A stretch of DNA of 42,138 nucleotides, taken from NCBI GenBank assembly GCA_017854795.1, contig JAFMHB010000011.1, positions 43,131-85,268 on the forward strand, in the 5' to 3' direction. The notes beneath the pieces were generated by a model that did no database searches, was not told the origin of the DNA, and worked only from the letters and a program-made list of their open reading frames with translations. The translations under genes were made by a program, and so were the position numbers. The stretch comes from Candidatus Nanopelagicales bacterium (GTDB taxonomy: Bacteria; Actinomycetota; Actinomycetes; S36-B12). Of the stretch, positions 1-42,138 are shown piece by piece (positions within the stretch are counted from its first letter, which is position 1; each line of letters begins with the position of its first letter).

Positions 1-1142
1 TGAATGCTCACCCAGTGACCCGACATGCCAACAACAATGATTGTTCGCTGCGGGTCATTGGCTGTTTCTAGGCCCGCGGCAGCGAGAGCACCAAGGGTGT
101 TTTTCCTGTGTTCATCCCCCGTAATAATCACAATCGGGCCGCGAGATGTGTCCTGGTTTGGGTTACGTTGCTGAAAATTCACCAAGTTTTCCGGCCATGC
201 GACAACAAAACGTGTGCCTTCAGGGTCTGGAATTCCTAGAAAATTGCTTGCCTGCGAGCTGGTGTAGTGGGAATTAGTGAGAAAGGTGTCGTAAGTCCGC
301 AGTGCGTCAATCTGGGAGCCGTACTCACCACGAGTGAAGTGATACTTCAGGTAGACCGCGGGGTAGTGCAAAGGAATGAAGTCGTGCACCATCGCGATCT
401 TGTGCGCATTGGAATGAAGGACAGGCAGGATTGGCTGCAATGACGCTGTCATAGGTGAAGGTTCAAAAAAGGCACAAAATTCGACCGCGCGCTCGGGTGT
501 TACCCTCCGAATTTGCTCGCATTCACCCACCGTCTGCGAATCGAGTTCCGCTAACGCCGGGTCAATGAGGAGAACCAGTCGTTGATCACCGAAATCCTTT
601 CGAATCTGCTCCAATGCGACATACGCGTATCGACCAATGCCACGGGTTGCATACTGTGCGGCTTGCAGGCAACGTGCGTCAAAGAGAATTTTGTTTCCCG
701 TAACCTGAATTGTCGAACCCTTGGTGAAAAGATCTAATCTGTTTCGCAAGTGGGTTTCAATCCGACCGATTTCGTCCTCGAGGCCGTCTAATCTCTCACT
801 TAGTTCCCGATCACTATCCCGATCACTTTCCCCGAGCCAGGTCCGCGCATATTGTGCATCTACTTCAGTGAAACCCAGTGGATCCAAACCACCCTTGGGT
901 GGAACACATGAATTATTGGGATTCATCCAAGTTGGTACGACAACACTGTCGGACGAATTTGGATCAAGAAAAGCGGGGAGCGTGTAGGTAACAAGTGCCT
1001 GCTCAACGAGGTGAAGGTGGCGGCGGCGCACCAATCGACGCTGCACCGGAGGAGGCATTTTGTTCAGTGCCAACTTGCCCCAATAAATCGCAACCTTGGG
1101 GCTCTTTTTCACTTTGTCAGAAAAAGACTCACCGGGCGCCAT
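1..1142 (-). CDS. GT4-family glycosyltransferase, 3'-truncated by window edge
   Basis: An open frame runs from ATG at 1142 off the left edge, giving about 380 visible residues. The first ~145 residues are basic and then charged, with a short helical stretch (SERLDGLEDEIGRIE). A typical GT4 N-terminal domain then starts at FDARCLQAAQYATRGIGRYA, followed by MVHDFIPLHYP and TNSHYTSSQA, the usual acceptor-side motifs. The visible end (ITGDEHRKNTLGALAAA) is the start of the donor-binding Rossmann half, so the catalytic EX7E motif is outside the window. It lies 16 nt after the upstream gene, with AAGG eight nt before the ATG. By family it should transfer a nucleotide-sugar residue to a lipid-linked polysaccharide on the cytoplasmic face. 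The sugar is unknown; its place after the gmd pair makes a GDP-sugar donor plausible, but that is inference. Confidence 0.85.
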   Translation of the reverse strand, partial: MAPGESFSDKVKKSPKVAIYWGKLALNKMPPPVQRRLVRRRHLHLVEQALVTYTLPAFLDPNSSDSVVVPTWMNPNNSCVPPKGGLDPLGFTEVDAQYARTWLGESDRDSDRELSERLDGLEDEIGRIETHLRNRLDLFTKGSTIQVTGNKILFDARCLQAAQYATRGIGRYAYVALEQIRKDFGDQRLVLLIDPALAELDSQTVGECEQIRRVTPERAVEFCAFFEPSPMTASLQPILPVLHSNAHKIAMVHDFIPLHYPAVYLKYHFTRGEYGSQIDALRTYDTFLTNSHYTSSQASNFLGIPDPEGTRFVVAWPENLVNFQQRNPNQDTSRGPIVIITGDEHRKNTLGALAAAGLETANDPQRTIIVVGMSGHWVSI

Positions 1143-1158
1143 GATTAAACCTTAGCTT

Positions 1159-2166
1159 TCACGCGGTGGGGTCGCGCCAAAGCGCGTTCCGATCTTTCAA
1201 CAATTCAAGGTCGTAGTGAACCATTTTGGTGGCAATCTGATCGAAGTCAACCGTGTGACGCCAACCAAGTTCAATGTACGCCTTACGACTGTCCCCAACG
1301 AGTAGGTTCGTGTCCACCTTGCGCAGGTTGTCACTTGTGCTGACCACGTAATCCTGCCAGTTTGTGATTCCCACAGCGGCAAAAGCGCGTTGAACAAAAA
1401 ACGAGAGTCGGTGCGAGATCCCTGTGGCCAAGATGAAATTGCTGGGAGAGGGAGCGCCAAGCATGAGCCGCATGCATCTCACGTAATCCGGGGCCCAACC
1501 CCAGTCGCGAGCAACTTCAATGTCACCGAGTTCCAAAATGTCTTGCTGTCCTTGGGAAATTTTGGCCACCGCCATTGAAATCTTGCGAGTGACAAAACCT
1601 TCACCGCGTAATGGTGACTCGTGGTTGTACAAAATCGCAGCGGTTGCGAACAAGCCCTGTTCCTCCCGCGCACTTTTAAGCAGTGCGATTACTTCTGCTT
1701 TTGATTGCGCGTATGGTGATTTGGGTTCAGGAATGCTTTCCTCATTTTGCGGGGCTTTGTCGACGCCTTCAAAGATTGTTCCACTTGCTGCCGCAACTAA
1801 TTTCGGTGATTTGGAATTCCTTTGGAGTGTTTCCATGCCGCGCAAAATTGCTTGAACGGATCCCACGTTGACCTCATGGGTGAGTTCAGGATTGTTCACT
1901 GATTCAACAATTGAACTAATTCCACCGAAGTTGTAAATCTCGTCAGGGTTAGTGTCAACAACTGTTTTTTCCATGTGGTCTTGGTCGCTGAGTTCCACCT
2001 CAAGGATTCTCACCTCAGGTGCGTAACGCAGTAGCGTGTCGGCGCCGGTTCCCGGCTTAATGAGTCCCGTGACCTGACAACCCTCATTAATTAATATTTG
2101 GGACAGGATCGTTCCGTCTTGTCCGGCAACACCGGTGATCAAAGCTTTCTTGGATTTGTCAGGCAT
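1159..2166 (-). CDS. GDP-mannose 4,6-dehydratase-like SDR paralog with altered active site
   Basis: 335-residue extended short-chain dehydrogenase, clearly a paralog of the gene just upstream. It keeps the Rossmann motif GVAGQDG (residues 12-18), the YAQSK catalytic pair (Tyr152, Lys156) and the GMD signature region NHESPLRGEGFVTRKI. It has lost the [11 protein letters not shown] motif: ungapped alignment puts Gly129 and Ile131 where GMD has its catalytic Thr and Glu. The Arg-Arg NADP-phosphate contact (VRRSSS in GMD) is replaced by IKPGTG. Dehydratase chemistry is therefore doubtful. A GDP-4-keto-6-deoxymannose reductase (Rmd-like, giving GDP-rhamnose), an epimerase, or a non-catalytic partner of Gmd are all possible. 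It starts 8 nt after gmd and is surely co-transcribed with it. Confidence 0.85.
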   Translation of the reverse strand: MPDKSKKALITGVAGQDGTILSQILINEGCQVTGLIKPGTGADTLLRYAPEVRILEVELSDQDHMEKTVVDTNPDEIYNFGGISSIVESVNNPELTHEVNVGSVQAILRGMETLQRNSKSPKLVAAASGTIFEGVDKAPQNEESIPEPKSPYAQSKAEVIALLKSAREEQGLFATAAILYNHESPLRGEGFVTRKISMAVAKISQGQQDILELGDIEVARDWGWAPDYVRCMRLMLGAPSPSNFILATGISHRLSFFVQRAFAAVGITNWQDYVVSTSDNLRKVDTNLLVGDSRKAYIELGWRHTVDFDQIATKMVHYDLELLKDRNALWRDPTA

Positions 2167-2174
2167 TGTGGTGT

Positions 2175-3179
2175 CTAAAACTGCCCCTCGGAAGCGCCCT
2201 CAAGACGAGCAATATCGGCGTCGACCATGATTTTTGCCAACTCGGGTGGGTGCACCTTGGCTTCCCAACCCAACTTGGCTTTTGCTTTGCCGGCATCTCC
2301 GATTAATTCATCAACTTCGGTTGGGCGCAGGAACTTGGGATCGAACTTGACGTAGTCCTCCCAATTCAAACCAGCATGCTCAAAAGCCAATGACAGGAAA
2401 TCCTTGATCGTGTAAGCGGTGCCGGTGGCAAGAACGAAGTCGTCGGGCTCACTGGCCTGCAACATGCGCCACATGCCATCGGTGTATTCGGGTGCGTAGC
2501 CCCAGTCGCGAACGGAGTCGAGGTTTCCCATCCATAATTCGCTTTGTAGACCCTTTTTGATTTTCGCAACCGCCATGGTGATCTTTCGGGTCACAAATGT
2601 TTCACCACGTCTCGGTGATTCGTGATTAAACAGTTGACCGTTGACGGCGAACATGTCATAAGCCTCACGGTAATTCCGAGTGATCCAATAGCTATACACC
2701 TTGGCTGCACCGTACGGGCTGCGTGGGTAAAAAGGTGTTTCCTCGTTTTGCGGGGGTGGGCTCGCACCGAACATCTCACTGGTGCTGGCCTGGTAGAACC
2801 GAATTGACTTGTCGACACTGCGAATCGCTTCGAGGACATTCAGAGTTGAAATTCCCGTGGCCTCAGCGGTGTAGAGGGGCTCGTCAAATGACACCCGAAC
2901 GTGGGACTGCGCTGCCAGGTTGTAGACCTCGTGGGGGTGAAGCTCGGAAATCAACTGGTGGATCCGAGCCGCATCCGTTACGTCGCCGTAGTGCAAATAC
3001 AGGTTCTTGCCCGGTAGGTGGTCGTCGTGGTGCAGGTGGTCGATCCGACCCCGGTTAAAACTCGAGGAACGGCGGACCAGCCCGTGGACTTCATAGCCTT
3101 TATCCAGCAACTGCTGGGCCATGTAGGAGCCGTCTTGACCGGTTACACCGGTAATCAAGGCACGTTTGGGCTGCGTCAC
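2175..3179 (-). CDS. gmd: GDP-mannose 4,6-dehydratase
   Basis: 334 residues, close to the normal length for GMD. It converts GDP-D-mannose to GDP-4-keto-6-deoxy-D-mannose using bound NADP, the first step to GDP-fucose, GDP-rhamnose and related sugars. All diagnostic parts are visible: GVTGQDG at the N terminus, [12 protein letters not shown] for the NADP phosphate, ASTSEMFG with Thr133 and Glu135, YGAAK with Tyr156 and Lys160, and [16 protein letters not shown]. The start is GTG at 3179, supported by GGAGGAAAT just upstream; this is one of the clearer Shine-Dalgarno sites in the locus. It heads a minus-strand operon with its paralog and a glycosyltransferase. The next enzyme for GDP-fucose, an fcl gene, lies about 25 kb away at 27989. 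Confidence 0.97.
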
Positions 3180-3297
3180 AATTTCCTCCGAGCGGGTGTT
3201 TTTCTGGGTGAATCGATATCCGGCTAAGCCTATCGCGCACGGGTGGCTGCCCCTACGTTCATCAGTGGTTTATGAGGGCATTGATGTCGCGGGTGGG

Positions 3298-3303
3298 TAG
3301 GCT
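3298..3303 (+). promoter_or_regulatory. -10 element of a leaderless promoter (TAGGCT)
   Basis: TAGGCT is followed by exactly six nt (GAATTC) and then ATG at 3310. There is no Shine-Dalgarno. This spacing places transcription start at or next to the start codon, as in actinobacterial leaderless genes. The same TANNNT-N6-start layout occurs at several other genes here. Confidence 0.65.
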
Positions 3304-3309
3304 GAATTC

Positions 3310-4191
3310 ATGAGTGCGGTAGTGAACCCTTCTGTCTTAGCACTCATTGCCACCTATTCACCCGACTCTCACCTGCTTGCCCTGGTTACCGACATGAGTG
3401 CGCAGGGAATTGAGGTTGTCGTCTCTGACGACGCATCTCCGTGTACCGCTGACCCGGTGCTGCGGGATTGTGGTCTTGTTCCCGGAGTAACCGTGATTCG
3501 TCACGCTCACAATGAAGGAATTGCACGTGGGTTAAATGAAGGCCTGCGCTCAGCACATGATTCTGGGTGTCGCTGGCTGCTCACCTGTGACCAGGACTCG
3601 CAATTCCCCGAAACCTACGTTGCCGATATTTCCTCATATGCACAATCAATTGATTCCCTATGGGAAGACTCGGTGCGGGTGGGTGCTGTTGGCGCCGGAA
3701 TTGTGATCAATGCAAGCGGGCAATTGAAGTACCCGATCACACGGGTTGCCGGCGCCTCTGGTCCGGTTGACGTCACCGAAGAAGTAATTGCATCGGGGAC
3801 ACTCTGGAATGTTGAGGCTCTCCTTGAAGTCGGTGGGTTTGATGAATCTCTGGGCCTTGACGCAGTTGATGCCGCCGCGTGCTTGCGTCTGCGTGAAGCT
3901 GGTTACCGCGTTGTTGTAGCGCCCGGGGTCCGCATGGAACACGAGTTGGGTAACTCACATTCGGTTCAACTTCTGGGTCGTACCGTCTTGGCAACCGGTC
4001 ACAGTGGTGCGCGCAGGGCCACCATGATGCGCAACCGACTGCATTTGGCACCGGCTGAATTTCGGCAATCCCCCAAGCACGCGTTTCGCACTCTGCGTCG
4101 AGTAAGTGTCAACGCATTGATGGGTGCAACCGTTGAAGGGGATCGGTGGGAAAAAGTAAAGGGAAGTATCAGAGGAATTCGTAAAAAGTAG
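3310..4191 (+). CDS. GT2-family glycosyltransferase, rhamnosyltransferase-like
   Basis: 293 residues with a GT-A fold. The N-terminal core reads ALIATYSP, then VVVSDDASP (first Asp pair), HNEGIARGLNEG, and LLTCDQDSQF, where DQDS is the metal- and nucleotide-binding motif common in rhamnosyltransferases of the RfbF/WbbL type. GGFDESLGLDAVDAAACLRLREAGYRV is the usual acceptor-side region. No membrane segment is evident, so it should act on the cytoplasmic membrane surface. It is the only plus-strand gene among minus-strand neighbours, with its own leaderless-type promoter, and it ends 2 nt from the converging GT4 gene. dTDP-rhamnose as donor fits the rfbC gene at 14658 but is inference. Confidence 0.85.
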   Translation: MSAVVNPSVLALIATYSPDSHLLALVTDMSAQGIEVVVSDDASPCTADPVLRDCGLVPGVTVIRHAHNEGIARGLNEGLRSAHDSGCRWLLTCDQDSQFPETYVADISSYAQSIDSLWEDSVRVGAVGAGIVINASGQLKYPITRVAGASGPVDVTEEVIASGTLWNVEALLEVGGFDESLGLDAVDAAACLRLREAGYRVVVAPGVRMEHELGNSHSVQLLGRTVLATGHSGARRATMMRNRLHLAPAEFRQSPKHAFRTLRRVSVNALMGATVEGDRWEKVKGSIRGIRKK

Positions 4192-4193
4192 TG

Positions 4194-5846
4194 CTAATTG
4201 CGGGTGAGCTTATTTTTCACCCGGCGCGCTTTTTCACTCGCCCGCCAGACCTTGCTGTTCAACACTGAGGCAAGGGCTGCGGTATCGCCGGTCGCCGAAC
4301 CAACTGCACTTGTGAGTACGGGTGGCATTGCGCTGATGTAGAAAAAGAACTCGGTCAGTTCGGTGGCAAACCTCTCCCACGTCAGTCCCGCAATAACTTG
4401 CTGCAGGGTGGCAACCCGCTGACCCGCAAAGTCTGCGTCGGTGAGCAACTGGACAAGGTCGGTTGCGTAATCCTCTGGTGACCAGTTCTTTGGCCCTGTC
4501 GTGACTCGGGTTAATTCGGCGAGCGGGCCAAAGGTGGTAAATGTTGACGGGGTGCCAAAGACTGCAGCTTCATAGGGAACAAAACCGAACCCTTCAGCAC
4601 TTGACGGGTAAAGGGCAACAGCTGAGTTAGCAAGGAGCCACTGTCGAACTTCGTCACTGACATGACCGAGCTCAAATACTTTCCCACGAAGATCGGTGTG
4701 TTTTTTAAGGAGCACTTCTTCGCGGTCCCGTGAGCTACTACTTTTTACATGCAGTCCCGCAAGTACGAGATCGCACTGAATACCTTGTTGTAATACAAGT
4801 TGCCAAGCCTGGATTGCAAGGTCGCGGTTTTTGTGACTGAAGTCGTTACCCAGAACGAGAAGAAATGGCTTGCTACCCAAACCTGCAGGAATGTCCATAG
4901 GATGAATGTTGGTTGTCTCTGACGCACTTGGTGCGCTCAAGTGATCAAGGCCCAACGGAATTGGTTTGATTCGCTTCGTTTGTAGCAGCGGCACTTCTTG
5001 GTAGAGGCGTTTGGCAACGTCAGCACTAATTGTTGTGATGCCGTCAACACTTAAGGCGACACGTCGTTGCAATGAGCGGTAAGCGGCCCAGCCTTGCTCA
5101 CTGCCGTGATAGCGGGGAATGTCATAGGCGATCAAATCAAGATAGGTGGTGACAATTCGTCTGCCTAACTGACGGGCACTACCGATATCAACGCGTTGGT
5201 CAATTTGATTCGGGTACCAAATTACATCGGCTGGGTTAGTGCCTTCCTCATCTGATTCAAGGGTGACGCCGCTAATTTCAGTGAGGTGTTCGGCGTAACC
5301 GGGTAGTTCTTTTAATCCGATTAATCTGATGCTTGAGATTTTCGGGTTCGCAGCGAGGGCTTCAATCGCAGCGGTTGTGAGCACCTGGGCACCCGTCTGG
5401 TGCGGACCAAGCCAAGTGACATCTATTGCGATTGTTAAGGTTTTGGGCTCAGGTCGCGCGTCAGTCTCGTGGAATTGTGAGCTGCTGGGATCGGTGCGCT
5501 CGCGCTGATCAAGCTGCGGGTCGGGGAGTTGCGATTCGGCGGTTTTCACATCGCGGTCGGCCAGTACGTACCAGTCGTGCCAGAAACCGCGACTACTGCG
5601 CTCTTCCGCCCAATCGCTGAGTTCACCGGTTAATTCCAATTCGGTTGTGATCAGGGTTACTGGACCTGCAGGACCCGTTGCGCGCGTGAAGTGGGCATCA
5701 CGTGAACCGGGATAGATCGAGACGCTAACAATTCGCGGGTCCGTGTCAAAACGATCAAGCATGTTCTGTAGGCGGTCCATGGTGAGCAGTGATTCTTGTC
5801 CCACGGCAATTACTTTGCGGCCGCCTCGGGTTTTAAGTTCCTTCAT
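4194..5846 (-). CDS. GT4-family glycosyltransferase with N-terminal extension
   Basis: 550 residues, longer than a normal GT4 enzyme (about 370-400). The GT4 part begins near residue 135 with IAIDVTWLGPHQTGAQVLTTAAIEAL and continues through TISADVAKRLYQEVP, FLLVLGNDFSHKNRDLAIQA, ELGHVSDEVRQWLLANSAVALYPSSAEGFGFVPYEAA (the EX7E-like donor site). The N-terminal ~130 residues contain a short alpha/beta stretch (KVIAVGQESLLTMDRLQNML, VSVSIYPGSRDAHF) that I do not recognise; it could be a degenerate glycosyltransferase half or a partner-binding domain. The ATG overlaps the stop of the upstream GT2 gene by one base (TAATG), a typical coupling arrangement. Confidence 0.87.
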   Translation of the reverse strand: MKELKTRGGRKVIAVGQESLLTMDRLQNMLDRFDTDPRIVSVSIYPGSRDAHFTRATGPAGPVTLITTELELTGELSDWAEERSSRGFWHDWYVLADRDVKTAESQLPDPQLDQRERTDPSSSQFHETDARPEPKTLTIAIDVTWLGPHQTGAQVLTTAAIEALAANPKISSIRLIGLKELPGYAEHLTEISGVTLESDEEGTNPADVIWYPNQIDQRVDIGSARQLGRRIVTTYLDLIAYDIPRYHGSEQGWAAYRSLQRRVALSVDGITTISADVAKRLYQEVPLLQTKRIKPIPLGLDHLSAPSASETTNIHPMDIPAGLGSKPFLLVLGNDFSHKNRDLAIQAWQLVLQQGIQCDLVLAGLHVKSSSSRDREEVLLKKHTDLRGKVFELGHVSDEVRQWLLANSAVALYPSSAEGFGFVPYEAAVFGTPSTFTTFGPLAELTRVTTGPKNWSPEDYATDLVQLLTDADFAGQRVATLQQVIAGLTWERFATELTEFFFYISAMPPVLTSAVGSATGDTAALASVLNSKVWRASEKARRVKNKLTRN

Positions 5847-7567
5847 TACTTCGCCTCATACATTCGATCAAGCTCGGTCTTTAGTGCAACAGAGTAATAG
5901 GGATCAACCTGATATTTGGCACTCCAACGCTGCGCAAAAAGTTGTGCCTCGGTCGGGTCTGACTTTTTGCGGATTATCGATGCCCCTTCGTGGTGGGTGA
6001 AATGCGCATAGGGTGTCCAAGCAACGCGGTACCCGAGCTCACGCATGCGCAAGCAAAAATCAACGTCGTTGAAATCACGCGCAAAGTCGGTGTCGAAACC
6101 GCTCAATTGATCAAAGAGCTCGGTTCGCACTAGGAGCACTGCTGCTGTTACTGCGCTGTAGTTGCGCGGGGTCAGGGTTGCGCCGAAATAGCCGTATTCA
6201 TTACCGCTCTTGGCAATCCACGGGTGGGTTGGACCACTTGGCAGCATCACCATCCCAACATGCTGCAACCGGCCGTCGGGGTAGGTCAGCTTCGCGCCGG
6301 TAATTCCCACACCGCGGTTTTGCCCAACTTCAAGCAGGCGGGTGATCGGTGCAGGTTCAGCGACCGTCGTGTCGTCATTGAGCAGTAACAGGTATTCCCC
6401 AGTTGCTGCTGTACGACCAAGGTTGATCGCTTCCGCGAAATTGAAATTCGTGGTGTTATAGACAATCTGTTGGTCAGCTCCGGGGATTGGTGCCAACTCA
6501 CCGGTAGTGACCACAATTACTTCGAACTCCGTTTGGGTTTCTGTTTCCCGCAAGGTCGCAATTGCCTTATTGACCAAAGGGATACCGGTTTTGGGGTCCT
6601 TTGTACCAATTGTTGGAATGATCACCGAGACTCTTGTTGGTTTCATTATTTTCGGATGTACCTGATTGAGTCCTTTAACCGCTGAAGGCGCCACTTCGCC
6701 GCCTCCGTAATTGTTTTTGATGAAATCAGTTTGGGCGCGGGCCGCGGACTGCTGGGCCCAAGGCTTCGCGTCAATACTTTGTGCGGTGCTCTCACTCCAA
6801 CTACGCCAGTGGTACAGCGGCAACGGAATGTGAACTACGTTGGTTAAGTTGGGAAGTAGACGCAAGGCAAGATCAAAGTCTTGTGCACCATCCATCTCAC
6901 TTCGAAAGCCTTTTTCGGCTTTCACCAATGCTGTCTTGAAAATTGTGAAGTGACACAGGTACATCTGCGTCAGCAACAATTCCGGTGAGAAATCGGGTTT
7001 GCAATACAACTCGAAGTGCTTGCCCTTGGTATCGATCTTGTCTTCATCAGAATAAATAATTTGTGCTTCCGGATTTTTGTCGATCGCTTCGGAGAACACT
7101 TCACATGCAGTTGGGTTGAGGCGATCATCGTGATCGAGCCAACCAAAATACTCAGTGGTGACCGAATCTAATGCCCTGTTTTGAGCTGCGGAGATCCCTC
7201 CGTTTTCACCCCTGATTACCGTGATCCGTTGATCATTTGCGTGTTGGGCCGTGAACCGATCGAGGTAGCCGGTGATTTCCGGGGTAGTTGACCCGTCATC
7301 ACTCACCACGAGCTGCCAGTTACGAGCCGTTTGGTTCAGGACCGATTCCAAACATTGCTGCAAAAAAGTCAGTGGCGGGTTGTAGACCGGAACAATTACC
7401 GCGATTGTGTTCGTATTGTCAATTGATTGTGGGGTTGCGCTGTCCGTCGTTGCCAACCAGCGGCGATACACCTTGCCCACGGAACGTTCGTAGGCCTTAC
7501 GTCTTAGCCAACGCTTACCGCGGCCGGCATGCCAGCGCAGTTTTTGGTACGGGGTTGCATCACTCAT
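5846..7567 (-). CDS. Two-domain GT2 glycosyltransferase
   Basis: 573 residues with two GT2 domains in tandem. Domain 1 (about residues 50-290) has VIVPVYNPPLTFLQQCLESV, VVSDDGST, ENGGISAAQNRAL and the DXD-type WLDHDDRLNP. Domain 2 (about 310-560) has VSVIIPTIG, NFAEAINLGRTAATGEYLLLLNDDT, TGAKLTYPDGRLQHVGMV and FNDVDFCLRMRELGYRVAWTPYAHF. This layout is typical of O-antigen and rhamnan enzymes that add two sugars in turn. It follows the ABC-transporter ATPase gene by 9 nt and is coupled to the next GT4 gene, so export and chain extension are co-expressed. The linkage formed cannot be read from sequence. Confidence 0.9.
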   Translation of the reverse strand: MSDATPYQKLRWHAGRGKRWLRRKAYERSVGKVYRRWLATTDSATPQSIDNTNTIAVIVPVYNPPLTFLQQCLESVLNQTARNWQLVVSDDGSTTPEITGYLDRFTAQHANDQRITVIRGENGGISAAQNRALDSVTTEYFGWLDHDDRLNPTACEVFSEAIDKNPEAQIIYSDEDKIDTKGKHFELYCKPDFSPELLLTQMYLCHFTIFKTALVKAEKGFRSEMDGAQDFDLALRLLPNLTNVVHIPLPLYHWRSWSESTAQSIDAKPWAQQSAARAQTDFIKNNYGGGEVAPSAVKGLNQVHPKIMKPTRVSVIIPTIGTKDPKTGIPLVNKAIATLRETETQTEFEVIVVTTGELAPIPGADQQIVYNTTNFNFAEAINLGRTAATGEYLLLLNDDTTVAEPAPITRLLEVGQNRGVGITGAKLTYPDGRLQHVGMVMLPSGPTHPWIAKSGNEYGYFGATLTPRNYSAVTAAVLLVRTELFDQLSGFDTDFARDFNDVDFCLRMRELGYRVAWTPYAHFTHHEGASIIRKKSDPTEAQLFAQRWSAKYQVDPYYSVALKTELDRMYEAK

Positions 7568-7576
7568 GTTTTAGAT

Positions 7577-8800
7577 TCATTCCTGCAAAATAAATTGTGC
7601 GGGCAGTTCAACGAAACCTTGACCGATCTCACCGCGTTGACTTCGCACAGGGAACTCGAGGGCGTCACTCCAGTTGTCCAACAATTTCGCTCCGGTGTGA
7701 TCAAAGATGTCGATATGAATCCGGTATCGGCCAGGAAGCAGTGGCGTGTTCAGCAGGTCAACCAACACGGTGAAATCGCCGTCAACAACCCCTAAGTCCG
7801 TACCGAGTCGGTGGTTATTCAGCATTGTGACAAGGGCGCCACCTTCATGTTGAATAGCAAGGCGAACATTGGGTCCCAGTATCGACTCCTTGGCGTTCAA
7901 GGTCACAGCAAAGCGGGTTGTTGAACCGGTTTCAGAGTGATCCAATGGATTATTCTCGGCATCGCGCAATGCAATTGACCGGGTTCGAATCTGGCCGCTG
8001 CCCGCGCGCATACTGCCTTCATCATCGGCTCTATCCGCTGAAATCTCAGCATTACGAACAGACTCTTGGTTATTGACCCGCTCAAGATAAGAACGGATCA
8101 CCTTTGTTGCAGGCCCTGTTTCTTGAACCTGACCGTGTTCAAGCCAACTGATTTCGTCACACAAACTTTCCAGCTGACCCATACCGTGGCTCACCACAAT
8201 AATTGTTTTACCCGCCCGCCGCAGTGAATACAGGTGGTCTTCGCAGCGTCGTTGGAACTCTTCATCGCCAACCGCTAGAACTTCATCGACAATGAGAATG
8301 TCGGGTTTCATGTGAACGGCGACACTGAAACCGAGTCGCACGTACATCCCACTTGAGTAGTGCTTCACCGGGTCATTGATAAATTCCCGTAGTCCACTGA
8401 AGTCAATGATCGCTTGGGTTGAGTCGTCAATTTCTTTCCGGGACAAACCAAGGATTGAACCGTTGAGCCTGATGTTCTCCAGGCCCGTCATATCAGGGTG
8501 AAAACCTGCGCCCAGTTCAATGAGGGCGGCAAGGCGGCCATCAGTGTGGATCTTTCCCTCGGTCGGCCGGTAAATGCCTGACATGAGTTTGAGCAAAGTT
8601 GATTTACCGGACCCGTTGTGTCCGATCAACCCGAAAACACTGCCTTTAGGAATCTCAATATTGACGTCTTTGACCGCCCAGAAATCCTCCGAAGAGCGGG
8701 AACGCCCGCGAATAATTCGCTCTTTCAACGAGTTGCGTCGATCCACGTGGCGAATAAAGCGCTTGCTCACGTGTTGCAGGCTTACCGCGATATCGGTCAC
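7577..8800 (-). CDS. wzt: ABC transporter ATP-binding protein for polysaccharide export (Wzt type)
   Basis: 407 residues. The nucleotide-binding domain (1-245) has Walker A GHNGSGKST, the signature YSSGMYVRLGFS and Walker B ILIVDEVLAVGDEEFQ, followed by the H-loop VSHGMG; AVGDEEFQ is characteristic of the Wzt/TagH/RfbE subfamily. The C-terminal ~160 residues form a beta-rich region (SGQIRTRSIALRDAENNPLD, FAVTLNAKESILGPNVRLAIQHEGG), matching the Wzt carbohydrate-binding domain that recognises the finished glycan. The GTG start overlaps the permease stop as GTGA, so the pair is translationally coupled. The system would export undecaprenyl-linked polysaccharide. Specificity for a capped or methylated end is possible given the methyltransferase at 25637, but that is inference. 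Confidence 0.93.
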   Translation of the reverse strand: MTDIAVSLQHVSKRFIRHVDRRNSLKERIIRGRSRSSEDFWAVKDVNIEIPKGSVFGLIGHNGSGKSTLLKLMSGIYRPTEGKIHTDGRLAALIELGAGFHPDMTGLENIRLNGSILGLSRKEIDDSTQAIIDFSGLREFINDPVKHYSSGMYVRLGFSVAVHMKPDILIVDEVLAVGDEEFQRRCEDHLYSLRRAGKTIIVVSHGMGQLESLCDEISWLEHGQVQETGPATKVIRSYLERVNNQESVRNAEISADRADDEGSMRAGSGQIRTRSIALRDAENNPLDHSETGSTTRFAVTLNAKESILGPNVRLAIQHEGGALVTMLNNHRLGTDLGVVDGDFTVLVDLLNTPLLPGRYRIHIDIFDHTGAKLLDNWSDALEFPVRSQRGEIGQGFVELPAQFILQE

Positions 8801-9597
8801 AAGAGTTCTCCAATATCTTCGCTATTGCGATTGAAAACTGCCAACCCGAGGATGAAGGTCACCACACCAACGAGCAGAAGTCCAGGAACAACCCACCACT
8901 CGGGTACCTCCAATGAATACATCACGTCATGCATTGCTTGAACAAACCACGCTACCGGGTTCGCTTGAATAAAGATGACTAAATTCGAAGCAGTGTCCTC
9001 AACCATGCTCATCGGGTAAATCACGGGTGTCAAGAAGTACAGCGCCCCGAGCACAACAACGACAATGTATTGCACATCACCGAAACGAGCGTTAAGAATA
9101 GAAAGCATCAATCCAATACCTTGGGCGAATAACGCCATGGCAATCAAAATTGGGATCGCAAGAATCCACGTCCAACCCACATTTCGTTGCCAGAAGAACA
9201 TAAGAATAAGAACAATGAGTTCCAGCAGAACCTGAACCAGTTGCACAATCGATGCACCGAAAATTGGTGCCCACCCGGGAAATTGCACCTTGCGTAACAG
9301 TTCACCATTTGATTTGAGTTGACTCATTGACAAAACAATGAGCGAGTTGAAAAGATTCCACGTAACTAACCCGGTAAATAAAAATGCCGCATAACTGCCT
9401 CGGCTGGGATCGGCTCCCAATGGCGGAGGAACAATTCTAAAAACGACGCTAAAGACCACTGCGAATACGAGCAGGGCAGCCAGTGGTTGCAGGAGTGACC
9501 AAGCCCAACCGAGCACACTGGAGCGATATCGGGTGGCAAAATCGCGGTTGGCAAAAGCCCAGATCAGGGCTCTGCGCTGATAAAGGTCGGTCAGCAC
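8797..9597 (-). CDS. wzm: ABC transporter permease for polysaccharide export (Wzm type)
   Basis: About 266 residues with six predicted membrane segments and the ABC-2/Wzm pattern: an amphipathic N terminus (LTDLYQRRALIWAFANRDFATRYRSSVLGWAWSLLQPLAALLVFAVVFSVVF in outline), the central LFTGLVTWNLFNSLI and the late YFLTPVIYPMSMV followed by NPVAWFVQAMHDV. The open frame extends to an ATG at 9675, but those 26 extra residues are Cys/Arg-rich and unlike the family, so I prefer GTG at 9597, just before LTDLYQRR. The only Shine-Dalgarno-like string there, GAGG, is 12 nt away, so the start is uncertain. It is the first gene of the export-glycosyltransferase operon and diverges from the Ig-like protein gene. 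Confidence 0.9.
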   Translation of the reverse strand: MLTDLYQRRALIWAFANRDFATRYRSSVLGWAWSLLQPLAALLVFAVVFSVVFRIVPPPLGADPSRGSYAAFLFTGLVTWNLFNSLIVLSMSQLKSNGELLRKVQFPGWAPIFGASIVQLVQVLLELIVLILMFFWQRNVGWTWILAIPILIAMALFAQGIGLMLSILNARFGDVQYIVVVVLGALYFLTPVIYPMSMVEDTASNLVIFIQANPVAWFVQAMHDVMYSLEVPEWWVVPGLLLVGVVTFILGLAVFNRNSEDIGELL

Positions 9598-9760
9598 GCG
9601 CTCACGTTGCCTCTCGCGACAACTCGCTTGATCTCGCACAGGTGAGATCGTGACCGGGCAAATGCATGCCCTCATGGTAACGATCCGCGTTCTGGTCTTC
9701 GGTAATGCGGGAATAACTAGGGTTGCGCGCTATTCTGTGAGTCTAAATAGGAGGTATTTC

Positions 9761-11002
9761 ATGACAATCTCACGCAAGGCACGCACCGCACGCACCCTGC
9801 TCGCGGCAACCCTGGCATTGGGTCTGGGACTGGGAGCTGGAGCAGTGTCAATGGCACCCGCAAATGCTGCAACAGCTCCTTTCGTGGCCACCCCCAACGG
9901 AATGGTCGGAATCACCCAAGAAATTTTGGTTTTCGCACCCCGGCTTAAGGGTCAGCCGATCACTGTCGGCTTTGCTCTGGGGAGTGCGGGTACCAGCCAG
10001 CAAACGGTTGTTGGCTCAAATGGTTACGCCTACATGAACTGGACACCTAGTTTGGCCGGTGCTTGGACAATTTCCGGTCTGGGCAATGCACTCAGCGTCG
10101 GCTCCACCACCGTGAATATTGCAGCGATGCCCACGACAACGAATTTATTTGTGCCAACGAGCGCAACCTCAAATGCGGTTAGTGTCGTTGCCGTGATCGT
10201 GAGCGCGCAGGCAGGTACATATGCACCTCAAGGAACTGTCTCGTTAGCATCTGCTTTCGGCAATCCTGTTGGTACCCAGCAACTCACTCCGATCGCCGGC
10301 AGCGCCAATGCTTACGCCACTTTTGATTGGGTGCCACAGGTATTGGGTACCTTCCCGCTGATCGCAAATTACACACCGGGTTCCAATGGAACATTGGCCT
10401 CCACGAGTGAAACAGCCAACTCGCTAATTGTTTCCAATGCGGGCGTTGTTGAACTGCGTCTACCCACGTCCTTCCGAGTTGGTCAACCAACCGTGCTCAG
10501 TGCACTGGTTACCCCCACCACAACGGTTGGCTCAGCAGCATTCCAACTTAACGGTGGCTACCTCAGCGGTTCGATTCCCTTGGTCAATGGCGTCTCCACC
10601 ACCCAGTGGACTCCTACTCAACAGGGTAATCAATTAATCACAACCCAGTTCTCGAGTACCGCGGTTGGTGGACCCAGTGGAGCCGTATCCCAGCCCGTTA
10701 ACGTGTTGCCGGCACTTCCTGCCGACGTGATCTCAGTCTCAGCACCAAGCGGGCCTTGGGGACCGGGTCGCCCAATCTCAATCGCTCGGGGTACCAAAAC
10801 CCAACTGAGCACAAGTGCGGCCTCGGGCACTTCGGTACTCATGAGTGAATCCGGTCCATGCTCCATTAATGGATCAGTTATTACCGGGCTTGGCGCCGGC
10901 ACCTGTACGGTCACCGCAACAAGTGTGGGTAGCAGTGCTTACGCTCCAACTTCTGTGAAATTTGTTGTGACGGTGACCGCTCCACCAAAGAAGAGGCGTT
11001 AA
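9761..11002 (+). CDS. Secreted protein with Ig-like repeats
   Basis: 413 residues counted from ATG 9761, which has a strong TAGGAGG seven nt upstream; the open frame reaches back to 9650, but that extension would destroy the signal peptide. The N terminus is a classic Sec signal (RKARTARTLLAATLALGLGLGAG...APANA), probably cleaved after residue 36. The mature part is Ala/Thr/Ser/Val-rich and seems to hold three or four beta-sandwich repeats, each with a ...W(T/V)P... strand (MNWTPSLAG, FDWVPQVLG, TQWTPTQQG), plus a final Ig-like unit (CSINGSVITGLGAGTCTVTA). It ends in KKRR, with no LPXTG anchor. Function is unknown; a surface or matrix protein associated with the polysaccharide is plausible. 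It stands alone, against its neighbours. Confidence 0.8.
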   Translation: MTISRKARTARTLLAATLALGLGLGAGAVSMAPANAATAPFVATPNGMVGITQEILVFAPRLKGQPITVGFALGSAGTSQQTVVGSNGYAYMNWTPSLAGAWTISGLGNALSVGSTTVNIAAMPTTTNLFVPTSATSNAVSVVAVIVSAQAGTYAPQGTVSLASAFGNPVGTQQLTPIAGSANAYATFDWVPQVLGTFPLIANYTPGSNGTLASTSETANSLIVSNAGVVELRLPTSFRVGQPTVLSALVTPTTTVGSAAFQLNGGYLSGSIPLVNGVSTTQWTPTQQGNQLITTQFSSTAVGGPSGAVSQPVNVLPALPADVISVSAPSGPWGPGRPISIARGTKTQLSTSAASGTSVLMSESGPCSINGSVITGLGAGTCTVTATSVGSSAYAPTSVKFVVTVTAPPKKRR

Positions 11003-11023
11003 TGAGTAGTTAATAACCAAGAG

Positions 11024-12730
11024 TCATTCACTTGGCCTGTTGAGTTTGCGCGAAGCGCGACTCAACAGGCTTTGTGATTTACGGTCTAGTTCCGCGCGTG
11101 CCGCGTCGAGTTCACTGCGCAGTTGCGCAGCGTCTGTGCGCAACGCATGATTTTCTGCTTCAAGTTTCGTTACCGCGAAATTTTCGTATTGTTGTGAAGC
11201 CATTGCACTTTCCCCTTCGACGGTAATTGACGTTAAGCCGATAAATCCTTGATCACTTGGTCCCACATCAGTGGCACTCACCGGCAGCTGCACCAATTCA
11301 CCTGCCTTACCGGCACCAATATTGATGCTGACGAACTCACCTCGAGAAAAAGTATGCTCTGTGCCATTGACTTTCAGAGTCACGATCCCTGCTTCACACA
11401 GTGTCCCTAAGTGGACCGTGAGTTCACCTGCTATTTCTCGGGTGAAATTAATGGTGATTTGTTGTCCCGTGTAGATCGGGAAACCCCAAGGTTGAGGTGG
11501 TCGTTGGTTGCCAATAATGAGTCTGTCGGTAAATACCGTGTGCGGCGCTGCAAGTGAATAGGTCTGCCAATCAACAAGTATTGGTGAAATCTGTTGAGGC
11601 TGTTCTTGTTTGAGTGCTGACTGCACTTCCTGGCTAACGAGCGCGGCAATGTCTGACCAAGTAACAGGCGTGAGTGTTGATTGGGTGATTCGTTGTCTGT
11701 GCTGCGCAAGTTTGCCCTTGTCCAACATTTCCCGCTGCAGAACGTTAACGAATTCGATGAGGTCACCCGTTGGGAAATAGCAGGCGAGGTCAACGCCGGC
11801 TTCAGTCAGTGAAGAATTATTTGCAGCAACAACGGGGGTTCCAAACATGAGGCTTTCACTGACGGGTAGGCCCCAACCTTCATAATTTGATGGGTAAATG
11901 GTGAAGGTTGCATCGCGGTACAACTGGGAGAGTTGTGAATCGGTAACACCTTCACTGCGTAACACGATCTTTCCATCAAGATTATTTGTCGCTCGCAATC
12001 GCTCTTGGAATTCCTCACTGTTCCAGCCGATTTTTCCCACACAGATCAACGTAGGAATATTCTCGGCACCGTACGAGTTAATGAGCTCTTGCCAAGCATT
12101 AAATGCCAGCATGTGGTTCTTGCGCGCTTCAATAGTTCCCACCATTAATGCGTAATCGTTACCGGTGGATTCCCCTTCGATTGATTCTCGTGTGCTGGTG
12201 TATTCGTGTGGATCAAGCCCCGAGGGCAGGGTGGTGGCAACTCCGGGAGGAATGCGCATCTCGCGTGTTCGCAGGTAACCCTCAAGGTCGTTGCGACTTG
12301 ATTGGGAAATGGCCGGCACCCGATCCGCGCAATCACTGAGTAGTGCGAGGTAACGCTCAAATAGCGGGCGCAGGTGCTGCGCGTGACCTGCATCAAGGAT
12401 CGGGGTGAGGTCGTAGAAGTAGTCCACAAAGTGAACTCCTTGGCTCACGGCCGCTCGCACCGCCGCCATCAATTGGTCATTGATCCACGTTGCGCCCAAA
12501 CACAGAAGTACCGAGTCTGGGTGTTCACTGAAATTGAGTGGTGTTATTCCCGTCATTGAATGTGGGAAATCAATTTCCAAAAATTCACCGATGGTGCGGT
12601 CAAGGATTACCGCGCGGGAATTTTCACCAAGAAGTAACGGAACCAGTTGCTCCTCAACGCGTTGAACCCCGCTGACAGTCGATCCGGACACCGTGAACTC
12701 AACGAGGTCGGTGACGTCAATCCACAGCAC
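11024..12730 (-). CDS. GT4-family glycosyltransferase with C-terminal beta domain and coiled coil
   Basis: 568 residues. The GT4 catalytic part covers about 1-380: IDVTDLVEFTVSGSTVSGVQRVEEQL, DYFYDLTPI, ALMVGTIEARKNHMLAFNAWQEL, and ATFTIYPSNYEGWGLPVSESLMFGTPVVAANNSSLTEA in outline, which carries the EX7E donor motif. Residues ~395-510 look beta-rich (INFTREIAGELTVHLGTLCEAGIVTLKVNG) and may bind carbohydrate. The last ~50 residues are a coiled coil (VTKLEAENHALRTDAAQLRSELDAARAEL in outline). Such tails often set chain length or hold a glycosyltransferase complex; that role is inferred. The start is GTG at 12730, with TAGGGT exactly six nt upstream, so a second, leaderless transcript may begin here inside the operon. 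Confidence 0.87.
   Translation of the reverse strand: MLWIDVTDLVEFTVSGSTVSGVQRVEEQLVPLLLGENSRAVILDRTIGEFLEIDFPHSMTGITPLNFSEHPDSVLLCLGATWINDQLMAAVRAAVSQGVHFVDYFYDLTPILDAGHAQHLRPLFERYLALLSDCADRVPAISQSSRNDLEGYLRTREMRIPPGVATTLPSGLDPHEYTSTRESIEGESTGNDYALMVGTIEARKNHMLAFNAWQELINSYGAENIPTLICVGKIGWNSEEFQERLRATNNLDGKIVLRSEGVTDSQLSQLYRDATFTIYPSNYEGWGLPVSESLMFGTPVVAANNSSLTEAGVDLACYFPTGDLIEFVNVLQREMLDKGKLAQHRQRITQSTLTPVTWSDIAALVSQEVQSALKQEQPQQISPILVDWQTYSLAAPHTVFTDRLIIGNQRPPQPWGFPIYTGQQITINFTREIAGELTVHLGTLCEAGIVTLKVNGTEHTFSRGEFVSINIGAGKAGELVQLPVSATDVGPSDQGFIGLTSITVEGESAMASQQYENFAVTKLEAENHALRTDAAQLRSELDAARAELDRKSQSLLSRASRKLNRPSE
11035..11070 (+). terminator. Stem-loop terminator inside the 3' end of the convergent gene
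   Basis: Arms GCCTGTTGAGT (11035-11045) and ACTCAACAGGC (11060-11070) are perfect 11-bp complements. The loop is itself GC-rich and partly self-complementary (GCGCGAAGCGCG). TTTGTGATTT follows on the plus strand. It lies 33 nt after the stop of the Ig-like gene and would end its transcript, although it is inside the coding region of the minus-strand glycosyltransferase. Confidence 0.6.
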
Positions 12731-12736
12731 GGTTTA

Positions 12737-12742
12737 ACCCTA
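12737..12742 (-). promoter_or_regulatory. Possible internal leaderless -10 (TAGGGT)
   Basis: Read on the minus strand, TAGGGT is followed by TAAACC and then GTG at 12730, the same TANNNT-N6-start layout as elsewhere in the window. Its first three bases are the stop codon of the upstream GT2 gene. Chance is more likely here than at intergenic sites. Confidence 0.35.
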
Positions 12743-13498
12743 TTTCGTTTTGGTGTCAGATAAGAGTTGGGAAATATCTTTCATTTTGCGCGCCGTCATT
12801 GGCAACTCACGCAACTTGCGGCCCAACCAGAAAGCAGAATTTCCTTGACCGGCAGTATCCAAGCCCACCTGTTGATCCGGTGAGACCCTGTAGTCGATTA
12901 CCAACTCGGAGTCGACCCACATTGAGCCTTCGCGGACCGCGCGAAGACTCCACCAGCGATCGTGTAACCATCCGGTTGGAACAGTGAGGGTGCTGATTCG
13001 ATTCGGTGCAATGGCACTCGCACCACCGGTGGCAATGCTGTGTTTGGCAACGTAACGCCATTGGGCTTTCAGGTCCAACTCATTGAAATCCGCGGGAACC
13101 GGAAATGTTGTCCGCAAACTTCCATCGGGTGTGCGGCCATTACTTGCCAGCATGCTCACATGTTCATGTGTATTCAGGAACTCATTTTGATACTGAATTC
13201 GGTGTGGGTGCCACAGGTCGTCGTGGTCCCCAATAATCACCGTGTCTGCACCCGCTGCTGTCGCTGCGGTAACTACTTGCACGAAGTTCTGGGCGATCCG
13301 GGTTGTGGTGTCGCTCTCAACAGATTGCGTGGGAATGACAGTGAAACCATTAGCGGTGAGAAGTTCTACCGTGTTATCCGTTGAATTGTCATCAACTGCC
13401 AGCTTGAGCTCTGGCTGCAGTGTTTGCCGATCAATACTTGCTAACAATTCAGGCAAAAACCTTTGGGAATTATGGGTAACCAATACCACCGCAATCAT
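12740..13498 (-). CDS. GT2-family glycosyltransferase
   Basis: 252 residues with a single GT-A domain: VVLVTHNSQRFLPELLASIDRQT at the start, then LKLAVDDNSTDNT, and VIIGDHDDLWHPHRIQ, where DHDD is the metal/nucleotide motif typical of rhamnosyl- and related transferases. GGASAIAPNRI follows where the acceptor loop is expected. The C-terminal part is shorter than in many GT2 enzymes and has no membrane segment. The ATG overlaps the stop of the upstream GT4 gene as ATGA, indicating translational coupling, and 9 nt separate it from the next GT4 gene. The three minus-strand glycosyltransferases 14568-11024 therefore form one unit. Confidence 0.87.
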   Translation of the reverse strand: MIAVVLVTHNSQRFLPELLASIDRQTLQPELKLAVDDNSTDNTVELLTANGFTVIPTQSVESDTTTRIAQNFVQVVTAATAAGADTVIIGDHDDLWHPHRIQYQNEFLNTHEHVSMLASNGRTPDGSLRTTFPVPADFNELDLKAQWRYVAKHSIATGGASAIAPNRISTLTVPTGWLHDRWWSLRAVREGSMWVDSELVIDYRVSPDQQVGLDTAGQGNSAFWLGRKLRELPMTARKMKDISQLLSDTKTK

Positions 13499-14568
13499 TT
13501 GGTCACCATCTTCTTCAGCAGTTCCTCATACTGGTCGGTGATCACGTCCCACTGATACACCTGCGCAACACGTTCCTGCAGTCGTGGGCCCATATCGGTT
13601 AGGGTGAAGTTGTCCAGCAGTGCTGTGTAGTCGTGTGAAGTTTTCCAATAGAGGGAAAGGTTGTCGGTCACCTCACGGTTGAAGTCACAATCAAAGGCCA
13701 AGATTTGAGCTCCGGCGCCCATTGCGCGCAATAAACTCGGATTTGTTCCACCAACTGAATGACCATGCGTGTAGGTCGCGGCATGCGCGTACAACTGGTT
13801 CAGTAATTCCTGGTCGTAGATTCCGCCAAGAAACCTGGTGCGGGAGTCGGCTGCATTTTTTACAGTGTCGATATACACATCACTGTAGGGAGCGGAACCA
13901 ACAACAATGAGAGGTTTGCTTTCCGTGCTCTGCGTGTAACCGGCAACTGATTCCAGTACGTGATTTTCCGGTTCCAGTCGAGCAACAATTAGGTGGTATT
14001 CACCAGCACTCAGATTCAATTCGATAAGGCGGTCACTCGTGGGGTTTATCACCTCAGCTCCATAGGCAATTACTTCACTTTCGCGACCGTACTGATTCCG
14101 AACATGTGCTGCGATCGCTTGGGCATCAGAAATTATGAAAGCACCATGTTTCACCGCCGATTTTTCGGCCCATCGGTAATAGCGAGCACCGAGCCCGCGC
14201 CATTTTTCCCGTCGGGACTCCAAACCGTCCAAATGAATCGCCGTTGGGATTTTCGCTAATCGAAGTGGTGCCAGAAACGGCGCGTTCCCTGCGTTCAACA
14301 GCAGGACGGCATCCGGGCGGTCTTTCACAATTGCGTGGACCGCACTGAGTGAGGTGTGACTCAGGGTTTCGGCCATTCGATGGTGGATCGCGGGCAGGTT
14401 TACCAAGGTCATGCCCCGATATTTCGTGATTTTCTGGCCCGGATTGCGGCAGTAGACGGTAACTTCGTAGCCGCGCTGCGCCAAACGTAACCCAATCTCT
14501 TCCACCGCTGTTTCGAATCCGCCGTAGAGTGCTGGGACGCCGCGGGTTCCCATCATGGCGATTCTCAC
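13495..14568 (-). CDS. GT4-family glycosyltransferase with DUF1972 N-terminal domain
   Basis: 357 residues. The N terminus MGTRGVPALYGGFETAVEEI is the hallmark of the DUF1972 donor/acceptor domain found in polysaccharide glycosyltransferases, often rhamnosyl- or fucosyl-transferases. YCRNPGQ, LLLNAGNAPF, HLDGLESRREKWRGLGARYY, YHLIVARLEPENHV, VVGSAPYSD and HGHSVGGTNPSLLRAMGAG follow, the last being the donor-binding motif region. It starts at GTG 14568, and TACGGT lies seven nt upstream with no Shine-Dalgarno, so it may be leaderless. It is the first gene of a three-glycosyltransferase operon and diverges from rfbC across 89 bp. Confidence 0.9.
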   Translation of the reverse strand: MRIAMMGTRGVPALYGGFETAVEEIGLRLAQRGYEVTVYCRNPGQKITKYRGMTLVNLPAIHHRMAETLSHTSLSAVHAIVKDRPDAVLLLNAGNAPFLAPLRLAKIPTAIHLDGLESRREKWRGLGARYYRWAEKSAVKHGAFIISDAQAIAAHVRNQYGRESEVIAYGAEVINPTSDRLIELNLSAGEYHLIVARLEPENHVLESVAGYTQSTESKPLIVVGSAPYSDVYIDTVKNAADSRTRFLGGIYDQELLNQLYAHAATYTHGHSVGGTNPSLLRAMGAGAQILAFDCDFNREVTDNLSLYWKTSHDYTALLDNFTLTDMGPRLQERVAQVYQWDVITDQYEELLKKMVTK

Positions 14569-14575
14569 GAAACCA

Positions 14576-14581
14576 ACCGTA
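14576..14581 (-). promoter_or_regulatory. -10 element (TACGGT) of the glycosyltransferase operon
   Basis: On the minus strand TACGGT is followed by seven nt and GTG at 14568. No purine-rich ribosome binding site is present, so a leaderless or near-leaderless transcript is expected. Confidence 0.5.
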
Positions 14582-14591
14582 CTAGCGTCAT

Positions 14592-14616
14592 CGCCCTAGT
14601 GTCTGCGCCCTAGTGT
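14592..14616. repeat. Direct repeat CGCCCTAGTGT x2 in a divergent promoter
   Basis: CGCCCTAGTGT occurs at 14592-14602 and 14606-14616, a 14-bp period, in the 89-bp gap between divergent genes. Each copy holds a TANNNT hexamer (TAGTGT). A paired regulator site or duplicated promoter element is possible; no regulator can be named. Confidence 0.4.
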
Positions 14617-14645
14617 GAACAACCGCTCACCCGGCGGTGCGCTGA

Positions 14646-14651
14646 TAGTCT
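14646..14651 (+). promoter_or_regulatory. -10 element of a leaderless promoter for rfbC (TAGTCT)
   Basis: TAGTCT, then GCACCC (6 nt), then GTG at 14658. No Shine-Dalgarno. Spacing is identical to the site at 3298. Confidence 0.65.
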
Positions 14652-14657
14652 GCACCC

Positions 14658-15254
14658 GTGCAATCCAAGGAATTAAGTTTTGACGGTGTCACCCTCTTCA
14701 CCCCAATTCTTCGAGGTGACGATCGTGGCGTATTCCTAGAAGCATTCACCTCGAAGTCTTTTTCGCAGGCACTCGGACGCACATTCCCTCTCGAACAGAT
14801 GAATATCTCGGTCTCACGCGCAGGCACGGTTCGCGGGATTCACTTTGCGAGTGTCCCCCCTGGCCAGGCGAAATACATTCAGTGTTTTGACGGGGAGATC
14901 CTTGATGTTGTCGTTGACATTCGGGTTGGTTCACCCTCATTCGGTAAGTGGGAAAGTATTGTTTTGGATTCCACTTCCCGCCAGGCACTGTATTTGCCCG
15001 AGGGCTACGGTCACGGATTTTGTGCATTGAGTGATTCGGCCACCGTGGGCTATTTATGTTCAACCGGTTACAACCCTGACGCCGAGCACGGGATTCACCC
15101 GTTCGACGATGACTTAGGAATTAAGTGGCCGAATCTTGGCCAGGCGCCGACCCTCTCACCTAAGGATGACTCCGCACCAACTTTCGCCCAAGCACAATCC
15201 CTTGGTTTATTGCCGGAATATTCGGTGTGCCAGGAGTGGGTGCGAGGAAACTAG
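14658..15254 (+). CDS. rfbC: dTDP-4-dehydrorhamnose 3,5-epimerase family protein
   Basis: 198 residues, the usual size for the RmlC cupin family, with a GTG start. The enzyme epimerises dTDP-4-keto-6-deoxyglucose at C3 and C5 in the dTDP-L-rhamnose pathway. Visible family motifs: GVFLEAFTSKSF, SVSRAGTVRGIHF with the catalytic His62, PPGQAKYIQCFDGEILDVVVDIR with Lys72, YLPEGYGHGFCAL with His119, and the late GYNPDAEHGIHPFDDDLGIKWP. The normally aromatic WND of the last motif is HPFDDD here, so a C3-only or C5-only relative cannot be excluded. No rfbA, rfbB or rfbD is in this window; they must be elsewhere if rhamnose is made. Confidence 0.9.
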   Translation: MQSKELSFDGVTLFTPILRGDDRGVFLEAFTSKSFSQALGRTFPLEQMNISVSRAGTVRGIHFASVPPGQAKYIQCFDGEILDVVVDIRVGSPSFGKWESIVLDSTSRQALYLPEGYGHGFCALSDSATVGYLCSTGYNPDAEHGIHPFDDDLGIKWPNLGQAPTLSPKDDSAPTFAQAQSLGLLPEYSVCQEWVRGN

Positions 15255-15273
15255 TAAATACGGCCTGCGAAAA

Positions 15274-17529
15274 CTATAGCCCTGGATAGCCCGAATCAAG
15301 ACGAATATTGGGATACGCCTTTTTATCAACTCGAAAACCGGGTCGGTCAATCCACGCTCCAGCCCACCACGCCAGTGCAACCTGCTGCAGTGCGTACTCT
15401 TCTTTGCCGAGTTTGTATGCGTCCTCAACTTTGCCATCGGAATACATTCGACCATCGGTGAAACGCAGTTGCAACGCCCTGGCGTCATAGGCGTGCGCGG
15501 CTAAGAAACTCGCAGCATTGGTGTCCGGCGCCGCGTACACATTGGCGAAACCGTCAACACCGACAAATGTTGCCGGCCTACGGTTACCCCAACCGACACC
15601 CATCGGGTAATAGATCTGGCCACCGGGCTGGTACACGGTTCCCCCGGGTGCTGCATACGGTGGTGACGCAAATTGAACAACAGCCAGCGCTCGGTAAACA
15701 ATGTCGGCATTAAAAAAGTATGACTCGGGGACACTTTGTTTCGCCGAGCGCAACATAGTGGCCGCCCACCACAGGTGCTGCACATTCTGGGTGTAATCGG
15801 GATTCACAATCCCGTGGTTGGTCACGGTGCCGTCTTCATTTGCATTCGTTCCCGGAAGTCGCACCCCAATGGAAACTCCGTTGATCATTTGGGTGCTCTG
15901 TAGGTCACTGGGTCGGGCGAAAGCAGCAATACTTTGGGCGATAGATGCTTCAAGCCACGTGCGAGCATGCGGATGCGTTGGCATCATTGCCTTCGCGAGT
16001 GCCGGAGCCATAAGGTCCCACGAGACTTCATCTGATTTAGAGTCTCCCGCGGAGATCTCGTTGCCAGCGCGGTCGCGGAAATAGCGCGGTCCACGCGCAG
16101 CTACCGAGTCAGCTTCCGAGGCAATCATTGCCGCGACATAAGACTTTTCATTTCTTGACAATTCGGGCCACAACAACCAGCCAGCCTGCGCGGCGGTCAC
16201 CGCCCACAACGCGGACTGCCAGGTGTCACCCCAGCCCCCCTGAGTCAGTGAGTAATGCTGACAGGCAATTGAACGGATATGCCAGCGAGCATAGGAAATA
16301 ACATCGGTTCTACTAATTCCATTTTCTTTTTTGTAATTACTCGACGAAACTAGAATTGCAGCCGACAATGCCGAGTTGGCCGATCTTCTAATCGACTCCT
16401 CGGTGGTCCTAGCAACACTCAGTGGGTCGTAGTAGGACATGTAGGCACGCGATGCAAGACGATCAGATAGGTCATTTGACATTGTGTAACGGACACCGTC
16501 CACCAAGGTTGCATAAATCTCTTGGTACCCGGCAACTTTTCGGTTTGAGTTCGGGGTCATCGGTTTCTTTATTTTTTTAACTAACGATGCGGCTTGCACA
16601 CCCGCTGCTCGCGTAACGGTGGGACAGGAACCCGGCACCGAGACCCGCGAACCCACCAGCGGGGTTGACCCTTCGGGCATTGTGACGCTCATCCGCACAG
16701 TTTTCTTAGGTTTCTTAACGCTTTGTCCAAGGAACCAGGTGCCTGAATTTCGCACCGCACCAGGGTCGGTTGTGCCGTTTGCATCCCAGTCACCCGCAAC
16801 CGGGAAATCACCCGGGGCGCCGAAGGCAAACGTGCGGACCGAGTTGTCCGGGTTAGGGACAACCCACGTGTTGCCGCGCACTACCCCGGGTTGGTCAACG
16901 CCAATTCCATTCCAGTCACCAACAACTGGGGTGTCCCCTGCTTCACCGTATTGCTCGGTGAGTGTTCCACCTTTTGTCAGTTGCCACTCCCACACACCCG
17001 CCCGGAAAACACCAATGTCAGCTTTTCCGTCACCGTCTTTGTTACCGGTGACGGCAATGTCGCCTTCGTCGCCACCGAAAGTTGCCAATTGTTCCCACTG
17101 CGGGTCACCTGTACTTGAATTTGTGTAAAACCAGTTACCGGAAACATAACGGCCCGGGGTTGCGATTCCGTTTCCATCCCAGTCGGCCATCAACGGTGAT
17201 CCTGTTGCACCCGACAGGTTGACCGTGGTCCGGGAAACACCCGTCCAATCCCGTTTTCTCAGTGCCGTTCCCGCCCACACCGCGAAGGCACCCGTGGCCG
17301 CCGAACCGGCAGCGGGAAGCGACTGAGGATTTTTCATCCATTTGACCGATCCTGCCTTCGTGGACCCTGCCGAGGGCGGTTGTGTGGGTGGCAAGTTTTT
17401 TACTCGAGTGATTGAGTCAGCCGGAAGGGCGGTAACCGAATGTGTCCCCGTGAAAACACCCAGTGACGTACCACAGAGCACAGTCAGCACTGCCGTTATT
17501 GAGGTTGTGCTTTTATGTGGAATGCGCAT
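15274..17529 (-). CDS. Secreted protein: FG-GAP/VCBS-like repeats joined to a helical toroid-like domain
   Basis: 751 residues. The N terminus (HKSTTSITAVLTVLCGTSLGVFTG) looks like a Sec signal. Residues ~70-290 contain at least four repeats of the form ...(G/A)DWDGNG...PG..R.G.W (MADWDGNGIATPGRYVSGNW, GNKDGDGKADIGVFRAGVW, GDWNGIGVDQPGVVRGNTW, GDWDANGTTDPGAVRNSGTW), which resemble FG-GAP/VCBS beta-propeller blades with Ca-binding Asp. From ~330 the protein is helical and Trp/Ala/Tyr-rich (HYSLTQGGWGDTWQSALWAV, NVQHLWWAATMLRSA, ALQQVALAWWAGAWID), suggesting an (alpha/alpha)-toroid as in many polysaccharide lyases and hydrolases. I do not recognise the family, and catalytic residues cannot be assigned. 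The ATG directly follows the TAA of the upstream membrane protein, with GGAGG inside that gene. Confidence 0.75.
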   Translation of the reverse strand: MRIPHKSTTSITAVLTVLCGTSLGVFTGTHSVTALPADSITRVKNLPPTQPPSAGSTKAGSVKWMKNPQSLPAAGSAATGAFAVWAGTALRKRDWTGVSRTTVNLSGATGSPLMADWDGNGIATPGRYVSGNWFYTNSSTGDPQWEQLATFGGDEGDIAVTGNKDGDGKADIGVFRAGVWEWQLTKGGTLTEQYGEAGDTPVVGDWNGIGVDQPGVVRGNTWVVPNPDNSVRTFAFGAPGDFPVAGDWDANGTTDPGAVRNSGTWFLGQSVKKPKKTVRMSVTMPEGSTPLVGSRVSVPGSCPTVTRAAGVQAASLVKKIKKPMTPNSNRKVAGYQEIYATLVDGVRYTMSNDLSDRLASRAYMSYYDPLSVARTTEESIRRSANSALSAAILVSSSNYKKENGISRTDVISYARWHIRSIACQHYSLTQGGWGDTWQSALWAVTAAQAGWLLWPELSRNEKSYVAAMIASEADSVAARGPRYFRDRAGNEISAGDSKSDEVSWDLMAPALAKAMMPTHPHARTWLEASIAQSIAAFARPSDLQSTQMINGVSIGVRLPGTNANEDGTVTNHGIVNPDYTQNVQHLWWAATMLRSAKQSVPESYFFNADIVYRALAVVQFASPPYAAPGGTVYQPGGQIYYPMGVGWGNRRPATFVGVDGFANVYAAPDTNAASFLAAHAYDARALQLRFTDGRMYSDGKVEDAYKLGKEEYALQQVALAWWAGAWIDRPGFRVDKKAYPNIRLDSGYPGL

Positions 17530-19455
17530 TTACGGGATAACTACCTCCGGGGTGAGCACCCGTTCCGGTGGATACGACGCCGCCCACTGTTGCAAACCCG
17601 CGCCCACTTCAGGGGACGTCCAGAGCAGTTGCACACGTGAAGTCGGATTCGCGTAGGTGTAACGCGTAATCTCCGCCAGTGCCGGCTCACCGTAGGGAGC
17701 GTCAGGCAGTTCAGCGTAAAAAAGTGTTTGCTCACTGGAGACAACATTTGTCAGTGCGAGCACCCACAGGTTCTCCAAAGTTCCCACACCCTCCCAAGCA
17801 ATCGGGGTGAAGTCCGGATTTTGCTGAGCAACTCTGGCCGCCTGAACAATCTTCTCGCCGATTTCAGGGTTGTTAATCCACCTATCCCGCTCAAGGGCCA
17901 CCGCGATCCCAGGAGCGGCCTCAAAATTGGCCGCCAATTGGTTCGCATTAAATCCGATGAATCCAAATGATGATGCACCCACTACAAAAACCGTGACACT
18001 GATAAATATTGCATTGAGTTTCCCGAGGTGGCGAATCAGTACCACCAGGCCAATTGCGCCCACCGCCATGAGAAGCGGGATCAACAACAGCAAGGAAGCA
18101 TTGAGTGATTTCAGGACGTAGTAGGACGTTAAGCGACTCACCCCGGTTGCATCAGCACCAACGGCGAAGATCACCGCTAAACCTGCAGAAAGAATCACCG
18201 GCGCACTGATCAGGATCGCGAGCACGCGCAAACCACGGCGCCACAAACTTATTCCGATGAACACAGCGATCAGTGGCGCAAACATTGCAAGGGTCAGGTT
18301 GAAGCCGGTCATGCCGACACCCACCGAACTCAGTGACTCGTTGAAACTACCCGCGGATTCGCTGTCACTTGCGCCCAGCACTGCCTCGGCTTGGGAGATC
18401 AGCGTGATCAGTGCTACCGCGCTCACAGCGACCAGCCAAATGATTCCCCACCAGATCTTCACCCGAATCAACTTGATCGCAATCACGATTCCAGCGGGGA
18501 CAAGTGCAATAACAAGTGGGGTCCACAACCCAACAGTGGCCAGGGCGCCCAGTGGCACAACAAACCAGCCAACGCGAACTGGCTCTTTCGCGCTCAAGTA
18601 AGTCGTGGCGGCCACGACCGCAACTGCCATAACAAAATTGGTGAACCCGGCGCTATACAAAAATTGAATGCTGCCAAAAATCCCAAAGAGAGCAGAACCA
18701 AGCGCAGCAAGAATCCCAGCCCCAGCAACACCTTTTTTACTCAACTCAGTTTTGCGTGCCACAACTTTGGCAAGGTCCCCTGCGATCCAGGTGAAAACTC
18801 CAACGCACGCGGCAAATGAGAGGGCCACCCACAACGCATACGGGATCACGAGCGAGATTCGATCGGGGGTGTCGGTACCCACCACAACCTGCGCCAGTGA
18901 CCACAGGTTGGTGTGAACCGCCGGGTACCACTGATTCCAAGCAATGGAACCGTCCGCGGTCACCCACTGCGATCCGCCCTGCATGACCGTATTCGCAAAT
19001 GGCACAAAGTGACCCTGATTGTCCCAACCTGTTTGAAAAAGTGATGCAACAGCTTGCTCGGACGTCAGACCAAAATAAGTTTTGATCGGAACCGCTGCAA
19101 CCAACACGGTTGCAAGTCCTGCCACAACGTCAACGCCGTTAAGCCTAGGCATTGCACGCGATCGAACACCGGGAATAAAGCGAAGAAGCATCGCCAACGC
19201 CAACAGGCCACCAAAAAGTGCACTAGCACTGACTCGGTCAAACGAAATTGCGCCTGCTCGCGGAAAAATAATTGCAATTGCACCGACGAGAATCACACCA
19301 CTGATCACCGCGCGTTCGGCGTAGGTCCGCCCCCATGGAGGAAGAGCAATTAATGCCAGTGCAACGAGAGCAAGACCAACATGTGGCACTGCAATGAGTG
19401 CAATGAGCGCGATCAGAGCCAGCGCATTAACAACCACGAGTGATCTCGTTGTCAT
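17530..19455 (-). CDS. Large polytopic membrane protein (DUF6541/GT-C-like)
   Basis: 641 residues. Roughly 12-14 hydrophobic segments cover residues ~5-500, followed by a soluble tail of about 140 residues (IAVALERDRWINNPEIGEKIVQ ... TNVVSSEQTLFYAELPDAP in outline). The first long loop contains TGWDNQGHFVPFANT and WNQWYPAVHTNLWSL, acidic and His residues just outside the membrane, as in GT-C glycosyltransferases that use polyprenyl-phosphate sugars. It resembles the actinobacterial DUF6541 proteins in size and layout, an identification I hold loosely. The ATG overlaps the upstream stop as ATGA and the next gene starts directly after its TAA, so it is the middle of a tightly coupled three-gene operon. 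An extracytoplasmic glycosyltransferase role is inferred. Confidence 0.75.
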   Translation of the reverse strand: MTTRSLVVVNALALIALIALIAVPHVGLALVALALIALPPWGRTYAERAVISGVILVGAIAIIFPRAGAISFDRVSASALFGGLLALAMLLRFIPGVRSRAMPRLNGVDVVAGLATVLVAAVPIKTYFGLTSEQAVASLFQTGWDNQGHFVPFANTVMQGGSQWVTADGSIAWNQWYPAVHTNLWSLAQVVVGTDTPDRISLVIPYALWVALSFAACVGVFTWIAGDLAKVVARKTELSKKGVAGAGILAALGSALFGIFGSIQFLYSAGFTNFVMAVAVVAATTYLSAKEPVRVGWFVVPLGALATVGLWTPLVIALVPAGIVIAIKLIRVKIWWGIIWLVAVSAVALITLISQAEAVLGASDSESAGSFNESLSSVGVGMTGFNLTLAMFAPLIAVFIGISLWRRGLRVLAILISAPVILSAGLAVIFAVGADATGVSRLTSYYVLKSLNASLLLLIPLLMAVGAIGLVVLIRHLGKLNAIFISVTVFVVGASSFGFIGFNANQLAANFEAAPGIAVALERDRWINNPEIGEKIVQAARVAQQNPDFTPIAWEGVGTLENLWVLALTNVVSSEQTLFYAELPDAPYGEPALAEITRYTYANPTSRVQLLWTSPEVGAGLQQWAASYPPERVLTPEVVIP

Positions 19456-21389
19456 CTCCTAAACTCCACCATGATCTTTGTCGGCGCATCGAGCACCGCG
19501 CTCACGGTTGCATTCTGCTCCGTTACATCCATGCCTTGGTACCGCACGGGACTCCAGCCCTCGGGTCCGTTCACTGAAACCGTGATCGTTGGTGAAATGA
19601 ACAGACCTTGTGGATCAGCCAAAATTTCGTATTCCAAAGCCCCTGTTTCAGCATCGATGAAGGTTCCTGCAGGAAGCGTGTAGGACACACCGACAGCGGC
19701 TTGACCACCGGGTGGTGTCCAACCAACAACGCGAATTAATTTGTTGCCGTAACCGTCATCGACCCAGCCCTGCCCGTACTGCTGTCGCGAGTGACCTTTG
19801 AATGGTCGAACAGCAAATCCACTGGGGTAACTCACCTGGTAATTCCTTGCTGCATCAGGGATGTACAACAGGTAGGCATTCTTGATCCACATGGTTTCGT
19901 AACCGATTCCTTTTTCAGGACCAGGGTCACGATCAGGTGGTGTCGCATTCACCATTGTCATCTGTTGATTCACCCGAGCCGAGCCGTCGGCCTCCAAGTT
20001 CACCGTGACAGACACATTGCGTTGTTGAAATACATCCACTTTGGACTGGTTTCCATTTTGGGTGTACATGGCTGACCAGTCGCCGGTCTCAGGCGAAGCA
20101 ACAATTCCTGCAGCGCCTGCGTCGAGGGCAAGCTGTTCAAGTGCTGGGTTTTTCATGTACAACTGGAAGTGCCGTCCCGGCGCTGTACCTGCAATGGCAC
20201 TAGCCGCCTTCACTAGGTCGTCACCGGAGAGAATTCGAGTTAACAGGTCGTCCACCAGTTGCTGGTTTGCCGCTTGCCTAACGGTCGCATCCTCTTGCCC
20301 AAAATCTGCGTAGGCATCGACCAACAGAATCTGCCCCAGTTGATCGCCGGTAACTGAACCGTAGGTCGGAGAATCAATGGGACCTGTTTCGGTGAGCACT
20401 GCAGCGATCGCGGTCAGATCCAGGTACACGACCCCGTCAACTTTGGGGAAGTTGCCGCCTTGCCAGGCACCCATCATTTCCTGGCCACTCATCAACAAAT
20501 TGGGGTGTGTGTTCGTCACTACAAAAGGTGCATTTCGCGGATTTCCTGGGAAGAACGTGTTCAACGCGGGCCCGAACCAGGTCACGGCAGCATTCAGGGG
20601 CGGGAAAAGCTGGGTGCTGGTTTGACCCTTGATGGGAATAGAAATCTTGCCGTTGTCCAACTCGACCATGACCAATGTCAGTGGCGCGCCACCCGATGCC
20701 CGCATTTCGGCTTGATTTCCTAGTGCGATCAGGTACCGACGCACTCCATTGGCACCGAGTGCGTCGGGAAGAACCGGGGCCACCCCTTCAAGGGAACCCA
20801 CGGCCTCCTGGACCGGTTCCATTTCACGCAATGCTTTGTCGCGGATGTCATCAAGTGGCTGGGAAAACGTCGTGTTGGCCTGGATTGAATCAAGCTCGAC
20901 CTGGGCAAGGCTCAATTTCTCTGCAGAGGCATCAACTCGTGCGGGAAGTTCTTCCAACATTGTCATGTTTATTGCACCGTCGGAAAAGATTTTTTCTCCG
21001 CCGTTTTCACCTGAAAGATCCCCGTAGAGGGTGATCAGATCACCCGTTGCCTGGGTGATCAAGGAGGTTGCATTGGCACTGCGTTGCCAGTTAAGCACCG
21101 CGGGGTTAAGACCGGGGATGACACCGATGACAGCCAGTTGGGGGACGTCACTGGACCTAATCACAGCGTCTGCTGAATCTTGAGCCGCAAAGTACTCGGC
21201 TTCACCCTTTTGATAGTCGCCTTCAACCAATGAGTCGGCGGCCGCCGAAAGGTGTCCCTGCAAACTGAGCCCATTGAGACCGAAACCCGCAAGTGCTGCG
21301 ACCACGCCCACCTGCAACCAGAAAAGGAAACCTCCCACGAGGACTCCAGCTCCTAGGAGGACCCAGGAAATTGGTTTAAGGCTTGGCAC
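19452..21389 (-). CDS. DUF4012-domain membrane-anchored protein
   Basis: 645 residues. One N-terminal transmembrane anchor (ISWVLLGAGVLVGGFLFWLQVGVVAAL) precedes a large extracytoplasmic part. A helical region (~40-190, DYQKGEAEYFAAQDSADAVI, LARVDASAEKLSLAQVELD-like) leads to the DUF4012 core RRYLIALGNQAEMRASGGAPLTLVMVELDNGKI, with LFPPLNAAVTWFGPALNTFFPGNPRNAPFV and VDGVVYLDLTAIAAVLTETGPI after it. Proteins of this family are common in actinobacterial exopolysaccharide clusters and distantly resemble LytR-CpsA-Psr ligases in order of motifs, but their activity is not settled. The start is GTG 21389; TACACT lies exactly six nt upstream, so this is probably the leaderless first gene of the three-gene operon running to 15274. 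Confidence 0.85.
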   Translation of the reverse strand: MPSLKPISWVLLGAGVLVGGFLFWLQVGVVAALAGFGLNGLSLQGHLSAAADSLVEGDYQKGEAEYFAAQDSADAVIRSSDVPQLAVIGVIPGLNPAVLNWQRSANATSLITQATGDLITLYGDLSGENGGEKIFSDGAINMTMLEELPARVDASAEKLSLAQVELDSIQANTTFSQPLDDIRDKALREMEPVQEAVGSLEGVAPVLPDALGANGVRRYLIALGNQAEMRASGGAPLTLVMVELDNGKISIPIKGQTSTQLFPPLNAAVTWFGPALNTFFPGNPRNAPFVVTNTHPNLLMSGQEMMGAWQGGNFPKVDGVVYLDLTAIAAVLTETGPIDSPTYGSVTGDQLGQILLVDAYADFGQEDATVRQAANQQLVDDLLTRILSGDDLVKAASAIAGTAPGRHFQLYMKNPALEQLALDAGAAGIVASPETGDWSAMYTQNGNQSKVDVFQQRNVSVTVNLEADGSARVNQQMTMVNATPPDRDPGPEKGIGYETMWIKNAYLLYIPDAARNYQVSYPSGFAVRPFKGHSRQQYGQGWVDDGYGNKLIRVVGWTPPGGQAAVGVSYTLPAGTFIDAETGALEYEILADPQGLFISPTITVSVNGPEGWSPVRYQGMDVTEQNATVSAVLDAPTKIMVEFRR

Positions 21390-21395
21390 TAAGCC

Positions 21396-21401
21396 AGTGT
21401 A
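21396..21401 (-). promoter_or_regulatory. -10 element of a leaderless promoter (TACACT)
   Basis: Minus strand: TACACT, GGCTTA, then GTG at 21389. It implies a promoter separate from that of the hydrolase pair upstream, although only 27 nt lie between the genes. Confidence 0.65.
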
Positions 21402-21416
21402 CGTCTGTGTGAATTG

Positions 21417-22754
21417 TTATTGGAGGTAGATCCGGACGGGGACCTCGGTCAATGTCACAGCCGATGCGGGTGGTGCTTCGGCGCAGACCGCCAGTGGGTC
21501 ACACACTAATTGTGAATTCTCCGGGGTTGTGTACACGACTTCACCGGCTTGGGCCCAAGCAACTTGCCAACTTGTTCCATCGCGGCTGAAATCACACACG
21601 ACCGTGTTGTCAGCCTCGGTGCAACCACCAAATGTCGCCCCGGTAACCCAGTCATTGACGGCGAAGAAACCCTGCTCCCCGTCGGAGCCGGAATACGCTT
21701 GCACACCCAGTAGGTCATATGGCTTCAAGGTCCAGATGTACCAGTAGCTGCGATCAACACCCAAACGCAGATCGTCGATGAAAGTACGAACGACAAAACC
21801 AGCCGCGCGGGCACCTGAAATTTCTTGCTTAGGTATATCCCCAGGGCCTGCCAGTCCGTAGTTCAATTCGGTATCCCACAATGGAAGTGTGGGTGCACCT
21901 GAGGCTTTCAGTACATCTATGGCCTTGAGTATTAGGGCTGCTCGAATGGATGGATCGCCCGTTGCATCGGGGTAGGTGTGAATCGCAATGACGTCGACCG
22001 GCCATTCAAGGGCGGCGAGTTCTTCGAGGTACTTGGGGAAAAATCGATCAAATGACTTCGCCAAACGCGTTGACGGCGAAGCGGAAACAACCTGTGCTTC
22101 TGGGTCAATTGCTTTGATGATGTCGTAGGCAACTTTGGTCAACTCCGCCATTTGAGCCGGTGTCCCGTTGAAGAAGTTAGCTAGGTTCGCTTCATTCCAG
22201 ATCTGATAGGAACTGATACGTCCCTTGTATCGCGTAACCACCGCGGTTACCCATTCCGACCAGTCAGCAATATTGGCTGGTGCCTCTGCTGCACCCGGCT
22301 GCGGGTAGTCACTGGCATTGAGCTTTTCTGGATTCGCGGTTGCCCAGTCTGGTGTCGTACCCATCACATAAAGGATGTCGGTAAGGCCCCTTGACTCAGC
22401 AGTCTCGATGACCCCGTCCAAGTTGTCCCACCTGAACTCACCCTTGGCTAGTTCAATTTGTGACCAGGCGGTTCCGTTGTCCCAGAGACGTAGTGCACCA
22501 AATGGAGCGGATGCCCAAGCGCCACCTTCAGCGCCTTCAATGTGCAAACCAACCATGGAGGGTTGCACCGCATTGGGATCGATCACAGCTGACTCGGTGG
22601 GAGTTGGTGTTTCACTACCGGTCGTCTCAGATCCCCCACCGCAAGCCGTCAATAGCAGTGCACCTGCTGTGACAACACTGGCTATGGCGTAGTAGCGGGG
22701 CTTGGAACCAGAGTTGCCTGATTCTGATCGTTTTGCTGTGCGCTTCCAAACCAT
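21417..22754 (-). CDS. Lipoprotein, clan GH-A glycoside hydrolase-like
   Basis: 445 residues. A hydrophobic stretch (YYAIASVVTAGALLLTAC) ends in lipobox LTAC with Cys38, so the mature protein should be lipid-anchored outside the membrane; a Thr/Pro/Ser linker follows. The catalytic domain (~65-440) looks like a TIM barrel of the GH5/GH39 kind: GALRLWDNGTAWSQIE, ILYVMGTTPDWA, YQIWNEANLANFF with putative acid/base Glu188, DVIAIHTYPD, and PLWDTELNYG with putative nucleophile Glu296. Close paralog of the gene just upstream. No alternative start codon removes its 73-nt overlap with that gene without losing the signal, and no Shine-Dalgarno precedes the ATG. The substrate is unknown; the exported polysaccharide of this locus is a good candidate. 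Confidence 0.85.
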   Translation of the reverse strand: MVWKRTAKRSESGNSGSKPRYYAIASVVTAGALLLTACGGGSETTGSETPTPTESAVIDPNAVQPSMVGLHIEGAEGGAWASAPFGALRLWDNGTAWSQIELAKGEFRWDNLDGVIETAESRGLTDILYVMGTTPDWATANPEKLNASDYPQPGAAEAPANIADWSEWVTAVVTRYKGRISSYQIWNEANLANFFNGTPAQMAELTKVAYDIIKAIDPEAQVVSASPSTRLAKSFDRFFPKYLEELAALEWPVDVIAIHTYPDATGDPSIRAALILKAIDVLKASGAPTLPLWDTELNYGLAGPGDIPKQEISGARAAGFVVRTFIDDLRLGVDRSYWYIWTLKPYDLLGVQAYSGSDGEQGFFAVNDWVTGATFGGCTEADNTVVCDFSRDGTSWQVAWAQAGEVVYTTPENSQLVCDPLAVCAEAPPASAVTLTEVPVRIYLQ

Positions 22755-23953
22755 AGGGGCATGTTTCCAATCGCTATTGAGTCACCGGGGTTTACTGTCG
22801 AACAACGGTTCATTGCATCGCATTGCACCGTTGCATACGCGGGGACAGTGTAAGTCCCGCTGCCTGAGTTTGACCACACGACTACATCCGGCTGGGTGAA
22901 ATCACCCATTTGGCATACGTTTACCGCGCCTTCGGTGCACGAGTAGTACGAGTTATTCATCCACATGTAAGCGGTCTGATAGCCGATCGCACCTGTGGTG
23001 CCGTCCTGCAGGGTGATTCCCAGGAGTGAGTTGGACTTATCCCAGAAGTACCAGTAGGCACGGTCCACACCTTGAACCATGTTTTCAAGGTAGGTCTGTG
23101 CTGTCCACGCTGCTGCGGTGTCCCCACCAATTTTTTGACCCTTAATTTTGCCTGGACCCGCAATTCCGTAGTTGACCTCGGTATCCCATAGTTGCTTTGA
23201 CGCCGGGACCTTGGACTTTTTGAGTTGGCTGTTCACCTGATCTAGGTATGCCGCCCGGTCGCCCGGGTTTCCTTGACCATCGGGGTAAGTGTGCACCGAG
23301 ATCACGTCAACCGGCCATTTAGCCTTTTTGAGTTCCTTGAGGTACGCAGGGAAGAACCGCTTGTAGGCGCTTTCCAAACGAACGGTGCTGCTGGCACTGA
23401 CAACCTTTGCACCCGGATCGTATTTGCGAATAATTTTCGATGCAGCTTTGGTGAGGTCAGCCATTTGCTTGGGTGTCCCCGCCCAGAAGTTCACGAGGTT
23501 GGCCTCATTCCAGATCTGGTAAGCGTTAATGCTGTTCCCATGCCGCTTCACAACTGCGGTGACCCATTTTTTCCAATCGGCCATTTTGGGTACTGATGCG
23601 GCACCCTTATTGGGGTAGGTACCGGCCTTTAGGTCTGTGGCCGCCCATTTCGGGGTACTTCCTAGGACGTACAGCACTTCAGCGTCCTGCTCATTTGCGT
23701 TGGCAATCGAGGCGTCGAGGCCATTCCACCAAAACTTGTTCTTCCCTTGTTGAACCTGACCCCAGGCAACACCGGAATCCCAGAGTCGGATTGCCCCGTA
23801 ACTCACACCTGGATCAACACCGATTGAAATATTTGGCACGTGCATCCCGAATTGCACTTTGTTGATCGGTCCGTCCGCTGAGGCTGGACTTGCGAGCACC
23901 ACGGAGGCTGCTAGGCCAATCGAAAGTGCTGTGGAGATGAGCGCACGGCGCAT
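22682..23953 (-). CDS. Secreted clan GH-A glycoside hydrolase-like protein
   Basis: 423 residues with a Sec signal (RRALISTALSIGLAASVVLASPASA), probably cleaved near residue 27, and no lipobox. The barrel carries AIRLWDSGVAWGQVQ, VLYVLGSTPKWA, YQIWNEANLVNFW with putative acid/base Glu150, DVISVHTYPDG, and LWDTEVNYG with putative nucleophile Glu259, all matched in the downstream lipoprotein paralog. GAGGAT upstream of ATG 23953 supports the start. Its last ~24 codons overlap the first codons of the paralog in another frame. It seems to be the soluble member of a soluble/anchored hydrolase pair formed by tandem duplication. GH39- or GH5-like activity on fucose-, mannose- or rhamnose-containing glycan is a guess. 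Confidence 0.85.
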   Translation of the reverse strand: MRRALISTALSIGLAASVVLASPASADGPINKVQFGMHVPNISIGVDPGVSYGAIRLWDSGVAWGQVQQGKNKFWWNGLDASIANANEQDAEVLYVLGSTPKWAATDLKAGTYPNKGAASVPKMADWKKWVTAVVKRHGNSINAYQIWNEANLVNFWAGTPKQMADLTKAASKIIRKYDPGAKVVSASSTVRLESAYKRFFPAYLKELKKAKWPVDVISVHTYPDGQGNPGDRAAYLDQVNSQLKKSKVPASKQLWDTEVNYGIAGPGKIKGQKIGGDTAAAWTAQTYLENMVQGVDRAYWYFWDKSNSLLGITLQDGTTGAIGYQTAYMWMNNSYYSCTEGAVNVCQMGDFTQPDVVVWSNSGSGTYTVPAYATVQCDAMNRCSTVNPGDSIAIGNMPLWFGSAQQNDQNQATLVPSPATTP

Positions 23954-24073
23954 ATTCAGAATCCTCTACATGTCGGGAAGTAAAAATGATCCTTCCGAAC
24001 CTAACCCATAAAAGCCGCAAAACTAACTAACCACGCCAATTTCTGGTGAAATTCACATTAACAAGTTGCCTGG

Positions 24074-25597
24074 TTAATACGCTCCGCTACCGGTAATAAC
24101 TACTTTCACGGTTTTTGCCACAATCACTAAGTCCAGAGCCGGAGACCAATGCTCCACGTAGTCCAAATCCATCCGCATCCGCTCGTCCCAGTCAACCGCT
24201 TTGCGCCCGGATATTTGCCACAAACCTGTTAATCCGGGTTTGGTGAGGTGCCGACGGTGATCAGCATCGCCAAAAAGTGGGATCTCGTCGAGTAGTACGG
24301 GCCGCGGTCCGACGAGGGACATGGTCCCCCTGAGAACGTGCATGATTTGCGGCATTTCATCAATTGACCATCGACGTAAAACTCTTCCGAAGGGGGTGAT
24401 TCGGGGGTCGTTTTGATATCGATTCCCGATATTTTCGTCAGGCATCCCGATTACTTGCTTACGGTCCTCATCCGCGCCCTCGTACATGGTCCGGAATTTC
24501 ACAACGTCAATGACCTGACCGCCACGTCCAATGCGTTGATGCCGGTAGAAGATTGGTCCGCGGCTGGAGAAAAAGATCCCGACGGCGGCAAAGGCCATGA
24601 ATGGCAGGAACAGAATCACCAGCATCACTCCGGATACGAGATCCAGTGCTCGCTTAATGGCTCGTTTTGACCCCGTGAGTTGCGGCTCATCAAGGTGAAT
24701 GAGTGGCAGATCCGCTTGCATGCGCATAGTGACGCGGGGTCCAACAAAATCACCCAGTGTCGGTGCAACCAACAGGTCAATGCGTGGTCCTTCAAGTCGC
24801 CAGGACAATCGACGAATCAGGTCTTGGCCCAAAAGTGGTGTGCCAGCAATGGCAACGGTATCTACGTCGTTGATGGCGATGCGTGCCATTACTTCGTCTA
24901 ACCAACGAACGAGTTGCTCTTCGGTGCAATTCTCTGCAGGTTCCTGTGACACGTCGACAACAACGAATCCAGCAACTGGGTCACGGTCCAACATGTCAAC
25001 AATTTCCTGTTGGCGGTCACCTTCCCCAATGACCATGGTTCTGTGCAAATAGTTTCCGTATCTGCGTTCATGTCGTAACCACGTGCGTAATCCCCAGCGT
25101 TCACCCAACAGAAATATCATTCCAACGACAAAGGTGATGAGGACGAAACCTCGAGAAAGGTCAAGCTTTAAGGCAAATGCAGTAATGGCTACTAGGGCAA
25201 ATAGCCCAGCCGATGCGGTGACTACCCGTTTAAATTCTTCTGAGCCGGCGCCGAGCACGCGGGTGTCATATGCCCCGCGCACAACTAGGGCGAGGATCCA
25301 TGAAACAACAACGACGAGCGCGAAATAAACGTATGTGAGATCTGAGATGTCGAGGTTGTATGGAATCGTCCATCTCAATACGAAGCCTGTGGTCGCGGCT
25401 GCAAAAATTGCGATCGAGTCGAAAATTACGGCCCGCGTCGCGTACACACGTAATGGGTCTCGCGGCTCGTGTGGTCGGTCCCGATGCCGGTCGGTGGTTG
25501 CCCAACCCTGAGTTGTGTGTGCCTCTCGAGCTATTCGACGCCAGGTTCCGGTATCGCTCATCGGATCTATCCCAGGATCCGGCCTTTCGATGCTCAC
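24074..25597 (-). CDS. Polyprenyl-phosphate sugar-1-phosphate transferase (WbaP/WcaJ/CpsE type)
   Basis: 507 residues from GTG 25597. Five hydrophobic segments (~50-165) precede a Rossmann-like CoA-binding-type domain (~180-320, YLHRTMVIGEGDRQQEIVDML), then the C-terminal bacterial sugar-transferase domain: KRALDLVSGVMLVILFLPFMA (re-entrant helix), GPIFYRHQRIGRGGQVIDVVKFRTM, MPQIMHVLRGTMSLVGPRP and KPGLTGLWQISGR. It attaches the first sugar phosphate to undecaprenyl phosphate and so initiates the repeat unit. The open frame extends to GTG 25603, but TACCGT lies exactly six nt before GTG 25597, matching the leaderless layout seen elsewhere; an ATG at 25561 is a further option. Confidence 0.95.
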   Translation of the reverse strand: MSIERPDPGIDPMSDTGTWRRIAREAHTTQGWATTDRHRDRPHEPRDPLRVYATRAVIFDSIAIFAAATTGFVLRWTIPYNLDISDLTYVYFALVVVVSWILALVVRGAYDTRVLGAGSEEFKRVVTASAGLFALVAITAFALKLDLSRGFVLITFVVGMIFLLGERWGLRTWLRHERRYGNYLHRTMVIGEGDRQQEIVDMLDRDPVAGFVVVDVSQEPAENCTEEQLVRWLDEVMARIAINDVDTVAIAGTPLLGQDLIRRLSWRLEGPRIDLLVAPTLGDFVGPRVTMRMQADLPLIHLDEPQLTGSKRAIKRALDLVSGVMLVILFLPFMAFAAVGIFFSSRGPIFYRHQRIGRGGQVIDVVKFRTMYEGADEDRKQVIGMPDENIGNRYQNDPRITPFGRVLRRWSIDEMPQIMHVLRGTMSLVGPRPVLLDEIPLFGDADHRRHLTKPGLTGLWQISGRKAVDWDERMRMDLDYVEHWSPALDLVIVAKTVKVVITGSGAY

Positions 25598-25603
25598 CCC
25601 CAC

Positions 25604-25609
25604 ACGGTA
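25604..25609 (-). promoter_or_regulatory. -10 element of a leaderless promoter (TACCGT)
   Basis: Minus strand: TACCGT, GTGGGG, then GTG at 25597. The hexamer abuts the farther upstream GTG (25603), which argues for the inner start. Confidence 0.6.
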
Positions 25610-25636
25610 CCAGTGAGAACGTGGGCAATCGGATAA

Positions 25637-26350
25637 TTAACGTCGTCTTAGAATGTACAAGCTTTGACCGTCTGTTTCCCGGCCGTATTCAAAGCGGTCA
25701 ACGGCCAGCCCCGCAGCGTTTACGAGGGATTCGAAGTATTGGCGGGAGAATCGAGTGCAGTGGAGCCGGCCTTTCCACTCAAGCGGACCGTATCCGGCTG
25801 GATTTTCATCCCATTCGGGCACATCTTCTTCAACGAAGCAGGTAACAAATGCCCTGCCCGTCGGGGTGAGTGCTTGACCGAGAAGTTCCAAATACCCTGC
25901 AGTGTCAACCGCATTCATGTGGCTGAACACGGAGTAGGCGTAGAAAACGTCCACACTGTGTGGTTCAGCACTCAAGGTTCGTTCAGGTGAACCATCGGGG
26001 TTGTAACGCTCATTACTGACATCAACGTAGGTGAATCGGTAGCCCTCGCCGGCCAAATTCGAGTCCGCCCAATCGATTAACTCCCGCTGCACGTCTACCC
26101 CGTGGTAGTCCCGAATGGACGGAAAGTACTCCTTAACACCAATTGCTAGGCGTCCTGCACCGCAGCCCCAGTCCAGCAGTGAGGAGTCCGGGTTGAGATC
26201 ACAGTACTTCTCCAGACGTTTAACGTCACGCACCGCTGTTTTAATGAATGCTTTGTCGTTTTTGAAATGCTTCCCACCCATGCGGTACTTGCTGGGGGGT
26301 AGCGGCGTCTTTGACTTACCGCCAATTGTTAGGGATCCGATTGTAACCAC
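25637..26350 (-). CDS. Class I SAM-dependent methyltransferase
   Basis: 237 residues. Motif I is LDWGCGAGRLAIGVKEYFP, with the acidic residue of motif II in YHGVDVQRELIDWA and a later FYAYSVFSHMNAVDTAGYLELL before the strand FVTCFVEEDVPEW. The family methylates small molecules or sugars using S-adenosylmethionine. The neighbours suggest methylation of a sugar in the exported polysaccharide, perhaps as a chain cap, but the acceptor cannot be read from sequence. The N-terminal ~45 residues are basic (GGKSKTPLPPSKYRMGGKHF). The GTG start at 26350 is preceded by TACGCT six nt upstream. It lies 33 nt before the sugar-transferase gene, which has its own promoter signal. Confidence 0.85.
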   Translation of the reverse strand: MVTIGSLTIGGKSKTPLPPSKYRMGGKHFKNDKAFIKTAVRDVKRLEKYCDLNPDSSLLDWGCGAGRLAIGVKEYFPSIRDYHGVDVQRELIDWADSNLAGEGYRFTYVDVSNERYNPDGSPERTLSAEPHSVDVFYAYSVFSHMNAVDTAGYLELLGQALTPTGRAFVTCFVEEDVPEWDENPAGYGPLEWKGRLHCTRFSRQYFESLVNAAGLAVDRFEYGRETDGQSLYILRRR

Positions 26351-26356
26351 GACCTA

Positions 26357-26362
26357 AGCGTA
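26357..26362 (-). promoter_or_regulatory. -10 element of a leaderless promoter (TACGCT)
   Basis: Minus strand: TACGCT, TAGGTC, then GTG at 26350, with no Shine-Dalgarno. Confidence 0.65.
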
Positions 26363-26438
26363 TCCCCAGATGTTTTTTTACCGTCACCGTTTTCACACCC
26401 AGCGTGTTTCTTTCACTCCTGCGCCCACCGAATCACAA

Positions 26439-26468
26439 AATGTAAATGTGAAAAATGTAAATGTGAAA
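26439..26468 (+). repeat. Tandem 15-bp repeat just upstream of the AbiEi-like gene
   Basis: AATGTAAATGTGAAA occurs twice back to back (26439-26453, 26454-26468), and the second copy runs into the AAAAGG ribosome binding site of the gene at 26476. A change in copy number would move the promoter relative to the start. Confidence 0.6.
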
Positions 26469-26475
26469 AGGCATC

Positions 26476-27507
26476 ATGTTTGACCCTGTAGCTCGCAGTC
26501 TGTATCGAGAACCAGCGGTTTTTGGATCTTCCACGTTGCCCTTGCGTAGTTTGCCCTTGAGCAGATGGGATGACGAACAACTTTTGGCTATCGATTCCCT
26601 CTTCATGCCGGAAAATAACTCGGATTTTCCCGGTGTGCCGGACTGGAATGATTATGAGTTGCGTCGTCGCATTGGTCGAATTAGGGCGCCGGCGATTATT
26701 TCGCATGTGAGTGCGGCCAGAATTTTTGACTTACCTCTTCCTTACCGAATCGCTGTTGATCCACATCTTCATGTCACTGTTTCGCGTTCCCGTGCACGCT
26801 CGCACCAGAAAGGAATCCGATCCCACCTTGGTGACTTAACAAATGAAGAGATCGTTGTGACGAATGGTTTACGGCTGACGCACCCTGCTCGAATTGTTGC
26901 CGATCTCGCAGGCATCCTGAATCTCTCCGAGTTAAATGTGTTGCTCGATGCAGCCCAAGCCCCACACCTCAACGCTTTGTTTGACCCCGAAATCAATGAC
27001 AAAGATCGCAGGATTGACCTTTCCGTGTACAGCCAGCCCTATGAGAATGTGACGAGTGCACAACATGAATCGGAATTCGTAAAAATTTTGTTACGCAGGA
27101 AACGATTTCCTGGCCGGACTAATGTCACAAGACTTGTAGAACTCCGACAACAAAATCTGTTGCCGTACTCAACTATCCCTTGGCAAAGTTTTATCGCTGC
27201 TGCAATTTCCTCCAATTACAGCACATCCATCGCGTTACTAAGTGCGGATCAACTCGCTGTACCTGCACATAACGTGATCGTGGTCCAGCCGTGGCACTTT
27301 TCCGATGATCGTGAAACGTCCATGTCCATCGCAGCAACCATCACGGCCCTTCGCTCATTTGGTTGGTGTGCGGATTCATTTTCTTATCGAGATTTGCTAT
27401 CGGTTGATTCATTTCTCAGTTTGTACTCAAAGAAACGTAACCGCCCCGAATTTGCCCACATGCGGCTCCGCAGCCCGAACTCCCAGCTCCGTCACTTGGC
27501 ACATTAA
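26476..27507 (+). CDS. AbiEi-like / DUF559-related hypothetical protein
   Basis: 343 residues. The middle part is the best clue: IISHVSAARIFDLPLPYRI, HLHVTVSRSRARSHQKGIRSHLGDL and VTNGLRLTHPARIVADLAGILNLSELNVLLDAA, the pattern of actinobacterial proteins annotated as AbiEi-antitoxin-like or DUF559. In that group a Vsr-like nuclease domain usually forms the C terminus; here the C-terminal ~150 residues (ESEFVKILLRRKRFPG ... WHFSDDRETSMSIAATITALRSFGW in outline) keep the trailing helix but no clear catalytic Asp/Glu-X-Lys, so nuclease activity may be lost. No toxin partner is adjacent. AAAAGG precedes the ATG by 4 nt. Repeats on both sides suggest an inserted accessory gene. Confidence 0.6.
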   Translation: MFDPVARSLYREPAVFGSSTLPLRSLPLSRWDDEQLLAIDSLFMPENNSDFPGVPDWNDYELRRRIGRIRAPAIISHVSAARIFDLPLPYRIAVDPHLHVTVSRSRARSHQKGIRSHLGDLTNEEIVVTNGLRLTHPARIVADLAGILNLSELNVLLDAAQAPHLNALFDPEINDKDRRIDLSVYSQPYENVTSAQHESEFVKILLRRKRFPGRTNVTRLVELRQQNLLPYSTIPWQSFIAAAISSNYSTSIALLSADQLAVPAHNVIVVQPWHFSDDRETSMSIAATITALRSFGWCADSFSYRDLLSVDSFLSLYSKKRNRPEFAHMRLRSPNSQLRHLAH

Positions 27508-27520
27508 GTCCACGCAGCGA

Positions 27521-27544
27521 GTCGGCCCAAAGTGTCGGCCCAAA
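27521..27544. repeat. Direct repeat GTCGGCCCAAA x2
   Basis: Copies at 27521-27531 and 27534-27544, a 13-bp period, just after the AbiEi-like stop codon. Confidence 0.6.
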
Positions 27545-27573
27545 CAGTTGGCGTAACAAACACAGGGTTCAAG

Positions 27574-27621
27574 GTTCCGGGTTCAGAGTTCCGGGTTCAG
27601 AGTTCCGGATTCCGGATTCCG
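27574..27621. repeat. Tandem repeat GTTCCGGGTTCAGA (2 exact copies plus a degenerate third)
   Basis: Exact 14-bp units at 27574-27587 and 27588-27601, then GTTCCGGATTCCGGATTCCG, itself a 7-bp repeat of ATTCCGG. It is too short and irregular to be CRISPR. Confidence 0.7.
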
Positions 27622-27735
27622 TTTCAAAGTTGAGGGAACAGAACGCAACTATCCGTTAGGTGTGCTGATTGGATCCAATTCCTATGAGGAAGGTGTCCTA
27701 AAGTCGATGGAAAGACATTGAAAAAACCGCACACT

Positions 27736-27757
27736 TAACCAATAGGCTAACCAATAG
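27736..27757. repeat. Direct repeat TAACCAATAG x2
   Basis: Copies at 27736-27745 and 27748-27757 with a 2-bp spacer, giving a period of 12 bp; possibly a regulator half-site pair or residual tandem duplication. Confidence 0.5.
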
Positions 27758-27988
27758 TGACCATGGGTAGTCGCCATAAACTCCTGCAGACTACAGAGCA
27801 AGCAAAATGCAACCGCAGCGGAACCAGCACCCGCGCCGACACCGACACCGGCGCCGGCGCCAGCGCCGAACGCCACGGCTCAGACAGACCAAGGGATTTC
27901 TCTGTGTGTCTCCGAAGGGGATAACGGTCTGCCCATTCGTACTCAGACACGTGCCTGAATTATTCCGCGCCTATGCCAGACTCTCCAG

Positions 27989-28948
27989 ATGAGTGAAATT
28001 TCATGGGGTGATACGAAGGTTTATGTTGCCGGGCATCGTGGGCTCGTAGGATCTGCTTTGGTCCGAGCTCTGGAAAGCGCTGGCGTAGGGGAAATAGTCG
28101 GTTGGACATCGAGTGAACTTGATCTGCGCGATCGAGATGCCACTATCGATGCGATCAATCAGGCGAAGCCGGACATTGTGATTGACGCGGCAGCTCGAGT
28201 AGGCGGCATCATGGCTAACTCCACCTACCCCGTTGATTTCCTCAAAGACAATATGTTGATCCAAACAAATGTGATGGATGCAGCTCATGAAGCCGACGTC
28301 GAGCGCCTTCTTTTCCTGGGCTCCAGTTGTATTTATCCACGTCACGCAACACAGCCAATTCGAGAATCAAGTTTGATGACTGGACCGCTTGAACCAACGA
28401 ACCAGGCATACGCCATGGCAAAGATCGCTGGGATTTTTTATGTCGAAGCCTTCCGCACCCAATATGGGAGGAAATGGATTTCGGCAATGCCTACAAATCT
28501 CTATGGCCCTGGTGACAATTTCAATCTAGAAACATCCCACGTCCTCCCGGCATTCATTCGTCGCTTTCACGAAGCAAAGGAAAACGGTGCAAGTTCGGTA
28601 ACCCTTTGGGGGACCGGTGCACCAAGGCGAGAGTTTTTGCATGTGGATGATCTTGCCGACGCATGCCTGATGCTTCTACAAAATTACGATTCACATGAAA
28701 CCATCAATGTTGGTTGGGGTGATGACCTCCCCATCCGTGAACTCGCGGAGGCCGTTGCCCGGGTCGTTGGTTTCGAGGGTGAACTGGCGTGGGATTCCAG
28801 TAAGCCTGACGGGATGCCCCGAAAATTGTTAGATACCAGTCGGATCAACGCCCTTGGTTGGTACCCATCAATCAAGTTAGGTGATGGTCTTGCCGCGACT
28901 TACGACTGGTACCTCCAGAACAATGATCTCCAGAACAGCGTGAAGTAG
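27989..28948 (+). CDS. fcl: GDP-L-fucose synthase
   Basis: 319 residues, the normal length. It converts GDP-4-keto-6-deoxymannose, the Gmd product, to GDP-L-fucose by 3,5-epimerisation and NADPH reduction. Diagnostic parts: VAGHRGLVGSALVRAL (nucleotide loop), LDLRDRDA, AARVGGIMANSTYPVDFL, LFLGSSCIYPRHATQPI, the YAMAKIAG catalytic Tyr/Lys pair, and MPTNLYGPGDNFNLETSHVLPAFIRRFHEAK. No strong Shine-Dalgarno precedes the ATG. The gene is separated from gmd by about 25 kb and from the main polysaccharide operons by repeat-rich DNA, yet the pathway needs both. Confidence 0.95.
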   Translation: MSEISWGDTKVYVAGHRGLVGSALVRALESAGVGEIVGWTSSELDLRDRDATIDAINQAKPDIVIDAAARVGGIMANSTYPVDFLKDNMLIQTNVMDAAHEADVERLLFLGSSCIYPRHATQPIRESSLMTGPLEPTNQAYAMAKIAGIFYVEAFRTQYGRKWISAMPTNLYGPGDNFNLETSHVLPAFIRRFHEAKENGASSVTLWGTGAPRREFLHVDDLADACLMLLQNYDSHETINVGWGDDLPIRELAEAVARVVGFEGELAWDSSKPDGMPRKLLDTSRINALGWYPSIKLGDGLAATYDWYLQNNDLQNSVK

Positions 28949-28968
28949 AGACAAGGGCACAGATTCAC

Positions 28969-29325
28969 ATGTTGCATGACGGTTTATTGCCAGGTCGGCA
29001 AGCATTGCTTGTTCGGCTCAATGTTGGCGAAGGCAAGCGAACTGAGCTTCTTGACTTACTCAACACCTACGCCGATCGAATCGGGGAAGAACCTGGTACC
29101 GAAGTTTTCACGGTACTCACAGATCCTGATACCGAAGACATCGTTTGGTTATTTGAAGTCTTCACCAGTGAGGAAGCTGAAATTGAACACCGAGAAACAA
29201 CGGGTTTTGCTGACCTGATGCATGGTCTGCAGAATGTGCTGGAGGGTGCTCCAGGAATTTTGCGCATGAATCCTTTGCGCATGACAATTCAGGAAGACAT
29301 GTTCACGCAAGACTGGAGTTTTTAA
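28969..29325 (+). CDS. ABM-fold (putative quinol monooxygenase-like) protein
   Basis: 118 residues. The core LLVRLNVGEGKRTELLDLLNTYADRIGEEPGTEVFTVLTDPDTEDIVWLFEVFTSEEAEIEHRETTGFADLM (in outline) has the alternating strand-helix pattern and central Glu/His-containing stretch of the antibiotic biosynthesis monooxygenase fold, which acts as small dimers on quinols or similar aromatics without a metal or flavin. The gene begins 20 nt after fcl, so it may be transcribed from the fcl promoter even though the function appears unrelated. The ribosome site is weak. A second ABM-like gene follows, and then an azoreductase, suggesting quinone handling. Confidence 0.65.
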   Translation: MLHDGLLPGRQALLVRLNVGEGKRTELLDLLNTYADRIGEEPGTEVFTVLTDPDTEDIVWLFEVFTSEEAEIEHRETTGFADLMHGLQNVLEGAPGILRMNPLRMTIQEDMFTQDWSF

Positions 29326-29368
29326 ATGTTCCTATGCCCGTTGATAGACCTATTGATTGGAGTTCACC

Positions 29369-29659
29369 ATGATTCGTGAAGTTGCGCAGGTCACCATCAA
29401 AGAAGACGCACACGAGCAATTCGTGGCAGACCTCAATCGCGCCGTTGCTGAGATCTTCCCTAACGTCACCGGCGTCATCGAGTTTGTGCATGTTGGCTGG
29501 TGTGTTGAGCGGCCAAATGTGTACATGTTCACAATTGATTGGGAAACAATCGAAGACCACATGGTGGGTTTTCGTGAGTCCGATCAGTACACCCAGTGGC
29601 GAACAATTATTGGACCCCACTTTGACGGGCCCGCGGTTGTGGAGCATTTCAGCCTGTAG
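29369..29659 (+). CDS. Second ABM-family small protein
   Basis: 96 residues from ATG 29369, chosen over the upstream in-frame ATG 29357 because GGAG lies seven nt before it. The sequence VAQVTIKEDAHEQFVADLNRAVAEIFPNVTGVIEF, GWCVERPNVYMFTIDWETIEDHMVGFRESDQYTQW and FDGPAVVEHFSL follows a widespread actinobacterial ABM subfamily annotated as antibiotic biosynthesis monooxygenase. Trp/His/Glu residues in the central helix could form the small active site. It is not a close copy of the preceding ABM gene, so this is not a recent duplication. Confidence 0.7.
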   Translation: MIREVAQVTIKEDAHEQFVADLNRAVAEIFPNVTGVIEFVHVGWCVERPNVYMFTIDWETIEDHMVGFRESDQYTQWRTIIGPHFDGPAVVEHFSL

Positions 29660-29663
29660 TACT

Positions 29664-29685
29664 GTTAGTTGATTGTTCAACTAAC
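29664..29685. promoter_or_regulatory. Perfect inverted repeat, probable operator of the azoreductase gene
   Basis: GTTAGTTGA (29664-29672) and TCAACTAAC (29677-29685) are exact complements around TTGT. The site ends 16 nt before the TTG start and overlaps the expected promoter. Size and AGTTGA...TCAACT half-sites fit MarR/HxlR-type winged-helix repressors that respond to quinones or electrophiles. No such regulator gene is in the window. Confidence 0.7.
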
Positions 29686-29701
29686 TAATTAAAGGAATCC
29701 C

Positions 29702-30328
29702 TTGTCAACCCTTTTGCACATTGAAGTCAGCCCATGGGCTGAAAATTCGCTTTCCCGCACAGTTTCTGCGCAATACGTCGCGTCTTGGAGCGCAGCTAAT
29801 CCCGATGGAACTGTAATCACCCGCGATTTGGACAAGACTCCTGTTCCCCACCTTGATGTTGAATCGCTCTCAGCCGGTTTTGTTGCCGAAGCCGATCGCA
29901 GCGAGCCAATGGCCGCCAAATGGGGCGCGCGCATGTACCTCATTGAAGAGATCTCCGGAGCGGATGAAATCCTGATTTCAACGCCGCTGTGGAACTACGG
30001 GATCCCTTCAGTACTCAAGGCCTACATTGACAACATCGTCATTCCGGGCGTCTTCGACGAGTCAACCGCAACCCTGACTGGCAAGAAAGTAACTTTCGTT
30101 ATTGCCCAAGGTGGTAGCTACGCTGACGGCAGCCCGAAGGCTGGTTGGGATTACGCGTCCGGCTACCTGCGCCAATTCGCAGGAGCTATGGGGGCAACCG
30201 ACGTTGAAGTAGTCACCATCGAGTTCGGTCTCGCAGGTGTTGTCCCAGCACTCGAAGCCTTCATCCCCAACAAAGAAGCCTCAATCGCTGCCGGAAAAGA
30301 AGCGGCAAAGAACCGGGCTGCTGCCTAA
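29702..30328 (+). CDS. azoR: FMN-dependent NAD(P)H azoreductase / quinone reductase
   Basis: 208 residues with a flavodoxin-like fold: LLHIEVSPWAENSLSRTVSAQYVASW at the N terminus (FMN phosphate loop with Ser), LISTPLWNYGIPSVLKAYIDNIV (the MxNxxxP-type FMN-binding loop), and VTFVIAQGGSYADGSPKAGWDYASGYLRQFAGAMG. AzoR enzymes reduce quinones and azo compounds by two electrons. The start is TTG at 29702, read as Met, with AAAGGA eight nt upstream; no ATG or GTG fits. The upstream palindrome suggests repression relieved by quinone stress. A strong terminator follows at 30381. Confidence 0.92.
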   Translation: MSTLLHIEVSPWAENSLSRTVSAQYVASWSAANPDGTVITRDLDKTPVPHLDVESLSAGFVAEADRSEPMAAKWGARMYLIEEISGADEILISTPLWNYGIPSVLKAYIDNIVIPGVFDESTATLTGKKVTFVIAQGGSYADGSPKAGWDYASGYLRQFAGAMGATDVEVVTIEFGLAGVVPALEAFIPNKEASIAAGKEAAKNRAAA

Positions 30329-30380
30329 CAGCAAAAACAACAGCATCATGTTGGACTCTTTTTGATCAAGTGTGATCAAG

Positions 30381-30418
30381 TAAGGGGTCGGGTTAACAAA
30401 CCCGACCCCTTACTTTTT
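30381..30418. terminator. Bidirectional intrinsic terminator
   Basis: A perfect 14-bp stem, TAAGGGGTCGGGTT (30381-30394) and its complement (30399-30412), with loop AACA. CTTTTT follows on the plus strand. It lies between the converging azoR and menJ-like genes. The minus-strand side has fewer U residues. Confidence 0.9.
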
Positions 30419-30428
30419 AGCTCGATTA

Positions 30429-31691
30429 CTAACTAAACGGCGGACGGTGATCAAGTTTGATACTTGACTTACCCGCGTAATGCCACAGTCGTGCAGTGAC
30501 ATCTTTGTCTTGCGGAGTAATCAAGTTACCCATTACTCGCAACGCAATAGTCATTAGGAACTGTGAACGCATTCCGATCGGACCAAATGTTGGAAGCAAT
30601 TTCGGAACCGTAATCAGACCCGCAAGTCGGCGAGCAATTGAAAACGCCGTTCCATAATGATCAACCAGAATTTTCGGCCACACTGTTGTGAAGTCCATTC
30701 GAGAATTGGCTGGGGTGTCAGCAAATAACTGCGCAGCAAGGTGACCGGTTTCGAGGCCATAGTCAATTCCTTCACCGTTTAAAGGGTTGACGCACCCGGC
30801 TGAATCACCAATGAGAACCCAGTTCGCACCAGCGACATTACTGACAGCGCCACCCATCGGTAATAGTGCTGACCACGGTGCGCGAACCTCACCCTCAAAC
30901 TGCCAGGTGTCCCGTTGTTGATCCGCATAAAAATTCAGAAGACTACGAAGGTTGACGTCAGCCGGACGCTTCACGGTTGCCAAAGTCCCAACACCGACGT
31001 TAACTTCGCCGTCACCCAGTGGGAAGACCCAGCCGTAACCGGAAAGCAATTCATTTTTTTCGCCGCGTAATTCCAGGTGACTTGAAATCCATTCGTCATC
31101 TGAGCGGTGCGACTTTATGTAACCCCGGGCTGCCACACCAAATGCGGTTGAACGGTGCCACTCGCGACCAAGGGTGCGACCCAGTTGTGATTTCGCTCCG
31201 TCGGCAACAATTAAGCGCAAACAATGAATCGTCACATTTTTAGCTTGGGAACCCTTGCCACCGGTCGTGAAAACGACACCCGCGACTTTGTCTCCATCCA
31301 TGACCGCATCGACCGCGCGCATGCCTTCCATGACCTCAACCCCGGAATCAATTGCGACTTGGCGAATCGCTGCATCAAGTTCAAGTCGCGGAGCGGCTCC
31401 GCCGTAATTCGGGAGGTTGCCACCGGGCCACGGGAGATACAACTCCTGGCCAAACCCGGCCGCACGAAGACCTTTATTGCGGGCTCGGCCCTCAAGCCAA
31501 GGGGAGAGACCCAGTTGATCAAGTTCAGCGATTGCCCGTGGGGTCAGTCCATCACCGCAGGGCTTGTCCCTGGGAAAGGTCTCAGCGTCAACGAGTAAAA
31601 CGCTCAAGCCAGCTCGGGCGCACCAAGTTGCGGCGGCAGAGCCAGCGGGCCCTGCGCCAACGATCAGAACATCGGTTATTTGTGAACTCAT
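30429..31691 (-). CDS. menJ: Geranylgeranyl reductase-family FAD protein, MenJ-like
   Basis: 420 residues. FAD-binding features: VLIVGAGPAGSAAATWCARAGLSVLLVDA (GxGxxG), DKPCGDGLTPRAIAEL, ADGAKSQLGRTLGREWHRSTAFGVAARGYI, GYGWVFPLGDGEVNVGVG, and WVLIGDSAGCVNPLNGEGIDYGLETGHLAA, ending in RPPFS. From memory this closely follows mycobacterial MenJ, which saturates one isoprene unit of menaquinone; related enzymes reduce geranylgeranyl chains. It probably acts at the membrane surface on respiratory quinone. The quinone link to the adjacent azoR cluster is suggestive, though the genes converge and are separately transcribed. Confidence 0.85.
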   Translation of the reverse strand: MSSQITDVLIVGAGPAGSAAATWCARAGLSVLLVDAETFPRDKPCGDGLTPRAIAELDQLGLSPWLEGRARNKGLRAAGFGQELYLPWPGGNLPNYGGAAPRLELDAAIRQVAIDSGVEVMEGMRAVDAVMDGDKVAGVVFTTGGKGSQAKNVTIHCLRLIVADGAKSQLGRTLGREWHRSTAFGVAARGYIKSHRSDDEWISSHLELRGEKNELLSGYGWVFPLGDGEVNVGVGTLATVKRPADVNLRSLLNFYADQQRDTWQFEGEVRAPWSALLPMGGAVSNVAGANWVLIGDSAGCVNPLNGEGIDYGLETGHLAAQLFADTPANSRMDFTTVWPKILVDHYGTAFSIARRLAGLITVPKLLPTFGPIGMRSQFLMTIALRVMGNLITPQDKDVTARLWHYAGKSSIKLDHRPPFS

Positions 31692-31749
31692 GACTACCTA
31701 AGTGTTCCTTGATGCACGCACTCGCGCAAATTCAATGAAGTCAATCACA

Positions 31750-32979
31750 CTAGATCAGGTCAACGACCTCGGGCTCGGCATTTCGCCCACCCTTTGACCC
31801 GTCTTTGCGCCCAACGAAATACGCCGTGAGAGGGAAGACCAAAACGGAGAGTGCCCCAGCTCCGACAAGTGTGGCGGCGTCGGCGCTGGTCATTACACCT
31901 GCCTCCACCTGAACGGACGTGACCGCAACAATGATGGGTAGGGCTGTGGCCACGTACAGGGAGAATCGAACCCGATCACGCGTCTCGGGTATTGCATTGC
32001 GGTAAATGAAGAACTGCGGAAGTCCCCGAACCAAGAGCAATAGCAAGGTGACAATGAGCATTGGTGCTGGATCGGCAATGATTGATCGAATATCAATATT
32101 CACTCCGGATACAACAAAAAAAATCGGGATGAGGAAACCAAAACCGATTCCTTCAACCTTGACGTGGATTACATCTTCCGCATCATGTGACATGTTCAAC
32201 CGGAAAATAACCCCTGCGATAAACGCGCCCAGCACGACATCGAGTCCTAATGAAGCGGCGACCGCGAGCAGTCCAACTAAGAACAAGATGGTTATCCGCA
32301 TCGGGGTTTGCGAGGAGGAATAATGACCCGAGCCGATGAGCTTACGCAACCTGCCCGAATTGATCCACGCAGGAACTTTCGCGAGAATGAAAGCAACAAC
32401 GGCCATTACGATCAGTGAAATAAGCGCCTGAAATGAACTGAATGAGCTTAAAAAGAGTGAGATTGCCAAGATTGGACCAAATTCACCAATAGCTCCGGCA
32501 CCCATGAAAAATTTTCCAAATGGTGTTTTTAGTTCACCACTGTCACGCAGGACCGGCAGCAAGGTTCCCAGAGCCGTACTCGTCAAAACAATAGCGAAGC
32601 CGACAAAATTTTCGACGACACTCAAGGATTCCAGCACCCACGTGGCAATACCTGCTGCAAGTAGCGTACAGCCCCACCCGATTGCCGCGAGCTTGCCGTA
32701 ACGACCTCTAATTGCCTCCGGTTCAAGTTCGAGGCCAGCAAAAAAGAATAAGAATCCCAATCCGAGTTGGGATAGGAGTGAAATGCTGGCGTCGATTTCC
32801 ACAAGGTCCAACACCTCAGGGCCCACCAAAATCCCCAGTCCCAGGAGGATGACGACTTCAGCGACTTTCAGCCGAAAAATTCCCACCAACAGCGGTGCTG
32901 CTACGGCAATTAACATAATGAAAAACAGCGAATTCAGTTCTGAATTAAGGGCTGCGCTCTCGGCTCCAATGTGGATCAC
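31750..32979 (-). CDS. Kef/CPA2-type cation:proton antiporter
   Basis: 409 residues with about 12 membrane segments: LLVGIFRLKVAEVVILLGLGILVGPEVL near the N terminus, LLSQLGLGFLFFFAGLELEPEAIRG, FGKFFMGAGAIGEFGPILAISLF, and VLGAFIAGVIFRL, all typical of the Na+/H+ or K+/H+ exchanger domain (KefB/GerN type). It ends after the transport domain; the cytosolic TrkA-N/RCK gating domain of KefB is missing. The GTG start follows the stop of the upstream transporter gene by only 2 nt, so the two are coupled. The ion is unknown. Confidence 0.88.
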   Translation of the reverse strand: MIHIGAESAALNSELNSLFFIMLIAVAAPLLVGIFRLKVAEVVILLGLGILVGPEVLDLVEIDASISLLSQLGLGFLFFFAGLELEPEAIRGRYGKLAAIGWGCTLLAAGIATWVLESLSVVENFVGFAIVLTSTALGTLLPVLRDSGELKTPFGKFFMGAGAIGEFGPILAISLFLSSFSSFQALISLIVMAVVAFILAKVPAWINSGRLRKLIGSGHYSSSQTPMRITILFLVGLLAVAASLGLDVVLGAFIAGVIFRLNMSHDAEDVIHVKVEGIGFGFLIPIFFVVSGVNIDIRSIIADPAPMLIVTLLLLLVRGLPQFFIYRNAIPETRDRVRFSLYVATALPIIVAVTSVQVEAGVMTSADAATLVGAGALSVLVFPLTAYFVGRKDGSKGGRNAEPEVVDLI

Positions 32980-32981
32980 GG

Positions 32982-33935
32982 TCAGATATTAGTGCGTAAT
33001 GTTTCACAATCTGGGGGTTTGCGACGAAGTAAGCCCTGGGCTGTAGCAGCGCCAATAACAACGAGTAATCCGCCGACCGGTTGGTTCCACGTAATGTGCT
33101 CGTTGAGCAGAATTGCTCCGACTATTACAGCGACAAGTGGGGTTATGTAAGTGACTGTGCTTGCAGTTGTTGCGTCGGCGGCGAGGACAACCTTGAAGTT
33201 CAGGGCGTAAGCGAATCCACTGCCCAGAACGCCCAATGCCACCATGGCAAGTAAAGGACCAGCCGTCATTACAGCGTTTGTTACTCCCGTGAATGCGACG
33301 ATCGGACCGGTGACCAATAGGCCAAAGAGCAACATTCCTGTCGCCAAGGAGATGGGGGCAAGTGGTTCGCGCACTGTAGGACCGGTGAGGTAACGGCGTG
33401 CGAAAGGAAATGCAAATCCGTAGCATGAAATCGCGAGGATCATTGCCGCAACTCCCAGGAAGTCAATCCCGGCACCGTTTTCAGCAGCACCCGTATCCCA
33501 AATTCCGACAACAACGAGAATCCCGATAAATCCCAGGAACAAACCAAATATTCGTTGTCTCGTTGGCTTTTCCTCCGGAAAAACAAGCAAGATGGCGACC
33601 AAGGTCATCAACGGTGTTGCTCCGTTGAAAATTCCTGCCAGTGCAGAAGAAACACGGGTCTCTGCGAATGCGAAGAGCATCCAGGGGATGGATACCCATA
33701 GAAAACTGACAATGAAAAGGTATTTCCAAGCCCACTTGGGTGGAAGGGGAGTTTTGGTCACGAGGCTCAAAACGATGAGCGTGGCCGCACCAAAAGCTAT
33801 CCGGGTGAAGGCGACACCAACGGGTGTGAACGCTTCAAGGCCGACCATCATCAAATAGAAGGAAAAGCCCCAGATGAGTGCCACAAGGAGATATGACGGA
33901 AGCCACGAGCGCACTGACTTGGTTTGGGTCGACAC
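32982..33935 (-). CDS. EamA-family (DMT) transporter
   Basis: 317 residues, about ten membrane segments in two EamA repeats: YLLVALIWGFSFYLMMVGLEAFTPVGVAFTRIAFGA in the first and YGFAFPFARRYL ... VTYITPLVAVIVGAILLNEHITWNQPVGGLLVVIGA (in outline) in the second, the latter a signature of the family. Substrates in this superfamily are amino acids, metabolites or nucleotides and cannot be told here. The GTG start at 33935 has AGGAAA seven nt upstream. It diverges from the Cys-rich micro-ORF with a 165-bp spacer containing the CsoR-like palindrome; whether that site also controls this gene is open. Confidence 0.9.
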   Translation of the reverse strand: MSTQTKSVRSWLPSYLLVALIWGFSFYLMMVGLEAFTPVGVAFTRIAFGAATLIVLSLVTKTPLPPKWAWKYLFIVSFLWVSIPWMLFAFAETRVSSALAGIFNGATPLMTLVAILLVFPEEKPTRQRIFGLFLGFIGILVVVGIWDTGAAENGAGIDFLGVAAMILAISCYGFAFPFARRYLTGPTVREPLAPISLATGMLLFGLLVTGPIVAFTGVTNAVMTAGPLLAMVALGVLGSGFAYALNFKVVLAADATTASTVTYITPLVAVIVGAILLNEHITWNQPVGGLLVVIGAATAQGLLRRKPPDCETLRTNI

Positions 33936-34039
33936 TTATTGCTTTCCTGTAGAAGTAGTTGCTCCCCGTTAGGAGATTGTTAAGGCTACTCCTGACCTAA
34001 ATCGGGTCCATGAAAAGCATGACCGGTCAATTGGGTTAC

Positions 34040-34055
34040 ATACCCCATGGGGTAT
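34040..34055. promoter_or_regulatory. Perfect 16-bp palindrome, CsoR-family-like operator, within a promoter
   Basis: ATACCCCATGGGGTAT is a complete palindrome of the TACCCC...GGGGTA type bound by copper- or persulfide-sensing CsoR/CstR repressors. A -35-like TTGGGT lies at 34031-34036 and a -10-like TATCCT at 34053-34058, 16 nt apart, so a bound protein would block RNA polymerase. The controlled gene would be the micro-ORF at 34101 and possibly its neighbours. The sensor gene itself is not in the window. Confidence 0.65.
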
Positions 34056-34100
34056 CCTATCGATCCGATCTCATAAGGTCTTAGTCAAAAGGAGTTATCT

Positions 34101-34217
34101 ATGTGTAGTCCAGCACCCTGTCAATCTTGCAACAAAATCACCTGGTCCGGCTGCGGCGAGCACGTTGCCGAAGTAATGGCGAATATACCCGCTGCGCAGC
34201 AGTGCACCTGCCGCTAA
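34101..34217 (+). CDS. 38-residue Cys-rich protein
   Basis: A 38-codon frame with AAAGGAG eight nt before ATG. It begins MCSPAPCQSCNKITW and ends QCTCR; Cys at 2, 7, 10, 18, 35 and 37, with His21 in GCGEH. The pattern CxxC...TWxGCGxH...PxxxxCxC recalls small uncharacterised actinobacterial proteins that I have seen near redox and metal genes; function unknown. Six Cys and one His in 38 residues could bind Cu(I) or Zn, or scavenge sulfane sulfur. The CsoR-like operator directly upstream supports a metal or persulfide link. Too short for most gene callers, but the ribosome site, operator and Cys spacing make it credible. Confidence 0.75.
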   Translation: MCSPAPCQSCNKITWSGCGEHVAEVMANIPAAQQCTCR

Positions 34218-34239
34218 TTAGGACATAATTGCAGGTGTG

Positions 34240-34362
34240 ATGGGAGCTCCTGGGCCATGCCCAGCATGTGAGACAACTGACTTAGAGCGCCGTGGCGGCA
34301 AGGATTTCTGCCCCCGCTGCTTTTATATCCAGCCCTGCTGCGATGGAGGAATGTGCCAGTGA
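34240..34362 (+). CDS. 40-residue zinc-ribbon-like Cys-rich protein
   Basis: A 40-codon frame from ATG 34240 (GTG 34237 directly before it is an alternative; CATAAT at 34224-34229 would allow a leaderless start there). CPAC (7-10) and CPRC (24-27), 13 residues apart, form a classic zinc-ribbon pair, and the tail PCCDGGMCQ adds three more Cys. The stop codon overlaps the mycoredoxin start as GTGA, and GGAGGA inside this gene is the likely ribosome site of the next one, so the two are translationally coupled. A structural zinc micro-domain or metal donor to the adjacent thiol enzyme is plausible; no function is known to me. Confidence 0.7.
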   Translation: MGAPGPCPACETTDLERRGGKDFCPRCFYIQPCCDGGMCQ

Positions 34363-34610
34363 TCCGCATGTACAGCGCCGACTGGTGCGGTGACTGTCGT
34401 CGTACCGAATCTCAACTCAATGAACTTGGGGTTGCTTTCGAGTACCTCGACGTTGACGCCCACCCAGAACACAAAGCCCGGGCAATTGAGATCAGTGGCA
34501 AACCCAACATCCCCGTGGTTGTTTTTCCCGACGAAAGCTACCTAGTGGAACCAGCCAACTTCGAACTTGAGTTGAAGTTGCAGCAATTAAATCTGATCGA
34601 TCAAGCCTGA
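34359..34610 (+). CDS. Mycoredoxin-like glutaredoxin
   Basis: 83 residues from GTG 34359. Another GTG at 34353 is in frame, but GGAGGA is 8-9 nt from 34359 and only 2-3 nt from 34353, and the inner start gives the coupling overlap GTGA. The sequence IRMYSADWCGDCRRTESQLNEL carries the CGDC redox motif, then YLDVDAHPEHKARAIEISGKPNIPVVVFPDESYL with the cis-Pro region of the glutaredoxin fold. In actinobacteria such proteins use mycothiol to reduce mixed disulfides. CGDC instead of the usual CGYC or CPYC should change the redox potential or partner choice. Confidence 0.85.
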   Translation: MIRMYSADWCGDCRRTESQLNELGVAFEYLDVDAHPEHKARAIEISGKPNIPVVVFPDESYLVEPANFELELKLQQLNLIDQA

Positions 34611-34689
34611 TCAACTGGCTCAAACGGGGTTATACTCGTAACACTCGGTTGGCCGAATTGGCCAGAGTTTCAGCACTAAGGAGTTTGTC

Positions 34690-34950
34690 ATGGTCGGTCG
34701 TCGTGGAATGGGAATTGTTGGAGTTGCCGCAACCGCAAAGGTTGTCAGTAACCGCACACAAGCTCAAGCTGAGCAGAAAGCTGCAGAGCAAGCGCAACAG
34801 CAGGCAGCGGTGGCTCCTACACCAGCTGCAGCACCAGCGGGCGATGACATGATCGCCCAGTTGGAAAAGCTTGCCAGCCTTAAGGCATCAGGAATTCTTT
34901 CCGAAGAAGAATTCACTGCAGCAAAGGCGAAGCTGATCGCCGGCAGTTAA
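34690..34950 (+). CDS. SHOCT-domain protein
   Basis: 86 residues with AAGGAG upstream of ATG. The N terminus RRGMGIVGVAATAKVV is weakly hydrophobic; a Gln/Ala-rich linker (AEQKAAEQAQQQAAVAPTPAAAPAG) leads to the C-terminal SHOCT motif IAQLEKLASLKASGILSEEEFTAAKAKLI (in outline), a short helical pair often found at the end of membrane or oligomerising proteins. TATACT around 34632-34637 could be its -10, so it is probably transcribed separately from the mycoredoxin. Its role is unknown. Confidence 0.8.
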   Translation: MVGRRGMGIVGVAATAKVVSNRTQAQAEQKAAEQAQQQAAVAPTPAAAPAGDDMIAQLEKLASLKASGILSEEEFTAAKAKLIAGS

Positions 34951-34970
34951 TTTTCTGGAGTCAATCTCAG

Positions 34971-34999
34971 TGAATATCTATTCGCGAAATAGATATTCA
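34971..34999. repeat. AT-rich perfect inverted repeat between SHOCT and TlpA-like genes
   Basis: TGAATATCTATT (34971-34982) and AATAGATATTCA (34988-34999) with loop CGCGA. A T tract does not follow, so an operator for the TlpA-like gene 38 bp downstream is at least as likely as a terminator for the SHOCT gene. Confidence 0.6.
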
Positions 35000-35037
35000 G
35001 TTGGGAACCGATTGCTTTAACATGCGTCGTAGTCATT

Positions 35038-35664
35038 ATGAAAACTCCTAAAGCTCACGCAAAATTGACTTCTGTCGCAGTTGGGTTCGCTGTGGGCGTT
35101 TTGGTGCTTGCTGGGTGTTCCTCCGATATGAATGAGGAGGCTGCCGCGCCGAGTGAGGCTGCCGTCGTTGATAGTGCCGACACGGCTGAGACACCGGCTG
35201 AAACTGCAGGTGAATCGCCCGCTGAGACTCCCGGTGGCGCTACAGACCTCCCCGTGGTTGTCACACCACTTCCCGTTTTCTCCAGCACAACACTGGATGG
35301 ACAAGCCGTTACCCAGGCTGACTACGAAGGAAAGCCAACAATCATGTGGTTCTGGGCGCCGTGGTGTTCAGTGTGCCGAGGCGAAGCACCGACGCTGTCC
35401 AAAGTTGCAAGTGAACTCGACGGAAGTGTTGACGTGGTGGGTGTAGCAGCCCTAGGAAGTGTCGACGCGATGAAAACTTTTGTTAGTGACACGGGGATTG
35501 AAAACTTCACCCAACTCGCCGACCCTGACGCGGAAGTGTGGAGCGTCTTCGGTGTGGCCTCTCAGCCAGCATTTGCCTTCATCGGTGCTGACGGTTCAAT
35601 TGATGTCGTGCAGGGTTCAATTGGTGAAGAGGAAATTCTTGAACGAGCAGCGACCCTGAACTAG
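35038..35664 (+). CDS. TlpA/ResA-like thioredoxin-fold lipoprotein
   Basis: 208 residues. Lipobox VLAGC with Cys27 places it on the outer face of the membrane. A Glu/Ala/Thr/Pro-rich linker (~30-70) precedes a thioredoxin-fold domain: PTIMWFWAPWCSVCRGEAPTLSKVASEL with active-site Cys110 and Cys113, VVGVAALGSVDAMKTFV, and the cis-Pro loop ASQPAFAFIG. Similar actinobacterial proteins (DsbE/DsbF-like) act in extracytoplasmic thiol-disulfide exchange. The CcdA gene 18 nt downstream would supply electrons, so this is most likely a reductase for secreted proteins or cytochrome apoproteins. No cytochrome c maturation genes are nearby. Confidence 0.9.
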   Translation: MKTPKAHAKLTSVAVGFAVGVLVLAGCSSDMNEEAAAPSEAAVVDSADTAETPAETAGESPAETPGGATDLPVVVTPLPVFSSTTLDGQAVTQADYEGKPTIMWFWAPWCSVCRGEAPTLSKVASELDGSVDVVGVAALGSVDAMKTFVSDTGIENFTQLADPDAEVWSVFGVASQPAFAFIGADGSIDVVQGSIGEEEILERAATLN

Positions 35665-35682
35665 GGCCTCAGGTTTTTTATC

Positions 35683-36552
35683 ATGGATACCGCGACACTC
35701 TCGCTCGCGATTGTTGCCGGTGTTCTGGCTACTTTCAATCCCTGCGGTTTTGCATTACTCCCCGCCTACATGGGCATGATTGCTGCCGCAAATGAAGGGC
35801 GCTCAAAGTCACAGGCGTTAGTCGGTGGGCTTCGTTTTGCGTCAGGAATGACCGTCGGATTTATTTTGTTATTTGGAACATTTGGTTTGGTGTTCGCTCC
35901 ATTTGCATCGGCGATATCTCGTTACCTACCCATTGTCACGATTGTTGTTGGAATATTAATTGTTGCACTCGGTTTTTGGCTGCTCCTTGGCCGAAAGGTG
36001 GGGAACGGCGCTGGATTGATCAAGGGCTGGTCACCCGGTGAAAGTTGGTTCTCCCAAGTTGGTTACGGACTGACATTTGCAATCGTGTCCCTGTCATGCA
36101 CATTAGGGCCGTTCCTCGCTGTCACTGGGGCATCTATTCGCTCAAGTGATTTCTTCGGAATTGTGTTCACGTTCGTTGCATTCGCACTCGGGATGGGAGC
36201 AGCCGTCAGTGTTATTGCGGTTGCTACCGCGTTAACCGGATCACAGGTGAGTGTCTGGATGCGTTCCAAGTCTGAGGTGATTTCACGAGTCACTGGTTCA
36301 TTGGTGATTCTCGCGGGACTTTATGTTGCGTGGTTCGGCTGGTTCGAATGGCGCATTAACTCCGGTGAACAGGTTGGTGATCCAATTATTGCTGTGGTAA
36401 CGGATGCACAATCCTGGGTTGTCAACACGTTGAGTTCGCACTCGGGACTCGTGATCTCATTTGTATTCCTGATCGCGTTTATTGGAGTTACCGTGCTTGT
36501 TTTCTCAAAGAAAAAGCGATCTACAAAGTTCGAGAAATCAGAACTTTCATAA
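35683..36552 (+). CDS. ccdA: CcdA-type transmembrane electron carrier
   Basis: 289 residues, with about seven membrane segments. The two functional Cys are visible: FNPCGFALLPAYMG (Cys21) in the first segment and SLSCTLGPFLAVTG (Cys139) in the fourth, the pair that moves electrons from cytosolic thioredoxin to outer-face thioredoxin-like proteins. The length is longer than minimal CcdA (~220) because of a C-terminal helix and basic tail ([15 protein letters not shown]). The upstream TlpA-like lipoprotein is the obvious client. Its last 32 bp overlap the 3' end of the converging acyl-CoA dehydrogenase gene; no terminator separates them. Confidence 0.93.
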   Translation: MDTATLSLAIVAGVLATFNPCGFALLPAYMGMIAAANEGRSKSQALVGGLRFASGMTVGFILLFGTFGLVFAPFASAISRYLPIVTIVVGILIVALGFWLLLGRKVGNGAGLIKGWSPGESWFSQVGYGLTFAIVSLSCTLGPFLAVTGASIRSSDFFGIVFTFVAFALGMGAAVSVIAVATALTGSQVSVWMRSKSEVISRVTGSLVILAGLYVAWFGWFEWRINSGEQVGDPIIAVVTDAQSWVVNTLSSHSGLVISFVFLIAFIGVTVLVFSKKKRSTKFEKSELS

Positions 36553-37675
36553 CTTCATTGGTGCCACCGTAAATTGGTTGCACCCGAGCACCTGCATACA
36601 TGCGGGCAATTGGGTACTCGGTCATGTAGCCGTAGCCGCCAAAAATTTGAACGCATCGATCAATTACCGAAACCTGCATATCAGTGCAGAAGTACTTCGC
36701 GCGTGAGGCGGTTGTTGCATCAAGTTTTCCTTGAATGTGGAGGCCTATGCAGTAGTCAAGAAATGCTCGAGCAGCCATCACTTCGGTTGTCACCTCCGCG
36801 AGAACGAATCCGGTGTTTTGAAAGTTAAGAATTGGCTTTCCAAAAGCTTCCCGCTGCTTCGCGTATTCAATTGTCAGTTCGGTTGCGGCTTGAGCCGACG
36901 AAACGGCAGAGATGGCAATGCCTAAACGCTCCTGGGGTAGTTCTTCCATGAGTTGGATGAAACCTTGACCTTCTTCGGTTCCCAATAGGTTCTCGGTGGG
37001 AACTTTCATGTCGGCGAAAAAGAGTTCTCTGGTGTCCTGACCGTGTTGGCCAATCTTTTGCAGGACGCGTCCGCGTTCGAAGCCGGCGAGACCGTCCGTT
37101 TCAATAATGATCAGGGAAATTCCTTTTGCACCTTCACCGCCGGTTCGGGTGACCACGATGATCAAGTTGGCATGCGATCCGTTGGTGATAAATGTTTTGC
37201 TGCCGTTGATGACGTAGTGATCCCCGTCCCGCTTGGCGGTGGTGCGGATTCCTTGCAGATCGGAACCAGCACCTGGTTCCGTCATTGCAATGGCGCCTAC
37301 CAGTTCACCGGTGGCAAGTTTGGGGAGCCATTTCCGTTTCTGGTCTTCAGTTCCGTATTTGTAAATGTAGGGCGCAACGATTGTGGAGTGAACGACATAC
37401 CCGAAACTGTCATCGGTGCTCATACCTTGTTCCCAAATCACGGCTGCCTCTTGGGCGAAGTCACCACCACCTCCACCGAACTCTTCGGGGATCGTGATGC
37501 ACAGCAACCCTGCTTCACCGGCTTTATTCCAAACTTCCCGATCAACCTGATGGTTTTCTCCGAATCGGTCAAGGTGCGGAACAACTTCATTGGCAAAAAA
37601 GACTCGCGCAAGGTCGGCAACCGGTTTAACGTCCTCGGTCATCCATGCTGATTCATAGGGCTGCGGTGTCAACAT
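36521..37675 (-). CDS. Acyl-CoA dehydrogenase (long-chain/LCAD-like)
   Basis: 384 residues, normal for the family. It removes hydrogens at C2-C3 of an acyl-CoA, passing electrons from FAD to ETF. FAD and substrate regions: [87 protein letters not shown]. The position of the usual catalytic Glu (YEGT) is Gly (YGGT), as in LCAD and isovaleryl-CoA dehydrogenases, where the base is on another helix; a Glu in [11 protein letters not shown] is the candidate. AAGGAG precedes the ATG by seven nt. It is the last gene of the beta-oxidation operon. Confidence 0.93.
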
Positions 37676-37716
37676 TGTTTTCTCCTTCTTGCCGGACTCT
37701 TATTGGGACTGGATTC

Positions 37717-38568
37717 TTATTGCGAAACGACTACGAGTGGGATGTCTCTTTCCTTGGCCCAGTGTTCCCACTGGATTGCAGTTTTAGTTGAGAATACTTT
37801 TGCGAATGCTTCTGCGCTTGCGTCAATGTTGAGTTCGCTCATAATCCGCTGGGCAAAGTGTGGTTCGATCGCGGCCAGAGCAATCCAGCCTTCCTTTGTT
37901 TCATAGATTCCATAAAGACCGAGGCCCCCACCAAGACCACCGCCGGGCTTGGTCAGTCCACGCCGGTTCGGTTCGGCCATGTCGTAGGTGACGTCAGCTA
38001 ATGCAACCTGTTGGTGTGTTGCTTCGCCGGTACGTTCGCGGTGGAGCAGGGCGGCAAGCGCAATCTGGGTTGCTCGTTCAGAGCCGGCCATGTCAGCAAT
38101 CAAGGTGATTGGCATTGCCGGCGGGATCACCAGTGCGTTTATCGCTTGGTAGGTCAGGTCGTGTCCAGGGTTCTCGGCCTTAACACCCGATTCACCAACG
38201 ATCGCGAGCTGACATAGGCGTGGGTGTTTGTTAGATATTCCGTCTGGGTCTAAACCCAGACGCGCGAGTGAGCTGGGACGCGAGGATGTAATCAAAAGGT
38301 CGGCCTGCGCGAGGAGTGCATCAAGTTCGCTGATTCCATCGGTGGACTTCAGGTCAAGGGTTACCAGGTCGTGACCAGCGTGAAGGTCGGCGAACCATTC
38401 GGGTTGGTATAGCTGCAGTGGGTCACCACTTGGCGGAAGAACCGTGGTGACCTGTGCCCCGAGCTTGGAGAGCCTGGCCGCGGTGAGCGGTCCGGGAAGA
38501 TTAATTGCAAGTGAAACAACCACGACTCCCGCGAGGAGGGCGTGGCTTTGCTCTTGCTGGTTAGTCAC
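37717..38568 (-). CDS. CoA-transferase family III-like protein (CaiB/racemase type), short form
   Basis: 283 residues against about 360-400 for normal family members. The N-terminal Rossmann-like half is present (VVVVSLAINLPGPLTAARLSKLGAQVTTVLPPSGDPL), with LVTLDLKS and LITSSRPSSLARLGLD, and the active-site region ENPGHDLTYQAINAL keeps the catalytic Asp of GHD. AALLHRERTGEATHQQVALAD and the GLYGIYETKEGWIALAAIEPHF segment follow. It stops soon after, so C-terminal parts of the interlocked dimer are reduced. It may be an acyl-CoA racemase for branched acids or a CoA-transferase. It overlaps the fadB-like stop by 8 nt; GAAGG lies eight nt before GTG 38568. Confidence 0.85.
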   Translation of the reverse strand: MTNQQEQSHALLAGVVVVSLAINLPGPLTAARLSKLGAQVTTVLPPSGDPLQLYQPEWFADLHAGHDLVTLDLKSTDGISELDALLAQADLLITSSRPSSLARLGLDPDGISNKHPRLCQLAIVGESGVKAENPGHDLTYQAINALVIPPAMPITLIADMAGSERATQIALAALLHRERTGEATHQQVALADVTYDMAEPNRRGLTKPGGGLGGGLGLYGIYETKEGWIALAAIEPHFAQRIMSELNIDASAEAFAKVFSTKTAIQWEHWAKERDIPLVVVSQ

Positions 38569-40729
38569 TGATCAAACCTTCACCGGATTTGGCCTTATTA
38601 ACCAGCCATGCACTGGGCTCGAATCGCTCACCATAAGTGGCTGCGAGTTCTTGGGCGCGTGCGACGAACCCGGCAAGTCCACCTTCATAGTTACTGATGA
38701 ACTGAGCAGGACCACCCGTGGAAGGGGGGAAGCCGATTCCAAAGATTCCACCGATATTCGCACTTGCAGTATCGGTGAGCACGCCTTCTTCAATGCATTT
38801 CGCCGTTTCCAAAGCCATGATGAACCGGTAACGGTCTTGCATATCCGCCATTGGGTACTGCGTTCCAGTAGTGAAGTGTTCGCGAATACCCGGCCACAGA
38901 GTTTTTGGTGAACCATCCGTTGGGTAGTCGTAGAAACCTGCACCTGCGGCTCGACCTTTACGTCCAAACTCGTTGGCCATCCGGTCAATTACGTCTGCTC
39001 CCACTTCACTGGGGAGTTGGGTTCCCTCTGCTTCGGCGGCCTTCAGTGCTTCTGCGCGAATATGTTGGGTGAGGGTCAGGGAAACTTCGTCCAACATGGC
39101 GAGGGGTGGCGCAGGGAAACCGCCCTGGGTTGCGGCACGCTCGATTGTCATGGGGTCAACGCCTTCACCAACCATTGCGACACCTTCACTGATGAGTGTG
39201 CCAAATACTCGGCTGGTGTAAAAACCACGGCTGTCATTAACAACGATAGGAATTTTGCGAATCTGTTGCACGATATCAATTGCGCGAGCAACGGTTTCAT
39301 CGGACGTTTCGGCGCCTTTAATAATTTCAACCAATTTCATTTTGTCTACCGGTGAGAAGAAATGCAGACCGATGAAGTCCTTGGGGCGTGGAACGTTGTG
39401 GGCCAGTCCAGTGATGGGCAGCGTTGACGTGTTGGAGCACAGCAGGCAGTCATCGGAAATGAACTCGAGTGCTTCAGCGAATACTTTGGCTTTGAGGTTT
39501 GCGTCTTCGAAGACAGCCTCGATCAAGGCGTCAATGCCAACAAGATCTGATGCAGACTCAGTTGGTGTGATGCGTGCCAAGATTTCATCGCGTTTGACTT
39601 CGGTCATGCGACCGCGCTCAACCGCTTTGGTGAGCAACTTCTCCGAATGAGCTTTGCCCTTTTCGGCAGCAGCCATGGAAATGTCTTTCAAGACAACTTC
39701 CATGCCAGCGCGAGCGCACTCGTATGCGATTCCTGCGCCCATCATGCCTGCGCCAAGGATTCCCACCTTGGAAACTACTCGCTTGTCGTAACCAGCGGGA
39801 CGAAGTGAGTCACCCGTGAGGCTCTGCAGATCAAAGAAGAACGCTTGGATCATGTTGGTGGAGATTGGACCCGTGGCAAGGTCGGCGAAGTAGCGTGACT
39901 CGATCCGACTTGCAGTGTCGAAGTCAACTTGCGCGCCTTCAATTGCAACGGACATGATCGCTTTTGGTGCTGGCATGTCGGCGCCCTTGAGTTGCTTGCG
40001 CAGGTTGGCCGGGAATGCAGGCAGGTTTGCAGCAAAAGCTGGGGTGCTCGGTGTACCGCCAGGGATTTTGTAACCCTTGACATCCCATGGAGCCACCCGG
40101 GCTGCTTCATTGTCTTTGTTCTCGATCAACCACTGGCGTGCTGCAGGGAGTAGTTCCTCGCGGGTTGCAACGAGTTGATCAACTAAACCTTTTTCTTTTG
40201 CCTTGGCTGGCTTGTAACGCTGACCTTGAAGTAACCAGTCCAGCAGAGCAGATGCAATTCCCAGTTTGCGAACTGTGCGAGTGACTCCTCCTGCGCCAGG
40301 TAGGAGCCCCAGGGTTACTTCGGGCAGACCAATTTCCGTCTTGTTGTCATCGATTGCGATTCGGTGGTTGCACGCGAGAGCAAGTTCAAGGCCACCACCG
40401 AGTGCTGCGCCATTAATTGCAGCGACCACAGGTCGAGGAAATTTTTCAATGCGGCGAAGTAACGCTTTGATTCCTTCAACCTGCTCGAAAACCTGGGCCG
40501 CGTTCTCAGGTCCAACACTGATCAATGACTTGAGGTCACCACCGGCGAAGAAAGTCTTCTTGCCACTGGCCACAATCACGCCGGTGATCGAGTCGACTTC
40601 GGACTCGAGGCGATCAAGGGTTTCACCAAGACTTTGCGAGAACAATTCGTTCATCGTGTTCGCGCCAGCGTTCGGGTCATTAATTGTTAGCGTGACAATT
40701 CCGTCATTATCTTTTTCATAAGAAATCAT
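38561..40729 (-). CDS. fadB: Fatty-acid oxidation multifunctional protein: enoyl-CoA hydratase / 3-hydroxyacyl-CoA dehydrogenase
   Basis: 722 residues, the usual FadB/FadJ length. The hydratase/isomerase domain (1-~190) has FAGGDLKSLISVG (oxyanion hole) and AAINGAALGGGLELALACNHRIA with the catalytic Glu region IGLPEVTLGLLPGAGGVTR. The NAD-binding domain starts at VSKVGILGAGMMGAGIAYECARAGMEVVLKD (GxGxxG); LLCSNTSTLPITGLA and FIGLHFFSPVDKMKLVEIIKG hold the dehydrogenase Ser/His region, and SRGFYTSRVFGTLI starts the C-terminal helical domains. It performs the second and third steps of beta-oxidation, with the thiolase upstream completing the cycle. AAAGGA precedes the ATG. Confidence 0.96.
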   Translation of the reverse strand: MISYEKDNDGIVTLTINDPNAGANTMNELFSQSLGETLDRLESEVDSITGVIVASGKKTFFAGGDLKSLISVGPENAAQVFEQVEGIKALLRRIEKFPRPVVAAINGAALGGGLELALACNHRIAIDDNKTEIGLPEVTLGLLPGAGGVTRTVRKLGIASALLDWLLQGQRYKPAKAKEKGLVDQLVATREELLPAARQWLIENKDNEAARVAPWDVKGYKIPGGTPSTPAFAANLPAFPANLRKQLKGADMPAPKAIMSVAIEGAQVDFDTASRIESRYFADLATGPISTNMIQAFFFDLQSLTGDSLRPAGYDKRVVSKVGILGAGMMGAGIAYECARAGMEVVLKDISMAAAEKGKAHSEKLLTKAVERGRMTEVKRDEILARITPTESASDLVGIDALIEAVFEDANLKAKVFAEALEFISDDCLLCSNTSTLPITGLAHNVPRPKDFIGLHFFSPVDKMKLVEIIKGAETSDETVARAIDIVQQIRKIPIVVNDSRGFYTSRVFGTLISEGVAMVGEGVDPMTIERAATQGGFPAPPLAMLDEVSLTLTQHIRAEALKAAEAEGTQLPSEVGADVIDRMANEFGRKGRAAGAGFYDYPTDGSPKTLWPGIREHFTTGTQYPMADMQDRYRFIMALETAKCIEEGVLTDTASANIGGIFGIGFPPSTGGPAQFISNYEGGLAGFVARAQELAATYGERFEPSAWLVNKAKSGEGLISD

Positions 40730-40744
40730 GATTAGTCCTTTATC

Positions 40745-41989
40745 TCAGATACGTTCAACGATTGTTGCGATTCCCATGCCGCCACCAACACAGAGTGTGG
40801 CGAGGCCGTAACGGCCGCCGGTGCGTTCAAGTTCGTCCACCAATGTTCCCAAAATCATTGCGCCCGTTGCACCGAGTGGGTGACCCATGGCGATCGATCC
40901 GCCGTTGGGGTTGATTTTTTCATCAGGGATTTTGAGTTCATTTTGCAAGCGCAATGCAACGGATGCGAAGGCTTCATTAATTTCGACAATGTCCATGTCG
41001 TCGGCGCTGAGGCCAGCTTTGGCGAGTGCCTTGCGGCTGGCAGGTGCTGGGCCGGTCAACATGATTGTTGGCTCAGAACCAACAACTGCCATGCTGACGA
41101 TTCGCGCGCGAGGGGTGAGCCCCATGTCTCGACCGGCTTGTTCGTTCCCAATGAGCACAAGTGCAGCGCCGTCAACAATTCCTGATGAATTGCCAGCGTG
41201 ATGAACGTGGTTAATTGCGTCAACGTTTGTGTACACCTCAAGTGCAACAGAATCAAAGCCACCATGTTCGCCCATCATGGCAAATGACGGTTTCAATGAT
41301 GACAGGGATTCAAGTGTTGTTCCGCGGCGAATAAATTCGTCGTGATCCAGAATTGTTAAGCCATTGCGGTCTTTCACGGCAACAATCGAGCGATTAAATC
41401 GTCCTTCATCCCATGCGCGTGAAGCCTTTTCTTGGGACCACACGGCAAAACGATCAACGTCTTCGCGGCTGTAGCCGTCAATGGTGGCAATGAGGTCGGC
41501 ACCAATTCCTTGTGGAACAAAGTTGACGTCAAATGCTGTTTGCGGGTCCAGTGCCATAGCGCCACCGTCAGATCCCATTGGAATTCGTGACATGGACTCA
41601 ACACCACCAGCAATAATCATGTCTTCCATACCCGAACGAATTCGAGCGGCCGCTTGGTTCACCGATTCAAGCCCTGAAGCGCAGAAGCGATTGAGCTGCA
41701 CTCCGGCAACACTTTCGGGCATGCCGGCAACCATGGCAGCCGTCTTTGCAATGTCAGCACCTTGATCACCAACTGGTGTAACGCAACCGAGGACTACGTC
41801 GTCGACTCGCTGCGGGTCGTATCCCTTATTCCGCTTGGGTAGCTCTTCAAGGAGTGCGGCGACAAGGTCGACCGGCTTCACTTCATAGAGCGATCCACCT
41901 GGCTTGCCTTTCCCACGTGGCGTACGCACGGTGTCATAGATAAATGCTTCGTTTATAGATGATCCGGAAACTGAGCTGGGTGCAGACAT
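40745..41989 (-). CDS. fadA: Acetyl-CoA C-acyltransferase (3-ketoacyl-CoA thiolase)
   Basis: 414 residues, typical for degradative thiolases. Active-site motifs are intact: [18 protein letters not shown] with the acyl-accepting Cys, [31 protein letters not shown] with His, and [14 protein letters not shown] with the second Cys. It cleaves 3-ketoacyl-CoA with CoA to shortened acyl-CoA plus acetyl-CoA, as the partner of the FadB-like protein 15 nt downstream. AAGGAG lies about ten nt before ATG 41989. As first gene of the operon it follows directly on the palindromic operator at 42036. Confidence 0.95.
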
Positions 41990-42035
41990 GATCGAGGGCT
42001 CCTTACGGAAGAGCGAGAGGTTGACTACCTAGTTT

Positions 42036-42053
42036 ACTATACAATTGTATAGT
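42036..42053. promoter_or_regulatory. Perfect 18-bp palindrome in the divergent beta-oxidation promoter
   Basis: ACTATACAATTGTATAGT is a complete palindrome. It contains TATAGT-type -10 elements on both strands, so a bound repressor would shut both directions. Size and symmetry fit a TetR-type regulator of fatty acid degradation that responds to acyl-CoA. The site is 47 nt from the thiolase start and 48 nt from the opposite gene. Confidence 0.75.
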
Positions 42054-42100
42054 CCAAACAGATTTTGTCCATAGTTGAGTTTCTGTTGAAAGGTTGAACA

Positions 42101-42138
42101 TTGCCCGAAGCCGTTGCCCGTGAGCGGATTCGCCTGGT
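42101..42138 (+). CDS. 5' end of a divergent gene, possibly the regulator (partial)
   Basis: TTG at 42101 has GAAAGG seven nt upstream and opens a frame reading MPEAVARERIRL before the window ends. Only 12 residues are visible, basic and helical in character, as in many DNA-binding regulators, but not enough to assign a family. Position opposite a palindrome-controlled operon makes a transcriptional regulator the first guess. Confidence 0.45.
   Translation, partial: MPEAVARERIRL

Follow-up and report, generated by a model that had tools for sequence, protein, structure and literature searches.

Which regulator acts at the palindrome that precedes a group of small cysteine-rich genes in Candidatus Nanopelagicales bacterium, and what do the products of these genes do? 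A sequence-only reading of the window (the whole stretch of DNA analyzed, 42,138 nucleotides) had assigned the palindrome to the CsoR/CstR type and inferred a small metal- or sulfane-sulfur-responsive thiol system, put forward as a candidate for an undescribed one. We addressed the question through the operator, the genes behind it, their homologs, and the regulators of the same genome.

Operator and promoter

The palindrome ATACCCCATGGGGTAT was confirmed at positions 34040..34055 as a perfect 16-bp inverted repeat of the form TAC-X8-GTA, without strand assignment, and is a predicted CstR site. Its proposed location between promoter elements is weak in the single sequence: the -35-like TTGGGT (34031..34036, forward strand) matches the consensus at 3 of 6 positions and falls under the consensus-scan threshold, the -10-like TATCCT (34053..34058, forward strand) matches at 4 of 6 and overlaps the right arm of the operator, and a consensus scan of the window sequence found no promoter, both hexamers being poor when taken alone. 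The same proposal gains from the alignment of 73 homologous sites, where a conserved TATANT at the offset of the -10 element continues from the right arm and a mild preference for TTG is seen 18 nt upstream. The right arm runs into TATANT across these sites, so that a repressor sitting on the operator would mask the promoter. No Rfam match to a structured RNA was found in the leader.

The genome contains eight copies of the pattern ATACCN6GGTAT and none of its backward reading, so the palindrome is not a chance occurrence. Unlike this 16-bp pattern, TACCCC-N2-GGGGTA with one mismatch (9 sites vs 7 for the reversed pattern) is individually non-significant.

Genes behind the operator

Three small genes follow on the forward strand, as the sequence-only reading had described them: (i) a 38-aa microprotein, MCSPAPCQSCNKITWSGCGEHVAEVMANIPAAQQCTCR (34101..34217), with six cysteines (C2, C7, C10, C18, C35, and C37) and one histidine (H21), (ii) a 40-aa zinc-ribbon-like protein with seven cysteines (34240..34362), for which an alternative in-frame GTG start is possible at 34237, and (iii) an 83-aa mycoredoxin-like CGDC glutaredoxin (34359..34610; PF00462, E 4.6e-14), whose GTG start at 34359 overlaps the zinc-ribbon TGA at 34360-34362 (GTGA). 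All three are genuine genes (dN/dS 0.04-0.12), and a comparison of 8 relatives gave dN/dS values indicative of purifying selection for each of them (0.09 for the microprotein, 0.038 for the zinc ribbon, and 0.12 for the glutaredoxin). In relatives, the glutaredoxin starts with GTG or ATG at the same position. The name mycoredoxin, given to it earlier, holds for a relative only. The protein shares the glutaredoxin fold and a CxxC motif with mycoredoxin (TIGR02200), and its nearest solved structure is Rv3198.1 (PDB 2lqo); it differs by the CGDC motif and by a TIGR02200 score of 60.5 bits, under the family cutoff of 89.5, and its activity is inferred.

Further downstream on the same strand are a SHOCT-domain small protein (34690..34950; PF09851), whose membership in the unit is uncertain, and two possible functional partners, a TlpA/ResA-like lipoprotein thioredoxin (35038..35664; PF00578) and a CcdA/DsbD-TM-like protein (35683..36552; PF02683 at 26.5 bits, just below the cutoff of 27.1). 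In several congeners the TlpA/ResA-like gene lies directly 3' of the glutaredoxin gene, which suggests a longer thiol operon.

The microprotein family

Among 55 homologs selected with no motif filter, C2, C7, C10, C18, H21, and C35, as well as G17 and G19, are invariant, and Cys occupies position 37 in 50 of them, with Gly in the other 5. Loss of Cys37 yields the ending CxGH instead of CxC (17 of 144 homologs). Such an exchange of Cys and His at one position is typical of metal ligands, so we take the core for a metal knuckle, with zinc as the probable metal; metal binding is thus likely from the residue pattern, in the absence of metal data. The AlphaFold2 model (pLDDT 83.7) has a beta-beta-helix (strand-strand-helix) arrangement, and a Foldseek structure search with the microprotein returned no significant match. 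The Met-Cys start is fixed and is preceded by a Shine-Dalgarno sequence in 135 of 143 homologs vs 19 of 143 in the control. Methionine aminopeptidase removes a Met preceding Cys, which may leave Cys2 with a free thiol at the N-terminus.

Two forms of the family were found, a short one of about 38 aa and a long one extended by a C-terminal helix that ends in xxLFGR. Each form is encoded once in the genome studied, and an exact operator precedes both genes; the second, longer copy has 58 aa and the C-terminal helix (G000 C59:12867; positions 1564-1740 of locus L006).

The sequence-only reading would have been refuted by a lack of the micro-ORFs in relatives. The 38-aa frame is widely kept: the microprotein is present in 48 of 57 relatives, in 45 of 296 genomes spread across the phylum, in at least 584 stretches of the genome collection, and on 70 plasmids. 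In the phylum sample, none of the Streptomyces-sized genomes of family f9 has it. Outside Actinomycetota, a homolog occurs in one Archangium-titled MAG (L109). Similar short proteins are known in fungi. Pfam and NCBIfam gave no match above a curated cutoff for the 38-aa protein, PDB sequences gave no family, and the papers searched by function words and sequence strings do not mention it. On Rhodococcus, Microbacterium, and Arthrobacter plasmids, a sulfur island encodes an MBL hydrolase, Trx, rhodanese, DsrE, CcdA, and a 'metal-sensitive regulator'; in the annotation of these plasmids the microprotein is called hypothetical or is absent.

Two database titles are at odds with their contents: a 'Rubrivirga' MAG (L061) and a Nanopelagicales contig (L056) encode nearly the same microprotein, and a sequence titled Bifidobacterium breve (L048) has the microprotein, zinc-ribbon, and glutaredoxin arrangement of the window genus. 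Both are probably mis-binned or mis-titled MAGs.

Operators upstream of microprotein homologs

The earlier expectation that the micro-ORF is preceded by TACCCC-N2-GGGGTA in relatives was borne out. With at most one mismatch, the operator lies within 150 nt upstream in 68 of 120 distinct homologous upstream regions (58 of 103 after removal of similar upstream regions), usually 40-90 nt before the start codon. The controls gave 25 of 1977 (1.3%) for random windows of the same loci, some of these matches being true sites of neighboring genes, and 0 of 120 for the reversed pattern. The mismatch distribution is bimodal, with almost no regions at two or three mismatches, and only the N2 spacer was found; the N3 spacing (TAC-X9-GTA) is absent from all 120 upstream regions. 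A proximal site is lacking in 28 long loci; in 20 of these, a site lies in another part of the locus, frequently at the operon head. For 8 of the 67 long loci, no operator was found within 5 kb.

Persulfide-type and copper-type regulators

An absence of CsoR-family genes would also have refuted the sequence-only reading; the genome has two, on contigs C14 and C55. The C14 product (PF02583, 78.8 bits) contains Cys35 and Cys64 and lacks the copper-type His four residues before Cys64. Its nearest solved chains are 7mq1/7mq2, of which 7MQ2 is referred to as CstR (PMC9774590). The C55 product has the copper His, matches RicR, and is encoded next to a CopZ gene; its own site, ATACCCCCAAGGGGTAT, has the form TAC-X9-GTA. 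These spacings agree with published ones: the persulfide sensor of Streptomyces coelicolor binds ATACCn6GGTAT, with the same spacing as the window operator (PMC7533328), and the copper CsoR of Streptomyces lividans has a TAC-X9-GTA site (PMC3902906).

Seven of the eight ATACCN6GGTAT sites are G/C-tract palindromes and convincing X8 sites. They precede cstR itself, a thioredoxin gene, a rhodanese gene followed by an MBL-rhodanese gene, a rhodanese lipoprotein gene, a SLAC1/TDT anion transporter gene with a divergent gene, the window unit, and the second microprotein gene. The sequence-level features of a CstR regulon are present, namely, (i) a two-Cys, His-less regulator, (ii) an X8 operator, (iii) rhodanese/persulfide dioxygenase-like co-targets, and (iv) predicted autoregulation, given the X8 site at the cstR promoter. 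The window site, being X8, lacks the TAC-X9-GTA spacing of a copper CsoR/RicR regulon.

The same association is seen across genomes. The CsoR-family genes adjoining microprotein homologs all score best as the CstR type, without His. In the 296 genomes, 29 have both the microprotein and CstR, 16 the microprotein alone, and 18 CstR alone (Fisher P 7.7e-17; P 9e-5 for order-level co-occurrence), and the two genes lie within 5 kb of each other in 21 of 30 genomes vs 0.13 expected. The 16 of 45 microprotein-positive genomes without CstR were defined at a strict threshold; in one such genome, G337, a full-length CstR match adjoining the microprotein gene falls just above that threshold. At least one CstR-type regulator, rhodanese, MBL-rhodanese, or thioredoxin gene is found nearby in 48 of 67 long loci. 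The neighbors are sulfurtransferases and thiol reductases and not zinc transporters; they vary, with no single fixed partner, and the commonest immediate-neighbor family is rhodanese (14 of 104).

Few genes of the actinobacterial CstR regulon bear the operator as consistently as the microprotein gene, which is sometimes present in two copies and occurs on both chromosomes and plasmids. The regulon itself is known; the new element is this conserved and previously unnamed member, whose regulation is strongly supported, without expression or binding data. In many actinobacteria the CstR switch precedes this metal-binding-looking protein, which none of the libraries searched describes; hence, it very probably fills a gap in the account of how these bacteria deal with reactive sulfur.

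Limits of the three-gene unit

The sequence-only reading had asked whether the 38- and 40-residue frames stay linked. They do so essentially in this genus only: elsewhere the zinc-ribbon gene is usually unlinked, lacks the operator, and lies beside varying genes, and most microprotein homologs stand behind the operator without any glutaredoxin. A fixed three-gene system was rejected on this ground, and the conserved unit is the operator with the microprotein and the CstR regulon. Of the 'undescribed system', what remains is a microprotein family undescribed in the libraries searched; its conserved setting is the CstR regulon.

The zinc ribbon (present in 25 of 57 relatives) is apparently an independent, small and conserved protein recruited into the window operon. 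Its sequence (PGPCPACE..LERRGGKDFCPRCYYIQPCCDGG), at 34240-34362 of the window and in loci L165-L190, is conserved across the family and matches no known protein family. A phage origin was considered and rejected, a phage match being absent.

Proposed mechanism and alternatives

With moderate confidence, we explain the window genes as a CstR-controlled persulfide response unit, in which a metal-thiolate microprotein serves as a sulfane-sulfur acceptor or relay. CstR bound to the palindrome would fill the -35/-10 spacer, run into the -10 hexamer, and block transcription. Rising persulfide or polysulfide would modify the two Cys of CstR and release it from DNA. This step is inferred here; it has been established for CstR of S. 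aureus and ScCsoR of S. coelicolor. The first gene would encode a small knuckle that begins with an invariant Met-Cys and in which thiolates hold a metal, probably zinc. These thiolates may act as an inducible acceptor, drawing sulfur from polysulfide or from persulfides on proteins, and may hand it to the co-regulated rhodaneses and MBL-rhodanese; the co-transcribed mycoredoxin-like protein and the regulon thioredoxin would reset it. The genes, the operator, the regulon, and the CstR linkage are established at the level of sequence and metal ligation is supported; the relay function is inferred and is the weakest link, since the Cys/His swap favors a structural or metal role over a redox one. 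As a tentative extension, this widespread group of 38- to 60-aa proteins, with its N-terminal Cys and metal-thiolate core, might serve actinobacteria as a dedicated CstR-induced carrier or sink of sulfane sulfur, comparable to a metallothionein but for reactive sulfur instead of metal.

The earlier inference of a metal- or sulfane-sulfur-responsive system can be narrowed to its second branch by the X8 spacing, the His-less neighboring regulators, and the regulon of rhodanese, MBL-rhodanese, and thioredoxin genes, which favor it over the metal branch. A copper-responsive unit under CsoR/RicR is accordingly very improbable, even if the regulator superfamily is the same, the G/C-tract operator is similar, and a RicR/CsoR-type gene adjoins copZ in the genome: the copper gene has an X9 site of its own, N3 sites are missing upstream of the homologs, and copper-type CsoR never occurs beside them. 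Operator spacing and regulator type led us to reject copper CsoR as the regulator. Almost no credence is left for the small ORFs as chance frames, with the palindrome serving the glutaredoxin only. Their short length and the lack of a name for most of them in public records would fit this idea, but the low dN/dS of both frames, the Shine-Dalgarno sequences, and the many operators followed by no glutaredoxin gene refute it.

Within CstR control, two other roles of the microprotein deserve attention. Sulfide and polysulfide could strip or precipitate zinc, and a metallothionein-like reserve or buffer would then keep zinc available. Seven candidate ligands in 38 aa, the Cys/His swap, and a second Cys-rich zinc ribbon in the same transcript fit such a buffer, and exogenous sulfide induces a zinc-limitation transcriptome in S. 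aureus (PMC5480029). We nevertheless regard it as unlikely, given that the neighboring genes belong to sulfur and thiol chemistry and not to zinc transport, and that TWxGCGxH is strictly invariant, which hints at a defined fold or partner. Metallothioneins, by comparison, are loosely conserved. Alternatively, the microprotein might be a zinc-knuckle adaptor that carries no sulfur itself and tunes a sulfurtransferase, thioredoxin, or MBL-rhodanese by binding to it, a role that we consider somewhat doubtful. The predicted knuckle, the frequency of rhodanese as the adjoining gene, and the xxLFGR helix of the longer paralogs are in line with it; the variety of adjoining genes, none of them a fixed partner, and the absence of interaction data speak against it.

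Comparison with known regulons

The S. aureus cst operon (CstR, CstA, CstB, and SQR) resembles the persulfide response unit proposed here in its CsoR-family persulfide sensor without the copper His, its rhodanese and MBL-rhodanese targets, and its G/C-tract palindromic operator. It differs in that no 38-aa microprotein or zinc ribbon is noted in the transcriptome passages of PMC5480029, and the regulon described here is scattered over at least six contigs. The S. coelicolor ScCsoR/ScPDO circuit likewise has a two-Cys CstR-like repressor on ATACCn6GGTAT, with PDO, rhodanese, and exporter targets, whereas it comprises four genes and lacks the microprotein (PMC7533328). The S. lividans CsoR/RicR copper regulon (PMC3902906) is related by repressor fold and operator style and differs by its TAC-X9-GTA sites and copper efflux targets; the genome studied has such a system separately, on C55.

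Persulfide-response regulons have so far been described by enzymes and exporters, and the tiny microprotein adds to the actinobacterial version. Its hosts include soil Rhodococcus, Mycolicibacterium, and Arthrobacter. It is a ready marker for CstR regulons and, being small and easy to produce, lends itself to the question of how cells hold and pass sulfane sulfur; in these genomes, a clear X8 vs X9 rule tells persulfide sites and copper sites apart.

Two of the predicted CstR sites lie between divergent genes. One (G000 C14:21478; locus L009) separates the thioredoxin gene from a DUF3039 gene, so DUF3039 may belong to the regulon. The other (G000 C17:41628; locus L005) separates the SLAC1/TDT-type anion transporter gene from that of a 172-aa protein with a CPVC motif and no family, which recurs near microprotein homologs.
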